NCBI RefSeq assembly: GCF_007993755.1 | Contig: NZ_CP042467.1 | Location: 4,674,001 to 4,738,000, forward strand | Reading direction: 5' to 3' | Origin: Microvenator marinus | GTDB lineage: Bacteria; Myxococcota_A; Bradymonadia; Bradymonadales; Bradymonadaceae | DNA length: 64,000 nt | Shown here: positions 1-64,000 of the stretch, in pieces | Layout of the letters: every line of letters begins with the position of its first letter | Position numbering within the stretch: position 1 is the stretch's first letter | Position numbers and translations under genes: made by a program | The notes under the pieces: model-generated | What the model saw: the letters and a program-made list of their open reading frames with translations, nothing else | Database searches by the model: none | Told to the model about the DNA's origin: nothing

Positions 1-654
1 ACCTGAGCACGAACCACAATTCGACACGACACGCGCATTGCCACAATTATCTGTGCCGCTGTACGTGCCACAATCTTTGCCGTTACGTGCGCAGAATTCT
101 GCGTTCGTCTCGGGTGTACAGCCGCACACATTGGCTATGCCCGGATCGCCGCCGCCGCATGTTTCCCCGTTCGCGCACACACCGCAATCAATTGGACGCG
201 TCTCCCCGCAATTATCAGTGATGTCTAAAGTCCCACAATTCAGTCCACGCATTTCGCAGATGTCCTGAGGCGCATCCGGAACACACGGCATATCCGCTTC
301 CATATCTGGCGTGGCCATATCGTTGTTCATGTCCTCGCCAGAGTCCGGCACGTCCATATCGTTGAAGTCCGGTGTGCTCATGTCCACCACAGGCATGTCT
401 GGAGTGCTCATATCCGGCGTACTCATGTCGGGGTCGGGCGTCTCCATATCCCCGGACATATCCGTTGGCCCCATGTCTTCGCCCGAGACCGTGCCGTCAA
501 TATCGGCGCAGATCTTACCGCCGAAAAGCACTCCGCCGGACTCTACACAAGTCTGGTTTGGTCCACATTCCTTCGCGGTCGCGCATTCGTCTTCCACACA
601 CGATGACGCCAGCAGAATGGTCCAAAGCGCGGTGATATAAATAATGTTTTTCAT
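1..654 (-). CDS. Cysteine-rich lipoprotein with Asp/Met/Pro repeats, 3' end outside window
   Basis: An open frame runs from an ATG at 654 to the left edge with no stop: 218 codons, C-terminus missing. The product starts MKNIIYITALWTILLASSC, a short hydrophobic signal ending in an ASSC lipobox-like site, so it is probably a lipoprotein. Next comes a small Cys domain (EDEC...CVESGGVLFGGKIC, about residues 20-50). It is followed by an acidic linker of repeated D-M-x-x-P-D-M units (about residues 55-110), and then by at least two copies of a disulphide-type unit with DNCG...CG.C. The same N-terminal Cys domain occurs in the next gene (691-1878), so the two are paralogues. The function is unknown. 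Surface display is inferred from the signal, linker and Cys content. Confidence 0.75.
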   Translation of the reverse strand, partial: MKNIIYITALWTILLASSCVEDECATAKECGPNQTCVESGGVLFGGKICADIDGTVSGEDMGPTDMSGDMETPDPDMSTPDMSTPDMPVVDMSTPDFNDMDVPDSGEDMNNDMATPDMEADMPCVPDAPQDICEMRGLNCGTLDITDNCGETRPIDCGVCANGETCGGGDPGIANVCGCTPETNAEFCARNGKDCGTYSGTDNCGNARVVSNCGSCSG

Positions 655-690
655 AACGAGATTCTCGCAAAATCAGGAAGGAGATTCAAT

Positions 691-1878
691 TCATTCCACG
701 CCGACGATACGCGCTCCACTCAGGTCTAGCAGGAGTCCGAACGAGAAATGAGCTTCCTGTCCATCGACGAGTTGGTCAATATCAGGCTTGAAGACCGTGT
801 TGAAGAGGGGACATGGTGGAAGATTATTGCAAGAGGAGTCCGTGTCACAGGAGTTGGTTTCGGACCCTTCACATACGTAGATCGAGGATTGTTGGTTCCA
901 TGTCACCCACGGGCCTTCGAGCCCCAGACATGCGCAATCGGTGGCCACGTACTCAGAAAACGCCTCGGCGACGCTCTCGGCGGAGACCAAGCCGCCGATC
1001 TTCAACTTCGCGTCCACACCCGACTCAAGTTCACCCGGATTGAGCAGTTCGCCGTCAAGCCTGGCGCTCTCGGCGCGCAACTTGAGCTCTACCTCATCCA
1101 GCAAAAGTACTAGGTCGAACGCGCCGTCCTCAGCCGTCAATTGGTTCCCGTTCACGTGCACAATCGGAAAGTAAGAGAGGGGATGAGTCCCTTCGTCCAA
1201 CGCAGCTTGAGCGATCTCAATATTCGGAAGCCGCATGGCTTCATTTCGGGCGAGGCGCGATTGCCAGACATTGAGTCTGTAAGCCGTAGCATCTGTCACC
1301 AACCCATCGTGTTCAAACCCCATCACCCACGTGCCTCGGTCTATCGCGGCGTTGATGGATTCATTGACCCCGAACGCTATCTCTTGGAAGCCATTGTCGA
1401 GATTGGAATCACCGTCAAAGTCGAAACAACACGAGTTATCGTCGATGAGTTCAAAGTGTGTCACGTAGGATGCAGAACCCCACTCAAAAGTCTGGGCATC
1501 CTCAGTACATCGTGCCGGTTGCGGATTGTCTGTACAGGTCAGAAAGTCCGACGGGTCAATGGGTTCCGCCACTGGCATGTCGGCGTCAATCTCCATATCT
1601 TGGAGGTCTGCCATATCAGGGGCCATGTCCACGATTTCGGGCGGCATATCAGGTAGAGATTGGTCAGGCGCTGCATCCGTCTCGGCCGCCATATCGGGTT
1701 CCGGAGTAACCTTGACGCTCAAGTTCACGCACGATTTGCCACCAAAGAGCAGTCCCCCGGAATCCACACAGGCCTCGCCGAATTCGGCGCAGTCTTCCGA
1801 GGTCGTACACTCGTCGCCGGCACACGAACTTGCGCCTCCCAAAACCAGAATCAGTCCCATTAGCATTGCGATTTTCAT
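691..1878 (-). CDS. Lipoprotein sharing the N-terminal Cys domain of its neighbour
   Basis: 395 aa. I chose the ATG at 1878 because it gives a clean lipoprotein signal (MKIAMLMGLILVLGGASSC). The frame stays open 68 codons further upstream, but that extension is polar and puts no signal at the N-terminus. Residues 20-50 (GDEC...CVDSGGLLFGGKSC) match the neighbouring lipoprotein at 1-654. An acidic Asp/Met/Pro linker follows (about residues 60-115), then a unique domain of about 270 residues with CCFDFDGDSNLDNG (a possible Ca-binding or disulphide loop) and several Cys pairs near the C-terminus. I do not recognise the C-terminal domain. The stop lies 36 nt before the start of the neighbour, so the two are probably co-transcribed. 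Nothing decisive is seen in the 243-nt gap to the divergent gene at 2122. Confidence 0.75.
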   Translation of the reverse strand: MKIAMLMGLILVLGGASSCAGDECTTSEDCAEFGEACVDSGGLLFGGKSCVNLSVKVTPEPDMAAETDAAPDQSLPDMPPEIVDMAPDMADLQDMEIDADMPVAEPIDPSDFLTCTDNPQPARCTEDAQTFEWGSASYVTHFELIDDNSCCFDFDGDSNLDNGFQEIAFGVNESINAAIDRGTWVMGFEHDGLVTDATAYRLNVWQSRLARNEAMRLPNIEIAQAALDEGTHPLSYFPIVHVNGNQLTAEDGAFDLVLLLDEVELKLRAESARLDGELLNPGELESGVDAKLKIGGLVSAESVAEAFSEYVATDCACLGLEGPWVTWNQQSSIYVCEGSETNSCDTDSSCNNLPPCPLFNTVFKPDIDQLVDGQEAHFSFGLLLDLSGARIVGVE

Positions 1879-2121
1879 TCGTTGAGTATGTCCGAACAAT
1901 CGCGCGCATTCAAGCAGATCTACGTATCCCGATGGGTACATCAGACCCCGGTCAACTCTACCCGTGGGGTTCTTGGTCACCGGTCCAGTTTCGCGCGAGA
2001 AGGTTGATGTAGGTGTGTGTAAGTCATTGTGTTCCGGTGTGTTGCGCGCCGATTGGTCCACATTCGCCGGCTTGGCACGCAATCTGCTCTAAGTAGAACC
2101 GACGCCAGCATAGGAGCCGAC

Positions 2122-3417
2122 ATGAACCGCCAAACCTACTTAGCACTCATCTTCATCGCCACAACCTTCGGACTAGGAAATGATTGTAAGGCTCCAGCGC
2201 TCATGACTCCAGCCAATGCCGGCGAGTTCGACCCGAACCAGCATGGCGGCCCCGCTGATAATTTTGGGCAGCCTGGGCAAAACGGAACGCAGCAGCCTGG
2301 AAACGGCGGCACCCAAGGTGGCACGCAGGACGGCACCACGTCGGCGGCTCCGGCAGGCACAGCCTGCCAACACATGGGCGAATGCGGCGGCGGAATGGCG
2401 TGTGTCTCTGGCGTTTGTGAGACGGAGTCTGTGCTCGTCGTGTCCATGACCTGGGAGGCGAACACTGACCTCGACCTCCACCTGATTCAGCCAAACGGCG
2501 AAGAAGTCTACTACCGCAACCGAGAAACCCGTGACGGCGCAAGGTTCGCTCAGGATGCATGCATCGCTGACCGTTGCGAGCCAGGCACCGAGCGCCGCGA
2601 AATCATCCGCTACAACGCATTTGCACCGGGCGGAGAATACCGCGTCTTCGCAGTGAACTACGACGGCCAAGAAGCCGCGACCGCCACCGTAGAAGTCATT
2701 TACGAAGGCCAGACCGAGACCTTCACCTTGAACCTTGGCGCACAAGCTGGCGAGGAATCTCAGGAAATCACCTTCGACGTCGCCATGATGGACGCCCCGT
2801 GCACCGTCAACGTTGCAGGCTACGGCGAAGTGGACCTTGAGAACGACTACATCCCGAACGTCATCGCCTGCGAGAACGGCAACGCACCCCCAGAAGCCTT
2901 GAAAGCTGCCGCAATCATGGCGCGCGGATTCGCCTACTACAAGACGAAGATCGAGGGCAAAACCGTGCTTCAAAACTCCGAAGCAGACCAGGTCTACCGA
3001 TGTTCATACCGCCCGAATGGCGCAGGCCCCGAGCACTACGCCGCGGCACGCGCAACCACCGGCCAGCACCCTCGATGGCGCGGACATATCATCGCCCCGT
3101 TCTACGTGGCTGGTAACGTGCCACCGAGCCCGAACGCCGCGGATCCCGTCAACTCGTGCAAAGGAACCGGCGGCTCCAATGGCGTAGGGACCGAGGGTCT
3201 CGTCACCTACAACTACGGCAAGTTCGACTGTGATATCGAGATGTCAGACCAGGGCTGGGTCACAAACCCATGCACCCGCAACCCGCACAACCGCGGCACC
3301 GCCTCACAAAACGGCCAAGCATGTCTTGCAAACTTCGGTTGGGCAGCGCCAGAGCTTCTCGAGTACTACTACGGCGCTGATGTCGAGATGAGCACCGCCG
3401 ACTTCTGCGCGAACTAA
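2122..3417 (+). CDS. Secreted protein: YfaP/DUF2135-like domain fused to SpoIID/LytB-like domain
   Basis: 431 aa. The start at 2122 is supported by TAGGAG at 2111-2116 and by the N-terminal hydrophobic segment; an open extension back to 2029 has neither. Residues 1-20 are a signal-like helix, followed by a Gly/Gln/Asn-rich linker (about 35-80) and a short Cys cluster. Residues about 104-220 form a beta domain (MTWEANTDLDLHLIQPNGE ... YNAFAPGGEYRVFAVNY) resembling the YfaP/DUF2135 family. Residues about 228-431 resemble SpoIID/LytB: PPEALKAAAIMARGFAYYK preceded by Glu251, then NRGTASQNGQACLANFGW and LLEYYYGADVEM. SpoIID proteins are lytic transglycosylases acting on peptidoglycan, and Glu251 is in the expected catalytic position give or take one residue. 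Export and a cell-wall role are inferred. The signal does not end in a canonical lipobox. Confidence 0.7.
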   Translation: MNRQTYLALIFIATTFGLGNDCKAPALMTPANAGEFDPNQHGGPADNFGQPGQNGTQQPGNGGTQGGTQDGTTSAAPAGTACQHMGECGGGMACVSGVCETESVLVVSMTWEANTDLDLHLIQPNGEEVYYRNRETRDGARFAQDACIADRCEPGTERREIIRYNAFAPGGEYRVFAVNYDGQEAATATVEVIYEGQTETFTLNLGAQAGEESQEITFDVAMMDAPCTVNVAGYGEVDLENDYIPNVIACENGNAPPEALKAAAIMARGFAYYKTKIEGKTVLQNSEADQVYRCSYRPNGAGPEHYAAARATTGQHPRWRGHIIAPFYVAGNVPPSPNAADPVNSCKGTGGSNGVGTEGLVTYNYGKFDCDIEMSDQGWVTNPCTRNPHNRGTASQNGQACLANFGWAAPELLEYYYGADVEMSTADFCAN

Positions 3418-3464
3418 AGTCCCCGCCGTAGACAATTCCTGACTTTCCGGCGTATCTTTCAGCG

Positions 3465-5096
3465 GTGTTAAACCGCCCCATCACACAGCTCGGCCTTCTC
3501 CTCCTGGCGATTGTCCTCATCTACCTGCCCACGCTTGGGTATGGCCACCTTCCAACCTGGGACGACACGAACTTCGTGGTCTGGCGGCCCGAGATTCTGG
3601 ACTGGTGGGGGAGTACGTGGACGGAACGCCTCTTAAACCCCAATATCGGCTACCCGATCCCCATCCCAACTGCACTCTACGCGGCGTTGCGCGCTATCTT
3701 TGGTGAGCACGGCTACTATGGGATTTTGCACGGGCTGCACGTTGGCTTTCATCTCATCAACACCGCTTTGGTCTTCGCGCTCGTCCGCGCGCTACGCTCC
3801 GCGCTCAGTCGCGAGGAGGCAGACCTCAGGCCTGCACTACCCATACTCATCGCGGCCGTGTGGGCGCTCCATCCGGTGCTCGTCGAGAGTGTGGCCTGGC
3901 TCACAAACACCAAAAATCTCCTCTCCAATATGGCTATTTTGGCGGCGCTGAACCTTCAGTTTCGGCTCCCAAAATTCGGACTGCTCAAAGCCTTGCCGTT
4001 CCTAGTACTCCTCTACGTCTTAGCTATCGGCTCAAGGCCCGATGGCGCGATTCTGCCTTTCATTCTGGGGTTTGCGGCGCTTCTAACTCAGCCTCAGATT
4101 ACTTCCACACTTAAGAAGTGGTTCGCGGCGCTCTGCGCACTTGGCGCGGTCTCTCTGCCCTACGTCTACTGGGCCAGCTCCACGCACGCGGGCGTGGCGG
4201 AACGCAAAGCTCCAATGATGGGAGGCGTGTCCGAAGTCCTCTTTAGAATCGGGCGTGCACTTGAATTCTCGGCGCTGAACATCGCGTTCCCCGTGGAATT
4301 GCACCCGAGCTACTTCTACCACGGCGACGAGACGCTCGTTCGTGGGCTTCCAGGCCTTTTTATCGGCGTACTTTTGGTGGGCGGCTTTGCACTTCTCTGG
4401 CGCAAGAATCAGGCGTGGAGCAGGTTTGCCGCCTTTGGCCTGGGGCTAGGATTGGCATCTTATGTGCCGTATTCGAATCTGGTTTTCTTGCCGCGTTTGG
4501 CTGCCGATACCTACCTCTACATGCCCACGTTAGGCGTGATGATTTTCCTCGGTGGTGCGCTCTCGATGCCGCGTATTGGCAGGCGCCTGGTGCCGATTAT
4601 GGCGGGACTGGTGCTGGTCTACACGCTCTTGAGCGCAAATCAGGTGCGCCGCTGGGAGAATGCGGTCACGCTCTGGGAGCCTGTGATCGAGTTTGAGCCT
4701 ACGCTGGACAGGTCCTATCGGCATATCGCGTTTCATCATCTGGGCAATCAGGACTGGAAAGCCGCGCTCGACGTGGTGGAGCGGGGCTTGCCACATTTTC
4801 GGCGAGAAAGAGATATCCCTTGGTACGTGCTGGTGATTTACCGGGAGACCAAAGGGCCTTTGGCTGCGGCTGAAATCGGGATGGAGGCTCGGCTTGAAAA
4901 TGATGTGGTGGCTGCGGAGCTACATAAGGCTTTTGTGGAAACGCTGCTCATTGGCAAGATTCCGCCGCCTCCAGACCCTGCCCTCAAGGCCGTGATTCGC
5001 GAGAGTATGGAGTTCTATCTCACCCGTGAAGACTGGCTGCAGAATCCGTCGGCTCGACCTGCCGTCGAGGCGTATCTCCCGTCAACCCAGCCCTGA
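3465..5096 (+). CDS. Multi-pass membrane protein resembling TMTC-type glycosyltransferases
   Basis: 543 aa, starting at GTG 3465. About ten hydrophobic segments span residues 8-400. The first loop carries WDDTNFV, followed by a conserved block H...N.ALVFALVRAL and then WALHPVLVESVAWLTNTKN. This order (acidic pair after helix 1, H..N in helix 2, HP..ES.AW..N.K) matches TMTC-type O-mannosyltransferases and bacterial relatives, which use lipid-linked sugars in the membrane. The C-terminal 130 residues are soluble and contain a helical pair (RSYRHIAFHHLGNQDWKAALDVVERGL) like one TPR unit, where TMTC proteins carry long TPR tails. No glycosylation genes are adjacent. The enzyme class is fairly likely; the acceptor is unknown. 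Confidence 0.6.
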   Translation: MLNRPITQLGLLLLAIVLIYLPTLGYGHLPTWDDTNFVVWRPEILDWWGSTWTERLLNPNIGYPIPIPTALYAALRAIFGEHGYYGILHGLHVGFHLINTALVFALVRALRSALSREEADLRPALPILIAAVWALHPVLVESVAWLTNTKNLLSNMAILAALNLQFRLPKFGLLKALPFLVLLYVLAIGSRPDGAILPFILGFAALLTQPQITSTLKKWFAALCALGAVSLPYVYWASSTHAGVAERKAPMMGGVSEVLFRIGRALEFSALNIAFPVELHPSYFYHGDETLVRGLPGLFIGVLLVGGFALLWRKNQAWSRFAAFGLGLGLASYVPYSNLVFLPRLAADTYLYMPTLGVMIFLGGALSMPRIGRRLVPIMAGLVLVYTLLSANQVRRWENAVTLWEPVIEFEPTLDRSYRHIAFHHLGNQDWKAALDVVERGLPHFRRERDIPWYVLVIYRETKGPLAAAEIGMEARLENDVVAAELHKAFVETLLIGKIPPPPDPALKAVIRESMEFYLTREDWLQNPSARPAVEAYLPSTQP

Positions 5097-5170
5097 GCGA
5101 CAAAAAATCTACCCAAAATCATCGGTCGTCCGTAGAACCTTTTGCGGGACGTCTGTGATACGGATACCGA

Positions 5171-5872
5171 ATGGAGATTAAGGACAACCCGCAACTTCTG
5201 AAGCGCTTTAAAGAAGGCGACAAGGAAGTCCTGACCGAGCTCTACCGCGCACATGTCGCGGCGGTCTCGGAGCTTCTGCGACGAGGGTTCTCGTTTCGCA
5301 GCGGCACAGAGTTTGTGAGGTTTTCCGGGTTCTCGGCACCTCACCAACTCCAGGAGATGGTGCAAGATACGTTCATTCGAGCTTTCCGCCAGCAATCGCG
5401 CGAAGCCTATGACGGAAAGCGGCCCTTCAGGCCCTTCTTGATCACCATCTCCAAGAACCTCGTGATCGACGGATTTCGGCGCGAGGTCGTAGAAAAGCGG
5501 CTCTTCGTCCCTATGGGGCGACTGGTCGGAGAGGGCGAAAGCCCAGAAGATGCGGCGTCCAGAATGCACGGCAACGAGCCGGCACTGACGCCCGAGGAAG
5601 AAACGATTCGTACGCAGCTCAGAGAGGTTCTGGCTGCGTTTTTGGAGACGCTTGATGGAGTTGAACGCCAAATTGTGGACGAGCACCTGCTCGGAGAACT
5701 CTCGCAGCGCGACATGGCCGAGGCACTCGGCGTGGACCGCAACGAGCTCCGGCGCCGTCTCAAAGGCATTCGCGAAAGACTCCTCAGACATCTCAAAGCG
5801 AGCGGATTTATCTCGGACATGGACCCGAGCGAACTCCTGCAATCCCTCATGGTGTTCTCGTGGCTGAAATGA
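5171..5872 (+). CDS. RNA polymerase ECF-type sigma factor
   Basis: 233 aa. Region 2 is visible at about residues 14-95 (LTELYRAHVAAVSELL, then QEMVQDTFIRAFRQ and RPFLITISKNLVIDGFRRE). Region 4 lies at about residues 140-225 (FLETLDGVERQIVDEHLLGELSQRDMAEALGVDRNELRRRLKGIRERL), with the helix-turn-helix. Regions 1 and 3 are absent, as in ECF (group 4) factors, although at 233 aa it is somewhat longer than usual. It directs RNA polymerase to a special promoter set. Its stop overlaps the start of the next gene (ATGA, 5869-5872), a membrane protein in the position normally taken by the anti-sigma factor. Together with the caspase-like gene at 6675 this makes a three-gene operon. Confidence 0.88.
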   Translation: MEIKDNPQLLKRFKEGDKEVLTELYRAHVAAVSELLRRGFSFRSGTEFVRFSGFSAPHQLQEMVQDTFIRAFRQQSREAYDGKRPFRPFLITISKNLVIDGFRREVVEKRLFVPMGRLVGEGESPEDAASRMHGNEPALTPEEETIRTQLREVLAAFLETLDGVERQIVDEHLLGELSQRDMAEALGVDRNELRRRLKGIRERLLRHLKASGFISDMDPSELLQSLMVFSWLK

Positions 5873-6678
5873 GCGACCGCCAATGGCTCGAGGCCACCTT
5901 TACGGACCCGGAAGAAGCGGGGCAGGGCAGGCGTGCGCTTGGCCAAGATTCCAAGGCATATTACGACTCCCTCGCGCTCGCCGCGCGCCTTGGTAAACAT
6001 GACGTCTCGGAGTTCGAGGAAGCCGCCACCGAAGCCCTATTCTTAGGTGCGCTGGACGAGATGCTTGCCGAAGAAGCTCCTCCCGCTAAGAAATCCTGGG
6101 TCCCACAGCTCGCGCTCGTAGCCGGCGCTCTCATTGCTGGTGGTGCACTGGTCTGGGGTCTAAACTCCGGAGTTTTCCAGGCCGATGACGGCTTCCAAGC
6201 TCGTGGGATTCACGTTCCAGCCGAAGAATACGGCCAAACGCGGGTCCTCCCATTTTGCGCCCGAGCCATCGCCGATGAGATCCAGTTCATCACCCCCGAC
6301 CAGGGCCCGTGTCTGCTCTCAGACGAGCTCAAACTCGCCTACACATCGGACGATGCGCGTCTGAAGTACGGGCATTTCTTAGGGGTACACGAATCCGGCG
6401 AGCTCTATTGGTATGGACCAAGTCCAGCGGCACCGGGTTCGTTGAAAGTAGAGCGAGCCCCACAAACGCCTGTTCCGGTCGGCGAATCCATCAAACTCGG
6501 TGTGAATCATAAGGCAGGCACCATTTTTGTGATGGGTGTCTTCGCTGAGCGAGAGATGGAAATGGGCGAGCTTGAGTCGTGGGCCAAGGCCCAGCTCGGC
6601 GCGTTGCAGCAGGGGCATACCCCAAGATTGGACCGAGCCCGGGTGTCTGTGGCAGAATTGAAAGTGGAGGCCGAATGA
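5869..6678 (+). CDS. Single-pass membrane protein, probable anti-sigma factor
   Basis: 269 aa from the ATG at 5869, which overlaps the sigma-factor stop by 4 nt; a GTG nine bases upstream is possible. Residues 1-78 are cytoplasmic and acidic/helical, residues 79-98 are one transmembrane helix (LALVAGALIAGGALVWGL), and residues 100-269 are exported. No clear HxxxCxxC zinc anti-sigma motif is present. The exported part (ADEIQFITPD..., YGHFLGVHESGELYWYGPSP, PVPVGESIKL) resembles DUF4384-type sensory domains, which often accompany caspase-like proteins. Position and topology suggest that it holds the sigma factor at the membrane and responds to an envelope signal; this is inference. Its stop overlaps the caspase gene start by 4 nt. 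Confidence 0.7.
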   Translation: MSDRQWLEATFTDPEEAGQGRRALGQDSKAYYDSLALAARLGKHDVSEFEEAATEALFLGALDEMLAEEAPPAKKSWVPQLALVAGALIAGGALVWGLNSGVFQADDGFQARGIHVPAEEYGQTRVLPFCARAIADEIQFITPDQGPCLLSDELKLAYTSDDARLKYGHFLGVHESGELYWYGPSPAAPGSLKVERAPQTPVPVGESIKLGVNHKAGTIFVMGVFAEREMEMGELESWAKAQLGALQQGHTPRLDRARVSVAELKVEAE

Positions 6679-8381
6679 GAAAGTTACTTGCCACCTTGGT
6701 GGGAGCCGCCGCTTTGACCCTTTGCGTGAATGCCTCGGCTGAGACACGAACCTACGCTCTGATCGTAGCCAATAACGGGAGCGTGGACGAGAACGTGGAG
6801 CCGCTCAGGTACGCCGACGACGACGGCGCACGATTTTTCGAAATCTTTAGTGATTATGCGGATGAGGCGCACCTTCTGACTACGCTCGACGCGGAGTCTC
6901 AGCGCACCTTTCCAAAGGTCGTGGCGCATACCACGCCGCCCACGTTGAAGAACGTCAAAGCTCAAGTAAAGAGCCTGGCTGAAAAGATCGCCGCCGATAA
7001 AGAGGCAGGTATTCGCTCTGAGGTCTATCTGGTCTTCACGGGCCACGGCAACGTGGACTCCAATGGCGAGGGCTATCTGTCCATGGCGGACGGAAAGCTC
7101 GAGCGCTCGGAGCTCATGAGGGATGTGATCCGCCCGCTGGACGCGAGCTTTACGCACGTGATCATCGACGCCTGCCACGCCTACTTTATGGTGAAATCTC
7201 GCGGAGGTTGGGAAGACGATCGGTCTGGGCGAACGCTCGATTCCGAGCTTCAGGCGTTTTTGCGCGACGGAAAGGCCACCTCCAATATGCCGACTGTGGG
7301 CCTGATCTTGAGCACGGCAGGAGCACAGGAAGTCCATGAATGGAGCGAGTTTGGAGCTGGTGTATTCAGTCACCAACTGCGATCTGGGCTCCTCGGAGCC
7401 GCAGATGCGGACGGTGACTCGCGCGTGACCTATCAGGAGTTGGAGGCTTATTTGGTGGCTGCGAACGCTGCGGTGACCAATCCGAAAGCCAAGATCAAAG
7501 TCTTTGTGGAGGCGCCTAAGCAGGACCGCAATACAGCGTTGGCAAATCTGGATAAATTCAGCGGTGGCCGCCTGGCCTTGGATGCGCCGGGCGAACGCCT
7601 CTGGATCGAGGATTCTCGCGGGGTTCGATACGCCGACGTCAACCCGGGCCCTGGGCTTGCAGGCGAGCTTCGGCTCTTGAGTCCCGGAACGTATTACGCG
7701 CGAACTCGCACCAAATTGGCGCGACTCAACACTTCTGAGAGTACAACGCTCGCCCAGCTCACATGGGAAGTCGCCCCAAATCAGGCGCGCTCGGCGGTGG
7801 GCGAAGCGTTTAGAGAGCAGCTCTTTGCCACGCCGTTTGGGCCGGCATTTGTGGCTGGTTTTAGCGCGGGACGCGAGGCCTCGACCTCTAGTAGCGTTCA
7901 GCTCCGGTCCGAGTCGGCTTGGAATACCGAGTTGAACGTGCACTATGCCCTCGGTTCGGCCATCCTCGATGCGCCAGGCTTTGAGCACCAACTCAGCCTG
8001 AGTGTTGGCGGCACACATGAGGCAGGCTGGCGTCTGGCGGGTTTCACCGAGTACGGGCTCTCCACAGACGGGTCCAATTTTGGGCATCGCGCGGCGCTCG
8101 GATTCGAGGGCGGTTGGCGAGCCATGTTCGGGGATTTCTCGCTCGGACTTGCCGGCCGGATCGGCCCTCAGTTTGTGGTGCGCGATCAGCCCGAACTGAG
8201 TTCGGACCCCCTTGGGCTCCGAGTGGCTGGTCATCTGAACCTCGGCTGGAGAGTTTCTGAGTCCTTTGCGCCGTTTGCTCTTCTCGGCTACGGGCTAAAC
8301 GTTGTGACCACAACTAGCCGAGACGAAACCACCGAGAATCTAGATGCATCTCTATTCGCTGGCCTCGGCATTCGCTGGTAG
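6675..8381 (+). CDS. Exported caspase-like (C14) protease with C-terminal beta-barrel-like domain
   Basis: 568 aa. The ATG at 6675 overlaps the previous stop (ATGA) and starts a signal peptide (MRKLLATLVGAAALTLCVNASA). The peptidase C14/caspase p20-like fold covers about residues 24-330: YALIVANNGSVDENVEPLRYADDD, VYLVFTGHGN with catalytic His124, and HVIIDACHAYF with catalytic Cys167. After a linker, residues about 420-568 consist of alternating short beta segments (LSLSVGGTHEAGWRLAGFTEYGL, LGLAGRIGPQFVV, LFAGLGIRW) ending in an aromatic residue, as outer-membrane barrels do. I infer a cell-surface or periplasmic protease anchored in the outer membrane. It is the third gene of a sigma/anti-sigma operon, so its synthesis is probably tied to an envelope signal. 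A paralogue of the same architecture lies at 50899-52449. Confidence 0.82.
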   Translation: MRKLLATLVGAAALTLCVNASAETRTYALIVANNGSVDENVEPLRYADDDGARFFEIFSDYADEAHLLTTLDAESQRTFPKVVAHTTPPTLKNVKAQVKSLAEKIAADKEAGIRSEVYLVFTGHGNVDSNGEGYLSMADGKLERSELMRDVIRPLDASFTHVIIDACHAYFMVKSRGGWEDDRSGRTLDSELQAFLRDGKATSNMPTVGLILSTAGAQEVHEWSEFGAGVFSHQLRSGLLGAADADGDSRVTYQELEAYLVAANAAVTNPKAKIKVFVEAPKQDRNTALANLDKFSGGRLALDAPGERLWIEDSRGVRYADVNPGPGLAGELRLLSPGTYYARTRTKLARLNTSESTTLAQLTWEVAPNQARSAVGEAFREQLFATPFGPAFVAGFSAGREASTSSSVQLRSESAWNTELNVHYALGSAILDAPGFEHQLSLSVGGTHEAGWRLAGFTEYGLSTDGSNFGHRAALGFEGGWRAMFGDFSLGLAGRIGPQFVVRDQPELSSDPLGLRVAGHLNLGWRVSESFAPFALLGYGLNVVTTTSRDETTENLDASLFAGLGIRW

Positions 8382-8524
8382 CGCTGTCTAATTTCGCTTG
8401 TATACGCTTAGTATTGGTGTTAAAGGCACGCGCGAATTGCGGCCACATGGGCACGGTTCGCTAACGCATTGGGCATCGTAATTTCATAAGATGCCTCTAA
8501 GAAGAGGAATAACAGGTAACCATC

Positions 8525-10618
8525 ATGGCGAAAGACCTAAATCTACTGCGAAATATTGGAATTTCAGCGCATATCGACTCCGGTAAAACGACGCTCACCG
8601 AGCGCATTCTCTTTTACACGGGCCGCATCAACGCGATTCACGAAGTGCGCGGTAAAGACGGTGTCGGCGCCAAGATGGACTCGATGGATCTTGAGCGCGA
8701 AAAAGGTATTACGATTCAGTCCGCGGCGACCTACGCGACCTGGGGCAAGTACAACCTGAACGTCATCGACACTCCGGGCCACGTAGACTTCACCATCGAG
8801 GTGGAACGTGCGCTGCGCGTGCTCGACGGCGCTATCCTCGTGCTCTGCTCGGTGGCTGGGGTTCAGTCGCAGTCCATCACGGTGGACCGTCAGATGAAGC
8901 GCTACAACGTGCCTTGTATCGCGTTCGTGAATAAATGTGACCGCGCAGGTGCGGATCCGTTGCGCGTGTGCGAGCAGCTTCGCACCGACCTCGGCCATAA
9001 CTCGGTCATGATCCAGCACCCGATCGGTCTTGAGGACCGTCACGCGGGTCACGTGGACCTTCTGAACATGCGCGCTTACTACTTCGACGGCGACAACGGT
9101 GAGATCATCCGTGAAGAAGATATCCCTGCGGATCTCGTTGAAGTCTGTGAAGCACAGCGTGAAAAGCTTCTGGAAGCGCTCGCTGACCACAATGACGAGC
9201 TCGCGATGCTCTTCCTTGAGGGCGAAGAAGTCCCTTACGACCTAGCTCTCGCGACCCTTCGAAAAGCAGCGATCGCACGTAAAATTACGCCAGTCTGCTG
9301 CGGTTCTGCATATAAGAACAAAGGCATTCAGCGACTTCTCGACAAAGTCTGTGAACTCCTTCCGAGCCCGCTCGAGATTGGGTACCATGCACTTGACCAG
9401 GACAACGATGAGCAAGAGGTGCAACTCGAGCCAGTGCCTGAGAAGCCACTCGTCATGCTTGCGTTCAAACTTGAAGATGGCCGCTACGGCCAGCTCACCT
9501 ATTGCCGTGTTTACCAGGGTAAACTCGACAAAGGCGACACCATCTTCAACTGTGTGAACAACAAGAAGCACAAGGCTGGTCGTCTGGTTCAGATGCACGC
9601 CGACGAGATGCACGATGTGGAATCGGCTCAAGCCGGCGATATCGTGGCGCTCTTCGGTATCGACTGCGCCTCCGGTGATACCTTCACCGACGGCACCGTC
9701 AACTACACCATGACCTCGATGTTCGTTCCTGAGCCTGTGGTGACGCTCGCTGTGGAGCCGAAGAAGAAGGACGGCCTTGCCAACTTCTCCAAAGCCATCA
9801 ACCGCTTCTCGAAAGAAGACCCAACCTTCCGCGTCCACCGCGACGAGGAGTCAGGGCAGACCATCATCGGCGGTATGGGTGAGCTTCACCTTGAAGTCTA
9901 CATCGAGCGTATCCGTCGTGAGTACGGTGTGGAAGTTGAAGTGGGTCAGCCACAGGTTGCCTACCGCGAGGCGATTTCGTCGCGTGCAGACTTCAACTAC
10001 ACCCACAAGAAGCAGACCGGTGGTTCGGGTCAGTTCGCTCGCGTGGCTGGCTACCTCGAGCCAACTACTGAGGAAGGCGTCAACTACGAGTTCGTCAACA
10101 ATATCGTTGGTGGTGTGATTCCGAAGGAATACCAACCATCCTGCGACAAGGGCTTCCAGCAGGCCATGCAAGAAGGCGCGCTCATCGGATTCCCCGTGGT
10201 CAATATCCGTGCGTGCATCAATGACGGTCAGTTCCACCCCGTTGACTCGAGTGATATGGCGTTCCAGATCGCGTCACGCGCTGCGTTCCGCGAAGCCTAC
10301 ATGAAGGCTAACCCAATCATCCTCGAGCCGATCATGAAGGTTGTGGCTGACACCCCTGAGGAGTTCGCAGGAACCGTGCTCGGAACGCTCAACAAGCGTC
10401 GTGGTGTCATCGTGGGCAATACGTCCAAGCACGGCATCAGCTCGATCGAAGCTGAAGTTCCATTGAGCGAGATGTTCGGTTACTCCAACGAACTTCGTTC
10501 GGGTACACAAGGAAAGGCTGAATTCTCCATGGAATTCAAAAAGTACGGACCGGTTCCACGCCAGATCCAAGAGGAGTTGGTCAAGGAATACCAGGCTAAG
10601 CGCGCTGCTGGCCGCTGA
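8525..10618 (+). CDS. fusA: Translation elongation factor G, spd/mitochondrial EFG1-like
   Basis: 697 aa, the usual EF-G length. The GTPase domain shows the P-loop AHIDSGKTT (residues 15-23), the switch region [34 protein letters not shown] and NKCD. The later domains end in a normal EF-G C-terminus. It catalyses ribosomal translocation using GTP. Where canonical bacterial EF-G has HIDAGKTTTTE and ITSAAT, this protein has [11 protein letters not shown] and [19 protein letters not shown], as in mitochondrial EFG1 and the spirochaete/planctomycete/delta spdEFG1 type. The rpsL, rpsG and tuf neighbours of the str operon are absent. An AGAGGAAT ribosome-binding site lies about 12 nt upstream. A strong terminator follows at 10644-10678, so it is probably transcribed alone. 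Confidence 0.95.
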
Positions 10619-10643
10619 GCTTAGACCTACTTTCGAGATTACT

Positions 10644-10678
10644 AAAAATGACGAGGTGGAAACACCTCGTCATTTTTT
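10644..10678 (+). terminator. Intrinsic terminator of fusA
   Basis: A perfect 15-bp stem (10644-10658 with 10663-10677) encloses a GAAA tetraloop. The stem core is ATGACGAGGTG, and the right arm runs out into seven T residues. It lies 26 nt after the fusA stop. Confidence 0.95.
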
Positions 10679-10709
10679 TGTTCATGATCGAAGCACTAAC
10701 GTCAAAATA

Positions 10710-10739
10710 TTGATGTTTTTTGAAGGTTTGCCGTATTCT
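10710..10739 (+). promoter_or_regulatory. Candidate sigma-70-like promoter for the surface-protein operon
   Basis: TTGATG (10710-10715) and TATTCT (10734-10739) are separated by 18 nt in the AT-rich gap after the fusA terminator, about 100 nt upstream of the start at 10847. This is a motif match only. Confidence 0.35.
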
Positions 10740-10846
10740 AAAGTGTAGAAACTGAATACGAAAACTTTAGACGAAACTTGTAAAAGTCCCGGGGGACGCG
10801 CATTATTTTGGTCAAGAGAATAAGAAATCCAGGACCAAGGATACCC

Positions 10847-13800
10847 ATGCGGTATTTACGCGCGATGCAATTCTTTGTTGCATTGGCTCTCACGTTCGTG
10901 GGCGCTGATGTTGCATTTGCAATATGTGGTGATGGGACGCGTCAAGCGAGCGAGAACTGCGACGATGGCAATACCGTGAGCTTTGATGGGTGCGATTCGC
11001 TCTGTCAATTGGAGTACTGCGGCGACGGCATCCGGAACAACACCCCGCTTGAGACCTGCGATGACGGCAACCAGATGTCCGGTGATGGGTGCGACCATAA
11101 TTGCGAAGTCGAGATTGAGTACTCGTGTACCGGCGCACAAGGCGAGCTCTCCTCGTGTGTCAGAACATCGATTTGCGGCAACGGCACCGTGGATCCGGGC
11201 GAGGAGTGCGATGACTCGAACCTCGTCAACAATGATGGGTGTAGCGATACGTGCAAGGTTGAGTCGTGTGGCGACGGAATCGTTCAGCCAACTGAGGCCT
11301 GCGATATGTTCCAGCTCACAGGTACTCACCCGGGGTGCCTTGCTGATTGTACCGTTGGACCCGGCTATAGCTGCGCTAACGAAGTCGGTCTGCCATCGGT
11401 GTGTACCGAGGTCTGTGGTGATGGAATCCAGACCCCACGTGAAGGCTGTGATGACGGGAATCTCGTAGACGGAGATGGATGTAGCGCGATGTGCGCTGCT
11501 GAGGTGTGCGGCAATGGGTTCATCGATGCCGGCGAAGCGTGTGACGACGGAAATACGGTAGCCGGGGACGGTTGTGCTGCCGATTGTCTGACGGTTGAGC
11601 CAGGTTTTGAATGCGGCGCGTTTTGTATGCCAACTACGAGCTGCACCCCCGGAAACTTGGTCAAGTATATTGGCACGTCGGGTGTCTCTAACAGCACCTA
11701 TATTGGCAGCGATGCTGCAAACCCGTATCGAATTTTCGCGTACTACAATATCGCAGCATTCAGTTTGGCTGGGGGAGAGATTCTTTCGTTCGACAGCATT
11801 TCTGCGGAGACGGCTCCTTTGCGCGCCAGAATTTGGATGGCTAGTTCCGATTCTTTAAGTAACCGAACGAGCCCATGGACGCTCGTGGTGGACGATTACA
11901 CGATGCCTCATAACGGGGATACAAAGCTTCGAAACTTCGACCTCCGGTTTCCTGTGACGGGTGCATACTCGCACGCGGGTGGATACCTCTTGATGAGATG
12001 GGAAATCATTCAAGGTGGCCACACGGTAAGGCCGGGATTGAACTCCTACTTCGAGGGGAGTTGGAAAGACGCTGACGGTGTTGAGGATGCGGCGCTCACT
12101 GCCCCTGGCTGGGATTCTCTGATGTCATCGAGTTACGCCCTGGAGTTCGTCATCCGAACCGGGCCAACGCCGTGTTTTGACTACGAGGCAGTTGGGGGTT
12201 GTGGTGGCAATCAAAAGGCTACGTGCGATGCCGCGACCTTGAGCTGCAAGCCCCCGTCGGCCGAACTTTGTTCCGACGCGACGCGAAACTGTGGTTGCGG
12301 TTCCGGTACATGCTCGGATTGTGAGTCGCAGACGCGCTGGAATCTATTTAACTATTTCGACTGCGTCGATGGAGTCTATTTCACATACCAGCGACTCGCC
12401 TACTACGAGTACAGTTGCTACGAGTCGACCACCAGCAGGTTCTGTTCCACGAACACAACAAGTGGAGGCTCATTTACCTCGTACACCCTCCCAAGCTTCG
12501 ATTTTGTGGGATGCCGCGACGGTGATATCTGTACTCAGGATACTTGCACGAGTACGTCATGTGTGAACTCAGAGGTTCCCGCGGTGGCATGTTATGACGG
12601 CACTTCGGGCACCCAGGGCGTTGGGGCATGCGCCGACGGTTTGGAATACTGCCGCGATCCCGGTGTTTGTGCCGGTCAGGTTTTGCCCGCCGCAGAGGTC
12701 TGTGACGGCATCGACAACGATTGTAACGCCGTCACCGACGACGACCCCGACGCCTCGTTGACCTGTGACGATGGAAACGCAGCCACCGCAGATTCATGCG
12801 CGACCGGAACCTGCCAAAACGTACTCGTCTGCACCCAGACGGATACAGATTGTGGGACCACGACCTCATGCGAGAACTGTAATCTGCAGGACGGTTGGTA
12901 CAACGTTGGAACACCTTACGCGTGCTGCTCAGGCGGTGGGCAATCGTGCGACTGCCAGGATGAGGAATACCGAGACTACTACTGTAACGCCGGAACCTGC
13001 TTTGCCGTTGTGACGGCTACCAACGTTCAACAAACGGGGTGCACCACGTGCGATGACGCGAACCTCTGCACGGACGACTTCTGCAACGCCGGCACGGGAG
13101 CCTGCGATGCGACCAACAACACGTTCTCGCAAGCGTGTTACACAGGCCCTGCAGGCACCGAGGGTGTTGGTCCGTGTGTGGCCGGCACCGAAACCTGCAG
13201 CGGTGGTGTGATGGGCGCGTGTACCGATGTCACGCCTTCGGTAGAATCCTGCGATGGCTTTGATAACGACTGCAACAACTTGATCGACGATGGGCTCGCC
13301 GACAACGACTGCCCGCTTGGTCAGGCGTGCCACGCCGGCGCGTGTTTCGACCAGTGTGTAGATACACCGGATTGCCCCGCTCAAACGTGTTTCGACGACT
13401 CGTTCGTCTGTCTGGACAACGAACCATGCAACTCCGTGACATGTCCTGGCGCCAATATCTGTTACGAGGGCGCATGCTACCCGGGATGTAACTCGGATAT
13501 CGACTGTACCCAGGCCGATACGCGCTGCTACCAATCACAACGCTGTCTGCAGGCCGGCCAAAAGTGCCGAAACGTCCAGTGTCCTGTGGGCGAAACCTGC
13601 CGTGAAGGTGGCTGCTACGAGCCCTGCGCGGTCACCGCGGACTGCTCAGACATGAACGCCGAGTGTTATGACGGCTACTGCATGACCACGCCATGCGGCG
13701 GAATCGATTGCCTCATGGACGAGGTATGCTGGCAGGCAAACTGCTTTGAGAGCTGCCTCGTCGACGACGATTGCTCCGACCCATCCCACGCATGTTGGGA

Positions 13801-16800
13801 CGCCACACGCTGCGCGCCTGCCGCTGATCCGTGCTCCAACGTCATCTGCCCCGAAGGCGAGTTCTGCTATGGCGGCTCATGCTTTGTGGATTGTACCCAG
13901 AACGTGGACTGCACGGACCCCGGCCACGCCTGCTACGACGCCGCTCGCTGCGCAACAGACGCCTGTGACGGCGTTCAATGCCCAACCGGCACCGGATGCT
14001 TTGGCGGAAACTGCTTCGACCTCTGCGCCTCCGACGTAGACTGCACCGACCCCGGTGATATCTGTTTCGAGAACTTCTGTATGACTGACGCCTGCGAGAG
14101 CGTTCAATGCCCCGAAGGCATGAGCTGCTATCTTGGCGGCTGCTTTGACCCATGCGCCTCAAACGCCGACTGCACCGACCCCACCCACGAGTGCTATAAC
14201 GGACTCTGCGCCTCCGACCCGTGCACCGGAACCCTTTGTCCTGTGGGCGAATCCTGTTGGGGCGGCTATTGCTTTGTAGACTGTGACTTGAACCCAGATT
14301 GCTCCACGGTGAGCATGACCGCCTTGTGTTGGAACGAAGACCGCTGCTCAGACGACGTCTGTGCAAACGTCGCGTGCCCCGTGGACGATATCTGTTACGG
14401 CGGCGCGTGCTTTGAGACCTGTGGCGAAACCGCCGATTGTTCAGACCCTACCCACGCCTGCTACGACGGCCGATGTACCTCAGAGGCCTGCGCGGGAGTT
14501 CAATGCCCGCAGGGCGATATCTGCTACGCCGGAACCTGCTTTGAGTCCTGTGCTGGCGGCGCTGTGTGCTCGGACCCGACCCATAGCTGTTTTGATGATC
14601 GATGCGCGGCAGACGATTGTGCCGGCGTTCAATGCCCAACGGACAACGTCTGCTACGGCGGCGCCTGTTTTGAGTCTTGTGGGTCCACCATCGACTGCTC
14701 CGATCCAAGCCATATTTGCTTCGACTCGCGCTGCCAGGACCCTTGCGCCGGTACCACATGCGGCGGCGGTGAGACCTGCTACGCCGGAACTTGCTACGAG
14801 ACCTGCAACGTAGACGCTGACTGCTCCGACCGAGACTCTATCTGCTTTGACGAGCGATGCGTGAGCCCTGAAGATCCTGCATGTGATGGCGTAAACTGCC
14901 CAACCGGCGAGGCCTGTTACGGCGGAACCTGCTACGAGAGCTGCGGAACCGATGCCGATTGCTCCGATCCAAACTCGATTTGCTACGGCGATGTCTGCCT
15001 CGCCACCGATTGCGGAAGCACTCGATGCCGCGCGGGCGAGGTCTGCTTTGGTGGGGCGTGTTTCGCGGAATGTGGTGATGATGCCGACTGCTCCGACCCA
15101 TCACACGCATGCTACGACGGCCGCTGCGCGAACAGTGCGTGTGAGGCCATCGCGACCGACCTGATTACGGATTATAACGCGAACCACCCGTTCAAGAACC
15201 TCGGCCACCGTCTCAATGCCTCGCAGCTCTCCTCACCCGCTGTTTGGCCACGGCCTTACACCCAACCGGGAACGAGTTTTGACGATTGGGTGCAACTTCC
15301 AGATGCTACCGCCGTTTCGGCCGCTCGAGACGTGCTCCAAAAGTCTAAAGCACGCGTGATCTTCTTCCTCGATGAGGGCAACAAGAAGTACTACATCTGG
15401 CTCGCTCACGGTGACGACGACCCCGCCCAAGGCTACGCCGAGGTCACCTACTCAATTCGTTTCCTCAACGAGGACCCAAGCGTGGTCTTGATGGATGACC
15501 GAGACCGTGAAGGCTACACCATCGCGCCAAAACACGGGAACGAAACTCAAGTGCAGGTCTTCATCAACTCCGTGGCTGGCACTACCGGAGGTATCGCGTT
15601 TGAGATGCCAGCGGATAAGCCATGGCAGGCTGAAATCAACTCGCAATTCTCCGGCGATATCGTCGCCTGGGAAGTCATGAACGGCGAGCGCAACAAGCCT
15701 ATCAAAGTGGCGCGGCGCGACGAGACATTGACCATTGGCGTGGTCCCGCTGGAGTACAACTCCTTCGATCCGGCCTCCGGATTTGAATGCGATACGTACC
15801 GTCCCGGAATCTGTGGACGTGGCTCATTGCATCAGTGTACCAATTGGCAAATGCGCTGCTTCAATTCCGTCAATGCCGCGGCCTTCGAAGTGTGTGATGG
15901 CGTGGACAACACCTGTGATGGGCGCGTGGACGCTCTGGACGACCTCCGAGTCCCCATGCTCTACACCCGTCAGTGGGATATACAGCGCTGGCGCGTTTGG
16001 CCGACATTCGACTCGAACCAGACCATCAACGATTGGGTGAGGCGTCGCACACGAAGCGGTGATAACCGCCTCGGCTACACCGACGCACGCCAGATTGACG
16101 GGTCTTCGTTCCAGCGAGTTCGGCAGGTCAATCTTGCGGCGCATCGCCATCTGCCTACTGGCCAAATCTCAACGCCCGTCTTCATTGGTGCTTACAGCGA
16201 CGACGACGATGACGAGGATGACTTTGGAGGACGTGATGTCAAGATGGGGGTGAGGGCGCTGGGAACCACGCCTTTGGAACGCTCGTTTGTGGCCTGGTAC
16301 GACGACCGTCCACCGGCGAGCACAAGCGACAAAGTCTTGAAGCGTTTTGAGTCCTCAAATGGTCGCTACGACGCGGATTTCAAAATCGAGGAGTTCGGTA
16401 ACGACCGAATCGAGTCCGATACATGGGCGCCACGGCCCTTGTGGAACGCCTATTTCCTCAATCCGATCGAATATCGAATCGTCTACACCGACATGATCTG
16501 GCGCTATGCATGGAGGCGTGTACAGCCCGGTCTTCCAAAGTCGGATTTGAACCGTGCTGCTGGTCTTCAGGTCAGAACCGAAAGCGCGCCTATCGACGAA
16601 GCCTTCTGTATCAGCGACCAGGTTACCGAAGATGGGTGCCGAATCGGTGTCTATATCTGTACCGCAAACGGGATTCAGTGCTCGGCGCCAGACGCCGCCA
16701 TTTGTAGCAGAGGCTGCACCGACGGTGATGGCGACGGACACGATGACTTTGACCCGGTCTTCTGTCCCGACGGGACCGACTGCGACGACGACGACCGGTT

Positions 16801-17008
16801 CACCTACCCGGGCGCACCAGAAATCTGCAACGGCCGCGATAACTCCTGTGACGGAGAACCCGACCAGACGGCGTCGGGTTGCCCGGACGGTCAAGCGTCT
16901 TGCGGTCCCGAAGAATGTGGGTTCCGAAATGTCTGTGTGTGCCCAGAGGGTCCAGAACTCCCAGGAGACCCGGTCAGCAAGTGTTTCTGCGGGGAGGGCC
17001 TTCAATGA
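10847..17008 (+). CDS. Giant secreted cysteine-rich repeat protein (DUF4215, MopE-like motifs)
   Basis: 2053 aa from the ATG at 10847, which has AAGGAT at a suitable distance and starts a signal peptide ([17 protein letters not shown]..., cleavage near AFA/I). A TTG at 10808 is possible but adds a basic stretch. Residues about 26-265 hold six DUF4215 units (CGDG...E.CDDGN...DGC...C). A non-Cys beta domain of about 180 residues follows. MopE-like motifs ([44 protein letters not shown]) occur at four places. The centre is an array of about thirteen 44-residue Cys units (13427-15138). The C-terminal third mixes a unique domain with an acidic DDDDDEDDF run. MopE-type proteins bind copper and calcium at the cell surface; that role is not shown here. 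The last codon overlaps the next gene (ATGA), so the two giant proteins are translationally coupled. Confidence 0.85.
13427..15138 (+). repeat. Tandem array of about thirteen 44-residue cysteine-rich units within the coding region
   Basis: Units follow the pattern C.GVQCP.G..CYGG.CFESC..D.DCSDP.HACYD.RC, about 131 bp each, with a degenerate lead-in copy from about 13306. Spacing between Cys residues is nearly constant. Units 4-6 and 8-10 are the most alike, and units 3, 7 and 11 have small insertions before the next unit. The copies differ at many DNA positions, so the array is old rather than freshly expanded. Confidence 0.9.
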
Positions 17009-20000
17009 GAATTACGGCTCTACTCACAGCACTTCTGATTTTTGCAGGGTGCGAAGACACCCCCGACGTGTCCCAAAAAGCTCCAGATGAAGTTACTAGG
17101 TCTCAGGCGATCACAAACCTGGAGTCGATCTTGACGCTCAATGGCGCTCAGAATACCGACGAGCTCGGGGCGAGCGCGGTAATATTTGGGACTCGGGCGT
17201 ATATTGGGGCACCCGGGGCAGGCATTGTTGCGGTTTATGAACGCGGGTCAATCGGGACGTGGGCACAAGTTCAGACTATCCAGGCGCCGAATGCATCTGC
17301 AAATGCACGCTTCGGACACGCCGTAGCTGCATCGCAAGATTGGCTCGTGGTCGGAGCCCCAGGGGATTCCGAAGGTGGTCTGGACGCTGGCGCCATCTAC
17401 CTTTTCTCGCGCTCAAATCTAAACTTTGTGAGAAAAACCACGGCATTAGGACCGGGCCAAAAGCTCGGAACCAGCGTGTTTGCGGGGGCAGACGTCTATG
17501 GAGGCGGAGCACCCGAGGCGAACGCTCGTGGAAACCTCTACGTCGAGACTCAAGACCCTCAAACCTTCGATTGGGGGCTCGCCGTTTCAACTTCACAGCT
17601 CTCACAGACTAACGAGCGCCTTGGCGCCTCGGTGGTCTACGACCCGCTAAGCGACACCATCATTGCCGGAATGCCAGGGCGTGCGTCCTCAAAGGGCGCC
17701 TTTGTGGCGTTTGAAAGAGTCATAGTGGAAGACCCGAACGAGCCCGAACCACTACCCGCAGAATGGCCGGCCTTCGCTGAGTTTGAGGCACAATCAAGCG
17801 GGGCATCGGACCGAGTTGCCGAAGCTTTGGCCTTGGACGGCCAAGTCTTGGTAGCCGGAGCTCCGGGGGCCTCCAGGGCTCATATTTTCACGTGGTCAAA
17901 GCCACAGGCTACCTGGGTCAAAGAACTCAGCGGTGCGGCGAATACCGGGTTCGGAAGCTCCGTTGCCGCACGCGGATCAAGAGTCGCCGTGGGAAGACCG
18001 CTCGCGACCCCACGAGGAAACGTGGAGATTTTTGGACGCGATATCGGGGGCGCTAGCAACTGGGGGCTCGAACACTCTCAATCCGAGAACGGCTCCGTGG
18101 TCTATGGCGCCGGACTTTTTTACGGCTCCAAACTCGTGGTCGGGGCGCCAGGGCAGGGCGGAAACGTCTATATCTACGATGTGCCTTCGGTTCCGACTGC
18201 CCTTGATGATGCCTATACCACAAGCGGGTTTGGCGTTTACTCGATCGGGGCACCCGGAGTGCTCGGCAATGATACCGATCCAGAAGGTGACCCTCTGAGC
18301 GCGACGCTCGTGCAGACGGCGTCCAACGGCACGCTTACGCTCAACGCCAACGGGAGCTTTATCTACACACCGAGCCAGGGATTCAGCGGTCAAGACTCCT
18401 TCACGTATACGGCCACAGATGGGCAGGGGACCTCAAATGTGGCCACGGTCACCATCACGACGCCCGCACTGAATCAGCCTCCGGTAGCCGTGGACGATAA
18501 CGCCCAAACTACCCTCAACGCGTCCGTGCTCATCGATGTTCTTGCAAACGACACAGACCCCGAAAACGACCCGCTCACGCTCACGAGCGTCAATGCGGGC
18601 CAAAACGGAACCACGCAGATCGAGAACGGTCAGGTCCGCTACATTCCCGGGTTCAATTTCACCGGGCAGGACACGTTCACATACCTTGTCAGTGCGGACG
18701 GTGGATTTGACCAGGCCACGGTCACCGTGACCATTGAAACCGGCAACCGAGCTCCCGTAGCTAACGCCGACAATATCAACACGCTTGAGGATACCCCGGT
18801 CACGTTCGACCCTCTGGACAACGATACGGACCCTGATCAAGACCAGCTGAATTTGGTCTCGGTGACCGGCGCCACCAAAGGCTCCATCGCCATCCAAAGT
18901 GGCAGCGTCGTCTACACTCCAAATCCTAACGTTTCGGGTACAGATACGTTTGAATACCGCGTCTCCGATGGCCAGTTGGAATCCGTGGGACAAATCGTGG
19001 TGGCCATCGCCGAGGTCCCTGACCCACCCGTGACCGTGGCAGACGAAATCAACGTCTCTGAAAACACCTCCATTACCATCGATGTTCTAGCGAACGACTC
19101 AGACCCGGAAGGCGGTGATCTGGTGGTGTCTCAGGTTACGCAGCCTGCCAATGGAACGGCTCAGATCGTCAACAATACCGTCGAATACGTTCCGAACTCT
19201 CACTACTGGGGCACGGATTCCTTCAGCTACACCGCGCAGGACCCAAGTGGACGTTTTGCAAGCGCTACCGTGACCGTCACGGTCTTGCGCGTGAACTCGG
19301 TGCCAGTCTGGATTGCACCTACACCCAACAGACCAATCGACCATATCGCAGGACTTCCTCTCAGAATCATCGTGGCTGCTCGAGACGACGACCCCGAAGA
19401 CACAGTGGTCTATGCGTTGGCGAACAAGCCTGCGGCCGCCACCTTTGATGCGGCCACCGGAGTTTTTGAATGGCAGACGGGTTTGCAAAATACAAACGTA
19501 CTGATGACCTTCTCCGCCGCTGACAACGACATCACCATCACGCGTGAGGTCCAGGTAAGGCTCAGCTTCGAAGACCGCGATCTCGACGGCCTCCCCGATG
19601 AATGGGAGATTCAGGTCGGCCTCGACCCCAACGACTCCGATTCCGACGGCGACGGTATTAGCGACAAAGAAGAGGTAGGACCAGATCTCTCAAACCCGAG
19701 AGACACGGACGATGACAGTACCATCGACGCACTCGATCTCGACTCAGATGATGACGGCCTTCTCGATGCCGAAGAAGGCCTGGTCGACACGGATGGCGAC
19801 GGCATTCCGAACTACCGAGATTTCGACTCGGATGATGACGGCGTGCAAGATGCGGATGATAACTGCCCGCTAGACCAGAACGAAGACCAAGCTGATCTCG
19901 ATGGCGATGGTGTGGGAGATCTCTGTGATGACGACAGAGACGGCGATGGCATCTCCAATGCTCGAGAACTCGAGTGGAACACCGACCCGGATAACCCAGA

Positions 20001-20802
20001 CACGGATGGCGATTTGATCACCGACGGACAAGAGTGGGGTCTTGGCCAAGCGCCTCGCGACACTGACGGCGACCAGGTTCCGGATGTGCTCGACCTCGAC
20101 TCCGATGACGATACCGTCCCTGACTCAGAAGAAGCCGGGGATTCTGATCTGGCCACACCGCCGATCGATTCGGATTCGGACGGCATTCCGGACTTCATCG
20201 ACGCGGATTCGGATAACGACGGCATCACCGATGGTTTCGATAATTGCAGGACCGTCTTCAATCCTGATCAAATCGACGCGGATGAGAACGGCATCGGGGA
20301 TACGTGTGATCCCGATGTCGCCGACGAAGACGAAGATGGGATCGCCGATCTCGTAGATAACTGTCCTTCAACGCCGAATATGGATCAGACGGACTCGGAC
20401 GGCGACGACCTCGGCGATGTGTGCGACGATGACCGCGACGGTGATGGCGTGCCTAACGACGCTGATAACTGCCCAGATGCTCCGAATTCAGACCAAGAAG
20501 ACATGGATCAAGATGGGATCGGTGATGTTTGTGATGATGACAGGGACGGGGACTCCATTCCCAATCAGACTGACAATTGCCCCGGAATTTCTAATCCAAA
20601 TCAGATAGATACGGATGAGGACGGCCGTGGGGACGCCTGCACAGACGTGACGGTGCCGGGCGGGCCGCTCGAAGAGGAAGAGGAGGCCGGTTGTTCGGGC
20701 TGTTCGAGTGGTGCTGCCCCTTATATCTGGCCGATTCTTCTGGGTTTCTGGCTCTGGAAGCCAAGAAGTCGAAAAACTAAGAAAAAAACACTTGCAACTT
20801 AA
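17005..20802 (+). CDS. Surface lipoprotein: FG-GAP propeller, four cadherin-like repeats, TSP3 repeats, MYXO-CTERM-like tail
   Basis: 1265 aa. The ATG at 17005 overlaps the previous stop, has GGGGAGG about 7 nt upstream and starts a lipoprotein signal ([16 protein letters not shown]). Residues about 45-400 contain repeated VVGAPG-type blades (IGAPG, VVGAPGD, AGMPGR, AGAPGA, VVGAPGQ), as in FG-GAP/integrin-alpha propellers. Residues about 400-760 hold four cadherin-like/VCBS units marked by NDTDPE.DPL and TFTYL..DG. An Ig-like segment follows, then many calcium-binding thrombospondin type 3 units (DSDGDGI.D..DNCP) from about 860 to 1210. The C-terminus GCSGCSSG, a hydrophobic helix and a [10 protein letters not shown] tail look like a MYXO-CTERM-type sorting signal. 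An adhesin or surface-structure role together with the preceding Cys-rich protein is inferred. Confidence 0.85.
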
Positions 20803-20820
20803 GAGTTCCTTCCATACTAT
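20792..20820 (+). promoter_or_regulatory. Sigma-70-like promoter of rpmG-rpsR
   Basis: TTGCAA (20792-20797), a 17-nt spacer and TACTAT (20815-20820). The -35 box lies inside the last codons of the preceding gene. Transcription would start near 20827, about 35 nt upstream of rpmG. Confidence 0.6.
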
Positions 20821-20826
20821 CCGGCG

Positions 20827-20843
20827 CCCTGCCCACTGCAGGG
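20827..20843 (+). other. Short hairpin in the rpmG 5' leader
   Basis: CCCTGC and GCAGGG can pair around a 5-nt loop. The stem begins where the transcript is predicted to start and ends 7 nt before the AGAGG ribosome-binding site. No T run follows, so it is not a terminator. It could stabilise the mRNA or serve autoregulation, but neither is shown. Confidence 0.3.
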
Positions 20844-20861
20844 TCTGTGAAGAGGTGTATG

Positions 20862-21017
20862 ATGCGTGAAAAAATTAGAATGGTATCGTCAGCCGGGACC
20901 GGCTTCTTCTACACAACCATGAAGAACAAGCGAAAGACGCCAGACAAACTTCGTCTCAAGAAGTACGATCCCGTCATTCGTCAGCATGTTGAATTTGTAG
21001 AAGCCAAGATCAAGTGA
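20862..21017 (+). CDS. rpmG: 50S ribosomal protein L33, cysteine-free (zinc-independent) form
   Basis: 51 aa ([20 protein letters not shown]...), a clear L33 of normal length. AGAGG at 20851-20855 lies 6 nt from the ATG at 20862 and only 3 nt from another ATG at 20859, so I prefer 20862. The CxxC pairs found in zinc-binding (C+) L33 are absent, making this the C- form. The 5' side has its own promoter (20792-20820). The neighbour is rpsR, 18 nt downstream, also without zinc Cys residues. In bacteria that keep both forms, C- copies are typically induced by zinc limitation; whether a C+ copy exists elsewhere cannot be seen here. Confidence 0.92.
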
Positions 21018-21035
21018 TCCAATAAGGTTTATATC

Positions 21036-21278
21036 ATGAGCAAGTATCAAAAAATTAACTGGCGTCGGCGCAAAAAAGTCGATCCTTTCGAGCAAAACAA
21101 AGCCTGGAAGATCGACTACAAAAACCCCGAGCTCCTCAAGCTTTTCGTGACCTCGACTGGAAAAATTCTTCCTCGTCGCATCACCGGAGTGAACGCGCTC
21201 AACCAGCGCAAGCTTCGTCAGGAGATCCTCCGCGCTCGTCAGATCGCGCTCCTGCCTTACACGACGCACCACTCCTAA
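21036..21278 (+). CDS. rpsR: 30S ribosomal protein S18, cysteine-free form
   Basis: 80 aa, the usual length. The S18 core is clear ([27 protein letters not shown], then [17 protein letters not shown]). The N-terminal region [19 protein letters not shown] has D and E where zinc-type S18 has Cys, so it is a C- form. It is co-transcribed with rpmG and followed by a terminator (21303-21340). The common rpsF-rpsR-rplI arrangement is absent. Confidence 0.95.
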
Positions 21279-21302
21279 TTTCGTCGCATGTAAACACCTC
21301 TC

Positions 21303-21340
21303 AGGCATCCTGTGATTGCGCGGGATGCCTTTTTGTGTTT
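21303..21340 (+). terminator. Intrinsic terminator of rpmG-rpsR
   Basis: AGGCATCCTG (21303-21312) pairs with CGGGATGCCT (21321-21330) with one wobble pair, followed by a T-rich run (21330-21340). It lies 25 nt after rpsR. Confidence 0.85.
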
Positions 21341-21372
21341 CTTTTTGTCCGATCCCCCGACGGTGAAGGGTT

Positions 21373-22776
21373 ATGGAGCTAGAGAAGCTCGCTGAGAGAA
21401 TCTGGGAAATCGCTTCAGACCCGAAGGTCAAGTCCGAGGGTATCCAGCAAATCGCTCTGGGCATCCAGACGCTCGTCCAAGAGATAAACGAGGGCAAAGT
21501 GCCACGTGACTGGGCAAAAGGCGTCTCCGAGGCTCTGGGAGCGTTTGAGGAGCTAGCTGACGCGACTCCTTTGCCGCCTCAGAAGATCAGTGGGCTCGAC
21601 CGATTCGTCGCCTCCTTCATCCAAGAATCCCAAAAACGCATGGCGGGGCTTTCGCTCTCAATCAACGGGGTCTTTGATTCCGACAATCAAGAGGCCGTTC
21701 GGCTCAGCGCGGAACACCTCCACGCTATCCGCGGTGGCGCAGCCATGCTCGAGCTCCGCGATATCGCTCGACTCGCCGGCGCCCTTGAAAAGTGCATTGT
21801 TTCCTATGGAAAAGCCAAAGATTTGGCCTCTCCTACAAGGCCGATTCTAAGAGCCTTTGCGGTTCTGAAGTCCACTATTGAGAATCCGGACGAAGCCGTA
21901 GACGCGCTGGTGGATGACGTCATCGAAGAACTCGAGCTCGCCATCAAGCAGCTTAAGACCCGCCACGATGAGTTTCGACGAGACCAGACTTCCACGGATA
22001 CTCGTGTGCTGGAACAACGCATTCTCGTAGTTGATGACGTGAGCACCATCGCCTCGAGTATTGGCTTTATCCTTACAGAACTCGATATCCCCGTGGATGT
22101 GGCCAACTCGGGCTCAGAGGCGCTCGAAAAACTCAGGAAAGGCGCTTACTCGTTGGTGATCAGTGATGTGTCTATGCCGGACATGGACGGCTACGAGCTG
22201 GTCAAGGCCATGAAGGCCGACGAGATGCTCGAAGATGTTCCGATCATTCTTCTGACCCAACTGGACTCAGAAGAAGATCGCGCGCGAGGCCTAGCTGCTG
22301 GCGCGGACGACTTCCTGATCAAAGGTTCCATCGGCGGTGGCGAGCTCGTGGCTCGGGTCAGCGATTTGCTCGTTGATGCGCCCTATGTGCCCACGCGCGC
22401 CGAATCCAGACGTTCCGTTCTGATCGTCGAGGACACTGAGACTATCGCCGCTTCAATTGCTTTCGTGCTCTCGGAAGGCCCGTACGATATTGAGATCGCT
22501 CACAATGGCCGGGACGCGCTCCGCAAGATTGCACTCCGCGATTTTGACCTGATCATTTCCGATATTGAGATGCCCGCCATGACAGGGCTCGAACTCCTGA
22601 AGACGTTGAAAGAGAGCCCACGCACAAAAGACATTCCCTTTGTGGTCTTGACCTCGAGGAGCTCAGGCGCAAACGCTCAAGAGGCGATTCGGCTGGGCGC
22701 CACGCGGTTCTTAGTCAAAGGCGAGGTCGGCGCTGAAAAATTGCTCGGCCTTGTGAACGAAGTTCTGGAGGTCTGA
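21373..22776 (+). CDS. Hpt-like domain protein with two receiver domains
   Basis: 467 aa. Residues about 75-195 are helical with LHAIRGGAAMLEL, an Hpt-type histidine motif (candidate phospho-His117). Residues about 215-335 form a receiver domain (ILVVDD, Asp265 in ISDVSMPDMDG, IKG in place of K-P). Residues about 347-467 form a second receiver (VLIVEDTE, Asp397 in ISDIEMP, VKG). There is no DNA-binding or other output domain and no kinase. It would act in a multistep phosphorelay. The 118-aa receiver at 22778 follows after one base and is probably co-expressed. Related multi-receiver proteins in myxobacteria control motility or development, but the role here is not determined. Confidence 0.82.
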   Translation: MELEKLAERIWEIASDPKVKSEGIQQIALGIQTLVQEINEGKVPRDWAKGVSEALGAFEELADATPLPPQKISGLDRFVASFIQESQKRMAGLSLSINGVFDSDNQEAVRLSAEHLHAIRGGAAMLELRDIARLAGALEKCIVSYGKAKDLASPTRPILRAFAVLKSTIENPDEAVDALVDDVIEELELAIKQLKTRHDEFRRDQTSTDTRVLEQRILVVDDVSTIASSIGFILTELDIPVDVANSGSEALEKLRKGAYSLVISDVSMPDMDGYELVKAMKADEMLEDVPIILLTQLDSEEDRARGLAAGADDFLIKGSIGGGELVARVSDLLVDAPYVPTRAESRRSVLIVEDTETIAASIAFVLSEGPYDIEIAHNGRDALRKIALRDFDLIISDIEMPAMTGLELLKTLKESPRTKDIPFVVLTSRSSGANAQEAIRLGATRFLVKGEVGAEKLLGLVNEVLEV

Positions 22777-22777
22777 A

Positions 22778-23134
22778 TTGCATAAGACTCGCGTACTAGT
22801 GGTGGACGATAGCGAACTCATCTGTGAAATGCTCAAGATGGTTTGCGAATCCCTAGGTACCGAAGTCCAGACTTTTGAATCCGCTACCGATGTGCCCGAC
22901 AAAGATGCCGCGGATTGGATCATCTCGGATGTTAATCTCCCAGGTGTCGTAGACCAAGACCCGGTCAAGACGTATCGCTCCAAAGGTATCGTGGGGCGCG
23001 TCATCCTGATTTCAGGACGCGCGCAAGCCGAACTCGATGAGATGGCAGAAAACACTGGCGCCGCCGGTGCGCTCTCAAAAGATCTTGGAATGATGGGAAT
23101 GAGCGCGAAGCTCGCGGAATTGTTTGAGGTCTAG
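22778..23134 (+). CDS. Single-domain response regulator (receiver only)
   Basis: 118 aa starting at TTG 22778, one base after the stop of the preceding receiver protein. It has VLVVDDSEL with acidic residues 10-11, the phospho-acceptor Asp51 in WIISDVNLPG, and a serine in the VILISGR position. No output domain is present, as in CheY-like proteins. The stop codon overlaps the stop of the opposing gene at 23131 within a shared CTAG. Confidence 0.82.
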   Translation: MHKTRVLVVDDSELICEMLKMVCESLGTEVQTFESATDVPDKDAADWIISDVNLPGVVDQDPVKTYRSKGIVGRVILISGRAQAELDEMAENTGAAGALSKDLGMMGMSAKLAELFEV

Positions 23135-24507
23135 AGCCCCAACTGCCTCTTGAGTGCATCCAGTTGATACTGAGCAATGCTGACCTTGTCCCCACGAGGA
23201 TGCCGTCCAAGATAGAGGTCGTAAGCCCGCATAGCGGCCTCCAGATTGCCACGCTGGCGCTCAGCCGACCCAAGTCCGATCAATGCGTCACCGTTGCGCG
23301 CATCGAGCTCTAATCCACGCTGGAATTTCACCACGGCCTCGTTGTTGTCGCCTTCCTGAAGGTAGGCCCAACCTAAGCCCACGTAGGCATCGGCGTTGCG
23401 TGCATCCTTTTTGAGAACTTCCTCATAGACCGAAATGGCTTTTGCGGTTCGATTGTACTTCAGAGCCTGCTTGGCCTCCTCGAGCTTGTAGTCGACCAGC
23501 CCGCCTTCTGCTGCGAGCTCTGCTTCTTCCGTTGCAAGCCCGAGTGCTTGGTCAATCGAGGGCCGCAGAGCCTTCATCACGCCGCTCATCTTCGCCGCGT
23601 TCTGCTCCTCTGCCGCGTTCAAAGCTGCGCTCAGGGCCTTATCACCCGCCTCAGAGCCCACTTCAAACCCACTCTTCTCAGCGGGTTTATCCGCCTTCTC
23701 CTTCGACGGCGTTTCACTCAAAGCCACAACTTCATTGTTAGCTGGACCGAGCACTGGATCCAACAAGTCTCGCTGAAAGAAATACACACCGGCTGCGGCA
23801 ATGCCTGCAATCAAGAGAAGTGCAAACACAACCCTACCGGCACCCGACTTTGGAAGCTCGGTCTGAGACGTAAGCTCTTGGTCAAACGTGGTGGATGGCA
23901 AATCTCCAAGTTCGGCTCCCAAAGACCACTCGTCCTGAGAGTGTTCAGGCTCCTTTGGCTTGGCAAATGGACCCTCAAGGTGCACGGAGGGTGGGCCAGG
24001 TGGCAGCTCTTGCGGGCCAGGTGTTGGGCTCGGTGGCCGTGCGCGTTGGGTCACCTCTTCGCGCTCAATCGGCTCGTTTGCAACTTTTGGAGCGGGAACA
24101 GCTGAGGCCATGACCTGTTCCGGAATCCTGGCCGCGATGGCAGAGTCCTCAGGTGAGCCCATCAGATTCGAAATACTATCGATGACCTGGAATATAGGCA
24201 TGAACTCGCCTATCTCAGATATCACGACCCATTTCTTTCCAGTTCGAGATATCTGGTCACTCTTGCGGACCTTGCCCTGCATGAGCCACTGATGGAGCAC
24301 ATCGAAGCTCGAGACATAGAGAATATCGCCGGTCTTTTTTGAACGAATCATCCAGCGGCGCTGATTCTCTTGAACCACCGAAGACTGACGGGTTTCGATC
24401 TTAAAGACGTGCTGACACTGGCTACACTTGAGCGTGATCTCTCTCGACTTAAGTTGAGAGGTCTCCAGCTCGTAGAGTGTCTGGCACTGGGGGCAACGAA
24501 CATCCAT
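23131..24507 (-). CDS. MJ0042 zinc-ribbon, transmembrane, TPR protein
   Basis: 458 aa. Residues 1-40 form a zinc ribbon (CPQCQTLYE ... LKCSQCQHVF, two CxxC pairs) of the MJ0042 type. Residues about 50-105 (RRWMIRSKKTGDILYVSSFDVLHQWLMQGKVRKSD) resemble a GYF-like or DUF4339-like module. A Pro-rich linker follows, then a transmembrane helix (VVFALLLIAGIAAAGVYFF, about 225-243) and C-terminal TPR-like repeats (AISVYEEVLKKDARNADAYVGLGWAYL, then VVKFQRGLELDARNGDALIGLGSA, about 365-440). The topology is a cytoplasmic zinc ribbon and probably exported TPRs. It pairs with the gene at 24541-26433 of the same plan, 33 nt apart. The function is unknown; such proteins are common in Myxococcota. Confidence 0.75.
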   Translation of the reverse strand: MDVRCPQCQTLYELETSQLKSREITLKCSQCQHVFKIETRQSSVVQENQRRWMIRSKKTGDILYVSSFDVLHQWLMQGKVRKSDQISRTGKKWVVISEIGEFMPIFQVIDSISNLMGSPEDSAIAARIPEQVMASAVPAPKVANEPIEREEVTQRARPPSPTPGPQELPPGPPSVHLEGPFAKPKEPEHSQDEWSLGAELGDLPSTTFDQELTSQTELPKSGAGRVVFALLLIAGIAAAGVYFFQRDLLDPVLGPANNEVVALSETPSKEKADKPAEKSGFEVGSEAGDKALSAALNAAEEQNAAKMSGVMKALRPSIDQALGLATEEAELAAEGGLVDYKLEEAKQALKYNRTAKAISVYEEVLKKDARNADAYVGLGWAYLQEGDNNEAVVKFQRGLELDARNGDALIGLGSAERQRGNLEAAMRAYDLYLGRHPRGDKVSIAQYQLDALKRQLGL

Positions 24508-24540
24508 AGCTTCTAGTGCCGTTCCGAGGGGAAAGTGACC

Positions 24541-26433
24541 TTACTCGCCTTCAGCTTCGGCCCCTGGCTCCTCGGCAGTACCGGGCTCCTCGGGAGCACC
24601 CTCGCCAGCGGCCTTCAATTCTTCGGCTCGTGCCTTAGCAGCTTCAGCTTCTTCGGTCTGACCGAGAGCCTCGTAGGCCTCCGCCCGCAATTCGAAGACT
24701 TCAGCTCGATTCGGAGCGATAGTCTCAATGGTGTTCAGGCGGTCCAAAGCGCTCTGAAGCTTCTTGCCACGAAGGTCTCGACGCGTCTCTTTGAGCAGGT
24801 TTTCAATGTCTGCCTCAGGATTCTCATCGATCACGGCGTCAATAGACTCCACCGGGGCCACGATTGGAGCCACCTGTGTAGGAGTCGGTTTGGACTCCAT
24901 GCCCAGAATCTCCGCAAAATTCACGATATTGAACGTGTGCAAGCCGAGAACCACGCAGGCGATCACGAGCAAAACGAAAACGGCCCAGAGGATCTTAGAG
25001 CCACCCGCATCTCGCGAAGGTGGTCTGTAGGTATTCTGGATAACCTCTTGGTGTTGTTCGTGCGCCTGGCTTGGGCTCGCACCAAGTTGAGAAGGCGGAG
25101 TAAAGGCACCCGTGGAGCTTGAGGGAGGCATGGCGGGATATTGTCCGGACCCTCCAGATCCCATGCTCGGATACTGCCCAGAGGTGCCTGCACCCATACT
25201 CGGATATTGCCCAGATCCACCGCTGGACGGTGTTGGGAACTGTCCCGATGTGCTTGCCGATGGGTATTGTCCCGAGCCGGATGAGCCCGGCAGATTACCA
25301 AGCCCAGACGGTTGTTGAATCCCAAGATGACTCATCCCTGTGGACGGTATCTGGCCTGACACCGAAGGCCGTGATTTAAGTTGGGTGAACTGATTGACCG
25401 CAAAGAAATTCTCGCCATCTGCGGATAAGGAGTAACCATCGAGTTCATCACGGCTCGACAACCAGCTTCTGAGGCTCTTATTGTCTGGGAACTCGTAAGT
25501 GAGCCCAAAATTGGTCTTCAGCTTCCAAGGGCCACCGTGCTCGAGGTTTGGAGTAGCCGCCGACGGAGGTGCCATCGGCTCGTCGCCGGCAACCTCGTCA
25601 ATCGCTGCGAGGATATCCTTTGAGGCATCCGAGTTGGAATCCCAGTCTTGACTTCCATAAGCAGGTGGCTGCGGAGCAGAGCCCATCGGAAATCTAGGAC
25701 CACTATCGGGCTGGCCGTAGCTTGGTGGAGTGGGATGCGCGCCAGAAGGCGGCCTTGCAGTCGGGAACTGCCCAGATGGCGGACGGTTCATCGTCGAAGG
25801 CGAAGGACCGCTTGAATAAGGCGAGTCCTGAGATGGCGCGCTCGGAAGTGGCGGCAACGATGGTGGCTTCGGAATCGCAGGCGGTGCCGGGAGCGGCGGC
25901 GCACTCGATTTAAGCTCCACCCTCTCTCCCACGGGCTCTCGTGCTGGGACCTTGGCTCCAGGGAAAGGGAGATTGGCCAGGTTCGCGCCGCTCACAACCT
26001 CGGTTGGAGCCGCATCATAATCTTCTTCGCCTTCGGAGAGTTCCTCATCTTGACGACGCAATGAATCCTGAGCCTCCTGCCAGATCTTCATCGGGTTCTG
26101 CATCTCCAACGTGCCATCATCGGCGTCGCCCATCTTTGCGGCGAGTGCTTGGAGGGCACGAATGCGATTGACCTCGTCTTTATCGAGCTGTTCCGTCCGC
26201 TCTTCGGTCGCTACCGCCTTATTGGAGGCCATGCCGCTGACGAGCTGGTTGAGCGCGTTTTGTGATGTGATCGACGTTCGATCATCGTCTTCGTTTGAAG
26301 GAGACGATGAAGACTCGGGATACACGACAAAGCTGTGCCCACAAGAGGGGCAACGAATCTTACCGCCAGATGGCGGAATATTCGCTTCACGGATTCGGTA
26401 CCTGGAATTGCAGGCTGGACATTGAACGATCAT
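24541..26433 (-). CDS. MJ0042 zinc-ribbon protein with GQYPS repeats, transmembrane helix and TPR-like tail
   Basis: 630 aa. Residues 1-36 are a zinc ribbon (CPACNSRYRIREANIPP, then CPSCGHSF). A long Pro/Ser-rich region follows, with a GYF-like module near residues 300-355 (GPWKLKTNFGLTYEFPDNKSL). Five GQYPS/GQFPT repeats follow (25125-25290), then a transmembrane helix (ILWAVFVLLVIACVVLGL, about 480) and a C-terminal helical region with TPR-like segments (LDRLNTIETIAPNRAEVFELRAEAYEALG). It ends in a Glu/Ala/Pro-rich tail. It is upstream of, and probably co-transcribed with, the related gene at 23131. The zinc ribbon and GYF-like module may recruit partners at the membrane; this is inference. 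Confidence 0.75.
   Translation of the reverse strand: MIVQCPACNSRYRIREANIPPSGGKIRCPSCGHSFVVYPESSSSPSNEDDDRTSITSQNALNQLVSGMASNKAVATEERTEQLDKDEVNRIRALQALAAKMGDADDGTLEMQNPMKIWQEAQDSLRRQDEELSEGEEDYDAAPTEVVSGANLANLPFPGAKVPAREPVGERVELKSSAPPLPAPPAIPKPPSLPPLPSAPSQDSPYSSGPSPSTMNRPPSGQFPTARPPSGAHPTPPSYGQPDSGPRFPMGSAPQPPAYGSQDWDSNSDASKDILAAIDEVAGDEPMAPPSAATPNLEHGGPWKLKTNFGLTYEFPDNKSLRSWLSSRDELDGYSLSADGENFFAVNQFTQLKSRPSVSGQIPSTGMSHLGIQQPSGLGNLPGSSGSGQYPSASTSGQFPTPSSGGSGQYPSMGAGTSGQYPSMGSGGSGQYPAMPPSSSTGAFTPPSQLGASPSQAHEQHQEVIQNTYRPPSRDAGGSKILWAVFVLLVIACVVLGLHTFNIVNFAEILGMESKPTPTQVAPIVAPVESIDAVIDENPEADIENLLKETRRDLRGKKLQSALDRLNTIETIAPNRAEVFELRAEAYEALGQTEEAEAAKARAEELKAAGEGAPEEPGTAEEPGAEAEGE
25125..25290 (-). 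repeat. In-frame GQYPS low-complexity repeats
   Basis: Five copies of SGQYPS or SGQFPT separated by short Gly/Ser/Met spacers, encoded within the zinc-ribbon gene at 24541-26433. The spacing is irregular (about 30-45 nt). Confidence 0.8.
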
Positions 26434-26624
26434 TGATGATCTTTGCTCCCATCACTACAGGGACAACGCGACGTCTGATGGCGCGACCACTTGCAAGCTG
26501 TGATGTCAGAAACTTTGACACCGGCATTAGAACATATGAGATCCCGATCTTGCAAGCCAACACCTTATTTCGAGACTCTACTTCGAAGCAGCATAGTGGA
26601 AGGTCTGCATTTCTCCAAGAAATC

Positions 26625-27104
26625 TCACCATGCGGGATTGCGCCACGCAAACTCTACCACTTCTGAGACCGGATCATAGAGATGTACAAACCCCGTGGCC
26701 CAAAATAGCCACGCATCGGAAGCACCAATCGCCGCATTTTGTGCGAGTTCAAGCTCATCGAACGTCATGGTGCGCGAAAGGCGCGCCACAACCCATTGCC
26801 CTGCATGTTCACACGCCCAAAGTTGGGCCGCTCTCAAGAGTGGTGTCACGTCTTCAATCGTAGAACCCCGTGCAATCCTCAGGTCGGTGAGTCTTAGCGT
26901 GGGCCCCTCGCCGGATACGATTGACCACCCGTGGTGCGTACGTTCAACGGTTTCGTCGACCCACCGGCCTTGAAGGGTCGAGACGATTCGGTCCTGTTCG
27001 AGCGTTAGGGCAATGTCCGAAGGAGCCTCCGAAGCCTCTACTAGCGAAGGTACGTCTAGGGCGTCTCGGTCTACCCCTTGAGTTGGTCGGATTCTGTGGC
27101 TCAT
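26625..27104 (-). CDS. Hypothetical protein
   Basis: 159 aa, starting at ATG 27104, close downstream of the atpE terminator. It has no signal peptide, membrane segment or recognised motif. The sequence is acidic, with alternating beta and helical segments, a WVDETVERTHHGWSIV stretch and a Trp-rich C-terminal part (ASDAWLFWATGFVHLYDP). The stop is 191 nt from the next minus-strand start (26433). I do not recognise a family; the composition and full-length frame support a real gene. Confidence 0.6.
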   Translation of the reverse strand: MSHRIRPTQGVDRDALDVPSLVEASEAPSDIALTLEQDRIVSTLQGRWVDETVERTHHGWSIVSGEGPTLRLTDLRIARGSTIEDVTPLLRAAQLWACEHAGQWVVARLSRTMTFDELELAQNAAIGASDAWLFWATGFVHLYDPVSEVVEFAWRNPAW

Positions 27105-27107
27105 AAC

Positions 27108-27137
27108 AAAAAAAGCCGATCGCTATTGCGACCGGCT
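27108..27137 (-). terminator. Intrinsic terminator of the atp operon
   Basis: On the minus strand, AGCCGGTCGC (27137-27128) pairs with GCGATCGGCT (27123-27114) around AATA with one wobble pair, then a run of seven T. It lies 26 nt beyond the atpE stop. Confidence 0.88.
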
Positions 27138-27163
27138 CTAATCAAACCTGAATTCAGTAGGTC

Positions 27164-27511
27164 TTACTGAGCAAGCATCGTCATGTCGATTCGGTTCACG
27201 ATAAGAATCGCGATAACGAATGCGTAGATGACGAGTGACTCGATAAGAGCCAGGCCGAGAATCAGAGGGGTGAAGAGCTTCTGTGAAGCGCCTGGGTTAC
27301 GGGCGATTCCTTCAAGGGCGGCAGCAGCTGCACGACCTTGAGCAAGGGCGCCACCGATAGCGGCAACACCGATTGCGAAACCAGCACCAAGAGCGAACAT
27401 CGCAAACATCGAGTAGACGTTGTCTGCTGCGGCTGCACCTTGTGCGAAAGCCGAAACGCTAAAGAGGGCGACGAGGCCAAACGAGCTCAAAACTGCAACA
27501 AGCTTTTTCAT
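27164..27511 (-). CDS. atpE: ATP synthase F0 subunit c with signal-peptide-like N-terminus and sodium-type ligands
   Basis: 115 aa, longer than the usual 75-90 because of a signal-like N-terminal segment ([23 protein letters not shown]). The two c-subunit helices follow, joined by the polar loop ARNP. The ion-binding glutamate is Glu91 ([12 protein letters not shown]). Gln58 in ALAQG, Ser92 next to the glutamate and Tyr96 match ligands known from sodium-translocating c-rings such as Ilyobacter tartaricus, though Thr67 of that protein is Leu93 here. It forms the rotor ring of the F0 motor. It is last in the run atpZ-atpI-atpB-atpE and is followed by a terminator. Confidence 0.93.
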
Positions 27512-27605
27512 GTGAACGATCTCCTAAATCGAGGTCTCCCAAAAACGCGCGCTTCATAACGCACCCGGGAGGGGTAAACAAGGCTAATTTCGCCAAAAAG
27601 GTTAA

Positions 27606-28388
27606 TTAATGATCCGAATGCTCTACTGCCAACGCGATGTACACGGTGGAAAGCAAGCAAAACACTAGTGTTTGAATGGTACAAACCATGGTTCCAAGCG
27701 CCAAAAACGGGATTGGAAGCAAGGCAGGTACCGAGAAAATACTGTACGCAAGGTCACCGAATGACCCGAGAACCATGTGGTCACCCGTCATATTACCGGT
27801 CAAACGAACGCCAAGACTGATGGGGCGAAAGGCGTGTCCCACGAGCTCGATGACGATCATCAGAGGTGCGATCCAAATCACAGGACCCATGAAGTGTTTG
27901 AGGTAGTTGACGATCCCGTGCTCACGGATGCCAGCCACGTTATAAACGATGAATACCATGATGGCTGGTGCCAAGCTGGTGTTCAGGTTCGACGTGGGAG
28001 GCGCAAGACCAGGCACAAGTCCCATGAAGTTCGATACGAAGATCCAAACGCAAAGGCTCGCGATCAGCGGAAAGAACTCTTTGGCTTTTTTCTCGCCCAT
28101 CATATCCGTCATCATCCCGAGCACCGCTCCGAACAAGACTTCTACAAAGTTGCGTAATGAGAATTTGCCTTCGGGGACGAGCGCTGTCTCGCGATTCGTG
28201 AATTTACCACGAACGGCGAGGGCCACACCGATAATGATCACAAAGGCAAGGCAACTCCAGACAATATGAGTCAAGCCGATCTGTGAGCTCTTGTTCAAAA
28301 GAGGTCCACCGATCTTCATGGACTCTACAAGAGCGGCTTCGCTCTCGTAATAGCCTGGAACCAAATCTAAGAAAGTATAATCAGCCAT
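27606..28388 (-). CDS. atpB: ATP synthase F0 subunit a
   Basis: 260 aa with five or six transmembrane helices. The essential arginine is Arg195 in ISLGVRLTGNMTGDH, and the conserved ELVGHAFRPISL segment lies just before it. It forms the ion half-channels against the c-ring. AAGG precedes the ATG. It lies between the AtpI-like gene (9 nt downstream of its stop) and atpE. The F1 subunit genes are not in this window, so the operon is split. Confidence 0.95.
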   Translation of the reverse strand: MADYTFLDLVPGYYESEAALVESMKIGGPLLNKSSQIGLTHIVWSCLAFVIIIGVALAVRGKFTNRETALVPEGKFSLRNFVEVLFGAVLGMMTDMMGEKKAKEFFPLIASLCVWIFVSNFMGLVPGLAPPTSNLNTSLAPAIMVFIVYNVAGIREHGIVNYLKHFMGPVIWIAPLMIVIELVGHAFRPISLGVRLTGNMTGDHMVLGSFGDLAYSIFSVPALLPIPFLALGTMVCTIQTLVFCLLSTVYIALAVEHSDH

Positions 28389-28397
28389 AGGAACGCC

Positions 28398-28787
28398 TTA
28401 ATCCTGCGTTGACGATTCGTCTTTCGAAACAAGTACTTGCCACACAATTGCTGGCAAAAAAGCGCTGAAACCCACAACCACGCCAATAGCGTCGAGTTCC
28501 AAGCGGACAATCAGGTAAAAGATTGTGCCAAAAAGTACAAGCATCTTTAGCACTAGAATGATCGACCAAAAGGTCGACTGAGCATGACCGTTCTCTGCGG
28601 CCTCCATCATCCGGCGTGTTACGAACTCCACCACCTTGAGGTTGGCTGCCGCGACAAGCCCGCCGAATGCGGTTGAGAGCGCCATCCACCAGCCGACGAA
28701 CACACCCAGACCCAGAGAAAAAACCGCCCCAACGACGAGGGTCTTTAATACCAGGTTTTTTACAAAGGTGATTTCGAGGCGAGCCAT
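28398..28787 (-). CDS. AtpI-like ATP synthase assembly protein
   Basis: 129 aa with four hydrophobic helices (LVLKTLVVGAVFSLGLGVFV, WWMALSTAFGGLVAAANL, FWSIILVLKMLVLFGTIFYL and IGVVVGFSAFLPAIVWQVLV). I chose the ATG at 28787 because GGAG lies 8 nt upstream; a GTG at 28796 would overlap that site. Size, topology and position just before atpB fit the AtpI family, which helps assemble the c-ring. Sequence identity is weak, as is usual for the family. Confidence 0.7.
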   Translation of the reverse strand: MARLEITFVKNLVLKTLVVGAVFSLGLGVFVGWWMALSTAFGGLVAAANLKVVEFVTRRMMEAAENGHAQSTFWSIILVLKMLVLFGTIFYLIVRLELDAIGVVVGFSAFLPAIVWQVLVSKDESSTQD

Positions 28788-28861
28788 CGTGGGCACTCCG
28801 TCAGAGTTGGCGGCTTCCTAACACGTTGGATCGAGGGATTCAAGCGTTTGAGGACCGAGGA

Positions 28862-29080
28862 TTATTCGAGGATAAAACGTTTTGCGATAGCCGCCACATG
28901 GACTCCGGCGGCTATCATCGCGAGGAGAAGCGATCCGAGCAGCCCCCAGGGTTCGATATCGAACCTCGCGTCGAGCCACTGACCTAGAAATACACCGATG
29001 AGTGTGAAAGCTACGAATTCAAAGCCAAGCGCACTCAGGACGCCAAGCTTTACTAGTCCAGATCGTTTCTCTTCACGCAA
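28862..29080 (-). CDS. AtpZ/AtpI-family small membrane protein
   Basis: 72 aa starting at TTG 29080, with GAGAG upstream. It has two transmembrane helices (LGVLSALGFEFVAFTLIGVFLG and GLLGSLLLAMIAAGVHVAAI) joined by a loop with LDARFDIEPWG, the pattern of AtpZ. In other bacteria AtpZ and AtpI act together in c-ring assembly or Mg uptake. It begins 14 nt after the gyrA stop and lies upstream of the AtpI-like gene, so gyrA and the F0 genes may share transcripts. Confidence 0.7.
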   Translation of the reverse strand: MREEKRSGLVKLGVLSALGFEFVAFTLIGVFLGQWLDARFDIEPWGLLGSLLLAMIAAGVHVAAIAKRFILE

Positions 29081-29093
29081 CGGCTTCTCTCAT

Positions 29094-31667
29094 CTACTCC
29101 TCTTCGGAAGAAATATTCTCTTCCGCACCGGGTTCGGCATCTGTTTCTTCTACGGGTTCTTCGGCTTCAATCTCTGGAGGAACTTGACCTTCCGGAACGG
29201 CTGTGACCTCGTCCTCGTCATCGATATCCTCTTCTTTGACGCGGGCTACGCTGACGATCTTCTCATCGCCTTCGATATTCATGATCCGAACGCCCTGTGT
29301 GTTTCGGCTGTAGACCGAAATCTCGCGTGCGTTTGTACGGATCAATTGCCCGTGGTCCGTGATGACGATAATTTGGTCACCCTCATCGAGAAGGCAAGCG
29401 CTAACCACGTCGCCATTGCGCTCCGTGGTCTTGATGGTAATCACGCCTTTGCCGCCGCGCCCTTGGATCGGGTATTCGCCGAGCTCGGTGCGCTTTCCAT
29501 AACCCTTCTTGGTCACCGTCAGAAGCTTGAGTGAGCCTTCGTCTGGCGTACCTTTGGGGATGATTTCCATAGCGATGAGTTCGTCGTTCTCACGGAAACG
29601 CATACCGAAGACGCCGGAGGCTCCGCGGCCCATCGGACGTGTTTCGTCCTCTTGGAATCGGATGGACTGGCCTTCCTTGGACACAAGCACCACGTGGTCG
29701 CCTTCGTCCACGAGTCGGCAGGTGATGAGCTCATCACCATCTTTGAGTCCGAGAGCAATGATGCCGCCCGAGTGGACGTTCTTGTACGCCATCAACTCGG
29801 TCTTCTTGATGATACCGTTACGCGTGGCGCTGAGGATGAACTTTCCTTCTTCGAAGTCTTCAATCGGCACGATTGCGGTAAGCTTCTCTTCGGCCGTGAG
29901 ATTCAAGAGCTGAACGATAGGCTTGCCTTTCGTGGTCGGCGACCCGGCAGGAAGCTCCCAAACGGTGCGCTTGTAGACCTTACCGATCGACGTGAACATC
30001 AACACATCTGTGTGTGTGGAGGCCACGAAGAGATCCTGAACAAAGTCCTCGTCTTTGGTGGCCATGCCGCGCCGGCCTTTACCGCCGCGCTTTTGCGCCC
30101 GGTACTCCGTCACCGCTGTACGCTTGACGTAGCCTTGGTGAGTCACGGTCACGACCATGGCTTCCTCTGCGATGAGGTCGGCCATGCTCAAATCACCCGC
30201 CGAAGCGATGATCTGCGTAAGACGTGGGGTCTCGTATTGCGCCAGAACCGATTCGAGCTCCTCTTTGATGACAGCCATAAGCTTGCCTTCATCAGCGAGA
30301 ATGCCCTTGAGCCGCTCGATCTCGAGCCGGATTTCGGCGAGTTCTTGAAGAATCTTGTCTCGCTCAAGGCCGGTCAGGCGCTGAAGGCGCATATCCAGAA
30401 TGGCTTGAGCTTGTCGGTCACTGAGGCCGAACGTATCCATAAGGCCAGTCTTTGCGGCCTCACCGTCAGGACTCGCGCGAATCAGGGCAATGACCTCGTC
30501 GAGATGGTCGAGCGCGATCTTCAGGCCTTCTAGAATATGAGCGCGGGCCTCAGCCTGTTGAAGCTCATAAATCGTACGCCGAGTCACCACGTCGCGCCGG
30601 AAGTCCACGAAGTGGTTGAGGATCTCGGTCACCGGCATAATCTTTGGCTGTCCGTGGACGATCGCCAAATTGATGATACCGAACGAGGACTGCATCGCCG
30701 TCATCTTGAAGAGGTTATTTAGCATAACCTCGGGCATCACGTCGCGGCGCAATTCCACCACCATGCGCATACCGTCACGGTCTGACTCATCGCGAAGGTC
30801 GGTCACGCCCTCTAGCTTCTTGTCGCGAACAAGTTCCGCGATGCGCTCAAGGAGTTTGGCCTTATTCACCTGATACGGAAGCTCGGTCACGATGATGCTG
30901 GACTTGCCAGAACGCTCGTCCTCTTCCACATCGGCTCTCGCCCGCACGCGGATGATGCCGCGCCCGGTCTCGTAAGCTTCTCGGATTCCAGTTGCGCCAT
31001 AAATGATGCCGCCGGTCGGGAAGTCTGGGCCAGGCATAATCTGCATCAACTCATCCACGCCCATATCTGGGTTTTCAATCAGTGCCAGAGTCGCGCGCAC
31101 CACCTCACCGAGGTTATGCGGAGGGATGTTCGTAGACATACCCACGGCGATACCGGACGAGCCGTTGACCAGAAGGTTCGGGATTTTGGTGGGCAGGACG
31201 AGCGGCTCTTTGAGCGATTCGTCGTAGTTCGGGCCCCATTCGATGGTGTTCTTCTCAATATCGTTGAGGAATTCCTGGGCGGCGCGCGCCATACGGGCTT
31301 CGGTATATCGCATGGCAGCGGCCTTATCGCCGTCCACGGAGCCGAAGTTACCCTGCCCATCCACCAACGGAAGGCGCATGTTGAAATCCTGCGCCATACG
31401 CACCAGGGCGTCGTACACGGCGCTATCACCGTGCGGGTGGTACTTACCAATCACGTCACCGACCACACGGGCAGACTTCTTATATGAGGCGTTCCAGCGG
31501 TTACCCAGCTCGTGCATCGCGAAGAGGATGCGGCGGTGTACCGGCTTGAGCCCGTCTCGGACGTCCGGCAGGGCGCGCCCGATGATCACGCTCATCGCGT
31601 AGTCGAGGTACGAGTGACGAATTTCGTCTTCGATATTGATTGGAATAATGTTTGGAGATTCAGTCAT
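29094..31667 (-). CDS. gyrA: DNA gyrase subunit A
   Basis: 857 aa. I chose the ATG at 31667 ([16 protein letters not shown]), the normal GyrA start; an extension to 31712 is open but atypical. The catalytic Tyr121 lies in [11 protein letters not shown]. The quinolone region reads [10 protein letters not shown], with Ser82 and Asp86 equivalent to wild-type E. coli Ser83 and Asp87. The GyrA box is [10 protein letters not shown], so this is gyrase rather than ParC. Six beta-propeller blades and an acidic Glu-rich tail complete it. With GyrB it introduces negative supercoils. gyrB is not in the window. It is divergent from the rhomboid gene at 31825. Confidence 0.96.
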
Positions 31668-31824
31668 ACAAAGTACGCCATTAAAGTGGACGCGGGAGTC
31701 TACTCGGGACACGCCGAGGGCGCAACGCCCATCTAGTCACACTTTCTGGCTTCAAGCTATTGGGCTTGACCCAAGCCTCAGACTAACCCACATTTTTGGC
31801 ATCTAAGTTAGCTTTTGAGGCGAT

Positions 31825-32994
31825 ATGTACCATCAGGAAGGCAAGAGTTGCCCACGTTGCACCTACCCACTTCTGCACGACCATATGACCGGAGTGGATC
31901 ATTGCCATCGATGTATGGGATCGCTCATCGGACCCGAACAGATTGCAAGAGCAGTGGGGCAATGGGCCGAACCCAAGTTGTGGATGAAGCAACTCGGCCA
32001 TCGCACCATCGGCCAGCCGCTGGTTTGCGGCAATTGCAACGGCATGATGTCTGGCTTTCAGGTCCCCTTCGCCGGGCAATCGGTGGTCATCGACCATTGT
32101 GACGGCTGTGGCTCGCTCTGGCTCGATGAAGGCGAGGGCGACAAACTCGTGCGGATCGTTGAGCACGCTAACAGGGCAGGTGGGCTTGAGAAGAACTCGC
32201 GCGTAAGTCTCTATCACGACCCGGAATCAGGGCCGCGCGCCTCGCGCCAATACATGCGAAACAAGTTGCACGAGGAGCAAGTGCTCGCCTCGCAAGACAC
32301 CATGGAACCAGGCGGGATTGGCTCCTACCTTTTCCAGATTTTCACTGGTCTCCCCGTGGAGGTCTATAATCCGCCAAGGCAGCCGCCTTTTATGACCTAT
32401 GTGCTGGTCTTCGTGCTTCTGATCATGTGGGTGGCACAGTTCTACTTCGTGGACTACCTGGAGCTCAGCGACGAAGGCATGTTGGCCTTTTTTAAGCTAG
32501 TCGGGCTCGCACCGGATTTAGTGCGCCAAGGTGACCATCTCTGGGGCGTATTCACGCATATGTTCTTCCACGGCAACGTGATTCATCTGCTTGGAAATCT
32601 CTACTTTCTCTGGGTCTTTGGCGATAACGTGGAGGACCGTATCGGCCCGCTTGGGATGCTCGCGCTCTTCTTCACGGCGGGAATCGGCGGCGCGCTCTTC
32701 CAGGTGGCATTTCAGGCAGACCCTTCAATTCCGGTGGTCGGCGCCTCGGGCGCGATTGCGGGCCTGATGGGGGCGTATCTGCTCTTCTTCCCGCGCGTAA
32801 AGATGTGGTTGGTCTTCTTCTTTATCCGCTGGCGAGTCCCGGTCGTCATTTACCTTGGCTTTTGGGTATTACTAAACGCGCTCGGCTGGTGGACCGGAGG
32901 CGCGTACGTGGCGTGGATGGCGCATCTTGGCGGGTTCATCGTCGGAGTTCTAAGTGGATTCCTCCTGCACGATACCGAATGGTACAAACACTAA
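31825..32994 (+). CDS. Rhomboid intramembrane serine protease with two N-terminal zinc ribbons
   Basis: 389 aa. Two TFIIB-type zinc ribbons lie at the N-terminus: Cys9/12 with Cys27/30, and Cys68/71 with Cys92/95. A cytoplasmic linker runs to about residue 188, followed by six or seven transmembrane helices. The rhomboid core shows HMFFHGNVIHLLGN, catalytic Ser309 in VVGASGAIAG and catalytic His367 in MAHLGGF. Rhomboids cleave transmembrane segments inside the membrane. Zinc-ribbon fusions to rhomboid are uncommon and suggest regulation or partner binding on the cytoplasmic side. It is divergent from gyrA; no neighbour points to a substrate. Confidence 0.9.
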   Translation: MYHQEGKSCPRCTYPLLHDHMTGVDHCHRCMGSLIGPEQIARAVGQWAEPKLWMKQLGHRTIGQPLVCGNCNGMMSGFQVPFAGQSVVIDHCDGCGSLWLDEGEGDKLVRIVEHANRAGGLEKNSRVSLYHDPESGPRASRQYMRNKLHEEQVLASQDTMEPGGIGSYLFQIFTGLPVEVYNPPRQPPFMTYVLVFVLLIMWVAQFYFVDYLELSDEGMLAFFKLVGLAPDLVRQGDHLWGVFTHMFFHGNVIHLLGNLYFLWVFGDNVEDRIGPLGMLALFFTAGIGGALFQVAFQADPSIPVVGASGAIAGLMGAYLLFFPRVKMWLVFFFIRWRVPVVIYLGFWVLLNALGWWTGGAYVAWMAHLGGFIVGVLSGFLLHDTEWYKH

Positions 32995-32998
32995 GGCC

Positions 32999-34042
32999 TC
33001 AAGCCTTCACGCAGGCAAACGGCCCTGTGTAGGCAAGCTCAACATGGGTGGCGTCTACAGGAATTTGCCCGGGGGCCTGTCTCACCAAGACTTGAGCGTC
33101 TCCCGCCTCAACCTCGAACTCCTCTGAGGACCCTAGATAGCGCCGGCTAAGTATTCGATGTTGGGGCCTCGAAGCTGCAATAGCCTTGAGGTCCTCAGGC
33201 CTGATGACTACAAGGCCACCTTCTAGCGCAGCACCGCGAATCTTGACCTCGCCGAGCGCCGTTTGGGCCGTGTCGGCCGCTACGGCAATCACCGGGAGGA
33301 ATGATGCCTGCCCGCAAAGGCGCGCTACGTGAATCGAGGCCGGCGTCTCGTAGATTTCTTGAGGTGTACCCGTTTGTTCTAGACGCGCATCGTGTAGAAC
33401 GCTGATGCGGTCCGCGATGGCGAACGCCTCCTCAAAATCGTGAGTGACAAAGATGGCCGTGGCGTTGTTCTCGCGGATCAAATTCAGGGTTTCGAGCCGA
33501 ACCCGCTTTCTCAGGTGCGCGTCGAGATTTGAAAAAGGCTCGTCGAAAAGCAAGATATCTGTGCCCTGGGCAAGCGCGCGCGCCACGGCAACTCGCTGTT
33601 GCTCCCCGCCGCTTAGGTCCGCAGGGCGTTTGTCTCCGTGGGACTGCAGGCGAACACGCGTTAGCCATTCCGACGCCGCGGTTTTCTTCTCAGGTTTGGT
33701 CCCGGGCGCGCCGTAAGCGATATTCTCGATCACCGAGAGGTGAGGGAAGAGCGCATAGTCCTGAAACACAAACCCAATCTGCCGTTTTTCCGGCGGAATC
33801 CAGCTCGCCCGAGTCGCTGCGTCAACAACTCTAGACTTGACCCGAACCTCCCCCTGGCGAAGTGGCTCAAAGCCGCCAATCGCCCGTAATAGCGTGGTTT
33901 TCCCTGAGCCCGAACGCCCGAGCAGAACATGGATTTCGCCTCGAGCGATCTCCAAACTCACCGACTCTACGGCACATACTTTGCCGTAGTTGACTGACGC
34001 GTTCCGTGTCTCCACCGCAATTGATTCAGGGTTTTGGGTCAT
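32999..34042 (-). CDS. ABC transporter ATP-binding protein (Fe3+/polyamine type)
   Basis: 347 aa. Walker A GRSGSGKTT (about residues 42-50), Q-loop FVFQDYALFPHL, signature LSGGEQQRVAVARAL, Walker B ILLFDEPFSNLD and switch THD are all present. The C-terminal 110 residues resemble a TOBE-like regulatory domain, as in FbpC/PotA-type ATPases that energise iron, spermidine or sulphate uptake. No permease or binding protein is adjacent. The ATG overlaps the stop of the hydrolase lipoprotein upstream (34039-34042), so the two are co-translated. The transport substrate is not determined. Confidence 0.85.
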   Translation of the reverse strand: MTQNPESIAVETRNASVNYGKVCAVESVSLEIARGEIHVLLGRSGSGKTTLLRAIGGFEPLRQGEVRVKSRVVDAATRASWIPPEKRQIGFVFQDYALFPHLSVIENIAYGAPGTKPEKKTAASEWLTRVRLQSHGDKRPADLSGGEQQRVAVARALAQGTDILLFDEPFSNLDAHLRKRVRLETLNLIRENNATAIFVTHDFEEAFAIADRISVLHDARLEQTGTPQEIYETPASIHVARLCGQASFLPVIAVAADTAQTALGEVKIRGAALEGGLVVIRPEDLKAIAASRPQHRILSRRYLGSSEEFEVEAGDAQVLVRQAPGQIPVDATHVELAYTGPFACVKA

Positions 34043-35292
34043 TGTGCCGTGAGCGCTTCAGACTTGTAATCAAGAGTGAGATGCTCAGCCCACCGCGCGT
34101 CTTCACCGTTCAGGAGGTCTAGGTGCTCTTGGTCCCCAAAAAGATGGAACCGCGCAAAGGCCATGCTGTAGGCATTGATGATCTCGAACGCGACTTCAAT
34201 ATCAATGAACTCTTCGCCACATCCGTCGCTTTGCACCTCGGGTATGAACGGGAGCACCGTGCACATATTGGAGTAGGTGAAGTGGCCACCAGCTACGAGG
34301 TCGAGTCGCATGGACTTCGGACCCATCGCCTCCCAAATAGGGGCGCCCTCTTCCTCATCTGGCAAGGTGTTGTCCATGGCTGCGGTCATCAAAAGGGTAG
34401 GGATATCGATCTCAGAGATTCCTTGTTGGAAGAGCAGGAATCCGCCAGGAGTCTGGGGGATCGCCACTTTGATGCGCGAGTCCAGAAACCCCTCCCTCAA
34501 CTTATTGACCACGTCTTCGGAGCTCAAAATCTGGCATGCGCTAGGTGCGCCAGGGGCCTCACAAACTTCCAGCGCGCCGTCCACATCAAAGCCGGAGCCG
34601 GCATTGGCCAGAGTCGTAAAGCCTCCAAACGAATGCCCGGTCATCACGATATCATCGGACATCTTGCTCGCGATGGGATCGTCGTCGAGCCCCTCAAAAT
34701 GATCGAGCATGGCCGTGATATCTTGCGGACGCCACGCACCGGACTCAAACGAGATACCACCCTGAGTGTCCCTGAACGTGTTGCCCGTGTGGTCAGGCGC
34801 GATCACGATCCAACCATGACTCGCGAAATACTCGGACATGAAATAGGACTGCTCCGAAAAGCTTGAATTTCCGTGTGAGAAAACCAACACCGGAGCTTCC
34901 TCCAAGAGGTAGGGCTCCGCGTCGAGCATCACTTCTTTGCGAAGCAAGATTCTCGCGTATCGCGGCGCTTCTCCTTCTTTGTCGATGCTCGGATACCAGA
35001 CCTTGATGGGGATTTCGCGGTCAGTCTGGCCTACGGCATCGTAGACCGTGGTGTAGATCTTGTAGCCAATCCTATAAGGCCCTTGTTCAAAGATCGTCCG
35101 CTCTTCAGGCACGAACTCGCCCATCTCCTCGGGCAAATCGGCGCCCATATCCGCGTCAAACCCAAGATCCGGCTCGGCGTCTGGCGCCTGGTCCACAGCC
35201 ATATCAGCGGTGTCCGGAGGCGTAGTCGTAGAGTCGTCACCGCACGCACCGAGGAAGAGCAGGGCAAGGAAAATTGGGGAGTATCTTACCAT
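34039..35292 (-). CDS. Alpha/beta-hydrolase lipoprotein (PAF-acetylhydrolase/dienelactone hydrolase-like)
   Basis: 417 aa. The signal MVRYSPIFLALLFLGAC ends in a lipobox (LGAC). An acidic Asp/Met linker covers about residues 20-62. The hydrolase core has APVLVFSHGNSSF, the nucleophile elbow GHSFGG, and a late His in AGGHFTYSN, with an Asp in MTAAMDNT as the likely third member. The order resembles bacterial PAF-acetylhydrolase-like and dienelactone-hydrolase-like enzymes. The substrate is unknown. It lies between a membrane protein gene (7-nt overlap at 35286) and an ABC ATPase (4-nt overlap), so it sits in a tight minus-strand operon. Confidence 0.8.
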   Translation of the reverse strand: MVRYSPIFLALLFLGACGDDSTTTPPDTADMAVDQAPDAEPDLGFDADMGADLPEEMGEFVPEERTIFEQGPYRIGYKIYTTVYDAVGQTDREIPIKVWYPSIDKEGEAPRYARILLRKEVMLDAEPYLLEEAPVLVFSHGNSSFSEQSYFMSEYFASHGWIVIAPDHTGNTFRDTQGGISFESGAWRPQDITAMLDHFEGLDDDPIASKMSDDIVMTGHSFGGFTTLANAGSGFDVDGALEVCEAPGAPSACQILSSEDVVNKLREGFLDSRIKVAIPQTPGGFLLFQQGISEIDIPTLLMTAAMDNTLPDEEEGAPIWEAMGPKSMRLDLVAGGHFTYSNMCTVLPFIPEVQSDGCGEEFIDIEVAFEIINAYSMAFARFHLFGDQEHLDLLNGEDARWAEHLTLDYKSEALTAQ

Positions 35293-36113
35293 AGGTCATC
35301 TCTCTGAAGCGGTGAGAGTCCTTTGACCCGTCGCGCAATCTCTTGGGTTTCGTGGATCACGTCCTCGAGCAGCAACGCGTCCCAGTAGCCTACCGCAAAG
35401 TCGCCGATGACCGTAGACTTGGTCACTATAACCTCGCCGTCGCCATAATAGCAGTAGTTCGCAATCCGTTGCAGAAGCTCGGGAGGATAGGAGGCGAGCC
35501 ACGAGTCGGCTTCCTCGCGCTCGAGCAATTCTGGCTCTATCCAGAGTCGTCTAGAATTCGGTAGTACAGGGCCCTCAACGCAGAAATCATTGTCCGAGTC
35601 GTACTCGTACTCGTCTTCATCGTATGCCGAAAAGCTCAAGGTCGGCTCTTCGTCGGGAATCTCTGCAAAGTCTGACATCGTGAAGAGTAGCCAGTCGTCT
35701 TCAACGGCCAGGCTGAAATGGTGCCCATCTTTGATCCACTGCCAGTCTTCGTCGTCTTCGTGAAAAACTGCGTCGGTATGCACACTCAGGTAGGTTTCCA
35801 AGGCGGCTTTGGAGCTTCCAAGCGGCGCATCGTAAGCCCATTTGGCTTCAAAACTCCACGGGAGCACCTTTTCCAAAATCTCAGACGGCGCCATCGCCAA
35901 CGACTCCGTCTCGTCTTCAAAACTGATTTGGGCGTGAGGATAGCCGAGGTAATCGTCTACTTTCTTTACGCTCGTGATCGTCTTAACCACCAGTTCGTCG
36001 GCGTTAGGCACGATGAGCGCAGGGTCGTTGGTTTTGGGCCGATGCTTTCCGTAGAAGTACCAAGCGCCCATCGCCCAAAAGATCCCAATGAATAAGAGGA
36101 CGGATATCTCCAC
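35286..36113 (-). CDS. Hypothetical membrane-anchored protein
   Basis: 275 aa starting at GTG 36113, three bases after the aminotransferase stop. Residues 3-22 form one hydrophobic helix (ISVLLFIGIFWAMGAWYFYG); the rest is soluble and strongly acidic (DEDEYEYDSDNDF), with beta-rich segments. I recognise no catalytic motif. It overlaps the start of the hydrolase lipoprotein by 7 nt. Confidence 0.65.
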   Translation of the reverse strand: MEISVLLFIGIFWAMGAWYFYGKHRPKTNDPALIVPNADELVVKTITSVKKVDDYLGYPHAQISFEDETESLAMAPSEILEKVLPWSFEAKWAYDAPLGSSKAALETYLSVHTDAVFHEDDEDWQWIKDGHHFSLAVEDDWLLFTMSDFAEIPDEEPTLSFSAYDEDEYEYDSDNDFCVEGPVLPNSRRLWIEPELLEREEADSWLASYPPELLQRIANYCYYGDGEVIVTKSTVIGDFAVGYWDALLLEDVIHETQEIARRVKGLSPLQRDDLW

Positions 36114-36116
36114 GGA

Positions 36117-37286
36117 CTACTCCAGGCGCCGGATTCTCACGCAGGCGTCCTCGAGCGTTTTCCAGTCTTTGGCGTAGCAGAAGCGGGTCAGGCCCTTGCC
36201 GGTCTTGGACGTGAAGAATGAACTTCCCGGAACCGAAGCCACGCCCACTGTCTCCAAAATATGCATGGCAGCTTCGCGGTCGTCATCAAAGCCGAGGCGA
36301 GTGATGTCGGCCAAGACGTAGTAGGCCCCGTCTGGAACGTGTGGCGTAAGGCCGGCGTCTTTGAGCGCGTCGCAGAAGAGGTCTCGTTTCTTCTGATAAT
36401 CTGCGGCCATCTCCACGTAATAAGAGGCCGGAATCTCAGCCAGTCCCACCGCGACTCCGTACTGAAGTGGCGTAGGCGCACAGACGTAAAAGAGGTCGTT
36501 CACTAGGCCGATGGGCTCCGCCAAATGTGCAGGTGCAATCACGTAACCAAGCCGCCACCCGGTGATCGAAAACGTTTTGGAAAACCCTGAAATCGTGAGC
36601 GTGCGCTCTTTCATTCCGGGAAGGCTAGCTAGCGAGACGTGTTCGTGACCTTCCGAAACGATATGCTCATAGATCTCGTCCGTGATGGCTAGGAGGTCGT
36701 GGTCCTTGCAAAAATCGCCGATAAGCTTGAGCTCATCACGCGTGTAGACCTTGCCAGATGGGTTGGTCGGCGAGCTAAAGATGATGGCGCGGGTCTTGTC
36801 CGTGACTACGGCTTCCAGGGCCTCGCGGCTAAGCTCCCATTCTGGCGGCGTGAGCTCCACAAACTTCGGAACCAGTCCACCCACGAGCATCGTGTTCAAG
36901 TGGTAGCCGTAATAGGGCTGGAAGATGATGACTTCGTCGCCCGGATTAAAGATGGCTTGAACAATGCAGTTCAAGGCGCCAGTGGCTCCAATCGTGACCA
37001 CGATCTCCGAGTTCGCGTCCACGTTCGGGATCTTGTTGAACTCAGTGGCCTTCTTCGAGATGGCTTCGCGCAACGGATCGATCCCCTCAAACTTCCCATA
37101 GGTGCTCATCTTGTCCGCACGAATGGTCGAGGCAGCGGCCTCCAAGATCTCGGTTGGCGTAGGTAAATCGCATACGCCCTGTCCAAGATTGATGCCGCCC
37201 ACGCGGTCGCACTCACGCGTCATTTTGCGGATATACGACTGCGCCAGGTTCGAGGTGCGTGAAGATCTCCAGGTGCGCTCGGTCAT
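36117..37286 (-). CDS. PLP-dependent aminotransferase, class I/II
   Basis: 389 aa. The fold-type I features are GINLGQGVCDLPTP, the SPTNPSGKVY loop, DEIYEH, and the PLP lysine in SGFSKTFSITGWRLGY. It transfers an amino group from an amino acid (aspartate, kynurenine or an aromatic type) to a keto acid; the exact substrate cannot be told. The ATG overlaps the stop of the M42 peptidase (37283-37286), so the peptidase product pool and the transaminase may be used together. That link is inference. Confidence 0.85.
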   Translation of the reverse strand: MTERTWRSSRTSNLAQSYIRKMTRECDRVGGINLGQGVCDLPTPTEILEAAASTIRADKMSTYGKFEGIDPLREAISKKATEFNKIPNVDANSEIVVTIGATGALNCIVQAIFNPGDEVIIFQPYYGYHLNTMLVGGLVPKFVELTPPEWELSREALEAVVTDKTRAIIFSSPTNPSGKVYTRDELKLIGDFCKDHDLLAITDEIYEHIVSEGHEHVSLASLPGMKERTLTISGFSKTFSITGWRLGYVIAPAHLAEPIGLVNDLFYVCAPTPLQYGVAVGLAEIPASYYVEMAADYQKKRDLFCDALKDAGLTPHVPDGAYYVLADITRLGFDDDREAAMHILETVGVASVPGSSFFTSKTGKGLTRFCYAKDWKTLEDACVRIRRLE

Positions 37287-38311
37287 GGTTTTGTCTCGAG
37301 GTACTTGACCAAGAGGTCCGAGGTGGCCTTCAGGTCCTTCTTATGAAGCGTTTCAGTTACCGTGTGGATGTAACGAGTCGGGATGCTCAACGTGATGGCT
37401 TTTGAGCCGCCACGTGCGCGTTGAAGTGCTCCAGCATCGGTGCCGCCCATAGGCAAAAGCTCCATCTGATGCGGGATTTTGCTCTTCTCCGCGATCTCGA
37501 TAAAGGTCTCGACGAGCTCATTATCACTGATCGAATAGGCATCCATCACTTTGATGGCCACACCTTTTCCAAGCTTCGTAATCTGCTCATCTTCGCTCAC
37601 GCCAGGCGTATCCACGGCGAGCGTCACGTCGATGGCGATGCCGATATCTGGGTCGATGGCGTAGGAGCTCGTGATCGCGCCGCGAACGCCGATCTCCTCT
37701 TGAACCGTAAAGACCACGTAAACATCGTCATGGTTCTTCTTGAGGCGTTTGAGGGTATCGATGCCAACCCAACACGCCGCGCGGTTGTCCATGCATTTGC
37801 CGGAAACCAGATCGCCGAACTCTACGAAATCTTGAACCAGAGTGACCGGATCGCCAGCGCGCACGCGCTTTTTGACTTCTTCGGGCTCAAGGCCGGTGTC
37901 GATGAAGAACTCGTTCGTGGTCGGAATCTTATTGCGCTCTTCCGGCGTAGCCACGTGAATCGGGCGCCCCGAAGGGTTCAGATTCCCAAAGATATCCTCG
38001 CCTTTTCTAGGCTGGATCCTCACGCGTCGCGCAAAAAGGTTGCGCGTGTCGAACCCGCCCACATGGTGCACGCGGATGAACCCTTTCTCGTCCACACTCC
38101 GAACGTAGAACGCGATCTCGTCCATATGGCAGGCGACCATCACCTTGCGTGGCTTTTTGGCACTTCCACGCTTGAGGCAAATCAAGTTGCCCAGCGCGTC
38201 TGTGTGCATTTCGTCCACGTGGGGTGCCACCAATTCCTTGATATAGTCGCGAACGCGTTCTTCGCGACCTGGGGCGCCGGGGAGTTCTGAGAGTGCTTTG
38301 AGTATCTTCAT
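37283..38311 (-). CDS. M42-family zinc aminopeptidase
   Basis: 342 aa, the family length. The di-metal site is visible: His62 and Asp64 in ACHMDEI, the bridging Asp in GKCMDNRAA, the catalytic Glu pair in VQEEIGVRG, the Asp in IAIDVT, and a His in IPTRYIHT. M42 enzymes (FrvX/TET type) form large cytoplasmic assemblies that trim peptides. There is no signal peptide. It is first in the minus-strand run and overlaps the aminotransferase by 4 nt. Confidence 0.9.
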   Translation of the reverse strand: MKILKALSELPGAPGREERVRDYIKELVAPHVDEMHTDALGNLICLKRGSAKKPRKVMVACHMDEIAFYVRSVDEKGFIRVHHVGGFDTRNLFARRVRIQPRKGEDIFGNLNPSGRPIHVATPEERNKIPTTNEFFIDTGLEPEEVKKRVRAGDPVTLVQDFVEFGDLVSGKCMDNRAACWVGIDTLKRLKKNHDDVYVVFTVQEEIGVRGAITSSYAIDPDIGIAIDVTLAVDTPGVSEDEQITKLGKGVAIKVMDAYSISDNELVETFIEIAEKSKIPHQMELLPMGGTDAGALQRARGGSKAITLSIPTRYIHTVTETLHKKDLKATSDLLVKYLETKP

Positions 38312-38477
38312 TTTGGTACCGCCTAAATAGAAGTGCCGCAGCTTGCGAAACTAAGAGGCTTTCGTCAAGTCAACCGCTTTACACCGCTCTCTTAAATCAT
38401 GGCAGGGACTCTGGTCAAAAAACCTTTCGTCGGGTAGGAGAGTCAGCACACCCTGATGGACGTTGAAGGAGCCCGGG

Positions 38478-39641
38478 ATGCGCATCGTGATCTTGCTGAT
38501 TGCCATGTCTTTGATGGCATGTGCTCAGAAAAATGGGTCGACCCCCAAATCCGAAGAAGTGGTGAGCTCGCCGCCAGCTCCGCAGCCGGTCGTGGCAGAA
38601 AAGACGCCCGAAGTGATCGAAGAAGTTGCTGAGCCGGAGCCAGAAGCCGTGCCAGAGCCGGAGCCCGCGTGGACTGAAGCGCAGGTGGCTGAGGCTCTGA
38701 ATCCAGCCGTCCAGCTTCCCGAATCTCTCAAGAATGCCTTTGCCGAGGTTGAGCTCGACCCATTCCCAGAAGCGCTCGTCCTCGACGCCCACTACTGGGT
38801 TTCCAACGAAAACCATCACTATCTCTACAAGCCTTTTGTGGATGAGCACCGTGGTATCTATCTTGGCGTCGGCACCGACCAGAACTACCTGATCGCCGCG
38901 TGGTCCAAGTCGCCGATTCTCCTGATGTTCGACTTTGACGAGCAGATTCGAAACGTTCACGACATCTACGGGTCGATCTTCAGGCGCGTTGAAAATCCCA
39001 TAGACTTTCTCAAGACGTGGACCGAGGAAGAGAAGATTGCAGGATGGATTGCCGAGGATTTTCCGGAAGAGCGCGCGAAGGCTCTCCAGAAGTCTCTAAA
39101 GATTTCGCGTAAATCCGTGTTGGGCCGGCTGCGCCTTGTGGTCCGCGAATATCGGGAGCGTAAAGTTGATACGTTTTTGACCGACCAAGAGCAGTACGAT
39201 TTCATCCGAAATCTCTGGCTCAATAATCGTGTTTTCGCCTATCGCGGCGACCTCACGGCCGACAAGACCATGAAGCAAATTGCTAAAGTCTTGAAGGATC
39301 ACCAACTCTCGCTGGGCCTCGTCTACCTCTCGAATGCCGAGCAGTACTTTGATTTCACGCCGCAGTTTAGGCGCAATATCATTGACCAACCCTTTGACGA
39401 GAAAGCGCTGATCCTGAGGACCAGGCCTTGGGAGAAACTCGGGTACCCCGAAGGCGGGCGCTACCATTACAACGTGCAAAACGCCCAGAACTTTGCCGAA
39501 TGGATGAAAGTTCATCGTGTGAAAAACGCCTCCAGACTTCTCGTGGGTTGGCGCACCAATGACCCAGAAATTCTGGGCGTGTCCGAACTTAAGCGAACGC
39601 CTAGACCCTCCAAGACTCCGCCCGAAATCGCTCCGGAGTAG
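38478..39641 (+). CDS. Lipoprotein of unknown function
   Basis: 387 aa from the ATG at 38478, which has AAGGAG (38466-38471) at good distance; a TTG at 38463 overlaps this site. The signal MRIVILLIAMSLMAC ends in a lipobox. A Pro/Glu-rich linker covers about residues 20-65. The main domain has NENHHYLYKPFVDEHRGIYLG and VGTDQNYLIAAWSKS. From memory this resembles conserved uncharacterised proteins seen in Leptospira and Myxococcota, but I cannot verify it and claim no activity. The beta-lactamase-like lipoprotein follows 3 nt later, so the two are co-transcribed. Confidence 0.7.
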   Translation: MRIVILLIAMSLMACAQKNGSTPKSEEVVSSPPAPQPVVAEKTPEVIEEVAEPEPEAVPEPEPAWTEAQVAEALNPAVQLPESLKNAFAEVELDPFPEALVLDAHYWVSNENHHYLYKPFVDEHRGIYLGVGTDQNYLIAAWSKSPILLMFDFDEQIRNVHDIYGSIFRRVENPIDFLKTWTEEEKIAGWIAEDFPEERAKALQKSLKISRKSVLGRLRLVVREYRERKVDTFLTDQEQYDFIRNLWLNNRVFAYRGDLTADKTMKQIAKVLKDHQLSLGLVYLSNAEQYFDFTPQFRRNIIDQPFDEKALILRTRPWEKLGYPEGGRYHYNVQNAQNFAEWMKVHRVKNASRLLVGWRTNDPEILGVSELKRTPRPSKTPPEIAPE

Positions 39642-39644
39642 TCG

Positions 39645-40835
39645 GTGAATTTCAGGACTTTCATCGCCGGGTTGGTTCTGCTCGCAGGCTGCCAAACGCC
39701 TGAACCCAGATCCGAGCCGGCCCCAGAAATACAAGTCCAGTTCGAGGACACGACCTCACAAAAAGAACCACCAAAGAAGACCGACGATTGTGCGTCTGAA
39801 GTTCCCGTTATCGACCTCGACGGCAGCCTTGCTCGGATTCTTCCAGCGTCGGTGCTCCAAAATCCTGGCAAATTTCGGGTACAAATCCTCGTCTCGTTTC
39901 AGACCCCGGAAGGGTGTCTCTCGCAGTGGATCTACCGAGCCGACGAAGAGTATTTTTACCCGGCGAGCGCGATTAAAACCGTGGCGAGCCTCGAGGCTCT
40001 GAGGTTGGCCGAAGAACTTGGCGTGGGGCTCGACGAGCCGCTCCGCTTCCAAGATTCAGAACCGGCAGAAACATCGCTCAGGAAGCTCGTCGAGGACACT
40101 CAGATCATCTCCAGTAACCTCGCCTTCAACCGGCTCTACGAGTTCGCAGGACCAGACCGAATCCACCAATATTTCTGGAGCCAGGGCTTTTCATCACTTC
40201 GCCTGCTCCACCGCATGTTCTCCAAACGAACGCTCGACGAGGAACGAATCGTGCCGGCCATTGAGATTTGTCGCGGTGGGCCATGTGCCTTTGAGCCCCT
40301 TTTGCCGCGCCGTGAGGGTAAAGCTCTCACTGTTGAAAAGTCTGTGAATACTTTGATCGGGGAATCCTATTTGGACCCACTGAGCAATGAGTTGAAGGTC
40401 GAACCGATGGATTTCAGCGTGAAAAATGCCTTCGATTTGCGAGACCACCAAAAGCTTCACCGAACCCTGATTTTTGGCGAGTTTCCGGGCCTCTCTCTCG
40501 CAAGCCGAAACTTCCTTTTGGAGACGATGAGCCGCGCGCCTGAGAGCTCACTGACGCGCTTTAAGCCGCTGACGCCGGGGCTTTCGGAAGCGCGCCTTCG
40601 CTATACCAACAAGGCTGGTCGGGCCCTCGGATTTCACGTCGAGAACGCCGCACTCTCCGACCCTCGCCGGCCTCTTGGTCAATGCCCCGTGCTCTTCGTG
40701 AGCGCAGCGATCTACGTCAACGAGGACGGCCGGCTCAACGACGACCAGTACGAGTACGACACCATCTCGTTCCCCTTCTTTGAGGCGCTCGGTCGCGAGG
40801 TTTCCGCCTATTTAGAACATATTACGTGCACGTAA
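39645..40835 (+). CDS. Serine beta-lactamase/PBP-like lipoprotein
   Basis: 396 aa starting at GTG 39645. The signal MNFRTFIAGLVLLAGC ends in a lipobox. The serine penicilloyl-transferase motifs appear in order: S108-A-I-K111 (SxxK) in YPASAIKTVASLEAL, S156-S-N158 (SxN) in QIISSNLAFNRL, and K323-A-G (KTG-like) in TNKAGRALG. This order and spacing fit class A beta-lactamases and low-molecular-weight PBPs, but the third motif lacks the usual T/S. Hydrolysis of beta-lactams or peptidoglycan peptides is possible, and an inactive relative cannot be excluded. The gene ends inside a 28-bp palindrome (40815-40842). Confidence 0.72.
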   Translation: MNFRTFIAGLVLLAGCQTPEPRSEPAPEIQVQFEDTTSQKEPPKKTDDCASEVPVIDLDGSLARILPASVLQNPGKFRVQILVSFQTPEGCLSQWIYRADEEYFYPASAIKTVASLEALRLAEELGVGLDEPLRFQDSEPAETSLRKLVEDTQIISSNLAFNRLYEFAGPDRIHQYFWSQGFSSLRLLHRMFSKRTLDEERIVPAIEICRGGPCAFEPLLPRREGKALTVEKSVNTLIGESYLDPLSNELKVEPMDFSVKNAFDLRDHQKLHRTLIFGEFPGLSLASRNFLLETMSRAPESSLTRFKPLTPGLSEARLRYTNKAGRALGFHVENAALSDPRRPLGQCPVLFVSAAIYVNEDGRLNDDQYEYDTISFPFFEALGREVSAYLEHITCT

Positions 40836-40842
40836 TGTGTTC
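40815..40842. promoter_or_regulatory. 28-bp near-perfect palindrome, candidate operator
   Basis: Two 14-bp arms meet at GTG|CAC with one mismatch; the perfect core is ATTACGTGCACGTAAT. It contains the stop codon of the preceding gene and lies 41 nt upstream of the lipoprotein start at 40883. No T run follows on either strand, so an intrinsic terminator is unlikely. The symmetry suits a dimeric repressor. Confidence 0.45.
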
Positions 40843-40882
40843 ATCGTCTATGAATGAGGCAGATTATTGAGAGGAGGATTTG

Positions 40883-41413
40883 ATGAAGTTTATTGTGATT
40901 TTTATGGCTCTATTGCTTGGTGTGTCTTGCGACAAGTCCAATGAAAGTGCTGAAGACACCGCTAAAACCGCGGCCGAAAAGATGGGCGTTCCTTCAGAGA
41001 AGGAAATCAAGCAAGACATCAAAAAGGGTGTGGAAGATGTCCTGAAGAATAAGGGGCCAAAATGGAAGGTGAGCTACAACGGGGATCTGAGTGGCAAGTT
41101 AGAGGGGAGTATTCTCACGGCGACGAGTGTCGCTGGGGCCACGACACTGGTAGGCGCCGATATGACTCCTGACAAGAAGGCCAAAGCAGACCATCAAATT
41201 CAAGCCACAATTGTCAATCGCGCAGACCCGCCCATGGTCATGATGACTTTGACTTTGGCCGATGGAACCAAGTGCCAAGCGGGTAAAGGCCAGACGAGCA
41301 AGGTGAAGTTCCACGACGAAAATGCAAAGACTTTGAAGGCAGACTTAAAGGGTGCGCTTACGTGTGAAGGTGGAAAGAAGATCACGTACGAGGCGAACGT
41401 CGACAGGAGCTAG
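40883..41413 (+). CDS. Small lipoprotein of unknown function
   Basis: 176 aa. GAGGAGG (40871-40877) fixes the ATG at 40883. The signal MKFIVIFMALLLGVSC ends in a lipobox. A charged helical segment (about residues 20-58, rich in Lys/Glu) precedes a beta-rich domain (KWKVSYNGDLSGKLEGSIL ...) with one Cys pair. I recognise no family. The strong ribosome-binding site and the upstream palindrome suggest a regulated, well-translated gene. Confidence 0.7.
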   Translation: MKFIVIFMALLLGVSCDKSNESAEDTAKTAAEKMGVPSEKEIKQDIKKGVEDVLKNKGPKWKVSYNGDLSGKLEGSILTATSVAGATTLVGADMTPDKKAKADHQIQATIVNRADPPMVMMTLTLADGTKCQAGKGQTSKVKFHDENAKTLKADLKGALTCEGGKKITYEANVDRS

Positions 41414-41414
41414 C

Positions 41415-42074
41415 CTAGGCGTCCGGGTTCTGGAACTCTTTGCGGTGCTCGGCGATCACGTATTCCTGCTCCATCATGGAAGCGCCTGCGTAGAGTAGGG
41501 CCGAAAGTCCGATATACACGATGAAAAGAAAGAGGGCGGTGCTACCCCATTCGCCTACGACTTGGGAGTAGTCTAGTGCCACGCCTACTCCCACACCCTG
41601 CATAATCGCGAAGAGAATACTGAAGAGGGTCGCGGCCATCGCGGGGTCCATTTGATCTAGCGTGTTGTGGGATTGAACCGCCTGTTTGCGGGCACGTTTT
41701 AATGACTCCGCTGACGTCCATTTATCGCGTTTTTGATAGAGGTGAAGGTGACCAAACGCATGGACGAAGGGGCCTCCGAGGTTTCGATTGGTCTTGCCAC
41801 CCCAGAGCAGCATTGCCCCGGCGCCGATTCCACAAATCGCCGCCGCAATTGCGTACTCAAGTGGTTTGTTTACAAAGATCATCCCAGTCACAAGCACAAA
41901 AGCCAAAAACGAGACGGCCAGGTTTGCGATGGCGAGGTAGGTCAGACCACTATGTGCAAAGACGCCAAAGCGGGTGGCGATCTGATTGTTGTAGGACCCA
42001 ACCAACCCCATCAGGACAAAGTAGAACGCAGGCGCGCAGATGATTCCTAGAAATATCGCGATGATGAGTGTCAT
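41415..42074 (-). CDS. Hypothetical integral membrane protein
   Basis: 219 aa with about five hydrophobic helices: near residues 3-24, 43-65, 73-92, 145-168 and 180-200. A basic cytoplasmic loop (LKRARKQAVQS) lies between helices 3 and 4. It has no catalytic motif and no recognised family. It is convergent with the lipoprotein at 40883 (one base between the stops) and divergent from recC. Confidence 0.65.
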   Translation of the reverse strand: MTLIIAIFLGIICAPAFYFVLMGLVGSYNNQIATRFGVFAHSGLTYLAIANLAVSFLAFVLVTGMIFVNKPLEYAIAAAICGIGAGAMLLWGGKTNRNLGGPFVHAFGHLHLYQKRDKWTSAESLKRARKQAVQSHNTLDQMDPAMAATLFSILFAIMQGVGVGVALDYSQVVGEWGSTALFLFIVYIGLSALLYAGASMMEQEYVIAEHRKEFQNPDA

Positions 42075-42150
42075 GTTTCCCTTTTTCCAAAAAACTCGTC
42101 GGCCCTTTGACGACGCTCAGGCCCGATAAATTCACGAGTTTGGCAAGTCG

Positions 42151-42165
42151 GGCACGTATCGTGCC
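42151..42165. promoter_or_regulatory. Small inverted repeat between divergent genes
   Basis: GGCACG and CGTGCC flank TAT, 28 nt upstream of the candidate recC -35 box. The size suits an operator half-site pair; no regulator is known. Confidence 0.25.
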
Positions 42166-42192
42166 GATGTCTCGGATTGTAGCATTTTGATC

Positions 42193-42221
42193 CTGACGGC
42201 AGCTCGAGTCAGGGGTATAAG
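42193..42221 (+). promoter_or_regulatory. Candidate promoter of recC-recB-recD
   Basis: CTGACG (42193-42198), a 17-nt spacer and TATAAG (42216-42221), 22 nt upstream of the recC ATG. Confidence 0.45.
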
Positions 42222-42242
42222 GTGGGGACACCGGAGAGTCAA

Positions 42243-45200
42243 ATGTTCAAATTATATGCGTGGCCTGATGCGGAGGTTCTCGTTCGCGAGTTGGCCTATG
42301 AGATTGACGCATCGCGAGTAGACGTCTTTGAAGACGTTCATGTCCTGACTCCAAATCAAACCCTCGGTGGGTTCCTGGAGTTGGGGCTCGCACGCCATTC
42401 GCGCTCCCAGATTGCGGCCAATGTTACGTTTTCACGGCTCGAATCCTATTTGACCAAACTTTTGGAGAAAGCCGACGAACGCCTGAGAGTCTTGAACTCA
42501 GATATGCTCCAGAGTTTGGTGCTCTCGGTGCTCAATGACCAGGACTTTTTGGAGAGTCCGGAGGCTCGAGACCCTCGCATGTACGTTGAGCCTGCGGAGC
42601 TTGATGGCCTAGACATCGCGCGAGAGACGCGAGCGTTCCAACTCTCTTCCAAGGTCGCCGGGCTCTTCACCGACTACGCGTGGTCTCGCCCGGAGTTATT
42701 AGAGGCCTGGTCCGAGGGGCGATTGCTCTACGACGATGAAACCGAGAGGTGGCAGCGCGCCATCTGGCGTCGGATTTTCGACCATGAGCAGGCGATCGAG
42801 GCCCACTCAAAGCGATACGTCTTTCTCTTCAATGGCCTCGCTTTGCTCTCCGATGATGCCCTTAGGAAGGTGCTTCCAAAGAGGCTCTATTTCTTTGGGT
42901 TTCCGCACCTGAGCGCCTCGTATCACGCGTTCTTAGAGCGTTTGAAACGGCTATCTGATGTCCACTACTTCTGTCTTTTGCCTGACCCCGAATCAGGCTC
43001 GGACGACAAGGCACTCCACTACTGGGGCCCGAAGGTCGCTGTGACCATGAGTGCTCTTCATAAACTCGCGGATACCATGGCTCCGTTTGAAGGGTCTCCG
43101 CCGATTGAATCGGATAGTTTGAGTGCCCTGCAGGCGTTGATCCGTGGAGAGGAGTTCTACGCGTCGAGCCTCGCGCCTGAAGGTGTGATATTGGCCAAGA
43201 CTACCGGGATTAAGCGTGAAGTCGAGGTGGTTGCGAACGCGATTTGGACACGCTTGAGCAAGGACCAAAGTCTCTTTCTCTCAGACTTTGCAGTGGTGAT
43301 CGCGGGTCAAAAAAGTGCCGAGTACCTGGCTCAGATTGAGACCGTTTTCCGCTCCTTTCACGACCTTAGATTCAGCGTCGCCGGGCGCCGAACCCACGAA
43401 CAAAGCCGGATTTTCGGCGCCATTCAAGCACTCTTTGAGCTCCCGCTCGGGGAGTTTTCACGCTCGCAGGTTCTTGGGTGTTTGTTGCACCCAAACATCC
43501 AGATTCAGTGCCCGGATGCTAATGCCGAAGCATGGCTGACCTGGTGCGAGAAGACGGGGATATTCCACGGTCATTCACATGAGGCGCACGCTGGGACCTA
43601 TATTCAGAAGGATATCTACAACTGGGACCAGGGGCTGAGGCGCCTTGCGCTCGGAAGCTTCTTGCGCGCGACCACTGATGAACTCTTCGAGGCCGATCGC
43701 GGCGACTATTTGCCCGAAGAAGTGGACCAGTCTGGAATCGGTGCAGCATCTGCGTTTAATCTCTTTGCGCGCTCACTCATTAACGACGCGCTTTGGCTCA
43801 GCGAGAAGAAACTCTCGCTTAAGCAGTGGAGCCAACTTCTGCTGGAGTTTGTAGAGATTTACGTCGGCGCGGACCGTGCCGATATGGACACCTACCAGTC
43901 CGAGCGCGGCGAGCTCACGCTTGTGGGTATGGTGCTCGCGAGGCTCGGTGAACAAGACGTCAATGAGTCCAAGATTGGCTATCGTAGCGCTACGTTGATG
44001 GCGCTGGCAGCCCTGGAGCGCGTACAAACTCGCGCAGGAAGACTCGCGCTCGATGCCGTGTGCGTCGCGGAGCCATCCACCATTCAAGGGATCAGCTTCC
44101 AGCATATCTTCGTGCTGGGGCTCGGCGAGGGAGAGTTTCCTTCCTCGTTTTTGCCGGAGCCGCTCGACCTTCGCGAGCGTGAACCGAAGCCTCATGACGT
44201 GACTCCGAATCTGAGAGACAGGCTCGCATTTCTGCACCTGATACTAGCCGCGCGAAAGTCCTTGACCCTCTCCTGGGTTTCCAAGGACGCCACAACCGGT
44301 GATGAGCTCGAGCCCGCGTCAGTGGTCTCTGAACTCGAGCATATCATGCGCACCAATCGTTTTGATGTGGTGGTCGAGGACCATCCGCTGCGCAGATTTA
44401 ACGTGGAATGCGGCTATTTTTCCGGCAACAAAAGTTTGGGTCAGAACCATCATCCAGAGGCCTATCGTGAGGCCGTGCTCGCGAGGCTCCACGCCGATTT
44501 GCACGCGCATTTTGTGTCGAAGGCGCAAGTGATGCCGCCCGTGTGGCAGCTCACGCGAGCCCTCGGTGACGGAGAAATCAACACGCTCTTCTGGTTGAAT
44601 CGTAAGATCGGTCTGCACACCTCACGCGCCCAGATTGCGCACGAGGAGCCACGTCGAAAGGTCAAACGTGTCCGCGTGTCACTCTCGCGAATTAAGGCGT
44701 TTTTGCTCTCACCGCTGCAAGGAATTGCCAAGCACCATCTAGGCTTTATCGACGACGATGACCCGGTGCTCCAGGATCGTGAGTCCTTTGGTAATGCCGT
44801 TTGGGGATATACCGTTTTGATGCGTGATTTCTTTATCCAAGAGATGGTGGCGGGCCGAGTAGGGCAGGGTGGGGTGGCTCAGCGTTTTGCTCAAGTCAAG
44901 GACTTCAAGGCAGAGGTTTTGGGCGAGCTTCCTACTGGGGTATTTCGAGACATGGACCTGCCGAGAATTCAGAGTGTGCTCGAGGGCTGGGAGTCTGGAG
45001 TTGGGCCAATGCAGCCACCGGTAATCTACAGCATCAACGAGGAGGTTTCTGACGGACAGACGCGGATTGAGTTCCCGCCTATTCCACTGCAAAAAGATCT
45101 GGAAATTGAGATTTTTGGAGTGCTTCCGCCTTTGGATGGCGCCCGATTCTTGCAGTTTGCGACCGCCTCAAGTTCTAAGATCAAGTACGCGATGGACGCC

Positions 45201-45617
45201 TATGTGGCCCATGTAGTTCTCTCTGCGATGCCGGAGTTTTGCGGTACACACCGTACCGCATTCGTGCAGCTCGCGGAGAAAAACCAAACCTATCAGTTTA
45301 CGCCGCTAAGCAGTTCCGAGGCGATGGAGATACTCCTGAACATCCTTCGCGACCTTGTCGAGCCGGAAGAAGGCTACATGATGCCGCTTGAGGTCGTTGA
45401 AAAATGGGCCGATCAAAAGCGAAATCCAAAGCCGTTTTCTAAGCTCTTGGAAGACGATAAGAACGACATCTACTCGCGCAACACTTACACTTACGGCCCC
45501 ATCAAGGACTACCGTCCCTACGGTCCGCCTTCGGATTTACACGGCCGAGCGCAGCGCTATTTTGCTGCCCTGAATCATCTGAATGAGGCTTTATCGAGAA
45601 GGCAGGGTGACCAATGA
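42243..45617 (+). CDS. recC: RecBCD (exonuclease V) gamma subunit
   Basis: 1124 aa, the RecC length. The ATG at 42243 has GGAGAG upstream; a GTG at 42222 is possible. The N-terminal inactive helicase domain starts VHVLTPNQTLGGFLELGLA, followed by NVTFSRLESYLTKLL and LNGLALLSDDALRKVLPKRLYFFG. Later come HIFVLGLGEGEFPSSFL and the C-terminal inactive nuclease-like domain. RecC recognises Chi and pins the DNA strands in the complex that repairs double-strand breaks and degrades linear DNA. It overlaps recB by 4 nt. Identification rests on these blocks plus the following recB and recD. Confidence 0.93.
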   Translation: MFKLYAWPDAEVLVRELAYEIDASRVDVFEDVHVLTPNQTLGGFLELGLARHSRSQIAANVTFSRLESYLTKLLEKADERLRVLNSDMLQSLVLSVLNDQDFLESPEARDPRMYVEPAELDGLDIARETRAFQLSSKVAGLFTDYAWSRPELLEAWSEGRLLYDDETERWQRAIWRRIFDHEQAIEAHSKRYVFLFNGLALLSDDALRKVLPKRLYFFGFPHLSASYHAFLERLKRLSDVHYFCLLPDPESGSDDKALHYWGPKVAVTMSALHKLADTMAPFEGSPPIESDSLSALQALIRGEEFYASSLAPEGVILAKTTGIKREVEVVANAIWTRLSKDQSLFLSDFAVVIAGQKSAEYLAQIETVFRSFHDLRFSVAGRRTHEQSRIFGAIQALFELPLGEFSRSQVLGCLLHPNIQIQCPDANAEAWLTWCEKTGIFHGHSHEAHAGTYIQKDIYNWDQGLRRLALGSFLRATTDELFEADRGDYLPEEVDQSGIGAASAFNLFARSLINDALWLSEKKLSLKQWSQLLLEFVEIYVGADRADMDTYQSERGELTLVGMVLARLGEQDVNESKIGYRSATLMALAALERVQTRAGRLALDAVCVAEPSTIQGISFQHIFVLGLGEGEFPSSFLPEPLDLREREPKPHDVTPNLRDRLAFLHLILAARKSLTLSWVSKDATTGDELEPASVVSELEHIMRTNRFDVVVEDHPLRRFNVECGYFSGNKSLGQNHHPEAYREAVLARLHADLHAHFVSKAQVMPPVWQLTRALGDGEINTLFWLNRKIGLHTSRAQIAHEEPRRKVKRVRVSLSRIKAFLLSPLQGIAKHHLGFIDDDDPVLQDRESFGNAVWGYTVLMRDFFIQEMVAGRVGQGGVAQRFAQVKDFKAEVLGELPTGVFRDMDLPRIQSVLEGWESGVGPMQPPVIYSINEEVSDGQTRIEFPPIPLQKDLEIEIFGVLPPLDGARFLQFATASSSKIKYAMDAYVAHVVLSAMPEFCGTHRTAFVQLAEKNQTYQFTPLSSSEAMEILLNILRDLVEPEEGYMMPLEVVEKWADQKRNPKPFSKLLEDDKNDIYSRNTYTYGPIKDYRPYGPPSDLHGRAQRYFAALNHLNEALSRRQGDQ

Positions 45618-48600
45618 GATATTATCGCAAACCCGAAATTCTAGTGCCGGGCCCCCGAAGCGTTTCGCTCGATGAACACACAGTGATCGAGGCCTCCGCA
45701 GGGACCGGGAAGACCTATACGCTTGAGCATCTCTACGTCAGCTTGATCCTTGAGCGCGGCGCCAAGGTTGAAGAAATCCTGGTGGTGACTTTCACGAGGC
45801 GCGCTGCCGCTGACATGAAGAAGCGCATCCGGGAACTCCTCTTAAAGCTCGTGGACCCGACCACTAGCCAGACGCGTGTGCGTGGCCAAGAGGAGCACTA
45901 TTGGGAGATCGGAACCCAAGAGGTGCACCGGATGCAAGAGGCCTTGCACGCCTTTGACCGCGCTCAGATTTCCACCATTCACACCTTCGCTCAGAACTGG
46001 CTTCGCCGATACGCGTTTGAGACCAGACAGCTCTTCAACGGTGTGCTCGTCGATGCTGAAGAGGTCTTTGAGCGCGCCTATGGCGAATTGATGCGAGAGC
46101 ATTTTTCCGTCGAGCCGTCGAACCGAGTTTGGCTTGAGGCCTGGTACAAGGCGTGTCCCGCCCATACAAGTCCTGACGAAGAGCTCATGAGCACGTTGAA
46201 ACAAGTGCATGAGTCGAACGCGCCGGTAGCTCCGCGTTTTGATGAGGCTGGTCTACAAGGGCTTCTGAGGCGTTTGGAGTCCGGAGATTCGGATTCCGAG
46301 TTCCTCAACCTCGTCAAAACGGCCGTGGTTCAGGTCTTTTCGCCGGTCGTCAAAGACGTCATCAAACGCATCAAGGCATCGCAAGGGCTCTACACGTATG
46401 ACGATATGTTGAGCGTGCTCGATGAGGTGGTTCGCCGCCCGAGCCCGAATCCGCTCAAAGACGCCATGCAAAACGCCTATCGCTACGCGCTCATCGATGA
46501 ATTCCAGGACACGGACCCCGTGCAATGGCGGATTTTCCGGACCGTTTTCGCCGGAACTGGGCGGCACGTTGTGTACCTGATTGGGGACCCCAAACAGTCG
46601 ATCTACGGGTTTCGAGGGGCCGACGTTCAAATCTACCGGAAGGCCTGCGAGGAGCTGCTCGGTGAGAGAAAACCCGTCCGTCTGAGCCAGAACTACAGGT
46701 CCACAAAGGAGATGATCGACGCGTACAACAAGATCTTCGAGGGCTATTTTTCGGACCCGAGTACCTATCCCGAACCCGTGAGTTGTGCGCGACCAAGGCT
46801 CACCGTCACCAATTCGGCTGGAAGAGAGCCCGCCATCACGCTTCTTCAGAGCCCCAAGAGCGCCCTAGATCCGAAGCAGGCTATGCGCGAGTCGTTCGCG
46901 GCCGAGATCGCGCGGATTCTCGGTCCTGAGGGGCTTGTGGTGAGTGACGGCGAAAAGACCAGAAGGCTCAAGCCGTCGGATATCTACGTTCTGGCGCGAC
47001 GAGGCAAAGACGGTGTGGCGATCGCTGAGTCGCTTCGAGCACGCGGCGTGCCATTCGCGTTCTACCGGCAAGAGGGCCTTTTTCAGACCCACGAGGCGCG
47101 AGATATCGCGTCCTTGCTCGCCGCCATTGCTGACCCGAGGTCTAGGTCTCTACGCCGTCACGCGCTCATTACTCCGTTTTTTGGCGTGGCGTTGCACAAG
47201 GTGCAATCGGTGGATTCTGTGGAAGGCGGATGGCATCAGGCGCTTTTGGACCAGTGGCAAATCTTGGCGCGAAAACGCCTCTACACCATCCTCTTCGACC
47301 AGATTCTGAGGACCAGCGGACTGATTCGTAGGCTCGTGCTTTTGGACTCTTCTGAGCGCAGCCTGACCAATTACGAACACCTCTTTGAGCTCATCGCTCA
47401 AGAGGCAGGACGGCGCGAATACGAGATTTCCGACCTCGCCACCTGGATGAAAAGACGCGTTGAAGGGAATATGGAGGACCCCGATCAGGACGTGAATCTA
47501 CAACGGCTTGAGACCGATCAAAGCGCCGTGCAAATCATGACGATTCACGCGAGCAAGGGCCTGCAGGCGCACGTGGTCTTTGTTTACGACGAAGGCAGCG
47601 GTGGTGGGCATACCGGCTGGAAGCGCTTTAAGCGCGAAGACGGAGAGACGGGCATGTTCCTGGCCAAGAACTCGGCCTTTGATCGAGACAAAGAAGCCTA
47701 TGACCAAGACGAAAACGAGCGGCTATATTACGTGGCGCTGACCCGTGCAATTTCCAAACTCTACCTTCCCGATATCGCCAAGAAAGGCGCGTTTTATAAG
47801 CAGGTTGTCGAACACGTACTTCGCCAAACTCCCGACGCGATTTGCTTTGAGTTCAGGCCAGCAGATGCTGAGGAGGTGGCCATTCCTAAGGCGGCAGACT
47901 TCGTCAAAACACTGCAGTCCTGGGAGCCCCCACATACCTCCACGCTCGCCACTGCGGGCATGAGCGATAATGACGTCTTGGAACTTAAAAAACGGGTTCT
48001 GCAGATGGCCTCTTACTCGAAGCTGAAGGCGAATCATACGGCCGACACGTCCGAGCTCAAGGTGGTGGATGAGTCGGAGGAGATCGAAGAAGAAGAAGTC
48101 CAAGACCCGGATGCATGGGGATTTATTGAGCCCAACCACCTGCCGGGTGGAACCAAGGCTGGCTCTATGATTCACGAGGTCCTGGAGTTTGTAGATTTTA
48201 GGTTCGCGGCCTCGTGCAGCACGGCTGAGCAATGGTCTGAAGACGCAAAAGTAAAGGCACTCGTCGAGACTACCATGCAGAAATACAGGTTTGATGTTGA
48301 GGCCTACTGGGATGATGTGATTGCGATGCTCTGGGGCACGCTACATGCCAACGTTGCCGATGGTTTTGACGGCTGGATTTCGCCTCTCTCTAGCTTGGAT
48401 ACCTCAAGGGTAAAGCGCGAAGTCAGGTTTGTGTTTCCCATCCCTGAAAAAGGAAGAGCGTCGAGGCGCCAAACCAAAGGCTTCGCCGAGGGATTCGTAG
48501 ACCTCTTGTTTGAGCATCAGGGGCGAATGTACTTCGCTGACTGGAAGACCGATGTACTTGAACACGGTGATTATTCGCGCCGAAAACTCGCGAGGCGAGT

Positions 48601-48853
48601 GCGTGAGAGCTACCCGGCGCAGGCTACCATCTACACGCTCGCGATTACTCGGATGTTGGGGATTAACAATGCCGAGGACTTTGAGCGAAAGTTCGGTGGG
48701 TTCTACTATTTCTTTGTGCGCGGTATGAAACGTGCCGACGAAGGGGTCTACTACGAGCGTCCAACCTGGGAGATGGTGAGCACAATGGACGCTGAACTCG
48801 CCGGCTCCGATAGACATTCGTGGGCGGAACTCTTGGCAGGAGGTTGGAGATGA
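45614..48853 (+). CDS. recB: RecBCD beta subunit: UvrD-type helicase plus nuclease
   Basis: 1079 aa, slightly short for RecB (about 1180 in E. coli). Walker A is ASAGTGKT (residues 27-34). Other helicase motifs are VTFTRRAAADMKKRI, ALIDEFQDTDPVQW, YLIGDPKQSIYGFRGAD, MTIHASKGLQAHVVF and LYYVALTRA. The C-terminal nuclease has GFVDLLF and YFADWKTD (residues 974-981), then QATIYTL, so the active site is complete. It moves 3'-5' and cuts both strands until Chi. ATG 45614 overlaps the recC stop, and its own stop overlaps recD. Confidence 0.96.
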   Translation: MRYYRKPEILVPGPRSVSLDEHTVIEASAGTGKTYTLEHLYVSLILERGAKVEEILVVTFTRRAAADMKKRIRELLLKLVDPTTSQTRVRGQEEHYWEIGTQEVHRMQEALHAFDRAQISTIHTFAQNWLRRYAFETRQLFNGVLVDAEEVFERAYGELMREHFSVEPSNRVWLEAWYKACPAHTSPDEELMSTLKQVHESNAPVAPRFDEAGLQGLLRRLESGDSDSEFLNLVKTAVVQVFSPVVKDVIKRIKASQGLYTYDDMLSVLDEVVRRPSPNPLKDAMQNAYRYALIDEFQDTDPVQWRIFRTVFAGTGRHVVYLIGDPKQSIYGFRGADVQIYRKACEELLGERKPVRLSQNYRSTKEMIDAYNKIFEGYFSDPSTYPEPVSCARPRLTVTNSAGREPAITLLQSPKSALDPKQAMRESFAAEIARILGPEGLVVSDGEKTRRLKPSDIYVLARRGKDGVAIAESLRARGVPFAFYRQEGLFQTHEARDIASLLAAIADPRSRSLRRHALITPFFGVALHKVQSVDSVEGGWHQALLDQWQILARKRLYTILFDQILRTSGLIRRLVLLDSSERSLTNYEHLFELIAQEAGRREYEISDLATWMKRRVEGNMEDPDQDVNLQRLETDQSAVQIMTIHASKGLQAHVVFVYDEGSGGGHTGWKRFKREDGETGMFLAKNSAFDRDKEAYDQDENERLYYVALTRAISKLYLPDIAKKGAFYKQVVEHVLRQTPDAICFEFRPADAEEVAIPKAADFVKTLQSWEPPHTSTLATAGMSDNDVLELKKRVLQMASYSKLKANHTADTSELKVVDESEEIEEEEVQDPDAWGFIEPNHLPGGTKAGSMIHEVLEFVDFRFAASCSTAEQWSEDAKVKALVETTMQKYRFDVEAYWDDVIAMLWGTLHANVADGFDGWISPLSSLDTSRVKREVRFVFPIPEKGRASRRQTKGFAEGFVDLLFEHQGRMYFADWKTDVLEHGDYSRRKLARRVRESYPAQATIYTLAITRMLGINNAEDFERKFGGFYYFFVRGMKRADEGVYYERPTWEMVSTMDAELAGSDRHSWAELLAGGWR

Positions 48854-50844
48854 TGCATCCCGGAGGCACCCTTAGAGCGCGCCACGACGCGCGAATCCAA
48901 GAGACACCGTCGATCCTTGAGGCCCTTGGAATCGCCGTTCAAGCATGGCAGCTCGAACCAGCTCACGTCTACATGGCTGACCACGCCGTGGAGACGCTGG
49001 AGTTTCGCGCGCACGGTTTGCACGAGGACGCGGTGCTACTCCTTACGCTTCTTCTCATTTCTCGGTCGCAGGGAAGCACGTGTTTGGAGATTGGTGGGTC
49101 TATCGCGCTCTCTATTCTGGAGAATCTGGTAGCGGCGGGGGTTGGTCTGGTCGATGGCGCAAATGGGACGCGGCGCCGCCTTGAGCTCCGTCTGAAATCG
49201 GGTGGTTTTGGTAATCTGGTTTCGGCTCCCGGGGGATTCTCGCCAGTCATCGAGTCGGGCGGAAAGCTCTACCTTGAGCAGACGTGGCAAGGGGAATCGC
49301 GTCTTGTGAGCAGTATCGTCCAGAGGCTGAAGAGCGTTCGAAACGATGTGGACCCGGGCGCTTTTGAGCGCGCCTTCGACGAGGTCAAGGAGGCCCTACC
49401 GTTCCGCCTCAACGACGAACAGGTGCTCGCGATCAAGACCTGTGTGATGTCGAATTTCTCCGTGGTTTCTGGAGGACCGGGCACCGGGAAGACTACGGGT
49501 GTGGTGCTCTCGGCGCTACGTGTGCTGGTACGGCTTGGGTTTGATGCATCGAGCATCGCAATCGCAGCACCTACCGGTAAGGCTGCAAACCGAATGATGG
49601 AGGCGATTCGTGCGGGTATGCCTGATATCCACTTGAGCGAGTCTCTAGCCGACAGGCGCTTGGTTTCGGAGCTTCAGGAGGCGAGCACGATTCATAGGCT
49701 TTTGGGGTCCAAACCTTATTCGGGCGGATTTAGGTTTAACGCGCGCAATCGGCTCAAGGCGCGGGTGGTCATCATTGACGAAGCATCGATGATCGACCTC
49801 GACCTCATGAATGCTCTCTTTGACGCCATTGAGCCCGAAGCGCGCCTGATCCTCATCGGAGACCCCTTCCAACTACCCTCGGTCAATACCGGTGCGGTGT
49901 TTCGGGACCTTGTGAGTCTGAAAGAGATGGGCCTTCCTGCGGCCAGACTAGAGACGAGTCAACGCGCCAAAGACTCGGACGTGGGCGGTCGTGAAATCCT
50001 CAAGTTGGCTGCTGGGATCAACCAATCTGAGGTACTCGAGGCCCCAAAACAGATGGAAACGCTCGACGTGGTTTTCCAGGGCGTGCGCCATTTCTGCCCG
50101 AGCCCACAACCCGATTCCCCGGTCTATCAGCGCCAAGACCTCTATGCGTTTTTAGACCGCTGGTACGATGAGCATATCGATCTGAGTAAACGCCGAGCGC
50201 AATTACACAGGGACAGAACCACCTTTCAGGAGACCGATGAAGGTTTTACCCAGATCGTAGAACTTTTTGTGCACGACCTCTTCGAGCATTATGCAAAGTC
50301 CCGAATTCTCTGCCTCACTCAGGTTTACTCATCGGGCGCCAAAGCCATAAATAAGTTTATGCATCAGGCTTACGGACGTGCGCACAACCTCACTCAAGAC
50401 CTCTGGAAACAGCCGACGATTTGGGAAGGTGAGCCGGTAATGATGTTGCAGAATGACTATACGCTCGGGCTCTTTAATGGTGACCAGGGTATTGTTCTTT
50501 ACACGCTCCGACCGGGGGAGTCTCACGCCAAGAAGCGCGTGGTGTTCATGAATTCGAGCGGCACATACCGAACCGTGGATATTGGATTGATCCGCCACAA
50601 TATCGAGCTCTCTTATGCCATGACCATCCATAAATCTCAGGGCTCGGAGTATCAGAAGATCGCCGTGATCTTGCCTCCCGCGGACATCCCTTTGCTAACT
50701 CGTGAGATTCTCTACACGGGCGTGACCCGCGCAAAATCATCGGTCGCGCTTTTTGGCCCCTGGCCTTTGGTAGAGCTCGCTGCATCACGCCCAAATGCGC
50801 GTGTGTCCGGAATTCATGAACGAGTTGAGCGAAGTCTTGGTTGA
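48850..50844 (+). CDS. recD: RecBCD alpha subunit: SF1B helicase
   Basis: 664 aa from ATG 48850, which overlaps the recB stop (ATGA), with GGTTGGAG as the ribosome-binding site. The N-terminal 200 residues bind RecC in known complexes. Walker A is GGPGTGKT (residues 208-215), followed by IAAPTGKAANRM, VVIIDEASMIDLDLM, LILIGDPFQLPSV and AMTIHKSQGSEY with YTGVTRAK near the end. RecD is the 5'-3' motor of the complex. A caspase-like gene follows 54 nt downstream in the same direction. Confidence 0.95.
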   Translation: MMHPGGTLRARHDARIQETPSILEALGIAVQAWQLEPAHVYMADHAVETLEFRAHGLHEDAVLLLTLLLISRSQGSTCLEIGGSIALSILENLVAAGVGLVDGANGTRRRLELRLKSGGFGNLVSAPGGFSPVIESGGKLYLEQTWQGESRLVSSIVQRLKSVRNDVDPGAFERAFDEVKEALPFRLNDEQVLAIKTCVMSNFSVVSGGPGTGKTTGVVLSALRVLVRLGFDASSIAIAAPTGKAANRMMEAIRAGMPDIHLSESLADRRLVSELQEASTIHRLLGSKPYSGGFRFNARNRLKARVVIIDEASMIDLDLMNALFDAIEPEARLILIGDPFQLPSVNTGAVFRDLVSLKEMGLPAARLETSQRAKDSDVGGREILKLAAGINQSEVLEAPKQMETLDVVFQGVRHFCPSPQPDSPVYQRQDLYAFLDRWYDEHIDLSKRRAQLHRDRTTFQETDEGFTQIVELFVHDLFEHYAKSRILCLTQVYSSGAKAINKFMHQAYGRAHNLTQDLWKQPTIWEGEPVMMLQNDYTLGLFNGDQGIVLYTLRPGESHAKKRVVFMNSSGTYRTVDIGLIRHNIELSYAMTIHKSQGSEYQKIAVILPPADIPLLTREILYTGVTRAKSSVALFGPWPLVELAASRPNARVSGIHERVERSLG

Positions 50845-50898
50845 ATTTTTCGCAGGGCACGTTCGTATACATCGCGTAGCTAAACTCCGCGGTGACCC

Positions 50899-52449
50899 AT
50901 GAATTTACTTAGATTGCTAGCTCTATCTCTCCTATTGGCGCCGCTGAGCGCCAACGCGTGGCCCGAACTTCCCCCACCCGAGGCCCTTGAAAAAACGGGG
51001 GCAAATGACGTGGCTCTCTTGATCGGGGTTGAAGACTACGCCTACCTACCGGATATCCCCGGCGCAAAACGAAATGTAGATGATTGGGAAAAGTACCTAA
51101 CCAAGAGTCTCGGAGTGCCTCATGTGGTGACTCTGCGAGACGCCGATGTCACTCGAGAAGAGATCCTTGCGCAGGCCAAGAGGCTTACGGAACAAGAGGG
51201 GGTGGGCACGCTGTGGATCGTCTTCGTGGGCCATGGCGCAACGGATACCAAAGGTGATGGAGCACTCCTCGGTGTGGACGCCCAGAACAATGTCAGGAGC
51301 GTCGACGCCCGCTCCGTAAAACGAAGCGAAGTGCTAAGTGTTTTGGCTCAAGGAAAACAGGCCAAGACGGTGGCCGTACTAGACACTTGCTTTAGCGGTC
51401 TTTCGCCTCAGGGCGAGCATCTGGTGCCGGGAACGCAGCCCGTGGTGCCATTGAGACCTTTGGAGGTTCCGGCCAATACGCTCGTGTTCACCGCGGCGGC
51501 GTCTGATCAGGTGGCCGGGCCATTGCCTGGTGCTGAGCGCCCCGCCTATTCCTATCTACTCTTGGGAGCGCTCCACGGTTGGGCCGACCAGGGCGACGGG
51601 CAGCTAACGGCAATGGAGGCTCATGAGTTCACCACACGTCAACTCTCCAAGGCCGTGGGACGAACTCAAACTCCAGGGTTTTGGGGAGACGGACAAAGTG
51701 TGTTGGTCAAAGGTGAGCTGGTCGCGTATCAGCCAGAGTCGTCGCTATGGTCAAACTCGCCAAGTTCAGTGGCTCAGGCGGCCTCGGAGCAAAAATCGGA
51801 GCCCTTGGCAACCACGCAAGACGCGAGCGTAAAACGCGAAGTTCAGACTGACCAGCCGAAGCCCGATTCGTGGGATAGTGCGTACTATTTCGGTGCCTTC
51901 GGAGGCATTGGCTTTGAGGTTAAGAACGAAGTGACGGTGCCGTGGGTGGGCGCGAGGCTCGGTGCAAAGACGGCTGATTTTGGGCCATTCTCGTTGAGGA
52001 GCGGCGTGGAGGTCGCCTGGACGCAGGCGCGAAATCCCAGGTGGTCAGACCTACAAGGCGGGCTGGATCAACTCTCGGCCGAAACCGATACGCCGACGTG
52101 GCGCGTCAATGACGGCGATAAATACCACCGGATTAGCATCGCCGCAGGGCCCGGTCTTTCTTGGAGAAACAAAACCGGCCCGGGAGATTTTCATGATTTT
52201 GTGGTGGGAATCGATGCCGTAGGAGGCGTGCAGTTCTCGCCCGCTGGGCGCTGCGTGAAGTGGTCGGCGAATTCGGAGACTTTTGAGGCCGACTGCGAGC
52301 GGAACGAGGATGTGCCCGCGCTCGTCACAGCCGGTCTCAGAGGGAGCGTTCATTGGAATTATCTGAGTTTGGGAATGGCACTAGATGCCGTGCCGGCTAC
52401 GGGCGAGCTCTTTCTAGGAGCAACGCTTGGGTTCTCGCTAGACCCTTGA
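50899..52449 (+). CDS. Second exported caspase-like protease with C-terminal beta-barrel-like domain
   Basis: 516 aa. The signal peptide is MNLLRLLALSLLLAPLSANA. The C14/caspase domain (about residues 36-280) begins DVALLIGVEDYAYLPDIPGAK, with catalytic His112 in IVFVGHGA and Cys164 in VAVLDTCFSG. After a charged linker, residues about 330-516 alternate short beta segments (YYFGAFGGIGFEV, PWVGARLGAKT) and end ELFLGATLGFSLDP, as outer-membrane proteins do. The architecture equals that of 6675-8381, but no sigma factor is adjacent. It follows recD by 54 nt; I see no strong terminator between them, so read-through from the rec operon is possible. Confidence 0.8.
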   Translation: MNLLRLLALSLLLAPLSANAWPELPPPEALEKTGANDVALLIGVEDYAYLPDIPGAKRNVDDWEKYLTKSLGVPHVVTLRDADVTREEILAQAKRLTEQEGVGTLWIVFVGHGATDTKGDGALLGVDAQNNVRSVDARSVKRSEVLSVLAQGKQAKTVAVLDTCFSGLSPQGEHLVPGTQPVVPLRPLEVPANTLVFTAAASDQVAGPLPGAERPAYSYLLLGALHGWADQGDGQLTAMEAHEFTTRQLSKAVGRTQTPGFWGDGQSVLVKGELVAYQPESSLWSNSPSSVAQAASEQKSEPLATTQDASVKREVQTDQPKPDSWDSAYYFGAFGGIGFEVKNEVTVPWVGARLGAKTADFGPFSLRSGVEVAWTQARNPRWSDLQGGLDQLSAETDTPTWRVNDGDKYHRISIAAGPGLSWRNKTGPGDFHDFVVGIDAVGGVQFSPAGRCVKWSANSETFEADCERNEDVPALVTAGLRGSVHWNYLSLGMALDAVPATGELFLGATLGFSLDP

Positions 52450-52451
52450 GA

Positions 52452-53159
52452 TCAGGTCGCGACGTTATCGATAGAGTAGAGCGCGCCGGTCTTGATGATC
52501 ACCTCTTCGTGGTTCTCGAACTCCACCGTAATCTGCATGGTTCCCGAGTTGCGGAACGCACCAGACTCGTCTTCGAGGAATTCATAAGGATTTGCTGGAC
52601 CTTGGAACTGAATCCTAAGCGTGCGTGATTCTTCGGCCTGAAGCGACTCGGGAGCTGGCTCGCTGTTTTCAGCATCTACTACGCTTTCCAATGGTAGGTC
52701 GGCCAGGAATTCACCATCCGAGTTGTAGATGGAGAGTTTGCTCACGGTCATTCCCAGCGCCTCAGCGGTACCGAGGTTGTCCAACTTGATAGTGAGCTGT
52801 GCAGGCTCACACATCGAGATTCCACAGTTTGGAGAGTCTTCGGCGCAATCTCCGGCCCAAAGACCTGCGCCATCTTCCCCTGATGGCTCTGGCGCGCCTG
52901 AGCGAGCTCCAGAATCGGGCGTGTATCCCTCGTCCTCGCAACCCGTGTAGTTTCCGAGGTGTCCGCTCACGAACATCCCTGTGACGTCTACATTCGGGTC
53001 AACCTGAACGTTATTGTTGTTCTGGTTGTTTTGGTTGTTCTGATTATTCTGATTATTTTGGTTCTCAATCAGTTCCCAGTTCTCTTTCTCGTCGGCTCCC
53101 AAACATGCCATGGACATGGTTGCTGCTAAAAGAATGGTAAATAATGGTAAATGACGCAT
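52452..53159 (-). CDS. Lipoprotein with Asn/Gln repeat linker
   Basis: 235 aa. AAGGAG precedes ATG 53159. The signal MRHLPLFTILLAATMSMAC ends in a lipobox. A run of NNQ units (53010-53065) tethers a domain with four Cys residues (CEDEGYTPD, GDCAEDSPNCGISMC) and a beta-rich C-terminal part (PAQLTIKLDNLGTAEALGMTV, ESRTLRIQFQGP) like a CARDB or Ig-type fold. The function is unknown. It starts 32 nt after the cytochrome gene stop and is probably in its operon; it converges on the caspase gene, 2 nt apart. Confidence 0.72.
   Translation of the reverse strand: MRHLPLFTILLAATMSMACLGADEKENWELIENQNNQNNQNNQNNQNNNNVQVDPNVDVTGMFVSGHLGNYTGCEDEGYTPDSGARSGAPEPSGEDGAGLWAGDCAEDSPNCGISMCEPAQLTIKLDNLGTAEALGMTVSKLSIYNSDGEFLADLPLESVVDAENSEPAPESLQAEESRTLRIQFQGPANPYEFLEDESGAFRNSGTMQITVEFENHEEVIIKTGALYSIDNVAT
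53010..53065 (-). repeat. 9-bp in-frame repeat encoding Asn-Asn-Gln
   Basis: Five near-identical 9-bp units (AACAACCAG/AATAATCAG variants) in the lipoprotein linker. Unit number can change by slippage without a frameshift. Confidence 0.85.
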
Positions 53160-53190
53160 GATGTGCTCCTTATTCTAACGTTAACATTAA

Positions 53191-54378
53191 CTACAAAGTG
53201 TTGAGGAATTTAATAAGTTCCTCGCGTTCTCTCTCTTTAAGGACTTGGCCGCTCGGGTGCCCACCCAAGAGTGCCTCGTCCAAGTTCGTCGCGCTTCCAT
53301 CGCTGAAAAGCCGCTCTGAATCCGATACCCCAATGAGTGACGGAATCTTGAAAAACCCAGTTCCACGCGAGCCAGACTCTGTGGCCATCGGGTTGGCGTT
53401 GAGCCCTTGTGCGTCGATCAGGCCGCCGGAATACCCGCGGTCCGGCACATGGCAAGACGCACAATTCGCCATAAACACCGCTTTGCCCTGCGCTTCTGAA
53501 TCCGCCTTCGGTTCGTGTTCGAGCGAGTAGACGTACATCGCGAGCGCCCAGGTCAGAGTGCGCGATGGCCGCGCCATCATCGCGTGTCCTTCGATGTATT
53601 GGGTCTCAAATCGAATGGCGAGGGCGGTCGGCGAGCTGAGCTCGATAGCGCCGGATTTATTGATGTGCGTTTGCTTGTCCAGACCCCAGAGGTGCGGAAT
53701 TGTAAGCGGATCGTCCACAAAATCGTCGGTGACGTCCACGGCTCCAGGTCCCCAGCCGAGTCCTTCGCTGAAGTCTCGTCCAACCCACTGACCGAAGTCG
53801 TGGCGCGCTTTTCCGAGGTCGATCTTATGATTGGCCTGTCCTGCCGTCCCGTTAGCTCCGTGACAGGCGCCACACGTAATACCCATGCGCTCATTGCCGG
53901 TCACGTCCACAAATCTGACCACGCCTCGCATATTACCTTCAGCGTCCGCCTCAATACCGTAACTCTCCCAAGTCTCCGGTCTTTCAGCCAACCACTCGAG
54001 GTAGGTGTCGCGGCGCATCGGCATGTCCCAGAACACGCGCTCTCCGAGCTCCAACCACTCATCTTGCGTTGTCGGCTTGGCCTCTTCGAAGCTGATGGTC
54101 CGTGGATTTTCGCCCACTCGCTCGACCTCAAAGCTCATCTCAGGGAGGAAGTCCCAACCCATGTTCGGGAGCGCGTAGGCCTCAAGGCGTTTTCTGGCGT
54201 AGGGGAGCTCGGGCATCCAGAGCGAATCCTCGAGTGCGGCACGTCTAAATGACTGGTCCTCAAGGTAGGAGTCGGCATGTTGCGCCATCCACTCCACCGG
54301 TTCTTGCGGGGACTTTGGCTCTTCGGTAGCTGCGCCACAGGCGCTTAAGAAGAGGGATATGGCGAGTAGTCGAATCAT
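53191..54378 (-). CDS. Dihaem c-type cytochrome lipoprotein
   Basis: 395 aa. I prefer ATG 54378 (MIRLLAISLFLSAC, lipobox); an ATG 18 nt upstream only adds six residues. There are two haem sites, CGACH (middle) and CASCH (C-terminal half), with later Met residues that could be axial ligands. The middle region (ERMGITCGACHGANGTAGQANHKIDLGKARHDFG) and DPLTIPHLWGLDKQTHI resemble dihaem cytochrome c peroxidase/MauG-like proteins, but the match is loose. It acts on the outer side of the membrane in electron transfer. Neither start has a strong ribosome-binding site. The Asn/Gln-repeat lipoprotein lies downstream. Confidence 0.82.
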   Translation of the reverse strand: MIRLLAISLFLSACGAATEEPKSPQEPVEWMAQHADSYLEDQSFRRAALEDSLWMPELPYARKRLEAYALPNMGWDFLPEMSFEVERVGENPRTISFEEAKPTTQDEWLELGERVFWDMPMRRDTYLEWLAERPETWESYGIEADAEGNMRGVVRFVDVTGNERMGITCGACHGANGTAGQANHKIDLGKARHDFGQWVGRDFSEGLGWGPGAVDVTDDFVDDPLTIPHLWGLDKQTHINKSGAIELSSPTALAIRFETQYIEGHAMMARPSRTLTWALAMYVYSLEHEPKADSEAQGKAVFMANCASCHVPDRGYSGGLIDAQGLNANPMATESGSRGTGFFKIPSLIGVSDSERLFSDGSATNLDEALLGGHPSGQVLKEREREELIKFLNTL

Positions 54379-54612
54379 GTGACTAGTGTAGAGCATGATC
54401 GGTGCCAGAGTCTCTAAAGTCTGTGCACATTGGCTAAAGCCTAGGTGTTGCGAGGGTCTTAGGCGCTTCTGGTCTCACAAAATTGTGGTGGTAATCTTCA
54501 AGGACTCAGATTTTTGAGAGGTGCATCTGACTGATACACAGATTTTTGGACTCGAAAAAATCGAACGCTCAGTGTAGCTTGCACCCATAACTCGCAAATA
54601 GAGGGGATCTCT

Positions 54613-55494
54613 ATGTACACACTCAGGGCCGAACTAGAACGTGGCCAATATGTTCCCGGGGAATTGATTCGGGGCAGAATCAAGATCATTGCTGAAGAAG
54701 ATATCGAGCACATGACCGTCAAGGTGGGGCCCGAATGGAAAGTTCAGGGCTTTTACACGGATGAAGTCTGGGTGAATAAGCACACCGTGTGGGACGGACC
54801 GGTCTCCAAAGGTGAACATATCGTTCCGTTTTCTGGCACCACCCCCAACGGTCCATTCTCGACGAAAGGAACGAATATCGAAATCAAGTCATTCATCGTC
54901 GTGGATGCAGATGCCGGTGGCATTCGGTTCTTGGGCCAGCCGGGAAAGCGTCGCCTTCAGGTTCTTTTTGACCTTGAGCCGGGACCGATTACGGAGATGC
55001 CGGGGCATTACAGAGTCGCCCTAAATATGGTTGAGAAGGCCACCATTTTCGAGTCCATGCTCCTCATGTTCCGAAGGACGATGGACTACAAGTTTGAGAT
55101 TGAGCCCTCGAACTTTCCACCTAACGAGGTGACGCCGTTTGAAGTGCGCTTTACGCCTTCGAAGAACTTCGAGGCAAAGAACATGAGGTTCCATATTATC
55201 GGAACGGAGTGGTTTAAGGTGCCGAGACACAATGATCGTGGTCTTCAACGAAATTACTGGAGAAAGGCGACTGGCCTCGTCATCGCCGTGGACCTCAACT
55301 TCGGCACCAATAATTTTGAGGCCGGTCGTACCTACGTGGGGCGTGGCGAGTTCTTGGCACCGGGTGTCTGCTCAGCGTCGTTTAGCAGTAATAGGTTTGA
55401 ATGGGTGGCACGCCTTCAATTCGTTGGCGACTATACCATCGACCATTCAGAAATCATTTCGGTGAATCCGCCTCTCTCTCCGTTTTCGCTCTGA
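54613..55494 (+). CDS. Arrestin-fold-like protein
   Basis: 293 aa, with a GAGGGG ribosome-binding site before ATG 54613. There is no signal or membrane segment. The N-terminal half starts LRAELERGQYVPGELIRGRIKI, a hallmark of arrestin/Spo0M-type beta sandwiches (G..V.G.I.I), and includes KGEHIVPFSGTTP. The second half has PSNFPPNEVTPFEVRFTP and ends WVARLQFVGDYTIDHSEIISV, as arrestin C-domains do. Bacterial members bind partners at membranes or act as scaffolds; the role here is unknown. It stands alone between the cytochrome gene and argS. Confidence 0.55.
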   Translation: MYTLRAELERGQYVPGELIRGRIKIIAEEDIEHMTVKVGPEWKVQGFYTDEVWVNKHTVWDGPVSKGEHIVPFSGTTPNGPFSTKGTNIEIKSFIVVDADAGGIRFLGQPGKRRLQVLFDLEPGPITEMPGHYRVALNMVEKATIFESMLLMFRRTMDYKFEIEPSNFPPNEVTPFEVRFTPSKNFEAKNMRFHIIGTEWFKVPRHNDRGLQRNYWRKATGLVIAVDLNFGTNNFEAGRTYVGRGEFLAPGVCSASFSSNRFEWVARLQFVGDYTIDHSEIISVNPPLSPFSL

Positions 55495-55573
55495 GTCCAC
55501 ACAGTACTCAGTCTTGACGTCCAGTCTGGCTTAACATTAGATTCCGCGCTCCTTGGCCCCGACCGGAGCACCT

Positions 55574-57487
55574 ATGAACGTTCAAGAAATCGAAGCCTAT
55601 CTCAATGCGCTCAAAGACAATGGTCTAAAGTCGCTTGGCGTAGACGCCGAAACAGCGGAGTCCATCAAGCTTGCACCCTCTCCGAACCTCGAGATGGGCG
55701 ATGTGGGCTTCCCGTGTTTTGCGCTCGCGAAGAGCTTACGCAAAGGACCACCACAAATCGCGGCCGAGCTTGCGGCCACGATTCAAGCGTCGCTCCAAGA
55801 TGAGCTCGTGGCTGAAGCTCTGGCGGTCGGGCCCTATGTGAACTTCAGGTACAATCCGGCTAAATTGGCGGCCATCGTCGTGGGCGAGGCGCTTGCGAAG
55901 GGTGCGGATTACGGGCGCGATGTGGCGAAGAATCCGTCACACTTCATGGTGGAATACTCTGCCCCCAACACCAACAAACCTCAGCACTTGGGGCACGTGC
56001 GTAACAACTTGCTCGGTGCCGCAGTCTCCAAGATTTTGGGGTTTGCAGGAAATCGTGTCACTCGCGTCAACCTCATCAACGACCGTGGTATCCATATCTG
56101 CAAATCCATGCTCGCCTACAAGCTTTTTGGCGAAGGCGAAACGCCGGAATCCTCGGGAATCAAAGGGGACCATCTCGTCGGTAAGTACTACGTGCGTTTT
56201 GAAAACGCGTTCCAAGACGAGTACAGCGCGTGGTTGGAAACTGGTGTTGCGGCCGATCGATTCGAGACGTGGAAAGCGGCTCAGCCTGCTAAAGAAATCG
56301 CCGGTCTAGAAGATTCTGACCTTCAGAAACGTTTCAGGAAAGACTTCAAAGATACCTACTTCAACACCGAGAGCAGCCTCGGCGCCCAGGCGCGCGAGAT
56401 GTTGTTGGCGTGGGAAGCCGGGGACACCGCGGTGGTGGAACTCTGGAAGACCATGAATAGCTGGGTCTTCAAAGGGTTCGATCAAACCTATGAGCGCCTC
56501 GGCGTTGGGTTCGACAAAGTTTATTACGAGTCCCAGACCTATCTCTTGGGCAAGGACCTGGTGCTCAAAGGGCTTCAAGACCAGAAGTTCAAGCAGCTCG
56601 ATGATGGCGCCATCGTTTGCGATATGGAGCCTCTTGGACTTCAGGGTCAGAAGGTCTTGCTACGCCGCGATGGAACCTCCGTGTACATGACTCAGGACCT
56701 CGGAACGGCGATGGCTCGTTTTGATGAGCACGCGATCGACAATATGGTCTACGTGGTCGGAGACGAGCAGGACTATCATTTCCAAGTCCTATTCAAGATT
56801 TTGGAAGTCTTGAGGCCTGAGTTGGCGGGCAAGTTGGAACACCTCTCGTACGGCATGGTCTTGTTGCCGGAAGGCAAGATGAAGAGCCGCGAGGGCAAGG
56901 TGGTCGATGCGGATGACCTCATGGACTATATGACCGAGATTGCCGCGGAAGCTATTCAGGAGCGTCACGAAGTCTCGGCTGAAGAGGTTGAGAAACGTGC
57001 GCCTGTCATCGGGTTTGCGGCGCTCAAGTACTTCATTCTGGACTACCATCCGCGCTCATCGATCCAGTACGACCCGGCAAAATCCATCGAGTTTGAGGGC
57101 CGAACAGGGCCCTATTGCCTCTACTCCTACGCGCGCATTCAGTCCATCAAGCGCAAGAGCGGAGGTTGGCCAGAGCTGAGCGCAGACCAAGAGCTTGCCG
57201 CACTCTCGGCGCTCGGAACGGAGCTGGAAATGGCCGTGGTGCGTGAGCTCAAGGAGTGGCCTTCGATCGTAGAACTGGCTGCGCGCCAGCTTGACCCGAG
57301 CAAGGTAACCGAACACGCTCACAAGCTCGCAAAGACCTTCAGCACGCTCTACAACGACGCAGGCCATAAGGTCCTCGAGGCTGAAGAGACTCGCCGAAAC
57401 GGCCTTCTTCTCTTAGCTAAGGCTGTGGCCGAATGTATCAAGACAAGTCTCGAACTCGTGGGCATTCAGACTCTGGACGAGATGTAG
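55574..57487 (+). CDS. argS: Arginyl-tRNA synthetase
   Basis: 637 aa. ATG 55574 follows CGGAG; a TTG at 55553 is less likely. The N-terminal additional domain is visible (LAPSPNLEMGDVGFPCFALAK). The HIGH motif appears as NTNKPQHLGHVRNN, KMSKS as EGKMKSREGKVV, and the anticodon-binding domain lies at the C-terminus (GRTGPYCLYSYARIQSI). It charges tRNA-Arg with arginine. Three nucleotides separate it from the convergent DUF218 gene. Confidence 0.96.
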   Translation: MNVQEIEAYLNALKDNGLKSLGVDAETAESIKLAPSPNLEMGDVGFPCFALAKSLRKGPPQIAAELAATIQASLQDELVAEALAVGPYVNFRYNPAKLAAIVVGEALAKGADYGRDVAKNPSHFMVEYSAPNTNKPQHLGHVRNNLLGAAVSKILGFAGNRVTRVNLINDRGIHICKSMLAYKLFGEGETPESSGIKGDHLVGKYYVRFENAFQDEYSAWLETGVAADRFETWKAAQPAKEIAGLEDSDLQKRFRKDFKDTYFNTESSLGAQAREMLLAWEAGDTAVVELWKTMNSWVFKGFDQTYERLGVGFDKVYYESQTYLLGKDLVLKGLQDQKFKQLDDGAIVCDMEPLGLQGQKVLLRRDGTSVYMTQDLGTAMARFDEHAIDNMVYVVGDEQDYHFQVLFKILEVLRPELAGKLEHLSYGMVLLPEGKMKSREGKVVDADDLMDYMTEIAAEAIQERHEVSAEEVEKRAPVIGFAALKYFILDYHPRSSIQYDPAKSIEFEGRTGPYCLYSYARIQSIKRKSGGWPELSADQELAALSALGTELEMAVVRELKEWPSIVELAARQLDPSKVTEHAHKLAKTFSTLYNDAGHKVLEAEETRRNGLLLLAKAVAECIKTSLELVGIQTLDEM

Positions 57488-57489
57488 GA

Positions 57490-58383
57490 TTAGCGGCCGG
57501 TGGCGGCGCCCAGATACTCCCAACACGCACGCTGAACATTGATGAAGCCATGGGCATCCGGAACGATGCTCAGGATTCCGTCCCACCCAGTTCTGGTGCG
57601 GAAATCAGCCGGTAAGGGGTGGAGTTTGACGTCTTGATCTTTGGCGAGTTTCATGGCTCGGCGCATATGCCATGCAGATGTTACAAGGCCTACGCGCGTC
57701 CAGCCTTTCTCCTTCATCAGTTCTTTGATGCCGGCGATTTCCTCGCGCGTATTCTTGGGCTCCGGCATACGAACAATCGCGCTCTCGGGCACGGCCAGTT
57801 CTGTCCAGATGGCGGTTGTGGCCTCCGAGACGTCTACGTACGAACCGAGCCCTGGAATGCTGGATCCGCTGGTAACGAGCACAGGTGTGAGGCCTCGATG
57901 ATAGAGCCTTGCTCCGAGCACCACGCGGTCCCCGGCATCATTGACCTGCGCGTACTCAGCATCTCCGGTGGCGCCGCCACCCAGCACCAACACAGCTTCA
58001 AAGGGCTCGTGTTTTTGGGCCACCACGTCCATCCACTCGGCCTCGAGCGTCCCGGTCAAAACCCCGCCCAGCCACACATTTCCGGCGAGCGTGTAGGCCA
58101 CAAGAATTCCCGAGAAAACAAAGACTGCTTTGCGCTGGTTCTCCCAAAAAGCCTTGAAGATCAGTGCCCAGAGCAAAAGCCAGACAAGCCCCGTTGGCAT
58201 GGCGAGGCGGCCAAGGAGTTTTCCCAAGAGATATAGGTTTTCCAATGAAAAGAGTCCGCCCAGAACGAGCAGCACGCTCGCTCCCAGTCGCAACGCCAGG
58301 TTGCTTTTACTCAACGCATGGCGGTCCCGTAGGCTAATCAGGGCCAGCAGAACCGCCGCGACTGAGAGCGTAAGGAGAATCAT
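57490..58383 (-). CDS. DUF218/ElyC-YdcF-like membrane protein
   Basis: 297 aa. Four or five hydrophobic helices lie within residues 1-115, followed by a soluble DUF218 domain: EAVLVLGGGATGD, RVVLGARLYHRGLTPVLVTSG, EAITR-like spacing in MPEPKNTREEIAGIKELM, and VGLVTSAWHMRRAMKLAK. In E. coli, ElyC affects peptidoglycan precursor metabolism at the membrane. The ATG overlaps the stop of the methyltransferase-like lipoprotein (58380-58383). Confidence 0.85.
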   Translation of the reverse strand: MILLTLSVAAVLLALISLRDRHALSKSNLALRLGASVLLVLGGLFSLENLYLLGKLLGRLAMPTGLVWLLLWALIFKAFWENQRKAVFVFSGILVAYTLAGNVWLGGVLTGTLEAEWMDVVAQKHEPFEAVLVLGGGATGDAEYAQVNDAGDRVVLGARLYHRGLTPVLVTSGSSIPGLGSYVDVSEATTAIWTELAVPESAIVRMPEPKNTREEIAGIKELMKEKGWTRVGLVTSAWHMRRAMKLAKDQDVKLHPLPADFRTRTGWDGILSIVPDAHGFINVQRACWEYLGAATGR

Positions 58384-59126
58384 GGGGCAGGGTGCTTGGC
58401 CACGATGACGTATTGTCGCTCAAGCTCGGTTGGCACGACCTCGGCAACAAGACCGCCGGCCTCGAGCTCCGAAATCACAACCTCCGGCGCGAGCCGCATT
58501 TCAGGGGGCGGTCCGCTCGGAGCGTCTTTGGTAAAGTCCACTACCACGAGCATTCCGTCCGGCTTCAAGACTGACTTGAGGTGCGCTGAGTAAGCAACGC
58601 GGTCTGAGAAGTGGTGCCACGTATTGACGGTAAGGATGCGGTCCAAAGAGCCAGGCTCTTGCGCTGTAGAATCATAGGGAATCTTCTGTGCCTCTACGTT
58701 GCCAAGCCCCTGCTCAGCCGCCGCATCCACCACCCACTTCACCATGCTCTCTTCAACGTCCAAGGCGAGCACCTTGCCGCTTGGGCCAACGGATTTTGAG
58801 AGGTGAGGCACAAAATATCCGGTGCCTGTGCCCAAGTCCGCCACGCGTGCGCCTGGCTCAATGGCCATCACGCGAATCACCTCGTCGGGGCGCTGCCACG
58901 CGTCGCGCTCAGGGCTATTCCAACTCTCGGCGTACTTCGCTGGGTCGTCAAACGCGTGGTGGTGGCCGTCATGCGCGCCGTGGTGCGCCTTGTGGCCTTC
59001 GTGCCCATGTTTCTCAGTGTGGTCCATGCCTTGCTCATGCCTCTTGGTTTCAAGTTCAGGCTCGGTTGATTGCGGCGCCGAACAGGCACTCGCCCCAAGC
59101 GCGAATGCGATTACTAGGTTCCTCAT
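58380..59126 (-). CDS. Lipoprotein with His-rich linker and SAM-methyltransferase-like domain
   Basis: 248 aa. The signal MRNLVIAFALGASAC ends in a lipobox-like ASAC site. Residues 30-58 contain eleven histidines (for example HGHEGHKAHHGAHDGHHH), a probable metal-binding linker. Residues about 80-248 carry a class I methyltransferase fold: motif I VADLGTGTGYF, LALDVEESMVKW, ILTVNTWHHF and LKPDGMLVVVDF. Known SAM methyltransferases work in the cytoplasm; a lipoprotein version outside would lack its usual cofactor. So either the signal is not processed or the domain has another ligand. It is translationally coupled to the DUF218 gene. Confidence 0.78.
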   Translation of the reverse strand: MRNLVIAFALGASACSAPQSTEPELETKRHEQGMDHTEKHGHEGHKAHHGAHDGHHHAFDDPAKYAESWNSPERDAWQRPDEVIRVMAIEPGARVADLGTGTGYFVPHLSKSVGPSGKVLALDVEESMVKWVVDAAAEQGLGNVEAQKIPYDSTAQEPGSLDRILTVNTWHHFSDRVAYSAHLKSVLKPDGMLVVVDFTKDAPSGPPPEMRLAPEVVISELEAGGLVAEVVPTELERQYVIVAKHPAP

Positions 59127-59219
59127 TGCTTATTACTCCATGCTTCCAAAGTGCGTGAACCTTCTACAACGCAAACGACATTGCAGAAAGACCGTCCGTG
59201 TTTTCTTCAGGTGTCAGAG

Positions 59220-59248
59220 TTGCGTTTAGGTCGAATAATGACTACTCT
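59220..59248 (+). promoter_or_regulatory. Candidate promoter of the toxin-antitoxin operon
   Basis: TTGCGT (59220-59225), a 17-nt spacer and TACTCT (59243-59248), 27 nt upstream of the ATG at 59275. Confidence 0.4.
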
Positions 59249-59274
59249 TCCCTTGAGAACAGTGAGGACTAGTT

Positions 59275-59775
59275 ATGTCAAACTCAGCAGCAGCTTTCGA
59301 AGAATCAGTCCGGCGCATGAACCCGGTTTCCGCTCCAAAGGAAGAGCGAGAAAGCGTATCCGCGTTGTTAAAACTCCTCAAGCATGGGGCACTGGAGCAA
59401 TCGGAGCCAGCTGCCTACAAATTGGTGAGTCCGTCTGGGGAGGTCACGGAGCTTCCCGCGTCGGTCCTTCTTTTGCTCGGTCGCGTAATCGAAGTACTCG
59501 CGCGAGGCGATGCGTTAACTGTGGTACCGGTCGGCAAAGAGCTGACCACACAGCAGGCAGCTAACCTACTGAACGTGTCGCGACAGTACTTCGTCCGCCT
59601 TTTGGACGATGGACGACTCCCTTTTCGCAAGACTGGTACCCATCGACGAGTAAGAATTGAAGATGTGTTGGCCTATGCGAGGCAGCGTGACCGGGACCGA
59701 ATGGCGTCATTGGATGACCTCGCTCAACTCAGTCAGGATTATGGGGGCTACCAGGAGATCCCAACGGAGGACTGA
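59275..59775 (+). CDS. Antitoxin with excisionase-type helix-turn-helix domain
   Basis: 166 aa, with GAGG before ATG 59275. Residues 1-85 are a helical partner-binding region. Residues about 89-137 form an excisionase/MerR-like DNA-binding domain (ELTTQQAANLLNVSRQYFVRLLDDGRLP ... RRVRIEDVLAYA). Its TGA overlaps the ATG of the PIN gene by one base. Antitoxins of this type bind their own promoter and neutralise the PIN toxin; regulation of the promoter at 59220 is inferred. Confidence 0.85.
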   Translation: MSNSAAAFEESVRRMNPVSAPKEERESVSALLKLLKHGALEQSEPAAYKLVSPSGEVTELPASVLLLLGRVIEVLARGDALTVVPVGKELTTQQAANLLNVSRQYFVRLLDDGRLPFRKTGTHRRVRIEDVLAYARQRDRDRMASLDDLAQLSQDYGGYQEIPTED

Positions 59776-60287
59776 TGGTTACGGCACCATTTCGCGTCGT
59801 GCTAGATGCCAACGTTCTCTTCCCATTCACTCTTCGGGACACATTGCTTCGCGCCGCAGCACGAGGAATGTACCAAGTCTATTGGTCAGAAGAGATATTG
59901 GACGAGGCTACACGCAATCTCATCGCCAGTGGGTACATGAATGACGAACAGGCGGCCAACCTCTTAGCTGCGATGCGCAACGCGTTTCCCGAGGCGATGG
60001 TTCGTGAGTACGAAAAGCTCATTCCCGCAATGCCGAATGATGAGAAAGACCGACATGTAACCGCGGTTGCGGTAAAGGCAGGAGCTCAGGTTGTTGTGAC
60101 GAGCAACATGAAGGACTTCCACCCGATGCCGAACGGAGTTGAGGCGCAAAGTCCGGATAGCTTTTTGCTAAATCTACTTGATATCAGTCCATGGGAAATG
60201 GTGGAGTTACTCCATCAACAAGCAGCGTCACTAACCAAGCCGAGAGTGACCCTGAACAACGCACTTGCTTCGGAGTTCTCACGATGA
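59775..60287 (+). CDS. PIN-domain toxin (probable RNase)
   Basis: 170 aa. GGAGG (59766-59770) lies 4 nt upstream of ATG 59775. PIN-domain acidic residues are Asp11 (VVLDANVLFPF), the acidic cluster in WSEEILDEATRNL, and the late DRHVTAVAVKAGAQVVVTSNMKDF with its Asp pair. This is the PIN family seen with excisionase-type antitoxins. It probably cleaves RNA when the antitoxin is lost. Its stop overlaps the start of a lipoprotein gene (ATGA, 60284-60287), an unusual third member. Confidence 0.85.
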   Translation: MVTAPFRVVLDANVLFPFTLRDTLLRAAARGMYQVYWSEEILDEATRNLIASGYMNDEQAANLLAAMRNAFPEAMVREYEKLIPAMPNDEKDRHVTAVAVKAGAQVVVTSNMKDFHPMPNGVEAQSPDSFLLNLLDISPWEMVELLHQQAASLTKPRVTLNNALASEFSR

Positions 60288-60784
60288 AACGTTATCTGCT
60301 CCTTTCAGCGCTCCTATTCGCGTGTTCCTCCGGAGACACTCCACCAACCGCTCCAGACCAGGGCGTGGAAGATCAAGCGGATATGCGAGAGACCTATCCA
60401 GATCGCTATGAGTTCTGCGAGTGGCGCGAGTTTGCTCCGAGCGGGGAACTTGAGTCTGACTTAGTGGGGGACTGGATCGTGTACGATTTTGATACGGATT
60501 TCGGCTCTCATAGCATCATGCGGATAAGAGAAGACGGTACGTATGTGCAATGGCAGCTTTCGCAATGCGAGGAGGAATCAGCGTGTTTCCTTGCCGGCGC
60601 AGACCTCTGTGAGATTGACTCTTATGGAGGAACTTGGTCAGTGGACGGCACAAATTTCAGTGTAAATGGCTACGCCTGGCCGATGGACAGTGGCACTCTA
60701 CATGACTTGACCTTTGGAGGGATTGACAGCGTCTATCTATTCTTGGACGCCGCCACGTGCTCCGACCCGTGCCTTACGGAGTAA
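60284..60784 (+). CDS. Small lipoprotein coupled to the PIN toxin gene
   Basis: 166 aa from ATG 60284, which overlaps the toxin stop. Its signal MKRYLLLSALLFAC ends in a lipobox; the frame is open to 60191, but that part has no signal. A short Asp/Met/Pro linker (PTAPDQGVEDQADMRETYPD) leads to a domain that looks like a lipocalin/META-type beta sheet: VGDWIVYDFDTDFGSHSIMRI, DGTYVQWQL, GGTWSVDGTNFSVNG. The Cys spacing suggests two disulphides. The function is unknown. Confidence 0.72.
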   Translation: MKRYLLLSALLFACSSGDTPPTAPDQGVEDQADMRETYPDRYEFCEWREFAPSGELESDLVGDWIVYDFDTDFGSHSIMRIREDGTYVQWQLSQCEEESACFLAGADLCEIDSYGGTWSVDGTNFSVNGYAWPMDSGTLHDLTFGGIDSVYLFLDAATCSDPCLTE

Positions 60785-61256
60785 CGTGTCTAAATGAGCT
60801 CATCCATTCGGGGTCAATATTCTCGCCTTCAATGGTCCTTCTGGCCCAATCGGCTTCCTGGGCAATCGTGCCAGAAGTCGGAGGAACAACCACCACCACA
60901 CGTTCATCCTCCAAGTAGCGTTCTACCAGAGCTTGGACGTCAGTAGCCGATTCATCGCCCGCATAGATGCTTCCGAGCGCATAGAGCGCCCAGAATAGAA
61001 TCTCCGGCGGCTCGGTCCCGTGCTCCAAGAATTTCATGAGGATTGGAGCGAGCTCTGGACAACCGGCGGATTTCTCTGTGGCTTCGGCTCGAAGTTCCAC
61101 AGGCACCGCGGGGTTTAGGAGGAGTGCCAACAAATCCACATGGAAAAGGTCGTGAGCCGTGATGGAATCCAAGGCTAGAATCCGTAGGGATATGTCGGCG
61201 TCGGCTGAATGTAAGAGCTTTCTTTTGGCCTCAAAATCTTGGTCGTCAGCGCTCAA
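60774..61256 (-). CDS. Hypothetical HEAT-like helical protein
   Basis: 160 aa. I chose TTG 61256 because GAGGGGGA lies 4 nt upstream and because it clears the previous gene; a GTG at 61322 would overlap that gene by 47 nt. The product is helical and Leu-rich (LRILALDSITAHDLFHVDLLALLLNP, LRAEATEKSAGCPELAPILMKFL, EILFWALYALGSIYAG), resembling HEAT/Armadillo-type repeats. There is no signal. It overlaps the convergent lipoprotein gene by 11 nt. Function unknown. Confidence 0.6.
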   Translation of the reverse strand: MSADDQDFEAKRKLLHSADADISLRILALDSITAHDLFHVDLLALLLNPAVPVELRAEATEKSAGCPELAPILMKFLEHGTEPPEILFWALYALGSIYAGDESATDVQALVERYLEDERVVVVVPPTSGTIAQEADWARRTIEGENIDPEWMSSFRHVTP

Positions 61257-61275
61257 GCTATCCCCCTCGTGTTCT

Positions 61276-62085
61276 TCAACGGAAGCCGAAAAGTTGGACC
61301 CAGAATTTTTCACCGGAATCACTCACGGCGTAGCCTACGCCCAGTTCGGTATAGTCGCCGGACATCATGTTGGTGCAGTGGCCGTCTGATTCCGTCCAAC
61401 CATCTACTACTGCGGAAGGTGACCCGTAGCCACGCGCCACGTTCTCGCCCACAAGGCCCGGGTAGTTGGCGCGGTCTGCGCGATCCGAAGGCGAGCTACC
61501 GTCGGAGCCTTCGTGAGCCATGAAATCGTTCTCGGCCATGTCGTCCGCGTGAGCCTGCGCCGCGATTCCCAACTCGGTGTTGAGCTGCAATGGGCCCACA
61601 GGGTTCTTCATACCGTGAACGCCGCAATCCTGGCGCTCAGCGCGGGTTTCGTTCGTGAACTCGAGCACGCCAAGGACCTCTGCGCGGTCGTTGATAAAAG
61701 TACACACACTGTCCACGCAAGACTCAGACGCGGCACACTTGGTGCCGCAGCCGCCACAATGGTCGTGGTCCGTCTCAGTGTCGTAACAGCGTCCCTGGCA
61801 CATGGTGCCGCCAGCCAGGCACAAGCACTCCCCACTATTGCACGTCGAGGTGCCGATGATGCATCGGTTATTACACTCGCCGCAATGGTCCATGGAGATC
61901 TGGCCGTTGACGCAGCGCCCGCCGCAGAAGATATCGCCTTCTTCAGGGCACATCGGCGCGGGCTCCACCGTCATCTCCTCTTCGGCCACATCGGTGCCCA
62001 TGTCCATTTCAGTGGGTGGAGGCGTCTCTTTGGTGTCCTCACCACACGCAACCAACAACAACGTAAATAGAAATAACCAGCGCAT
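61276..62085 (-). CDS. Lipoprotein with cysteine-rich repeats and CAP/SCP domain
   Basis: 269 aa. GAGGAGACC precedes ATG 62085. The signal MRWLFLFTLLLVAC ends in a lipobox. An acidic Met/Asp linker follows (about 17-45), then two disulphide units (CGGRCVNGQISMDHCGECNNRC, and CQGRCYDTETDHDHCGGCGTKC) resembling Stig1-type repeats. The C-terminal CAP domain (about 140-269) shows LQLNTELGIAAQAHADDMAENDFMAHEG, VGENVARGYGSPSAVVDGW and HCTNMMSGDYTELGVGYA. CAP proteins are secreted and often bind lipids or act in defence or virulence; no specific role is shown. Confidence 0.85.
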   Translation of the reverse strand: MRWLFLFTLLLVACGEDTKETPPPTEMDMGTDVAEEEMTVEPAPMCPEEGDIFCGGRCVNGQISMDHCGECNNRCIIGTSTCNSGECLCLAGGTMCQGRCYDTETDHDHCGGCGTKCAASESCVDSVCTFINDRAEVLGVLEFTNETRAERQDCGVHGMKNPVGPLQLNTELGIAAQAHADDMAENDFMAHEGSDGSSPSDRADRANYPGLVGENVARGYGSPSAVVDGWTESDGHCTNMMSGDYTELGVGYAVSDSGEKFWVQLFGFR

Positions 62086-62205
62086 CAGGTCTCCTCGAAA
62101 TCATCGCTCGCGCGCGACACTCTAACTATCTGAACCACTCGCGTCCAATCGACATTTCCGAAACCGACTGCTATGGGGTACGAAACCGTTTTCATTCGGA
62201 TTCTT

Positions 62206-63213
62206 ATGGGTCAAATCATCATAAACGATTGCACGCTCCGAGATGGGATGCACGCACTCGCGCATCAGTACACCTTGGAGCAAATGGTCAGTGTGGCCTC
62301 CATGCTCGACGCGGCCGGCGTGCAGATTATCGAGGTCAGCCACGGCGACGGCCTCAATGGAAACTCGGTCAACTACGGGTTCTCGCGCCACACGGAGATG
62401 GAGTACCTGCGCGCCGTGCGCGAAGTGCTCAAGAGTGCGCGCCTTGCTGCCCTCCTCCTGCCTGGAATCGGAACCATAGAAGATATGGATATGGCCATTG
62501 AGGCCGGAATTGACACCATTCGGATTGCCACGCATTGCACCGAGGCCGACGTCTCAAAACAACATATCGAGGCCGCTCGCGAGAGGGGCCTTGATACCGT
62601 TGGGTTCCTGATGATGGCGCATATGTTGGAGACTTCGGAGCTGGTTAAACAAGCAAAGCTCATGGAGTCCTACGGCGCGCATTGTGTGTACGTGACGGAC
62701 TCCGCTGGTGCGCTGCTCATGGATGAAACGCGTGAAAAAGTCCGCGCGCTCAAAGACGCACTTCAATGTCAGGTGGGCTTTCATAACCACCACAACCTTG
62801 GGCTCGGTGTGGCCAATACGGTGATCGCGGCAGAGGAAGGGGCCGACCGCCTTGATGGGTCTATCGCAGGCATGGGTGCAGGAGCCGGAAACTGCCCGCT
62901 CGAGGTTCTGGTGGCGGTCCTTAATCGCATGGGAATTGAGTCAGGCGTGGAGCTCTACCCCTTGCTTGAATGCGCCGAAAACGTGGTCCGCCCCTTGATG
63001 ACTCGCCCCGTCCAGACCGATTCCAGCGCGATTATGTTGGGATATGCCGGGGTGTACTCGTCATTCCTGCTGCATACAGAGCGCGCCTCGAAGCGCTTCG
63101 GTGTGGATTCGCGCGATATCCTCGTCGAGCTCGGTAAACGCCGCATGGTAGGCGGGCAAGAGGATATGATCGTAGATGTGGCGCTCGAGATTTTGGAAAA
63201 ACAAAAAGGATAA
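62206..63213 (+). CDS. dmpG: 4-hydroxy-2-oxovalerate aldolase
   Basis: 335 aa. I chose ATG 62206 (MGQIIINDCTLRDGMHALAHQ), the normal family start; an ATG at 62173 is open but atypical. Metal and catalytic residues include Arg/Asp in TLRDGMHA, the metal ligands in GFHNHHNLGLGVANT, and the GMGAGAGNCPLE loop. It splits 4-hydroxy-2-oxovalerate into pyruvate and acetaldehyde at the end of catechol meta-cleavage. The partner aldehyde dehydrogenase is not in the window. The gene at 63217 belongs to the same pathway. Confidence 0.9.
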   Translation: MGQIIINDCTLRDGMHALAHQYTLEQMVSVASMLDAAGVQIIEVSHGDGLNGNSVNYGFSRHTEMEYLRAVREVLKSARLAALLLPGIGTIEDMDMAIEAGIDTIRIATHCTEADVSKQHIEAARERGLDTVGFLMMAHMLETSELVKQAKLMESYGAHCVYVTDSAGALLMDETREKVRALKDALQCQVGFHNHHNLGLGVANTVIAAEEGADRLDGSIAGMGAGAGNCPLEVLVAVLNRMGIESGVELYPLLECAENVVRPLMTRPVQTDSSAIMLGYAGVYSSFLLHTERASKRFGVDSRDILVELGKRRMVGGQEDMIVDVALEILEKQKG

Positions 63214-63216
63214 GAA

Positions 63217-63996
63217 ATGATGGATCAAGAAACCGTCGAAAAACTCGCTAGGGTCGTGGACGATGCGGCCATGGAATCTACGCCCATCACCATGCTCACT
63301 GCGGAACATGACGGGCTGACCATAGAGGACGCCTATCGAATTCAGCGCGCCTCCATGCGCCGAAGGTTCGGCCGCGGCGAGACGTTGGTGGGGATGAAGA
63401 TGGGTCTGACGTCACGGGCGAAGATGGAGCAGATGGGCGTTCACAACCCCATTTACGGCCACCTGACCAGCTCTATGAAGCTCACCTCCGGCGGCTCCTT
63501 CAAAAAGGAGAGCTATTGCCACCCGCGCGTGGAGCCCGAGATTGCGTTTATCATGGGCCGGGACATCAGCGGTCAGGTCACAAGCCAGGAAGCCCTGAGC
63601 GCCGTCTCAGGCGTGTGTGCGGCGCTTGAAATCATCGACTCCAGATACAAAGACTTCAAGTTCACGCTCAACGACGTGGTGGCCGATAACGCATCGTCCA
63701 CTCTCTTTGTGCTGGGCGAGAAAATCGCGACTCCGGATTTGGACGTGTCCAACTTGGGGATGGTGATGTCGGTGAATGGTGAGGTGCGTGAGACCGGCAG
63801 CAGTGCTGCAATTCTGGAGCATCCTTTGCGCTCCCTTGCCGCCCTTATCTGCATGCTGGATTCCGTCTCCGAGGGCCTACACGCCGGGCAGATCGTGCTC
63901 GCTGGCGGGGCAACACAGGCCATCGCTTGCACGCCGGGTTCGCACGTAAGTTTGGAGGTTGAATCACTCGGATCGGTCGAGTTTTTTGTGGAGTAG
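63217..63996 (+). CDS. 4-oxalocrotonate decarboxylase / 2-hydroxypenta-2,4-dienoate hydratase family enzyme
   Basis: 259 aa. AAAGGA precedes ATG 63217. The family signatures are GMKMGLTSRAKMEQMGV, HPRVEPEIAFIMGRDISG, and LEIIDSRYKDFKFTLNDVVADN. The metal-dependent FAH-like fold is shared by the hydratase (DmpE/MhpD) and the decarboxylase (DmpH). Two points favour the decarboxylase: the position directly after the aldolase (as dmpG-dmpH) and the LEIIDSRY...DFKF pattern. Either reaction feeds the meta-cleavage pathway of aromatics. The window ends 4 bases after the stop. Confidence 0.85.
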   Translation: MMDQETVEKLARVVDDAAMESTPITMLTAEHDGLTIEDAYRIQRASMRRRFGRGETLVGMKMGLTSRAKMEQMGVHNPIYGHLTSSMKLTSGGSFKKESYCHPRVEPEIAFIMGRDISGQVTSQEALSAVSGVCAALEIIDSRYKDFKFTLNDVVADNASSTLFVLGEKIATPDLDVSNLGMVMSVNGEVRETGSSAAILEHPLRSLAALICMLDSVSEGLHAGQIVLAGGATQAIACTPGSHVSLEVESLGSVEFFVE

Positions 63997-64000
63997 AGGA

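Follow-up and report, generated by a model that had tools for sequence, protein, structure and literature searches.

The Escherichia coli sigma E system (RseA/DegS/RseP) combines an ECF sigma factor and a single-pass anti-sigma factor in an autoregulated operon. The operon described here, from a 64,000-nucleotide stretch of the Microvenator marinus genome (the window), resembles it in these respects and in the site-1 cut predicted for the linker on the periplasmic side. The site-1 protease of E. coli is a PDZ serine protease, whereas a caspase-fold cysteine protease, encoded in the same operon and sometimes anchored by a barrel, is predicted to take this role here. In Craspase / CASP (Csx29 TPR-CHAT, Csx30, and CASP-sigma; PMC10028731), a caspase-like protease cuts the inhibitor of an ECF-like sigma factor, as is predicted here, but that system is cytoplasmic, RNA guided, and part of CRISPR type III-E, without export, a transmembrane anti-sigma factor, or a barrel. 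The M. marinus operon contains no type III-E effector, TPR-CHAT, or Csx30. A defense system was rejected, as PADLOC gave no match.

FecI-FecR-FecA is likewise encoded by one operon, which combines a sigma factor, a regulator in the inner membrane, and an outer-membrane barrel whose N-terminal domain is periplasmic. Its receptor, however, is 22-stranded and TonB dependent, with a small signaling domain and no protease; the barrel here is 8-stranded, and a FecR match sought for the middle protein in Pfam and NCBIfam was not found. Type I metacaspases and orthocaspases (C14B) share with our third protein a His/Cys dyad, S1 acids at matching spacing, and an association with calcium, but the window protein adds a signal peptide, an EF-hand-type loop, a barrel, and a genetic tie to a sigma/anti-sigma pair.

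Sigma-70 genes have been reported in 4 of the 5 metacaspase operons of M. xanthus, and sigma-70/metacaspase operons in Myxococcus, Anaeromyxobacter, Haliangium, and Sorangium (Asplund-Samuelsson et al. 2012, PMC3501461). These operons and the trio studied here probably belong to the same broad family. A previous sequence-only reading of the window knew of no described system of this layout; this is partly wrong, as the sigma-70/metacaspase pairing had been reported in 2012, although the main text of that survey gives no anti-sigma factor, cleavage site, barrel, or mechanism.

Gene layout and the ECF sigma factor

Positions 5171 to 8381 of the window carry three genes, for an ECF sigma factor, for an anti-sigma factor with a single membrane pass, and for an exported caspase that ends in an 8-stranded outer-membrane barrel.

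5171 to 5872, forward strand: ECF sigma factor (ATG 5171, TGA 5872; 233 aa)
5869 to 6678, forward strand: single-pass anti-sigma factor, the middle gene (ATG 5869, TGA 6678; 269 aa)
6675 to 8381, forward strand: exported caspase-like protease with an outer-membrane barrel (ATG 6675; 568 aa)

Both junctions are 4-nt ATGA overlaps; the longer mechanical ORF starts at GTG 5860 and GTG 6579 are unnecessary. The sigma/anti-sigma/caspase-barrel operon proposed in the sequence-only reading is confirmed by family models, predicted folds, and adjacency kept in distant genomes, and our observations extend beyond it.

The sigma factor matched NCBIfam TIGR02937 (sigma70-ECF) at 70 bits (cutoff, 42.9; E value, 1.7e-19), as well as Pfam Sigma70_r2 and Sigma70_ECF over their cutoffs; Sigma70_r4_2 gave an E value of 1.3e-4, under the Pfam cutoff. 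With regions 2 and 4, no region 3, and an ECF model match, the protein belongs to the ECF group.

A conserved promoter-like motif

A candidate promoter lies upstream of the sigma gene.

5103 to 5134, forward strand: promoter-like element AAAAATCTACC-N17-CGTA, predicted -35 and -10

The core ACC-N17-CGT occurs with identical spacing in the 150 nt preceding the sigma gene of all 10 of 10 orthologs, whereas the best triple shared in 100 dinucleotide shuffles reached only 6 of 10. A canonical GGAAC ECF promoter was sought and not found; this different motif is present instead. Where the operon is split (locus L041), a second copy precedes the anti-sigma gene. The conservation supports the earlier expectation that the sigma factor would raise expression of the protease, and we predict from the motif that it autoregulates its own operon. 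A large sigma regulon was rejected, as the full AAAAATCTACC-N17-CGTA element has its sole exact match in the 5.85-Mb genome here and matches with one mismatch number 3, little above the 2 of a reversed-pattern control. A shared promoter was also sought in Myxococcaceae loci with a divergent arrangement; blocks of conservation are present there but do not lend themselves to interpretation.

The middle protein derives from zinc-binding anti-sigma factors

The middle protein is predicted to span the inner membrane once.

Residues 1 to 70: cytoplasmic anti-sigma domain
6100 to 6162, forward strand: transmembrane helix, residues 78 to 98 (hydrophobic; a DSSP helix in the model)
Residues 125 to 267: DUF4384-like beta-sandwich, extracytoplasmic

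Searched alone against Pfam and NCBIfam models, this protein matched no family. It is encoded beside an ECF sigma gene, and it has one transmembrane helix and an N-terminal domain homologous to anti-sigma factors; in 19 of 20 controls, the anti-sigma factors matched by this part adjoin ECF sigma genes. The single hydrophobic helix is preceded by KK, which indicates an N-in/C-out orientation; a transmembrane helix is present in 67 of 76 homologs. The AlphaFold2 model of the window protein has a pLDDT of 81.8. The HxxxCxxC zinc anti-sigma (ZAS) motif is present in 56 of the 76 homologs, and zf-HC2 was matched in 31 of 51 relatives; the window copy lacks these zinc ligands and so falls outside the ZAS definition by zinc binding. 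By sequence comparison, it is a descendant of ZAS factors with a degenerate zinc site, and it would hold the sigma factor inactive by binding.

The likeness of the exported part to DUF4384 (PF14326), suspected previously, is supported remotely, through relatives: the window protein itself gave no match, 6 of 51 relatives matched below an E value of 0.1, and a relative (L161) scored 39.1 bits against the Pfam cutoff of 27. A PDB fold search with the ectodomain returned weak Ig-like matches, none at an E value of <0.001. In other proteins DUF4384 is joined to caspase homologs (PMC7475262, PMC6426788).

An exported caspase with predicted specificity for Arg and Lys

The third protein begins with a signal peptide and a caspase-like domain.

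6675 to 6740, forward strand: Sec signal peptide, approximately residues 1 to 22, AxA-type NASA/ET (direct sequence reading; hydrophobic N terminus in orthologs)
6744 to 7514, forward strand: caspase-like catalytic domain, residues 24 to 280 (dyad and S1 acids in 99/99)
7044 to 7046 and 7173 to 7175, forward strand: dyad codons H124 and C167
6822 to 6824 and 7167 to 7169, forward strand: predicted S1 acid codons D50 and D165
7404 to 7439, forward strand: EF-hand calcium loop D244 to E255 (DADGDSRVTYQE), flanked by helices 230 to 242 and 253 to 264

Peptidase_C14 (PF00656) matched at 26.8 bits (cutoff, 21.4), with H124 and C167 at the positions previously assigned to the dyad. These two residues, D50, and D165 are each invariant in all 99 caspase homologs. 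C14B enzymes cleave after Arg or Lys through Asp95 and Asp211, and our S1 assignment rests on the C-x-x-D and D-x-C spacing relative to these residues of TbMCA2, not on superposition (PMC4357240, PMC6426788). We infer an Arg/Lys-specific metacaspase-type protease. In the EF-hand loop, D244 is kept in 98 of 99 homologs and E255 in all 97 aligned, and EF-hand_5 was matched in 28 of 56 homologs, which points to a calcium role. PDB fold matches of the caspase model include legumain; a PDB sequence search with the caspase profile returned EF-hand proteins only.

The barrel suggests a periplasmic location of the caspase

Behind the caspase, the AlphaFold2 model (mean pLDDT, 89.6) contains three further regions.

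7536 to 7730, forward strand: beta-strand-rich domain, residues 288 to 352, between caspase and barrel (AlphaFold2 strands)
7794 to 7898, forward strand: helical linker, residues 374 to 408, before the barrel (AlphaFold2 helices)
7920 to 8375, forward strand: eight-stranded outer-membrane beta-barrel, residues 416 to 567 (AlphaFold2 strands; PDB matches)

Structure prediction of 6675 to 8381 thus agrees with the barrel-like C terminus suspected earlier. Eight long strands span residues 416 to 567, and their best PDB matches are NspA, OmpX, OmpA, and OmpW (E values, 7e-7 to 3e-5); Pfam OMP_b-brl gave 0.0065, under its cutoff. The signal peptide, the even-stranded amphipathic barrel, and the C-terminal aromatic residue (Trp) together identify an outer-membrane barrel. 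Because both ends of an even-stranded barrel face the periplasm, the N-terminal caspase would lie there, and the "surface protease" of the sequence-only reading is not supported. The caspase probably shares the periplasmic compartment with the exported domain of the anti-sigma factor.

This geometry, together with a gene order and compartments that are those of fecI-fecR-fecA, raises the possibility of a contact receptor, in which signaling runs through contact between the outer-membrane protein and the anti-sigma ectodomain that it binds, as between FecA and FecR, and the caspase fold serves as a binding domain. We regard this as very unlikely: the catalytic and S1 residues, for which a domain that only binds has no use, are invariant in 99/99 homologs, many members have no barrel, and TonB-dependent receptor features are absent. 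The barrel occurs mainly in the order-level clade of the window, and elsewhere the caspase tail contains helices or is absent. Myxococcaceae caspases have no membrane anchor, and the mechanism can therefore not depend on the barrel.

Arg112 as a candidate cleavage site

A near-invariant basic residue follows the transmembrane helix of the anti-sigma factor.

6202 to 6204, forward strand: Arg112 codon (F-Q-A-R-G), predicted P1 site, 14 residues past the transmembrane helix in the periplasmic linker

Arg or Lys occupies this column in 90 of 92 anti-sigma homologs, at a median of 15 residues from the end of the helix, and the column is the joint most conserved of the protein, above the zinc ligands; in a second set of 19 anti-sigma factors, only 15 have Arg or Lys aligned there. 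The basic-site motif is present in 70 of 88 family members versus 0 of 20 ordinary anti-sigma factors. Together with the acidic S1 residues, this near-invariance lends independent sequence support to the earlier guess that the protease also cleaves its own regulator, and suggests that it does so.

Arg112 could instead be structural, given that R-x-K-G immediately precedes the first sandwich strand in divergent members; an orphan (L196) with no adjoining caspase retains it as well. The three proteins would then be linked only by a shared envelope-stress function, without protease-substrate contact. This account we consider highly improbable, as the linker is disordered in the window model (pLDDT of <50 at residues 112 to 115), almost exclusively Arg or Lys is tolerated, and DUF4384 domains of other proteins lack the motif.

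We lean slightly toward a self-contained envelope switch in which the periplasmic caspase performs the site-1 cleavage of its own anti-sigma factor. The lost zinc ligands of the window copy weigh against this reading, as do the incomplete Arg/Lys alignment in the second set, the orphan L196, and an S1 assignment made by spacing. At rest, the inner-membrane anti-sigma factor would keep the ECF sigma factor inactive, while its calcium-binding partner caspase would reside in the periplasm, anchored to the outer membrane by the barrel in the window lineage. Upon an envelope signal, the caspase would cut the linker, which is disordered in the model and lies immediately beyond the inner membrane, after Arg112. 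A general site-2 protease would presumably then remove the stump. The freed sigma factor would transcribe its own operon from ACC-N17-CGT, yielding more sigma factor, anti-sigma factor, and caspase.

The caspase may also be output only, with another protease cutting the anti-sigma factor and the sigma factor raising the caspase against periplasmic or foreign proteins in stress, predation, or developmental lysis, the last of which the 2012 survey suggested (PMC3501461). Its place within the transcription unit behind the sigma-type motif, the secreted tail-less caspases of Myxococcaceae, and the lack of another convincing sigma target in the genome motif scan are all consistent with this. We nevertheless judge it unlikely, since it leaves unexplained a joint-most-conserved linker Arg/Lys that is missing from ordinary anti-sigma factors and fits the expected specificity of the partner.

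If the caspase does cut its own anti-sigma factor, the bacterial envelope would be a place, outside CRISPR, where proteolysis of the caspase type joins the regulated proteolysis of anti-sigma factors; a native signaling substrate would have been predicted, from its sequence, for an exported bacterial caspase; and a protease of the outer membrane would reach across the periplasm to act on a regulator in the inner membrane. Because enzyme, substrate, cleaved residue, and promoter are all predicted, a handful of point mutations would suffice to test the question directly.

The three genes are linked across Myxococcota

We examined 99 loci, almost all of them from Myxococcota, and found the three genes side by side in 87, in keeping with the gene order that the sequence-only reading had proposed to look for; among the 12 exceptions, contig ends interrupt 8. 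The trio stays adjacent in distant genomes while flanking genes differ, those of the window being unrelated to the other flanks. Distance matrices of the three proteins covary (r, 0.79 to 0.88, versus a permutation maximum of 0.14). Chance neighbors were rejected by the reverse test: a caspase adjoins 17 of 20 loci picked on the anti-sigma factor alone versus 0 of 20 control loci of ordinary zinc anti-sigma factors. In one locus (L058), an ORF fuses the anti-sigma ectodomain to the caspase; this is a contig-edge MAG with a possible frameshift and was excluded from the evidence.

That such modules are phylum-wide, with an exported, EF-hand calcium-gated caspase (here tethered to the outer membrane) as the site-1 protease of its own anti-sigma factor, we propose tentatively, as a reading that falls a little short of probable. 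Of 284 Myxococcota genomes sampled, about half carry members of the wider caspase family, often more than one. Nearly all family loci that we inspected are linked to a sigma/anti-sigma pair.

Conservation of the gene order

The operon comprises three genes:

5171-5872, ECF sigma factor gene, whose product passes the ECF superfamily cut-off
5869-6678, middle gene, whose product by itself gave no database match
6675-8381, third gene, whose product passes Peptidase_C14 and contains H124 and C167

Both junctions of the trio (5171-8381) are 4-nt ATGA overlaps, in agreement with the sequence-only reading, which had placed an ECF sigma factor first and a caspase-like domain with His124/Cys167 last. 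Close caspase-barrel relatives (E < 1e-100) occur in 10 of the 26 genomes of the order, the window's own included. A middle-protein homologue adjoins every one of them, as does a sigma gene except in genome G004, where the contig ends first. The middle and caspase genes overlap by 4 nt in nine of the ten, with a small gap instead at locus L047. The trio is kept, while no gene flanking it in the window has a counterpart next to another copy.

In a scan of 84,980 species genomes, 79 loci were recovered, with record names nearly all of Myxococcales, Deltaproteobacteria or Myxococcota; 76 of them had a middle-protein homologue and 68 a sigma gene. When 20 divergent caspase loci were added and broader profiles were used, the full trio was found in 87 of 99 loci (contig ends cut 8 of the 12 others), confirming the neighborhood in other Myxococcota that had been proposed as a check. 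The genes lie either in line or, in Myxococcaceae, with the caspase divergent from sigma/anti-sigma. The three proteins have correlated pairwise distances (0.79-0.88; permutation maximum, 0.14), which partly reflects simple shared phylogeny. The wider caspase family is present in 139 of 284 genomes of a phylum sample. Four genomes (G021, G025, G220, and G214) harbor many paralogous sets, which suggests parallel, insulated switches. Divergent exported members of this family are found at L175, L176, and L177 with no sigma/anti-sigma pair alongside; at L175, two caspase genes follow one another.

The middle protein as an anti-sigma factor

Its sequence marks the middle protein as an anti-sigma factor. 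Of 76 relatives, 56 keep the zinc-binding anti-sigma motif HxxxCxxC, and zf-HC2 matches 31 of 51; the window copy aligns across this region with the ligands lost. Sequence and predicted structure place a single helix at residues 78-98, and the preceding KK indicates an N-in/C-out orientation. The outer part is predicted to fold as a beta-sandwich. Support for its proposed resemblance to DUF4384 comes only from relatives (best, L161, 39.1 bits), the window protein itself having no match. Proteins with caspase homologues also contain DUF4384 (PMC7475262, PMC6426788), a co-occurrence that hints at physical association. At L058:1-2229, an anti-sigma ectodomain and a caspase share one open frame, which could be a genuine fusion or could stem from a frameshift in the assembly at a contig edge.

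Among 20 loci picked by anti-sigma matches alone, with no caspase previously listed, a caspase was next door in 17; of the other three, one ran into a contig end and two were orphans. Of 20 control loci of ordinary anti-sigma factors, matching the N-terminal domain only, 19 had an ECF sigma gene and none had a caspase. The linkage therefore belongs to this anti-sigma type. L186 (G024:C58), at 3872-5423, has an anti-sigma homologue and a fragmented sigma gene without a caspase, and looks like a decaying copy.

Predicted fold and location of the caspase

In the AlphaFold2 model of the third protein (pLDDT, 89.6), a signal peptide and a caspase fold extending to ~280 are followed by a strand-rich domain at residues 288-352, helices at 374-408, and eight long strands spanning 416-567. 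PDB matches were NspA, OmpX, OmpA, and OmpW for the barrel, as anticipated for the C terminus, and legumain for the caspase fold. Even-stranded barrels have both ends on the periplasmic side. The caspase would thus be periplasmic and anchored in the outer membrane, rather than the surface protease first proposed.

D50, H124, D165, and C167 are invariant across the 99 loci. In TbMCA2, Asp95 and Asp211 shape an S1 pocket for basic residues, and C14B enzymes cleave after Arg or Lys (PMC4357240, PMC6426788); by spacing, D50 and D165 are the probable equivalents. A helix-loop-helix (230-264) has an EF-hand loop (D244 in 98/99; E255 in 97/97 of those aligned), which suggests calcium binding; metacaspases are commonly calcium-activated (PMC4357240). 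Of 76 caspases classified by tail, 37 carry a hydrophobic helix there and 19, nearly all Myxococcaceae, are essentially tail-less; the barrel form is mainly confined to the window's clade.

A candidate cleavage site

At anti-sigma column 112 (F-Q-A-R-G in the window), 90 of 92 aligned homologues have R or K, which ranks it joint first in conservation with Pro184 and above the zinc ligands (81-84%). The position follows the membrane helix at a median distance of 15 residues, the linker around it is otherwise 8% basic, and pLDDT at this candidate site is < 50. Of 88 anti-sigmas linked to a caspase, 70 carry the motif [hydrophobic]-x-[ASPTVE]-[RK]-[GSAT], against none of the 20 controls; the control comparison is the informative part because the motif was derived from the same caspase-linked sequences. 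It was not found in DUF4384 domains of other proteins. Cleavage should, however, be read with caution: divergent anti-sigmas have R-x-K-G immediately ahead of a strand, this is kept in the orphan L196, and R/K occupies column 112 in 15 of a further 19 anti-sigmas.

What the analysis shows is the three-gene module with its folds as predicted, the residues kept without exception, the conserved basic position, and the promoter-like motif. These fit regulated proteolysis with the operon's own caspase as site-1 protease, the reading towards which we lean; that the caspase is only the output of the switch is considered less likely. The anti-sigma would bind the sigma factor; upon a signal, the caspase, presumably gated by calcium, would cut the anti-sigma in the periplasm, and a later site-2 step would follow. 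One of the two closest working analogies is FecIRA. The other is DegS/RseA (also in PMC10028731), and CRISPR Craspase, which cuts a sigma-factor inhibitor (PMC10028731), likewise resembles the proposed switch as a protease cleaving the inhibitor of a sigma factor. The sequence-only reading knew of no system of this layout; sigma-70 genes in metacaspase operons of M. xanthus and related genera were in fact reported in 2012 (PMC3501461). For the anti-sigma link, cleavage site, and barrel form, no description was found in the literature searched, which was mostly open-access and had the 2021 ECF reclassification outside it.

Promoter-like motif and putative targets

ACC-N17-CGT precedes the sigma gene in 10 of 10 orthologues; the best shared triple in 100 shuffled sets was 6. 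This is consistent with the earlier proposal that the freed sigma factor would raise expression of the protease. At L041, 368 nt separate the sigma gene from the anti-sigma gene, and a second motif copy precedes the latter; short tandem-like repeats (ggttcgcc..ctcaccgat) lie between them at 5240-5460. A longer motif pattern has its sole exact match in the genome at the window copy (5103-5134), and the operon may therefore be its own chief target. A one-mismatch copy at L179:1501-1532 (G000:C1:1828280-1828311), ~36 nt upstream of a secreted, lipoprotein-like gene, might mark a second target, but one-mismatch matches in the genome are hardly commoner than those of the reversed-pattern control. 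The N-terminal region of a secreted SpoIID-domain protein in the window (2029-3417; Pfam, 34.7 bits vs 23) resembles the product of that gene. Just downstream of EF-G, positions 10808-17008 encode a 2066-aa secreted cysteine-rich repeat protein.
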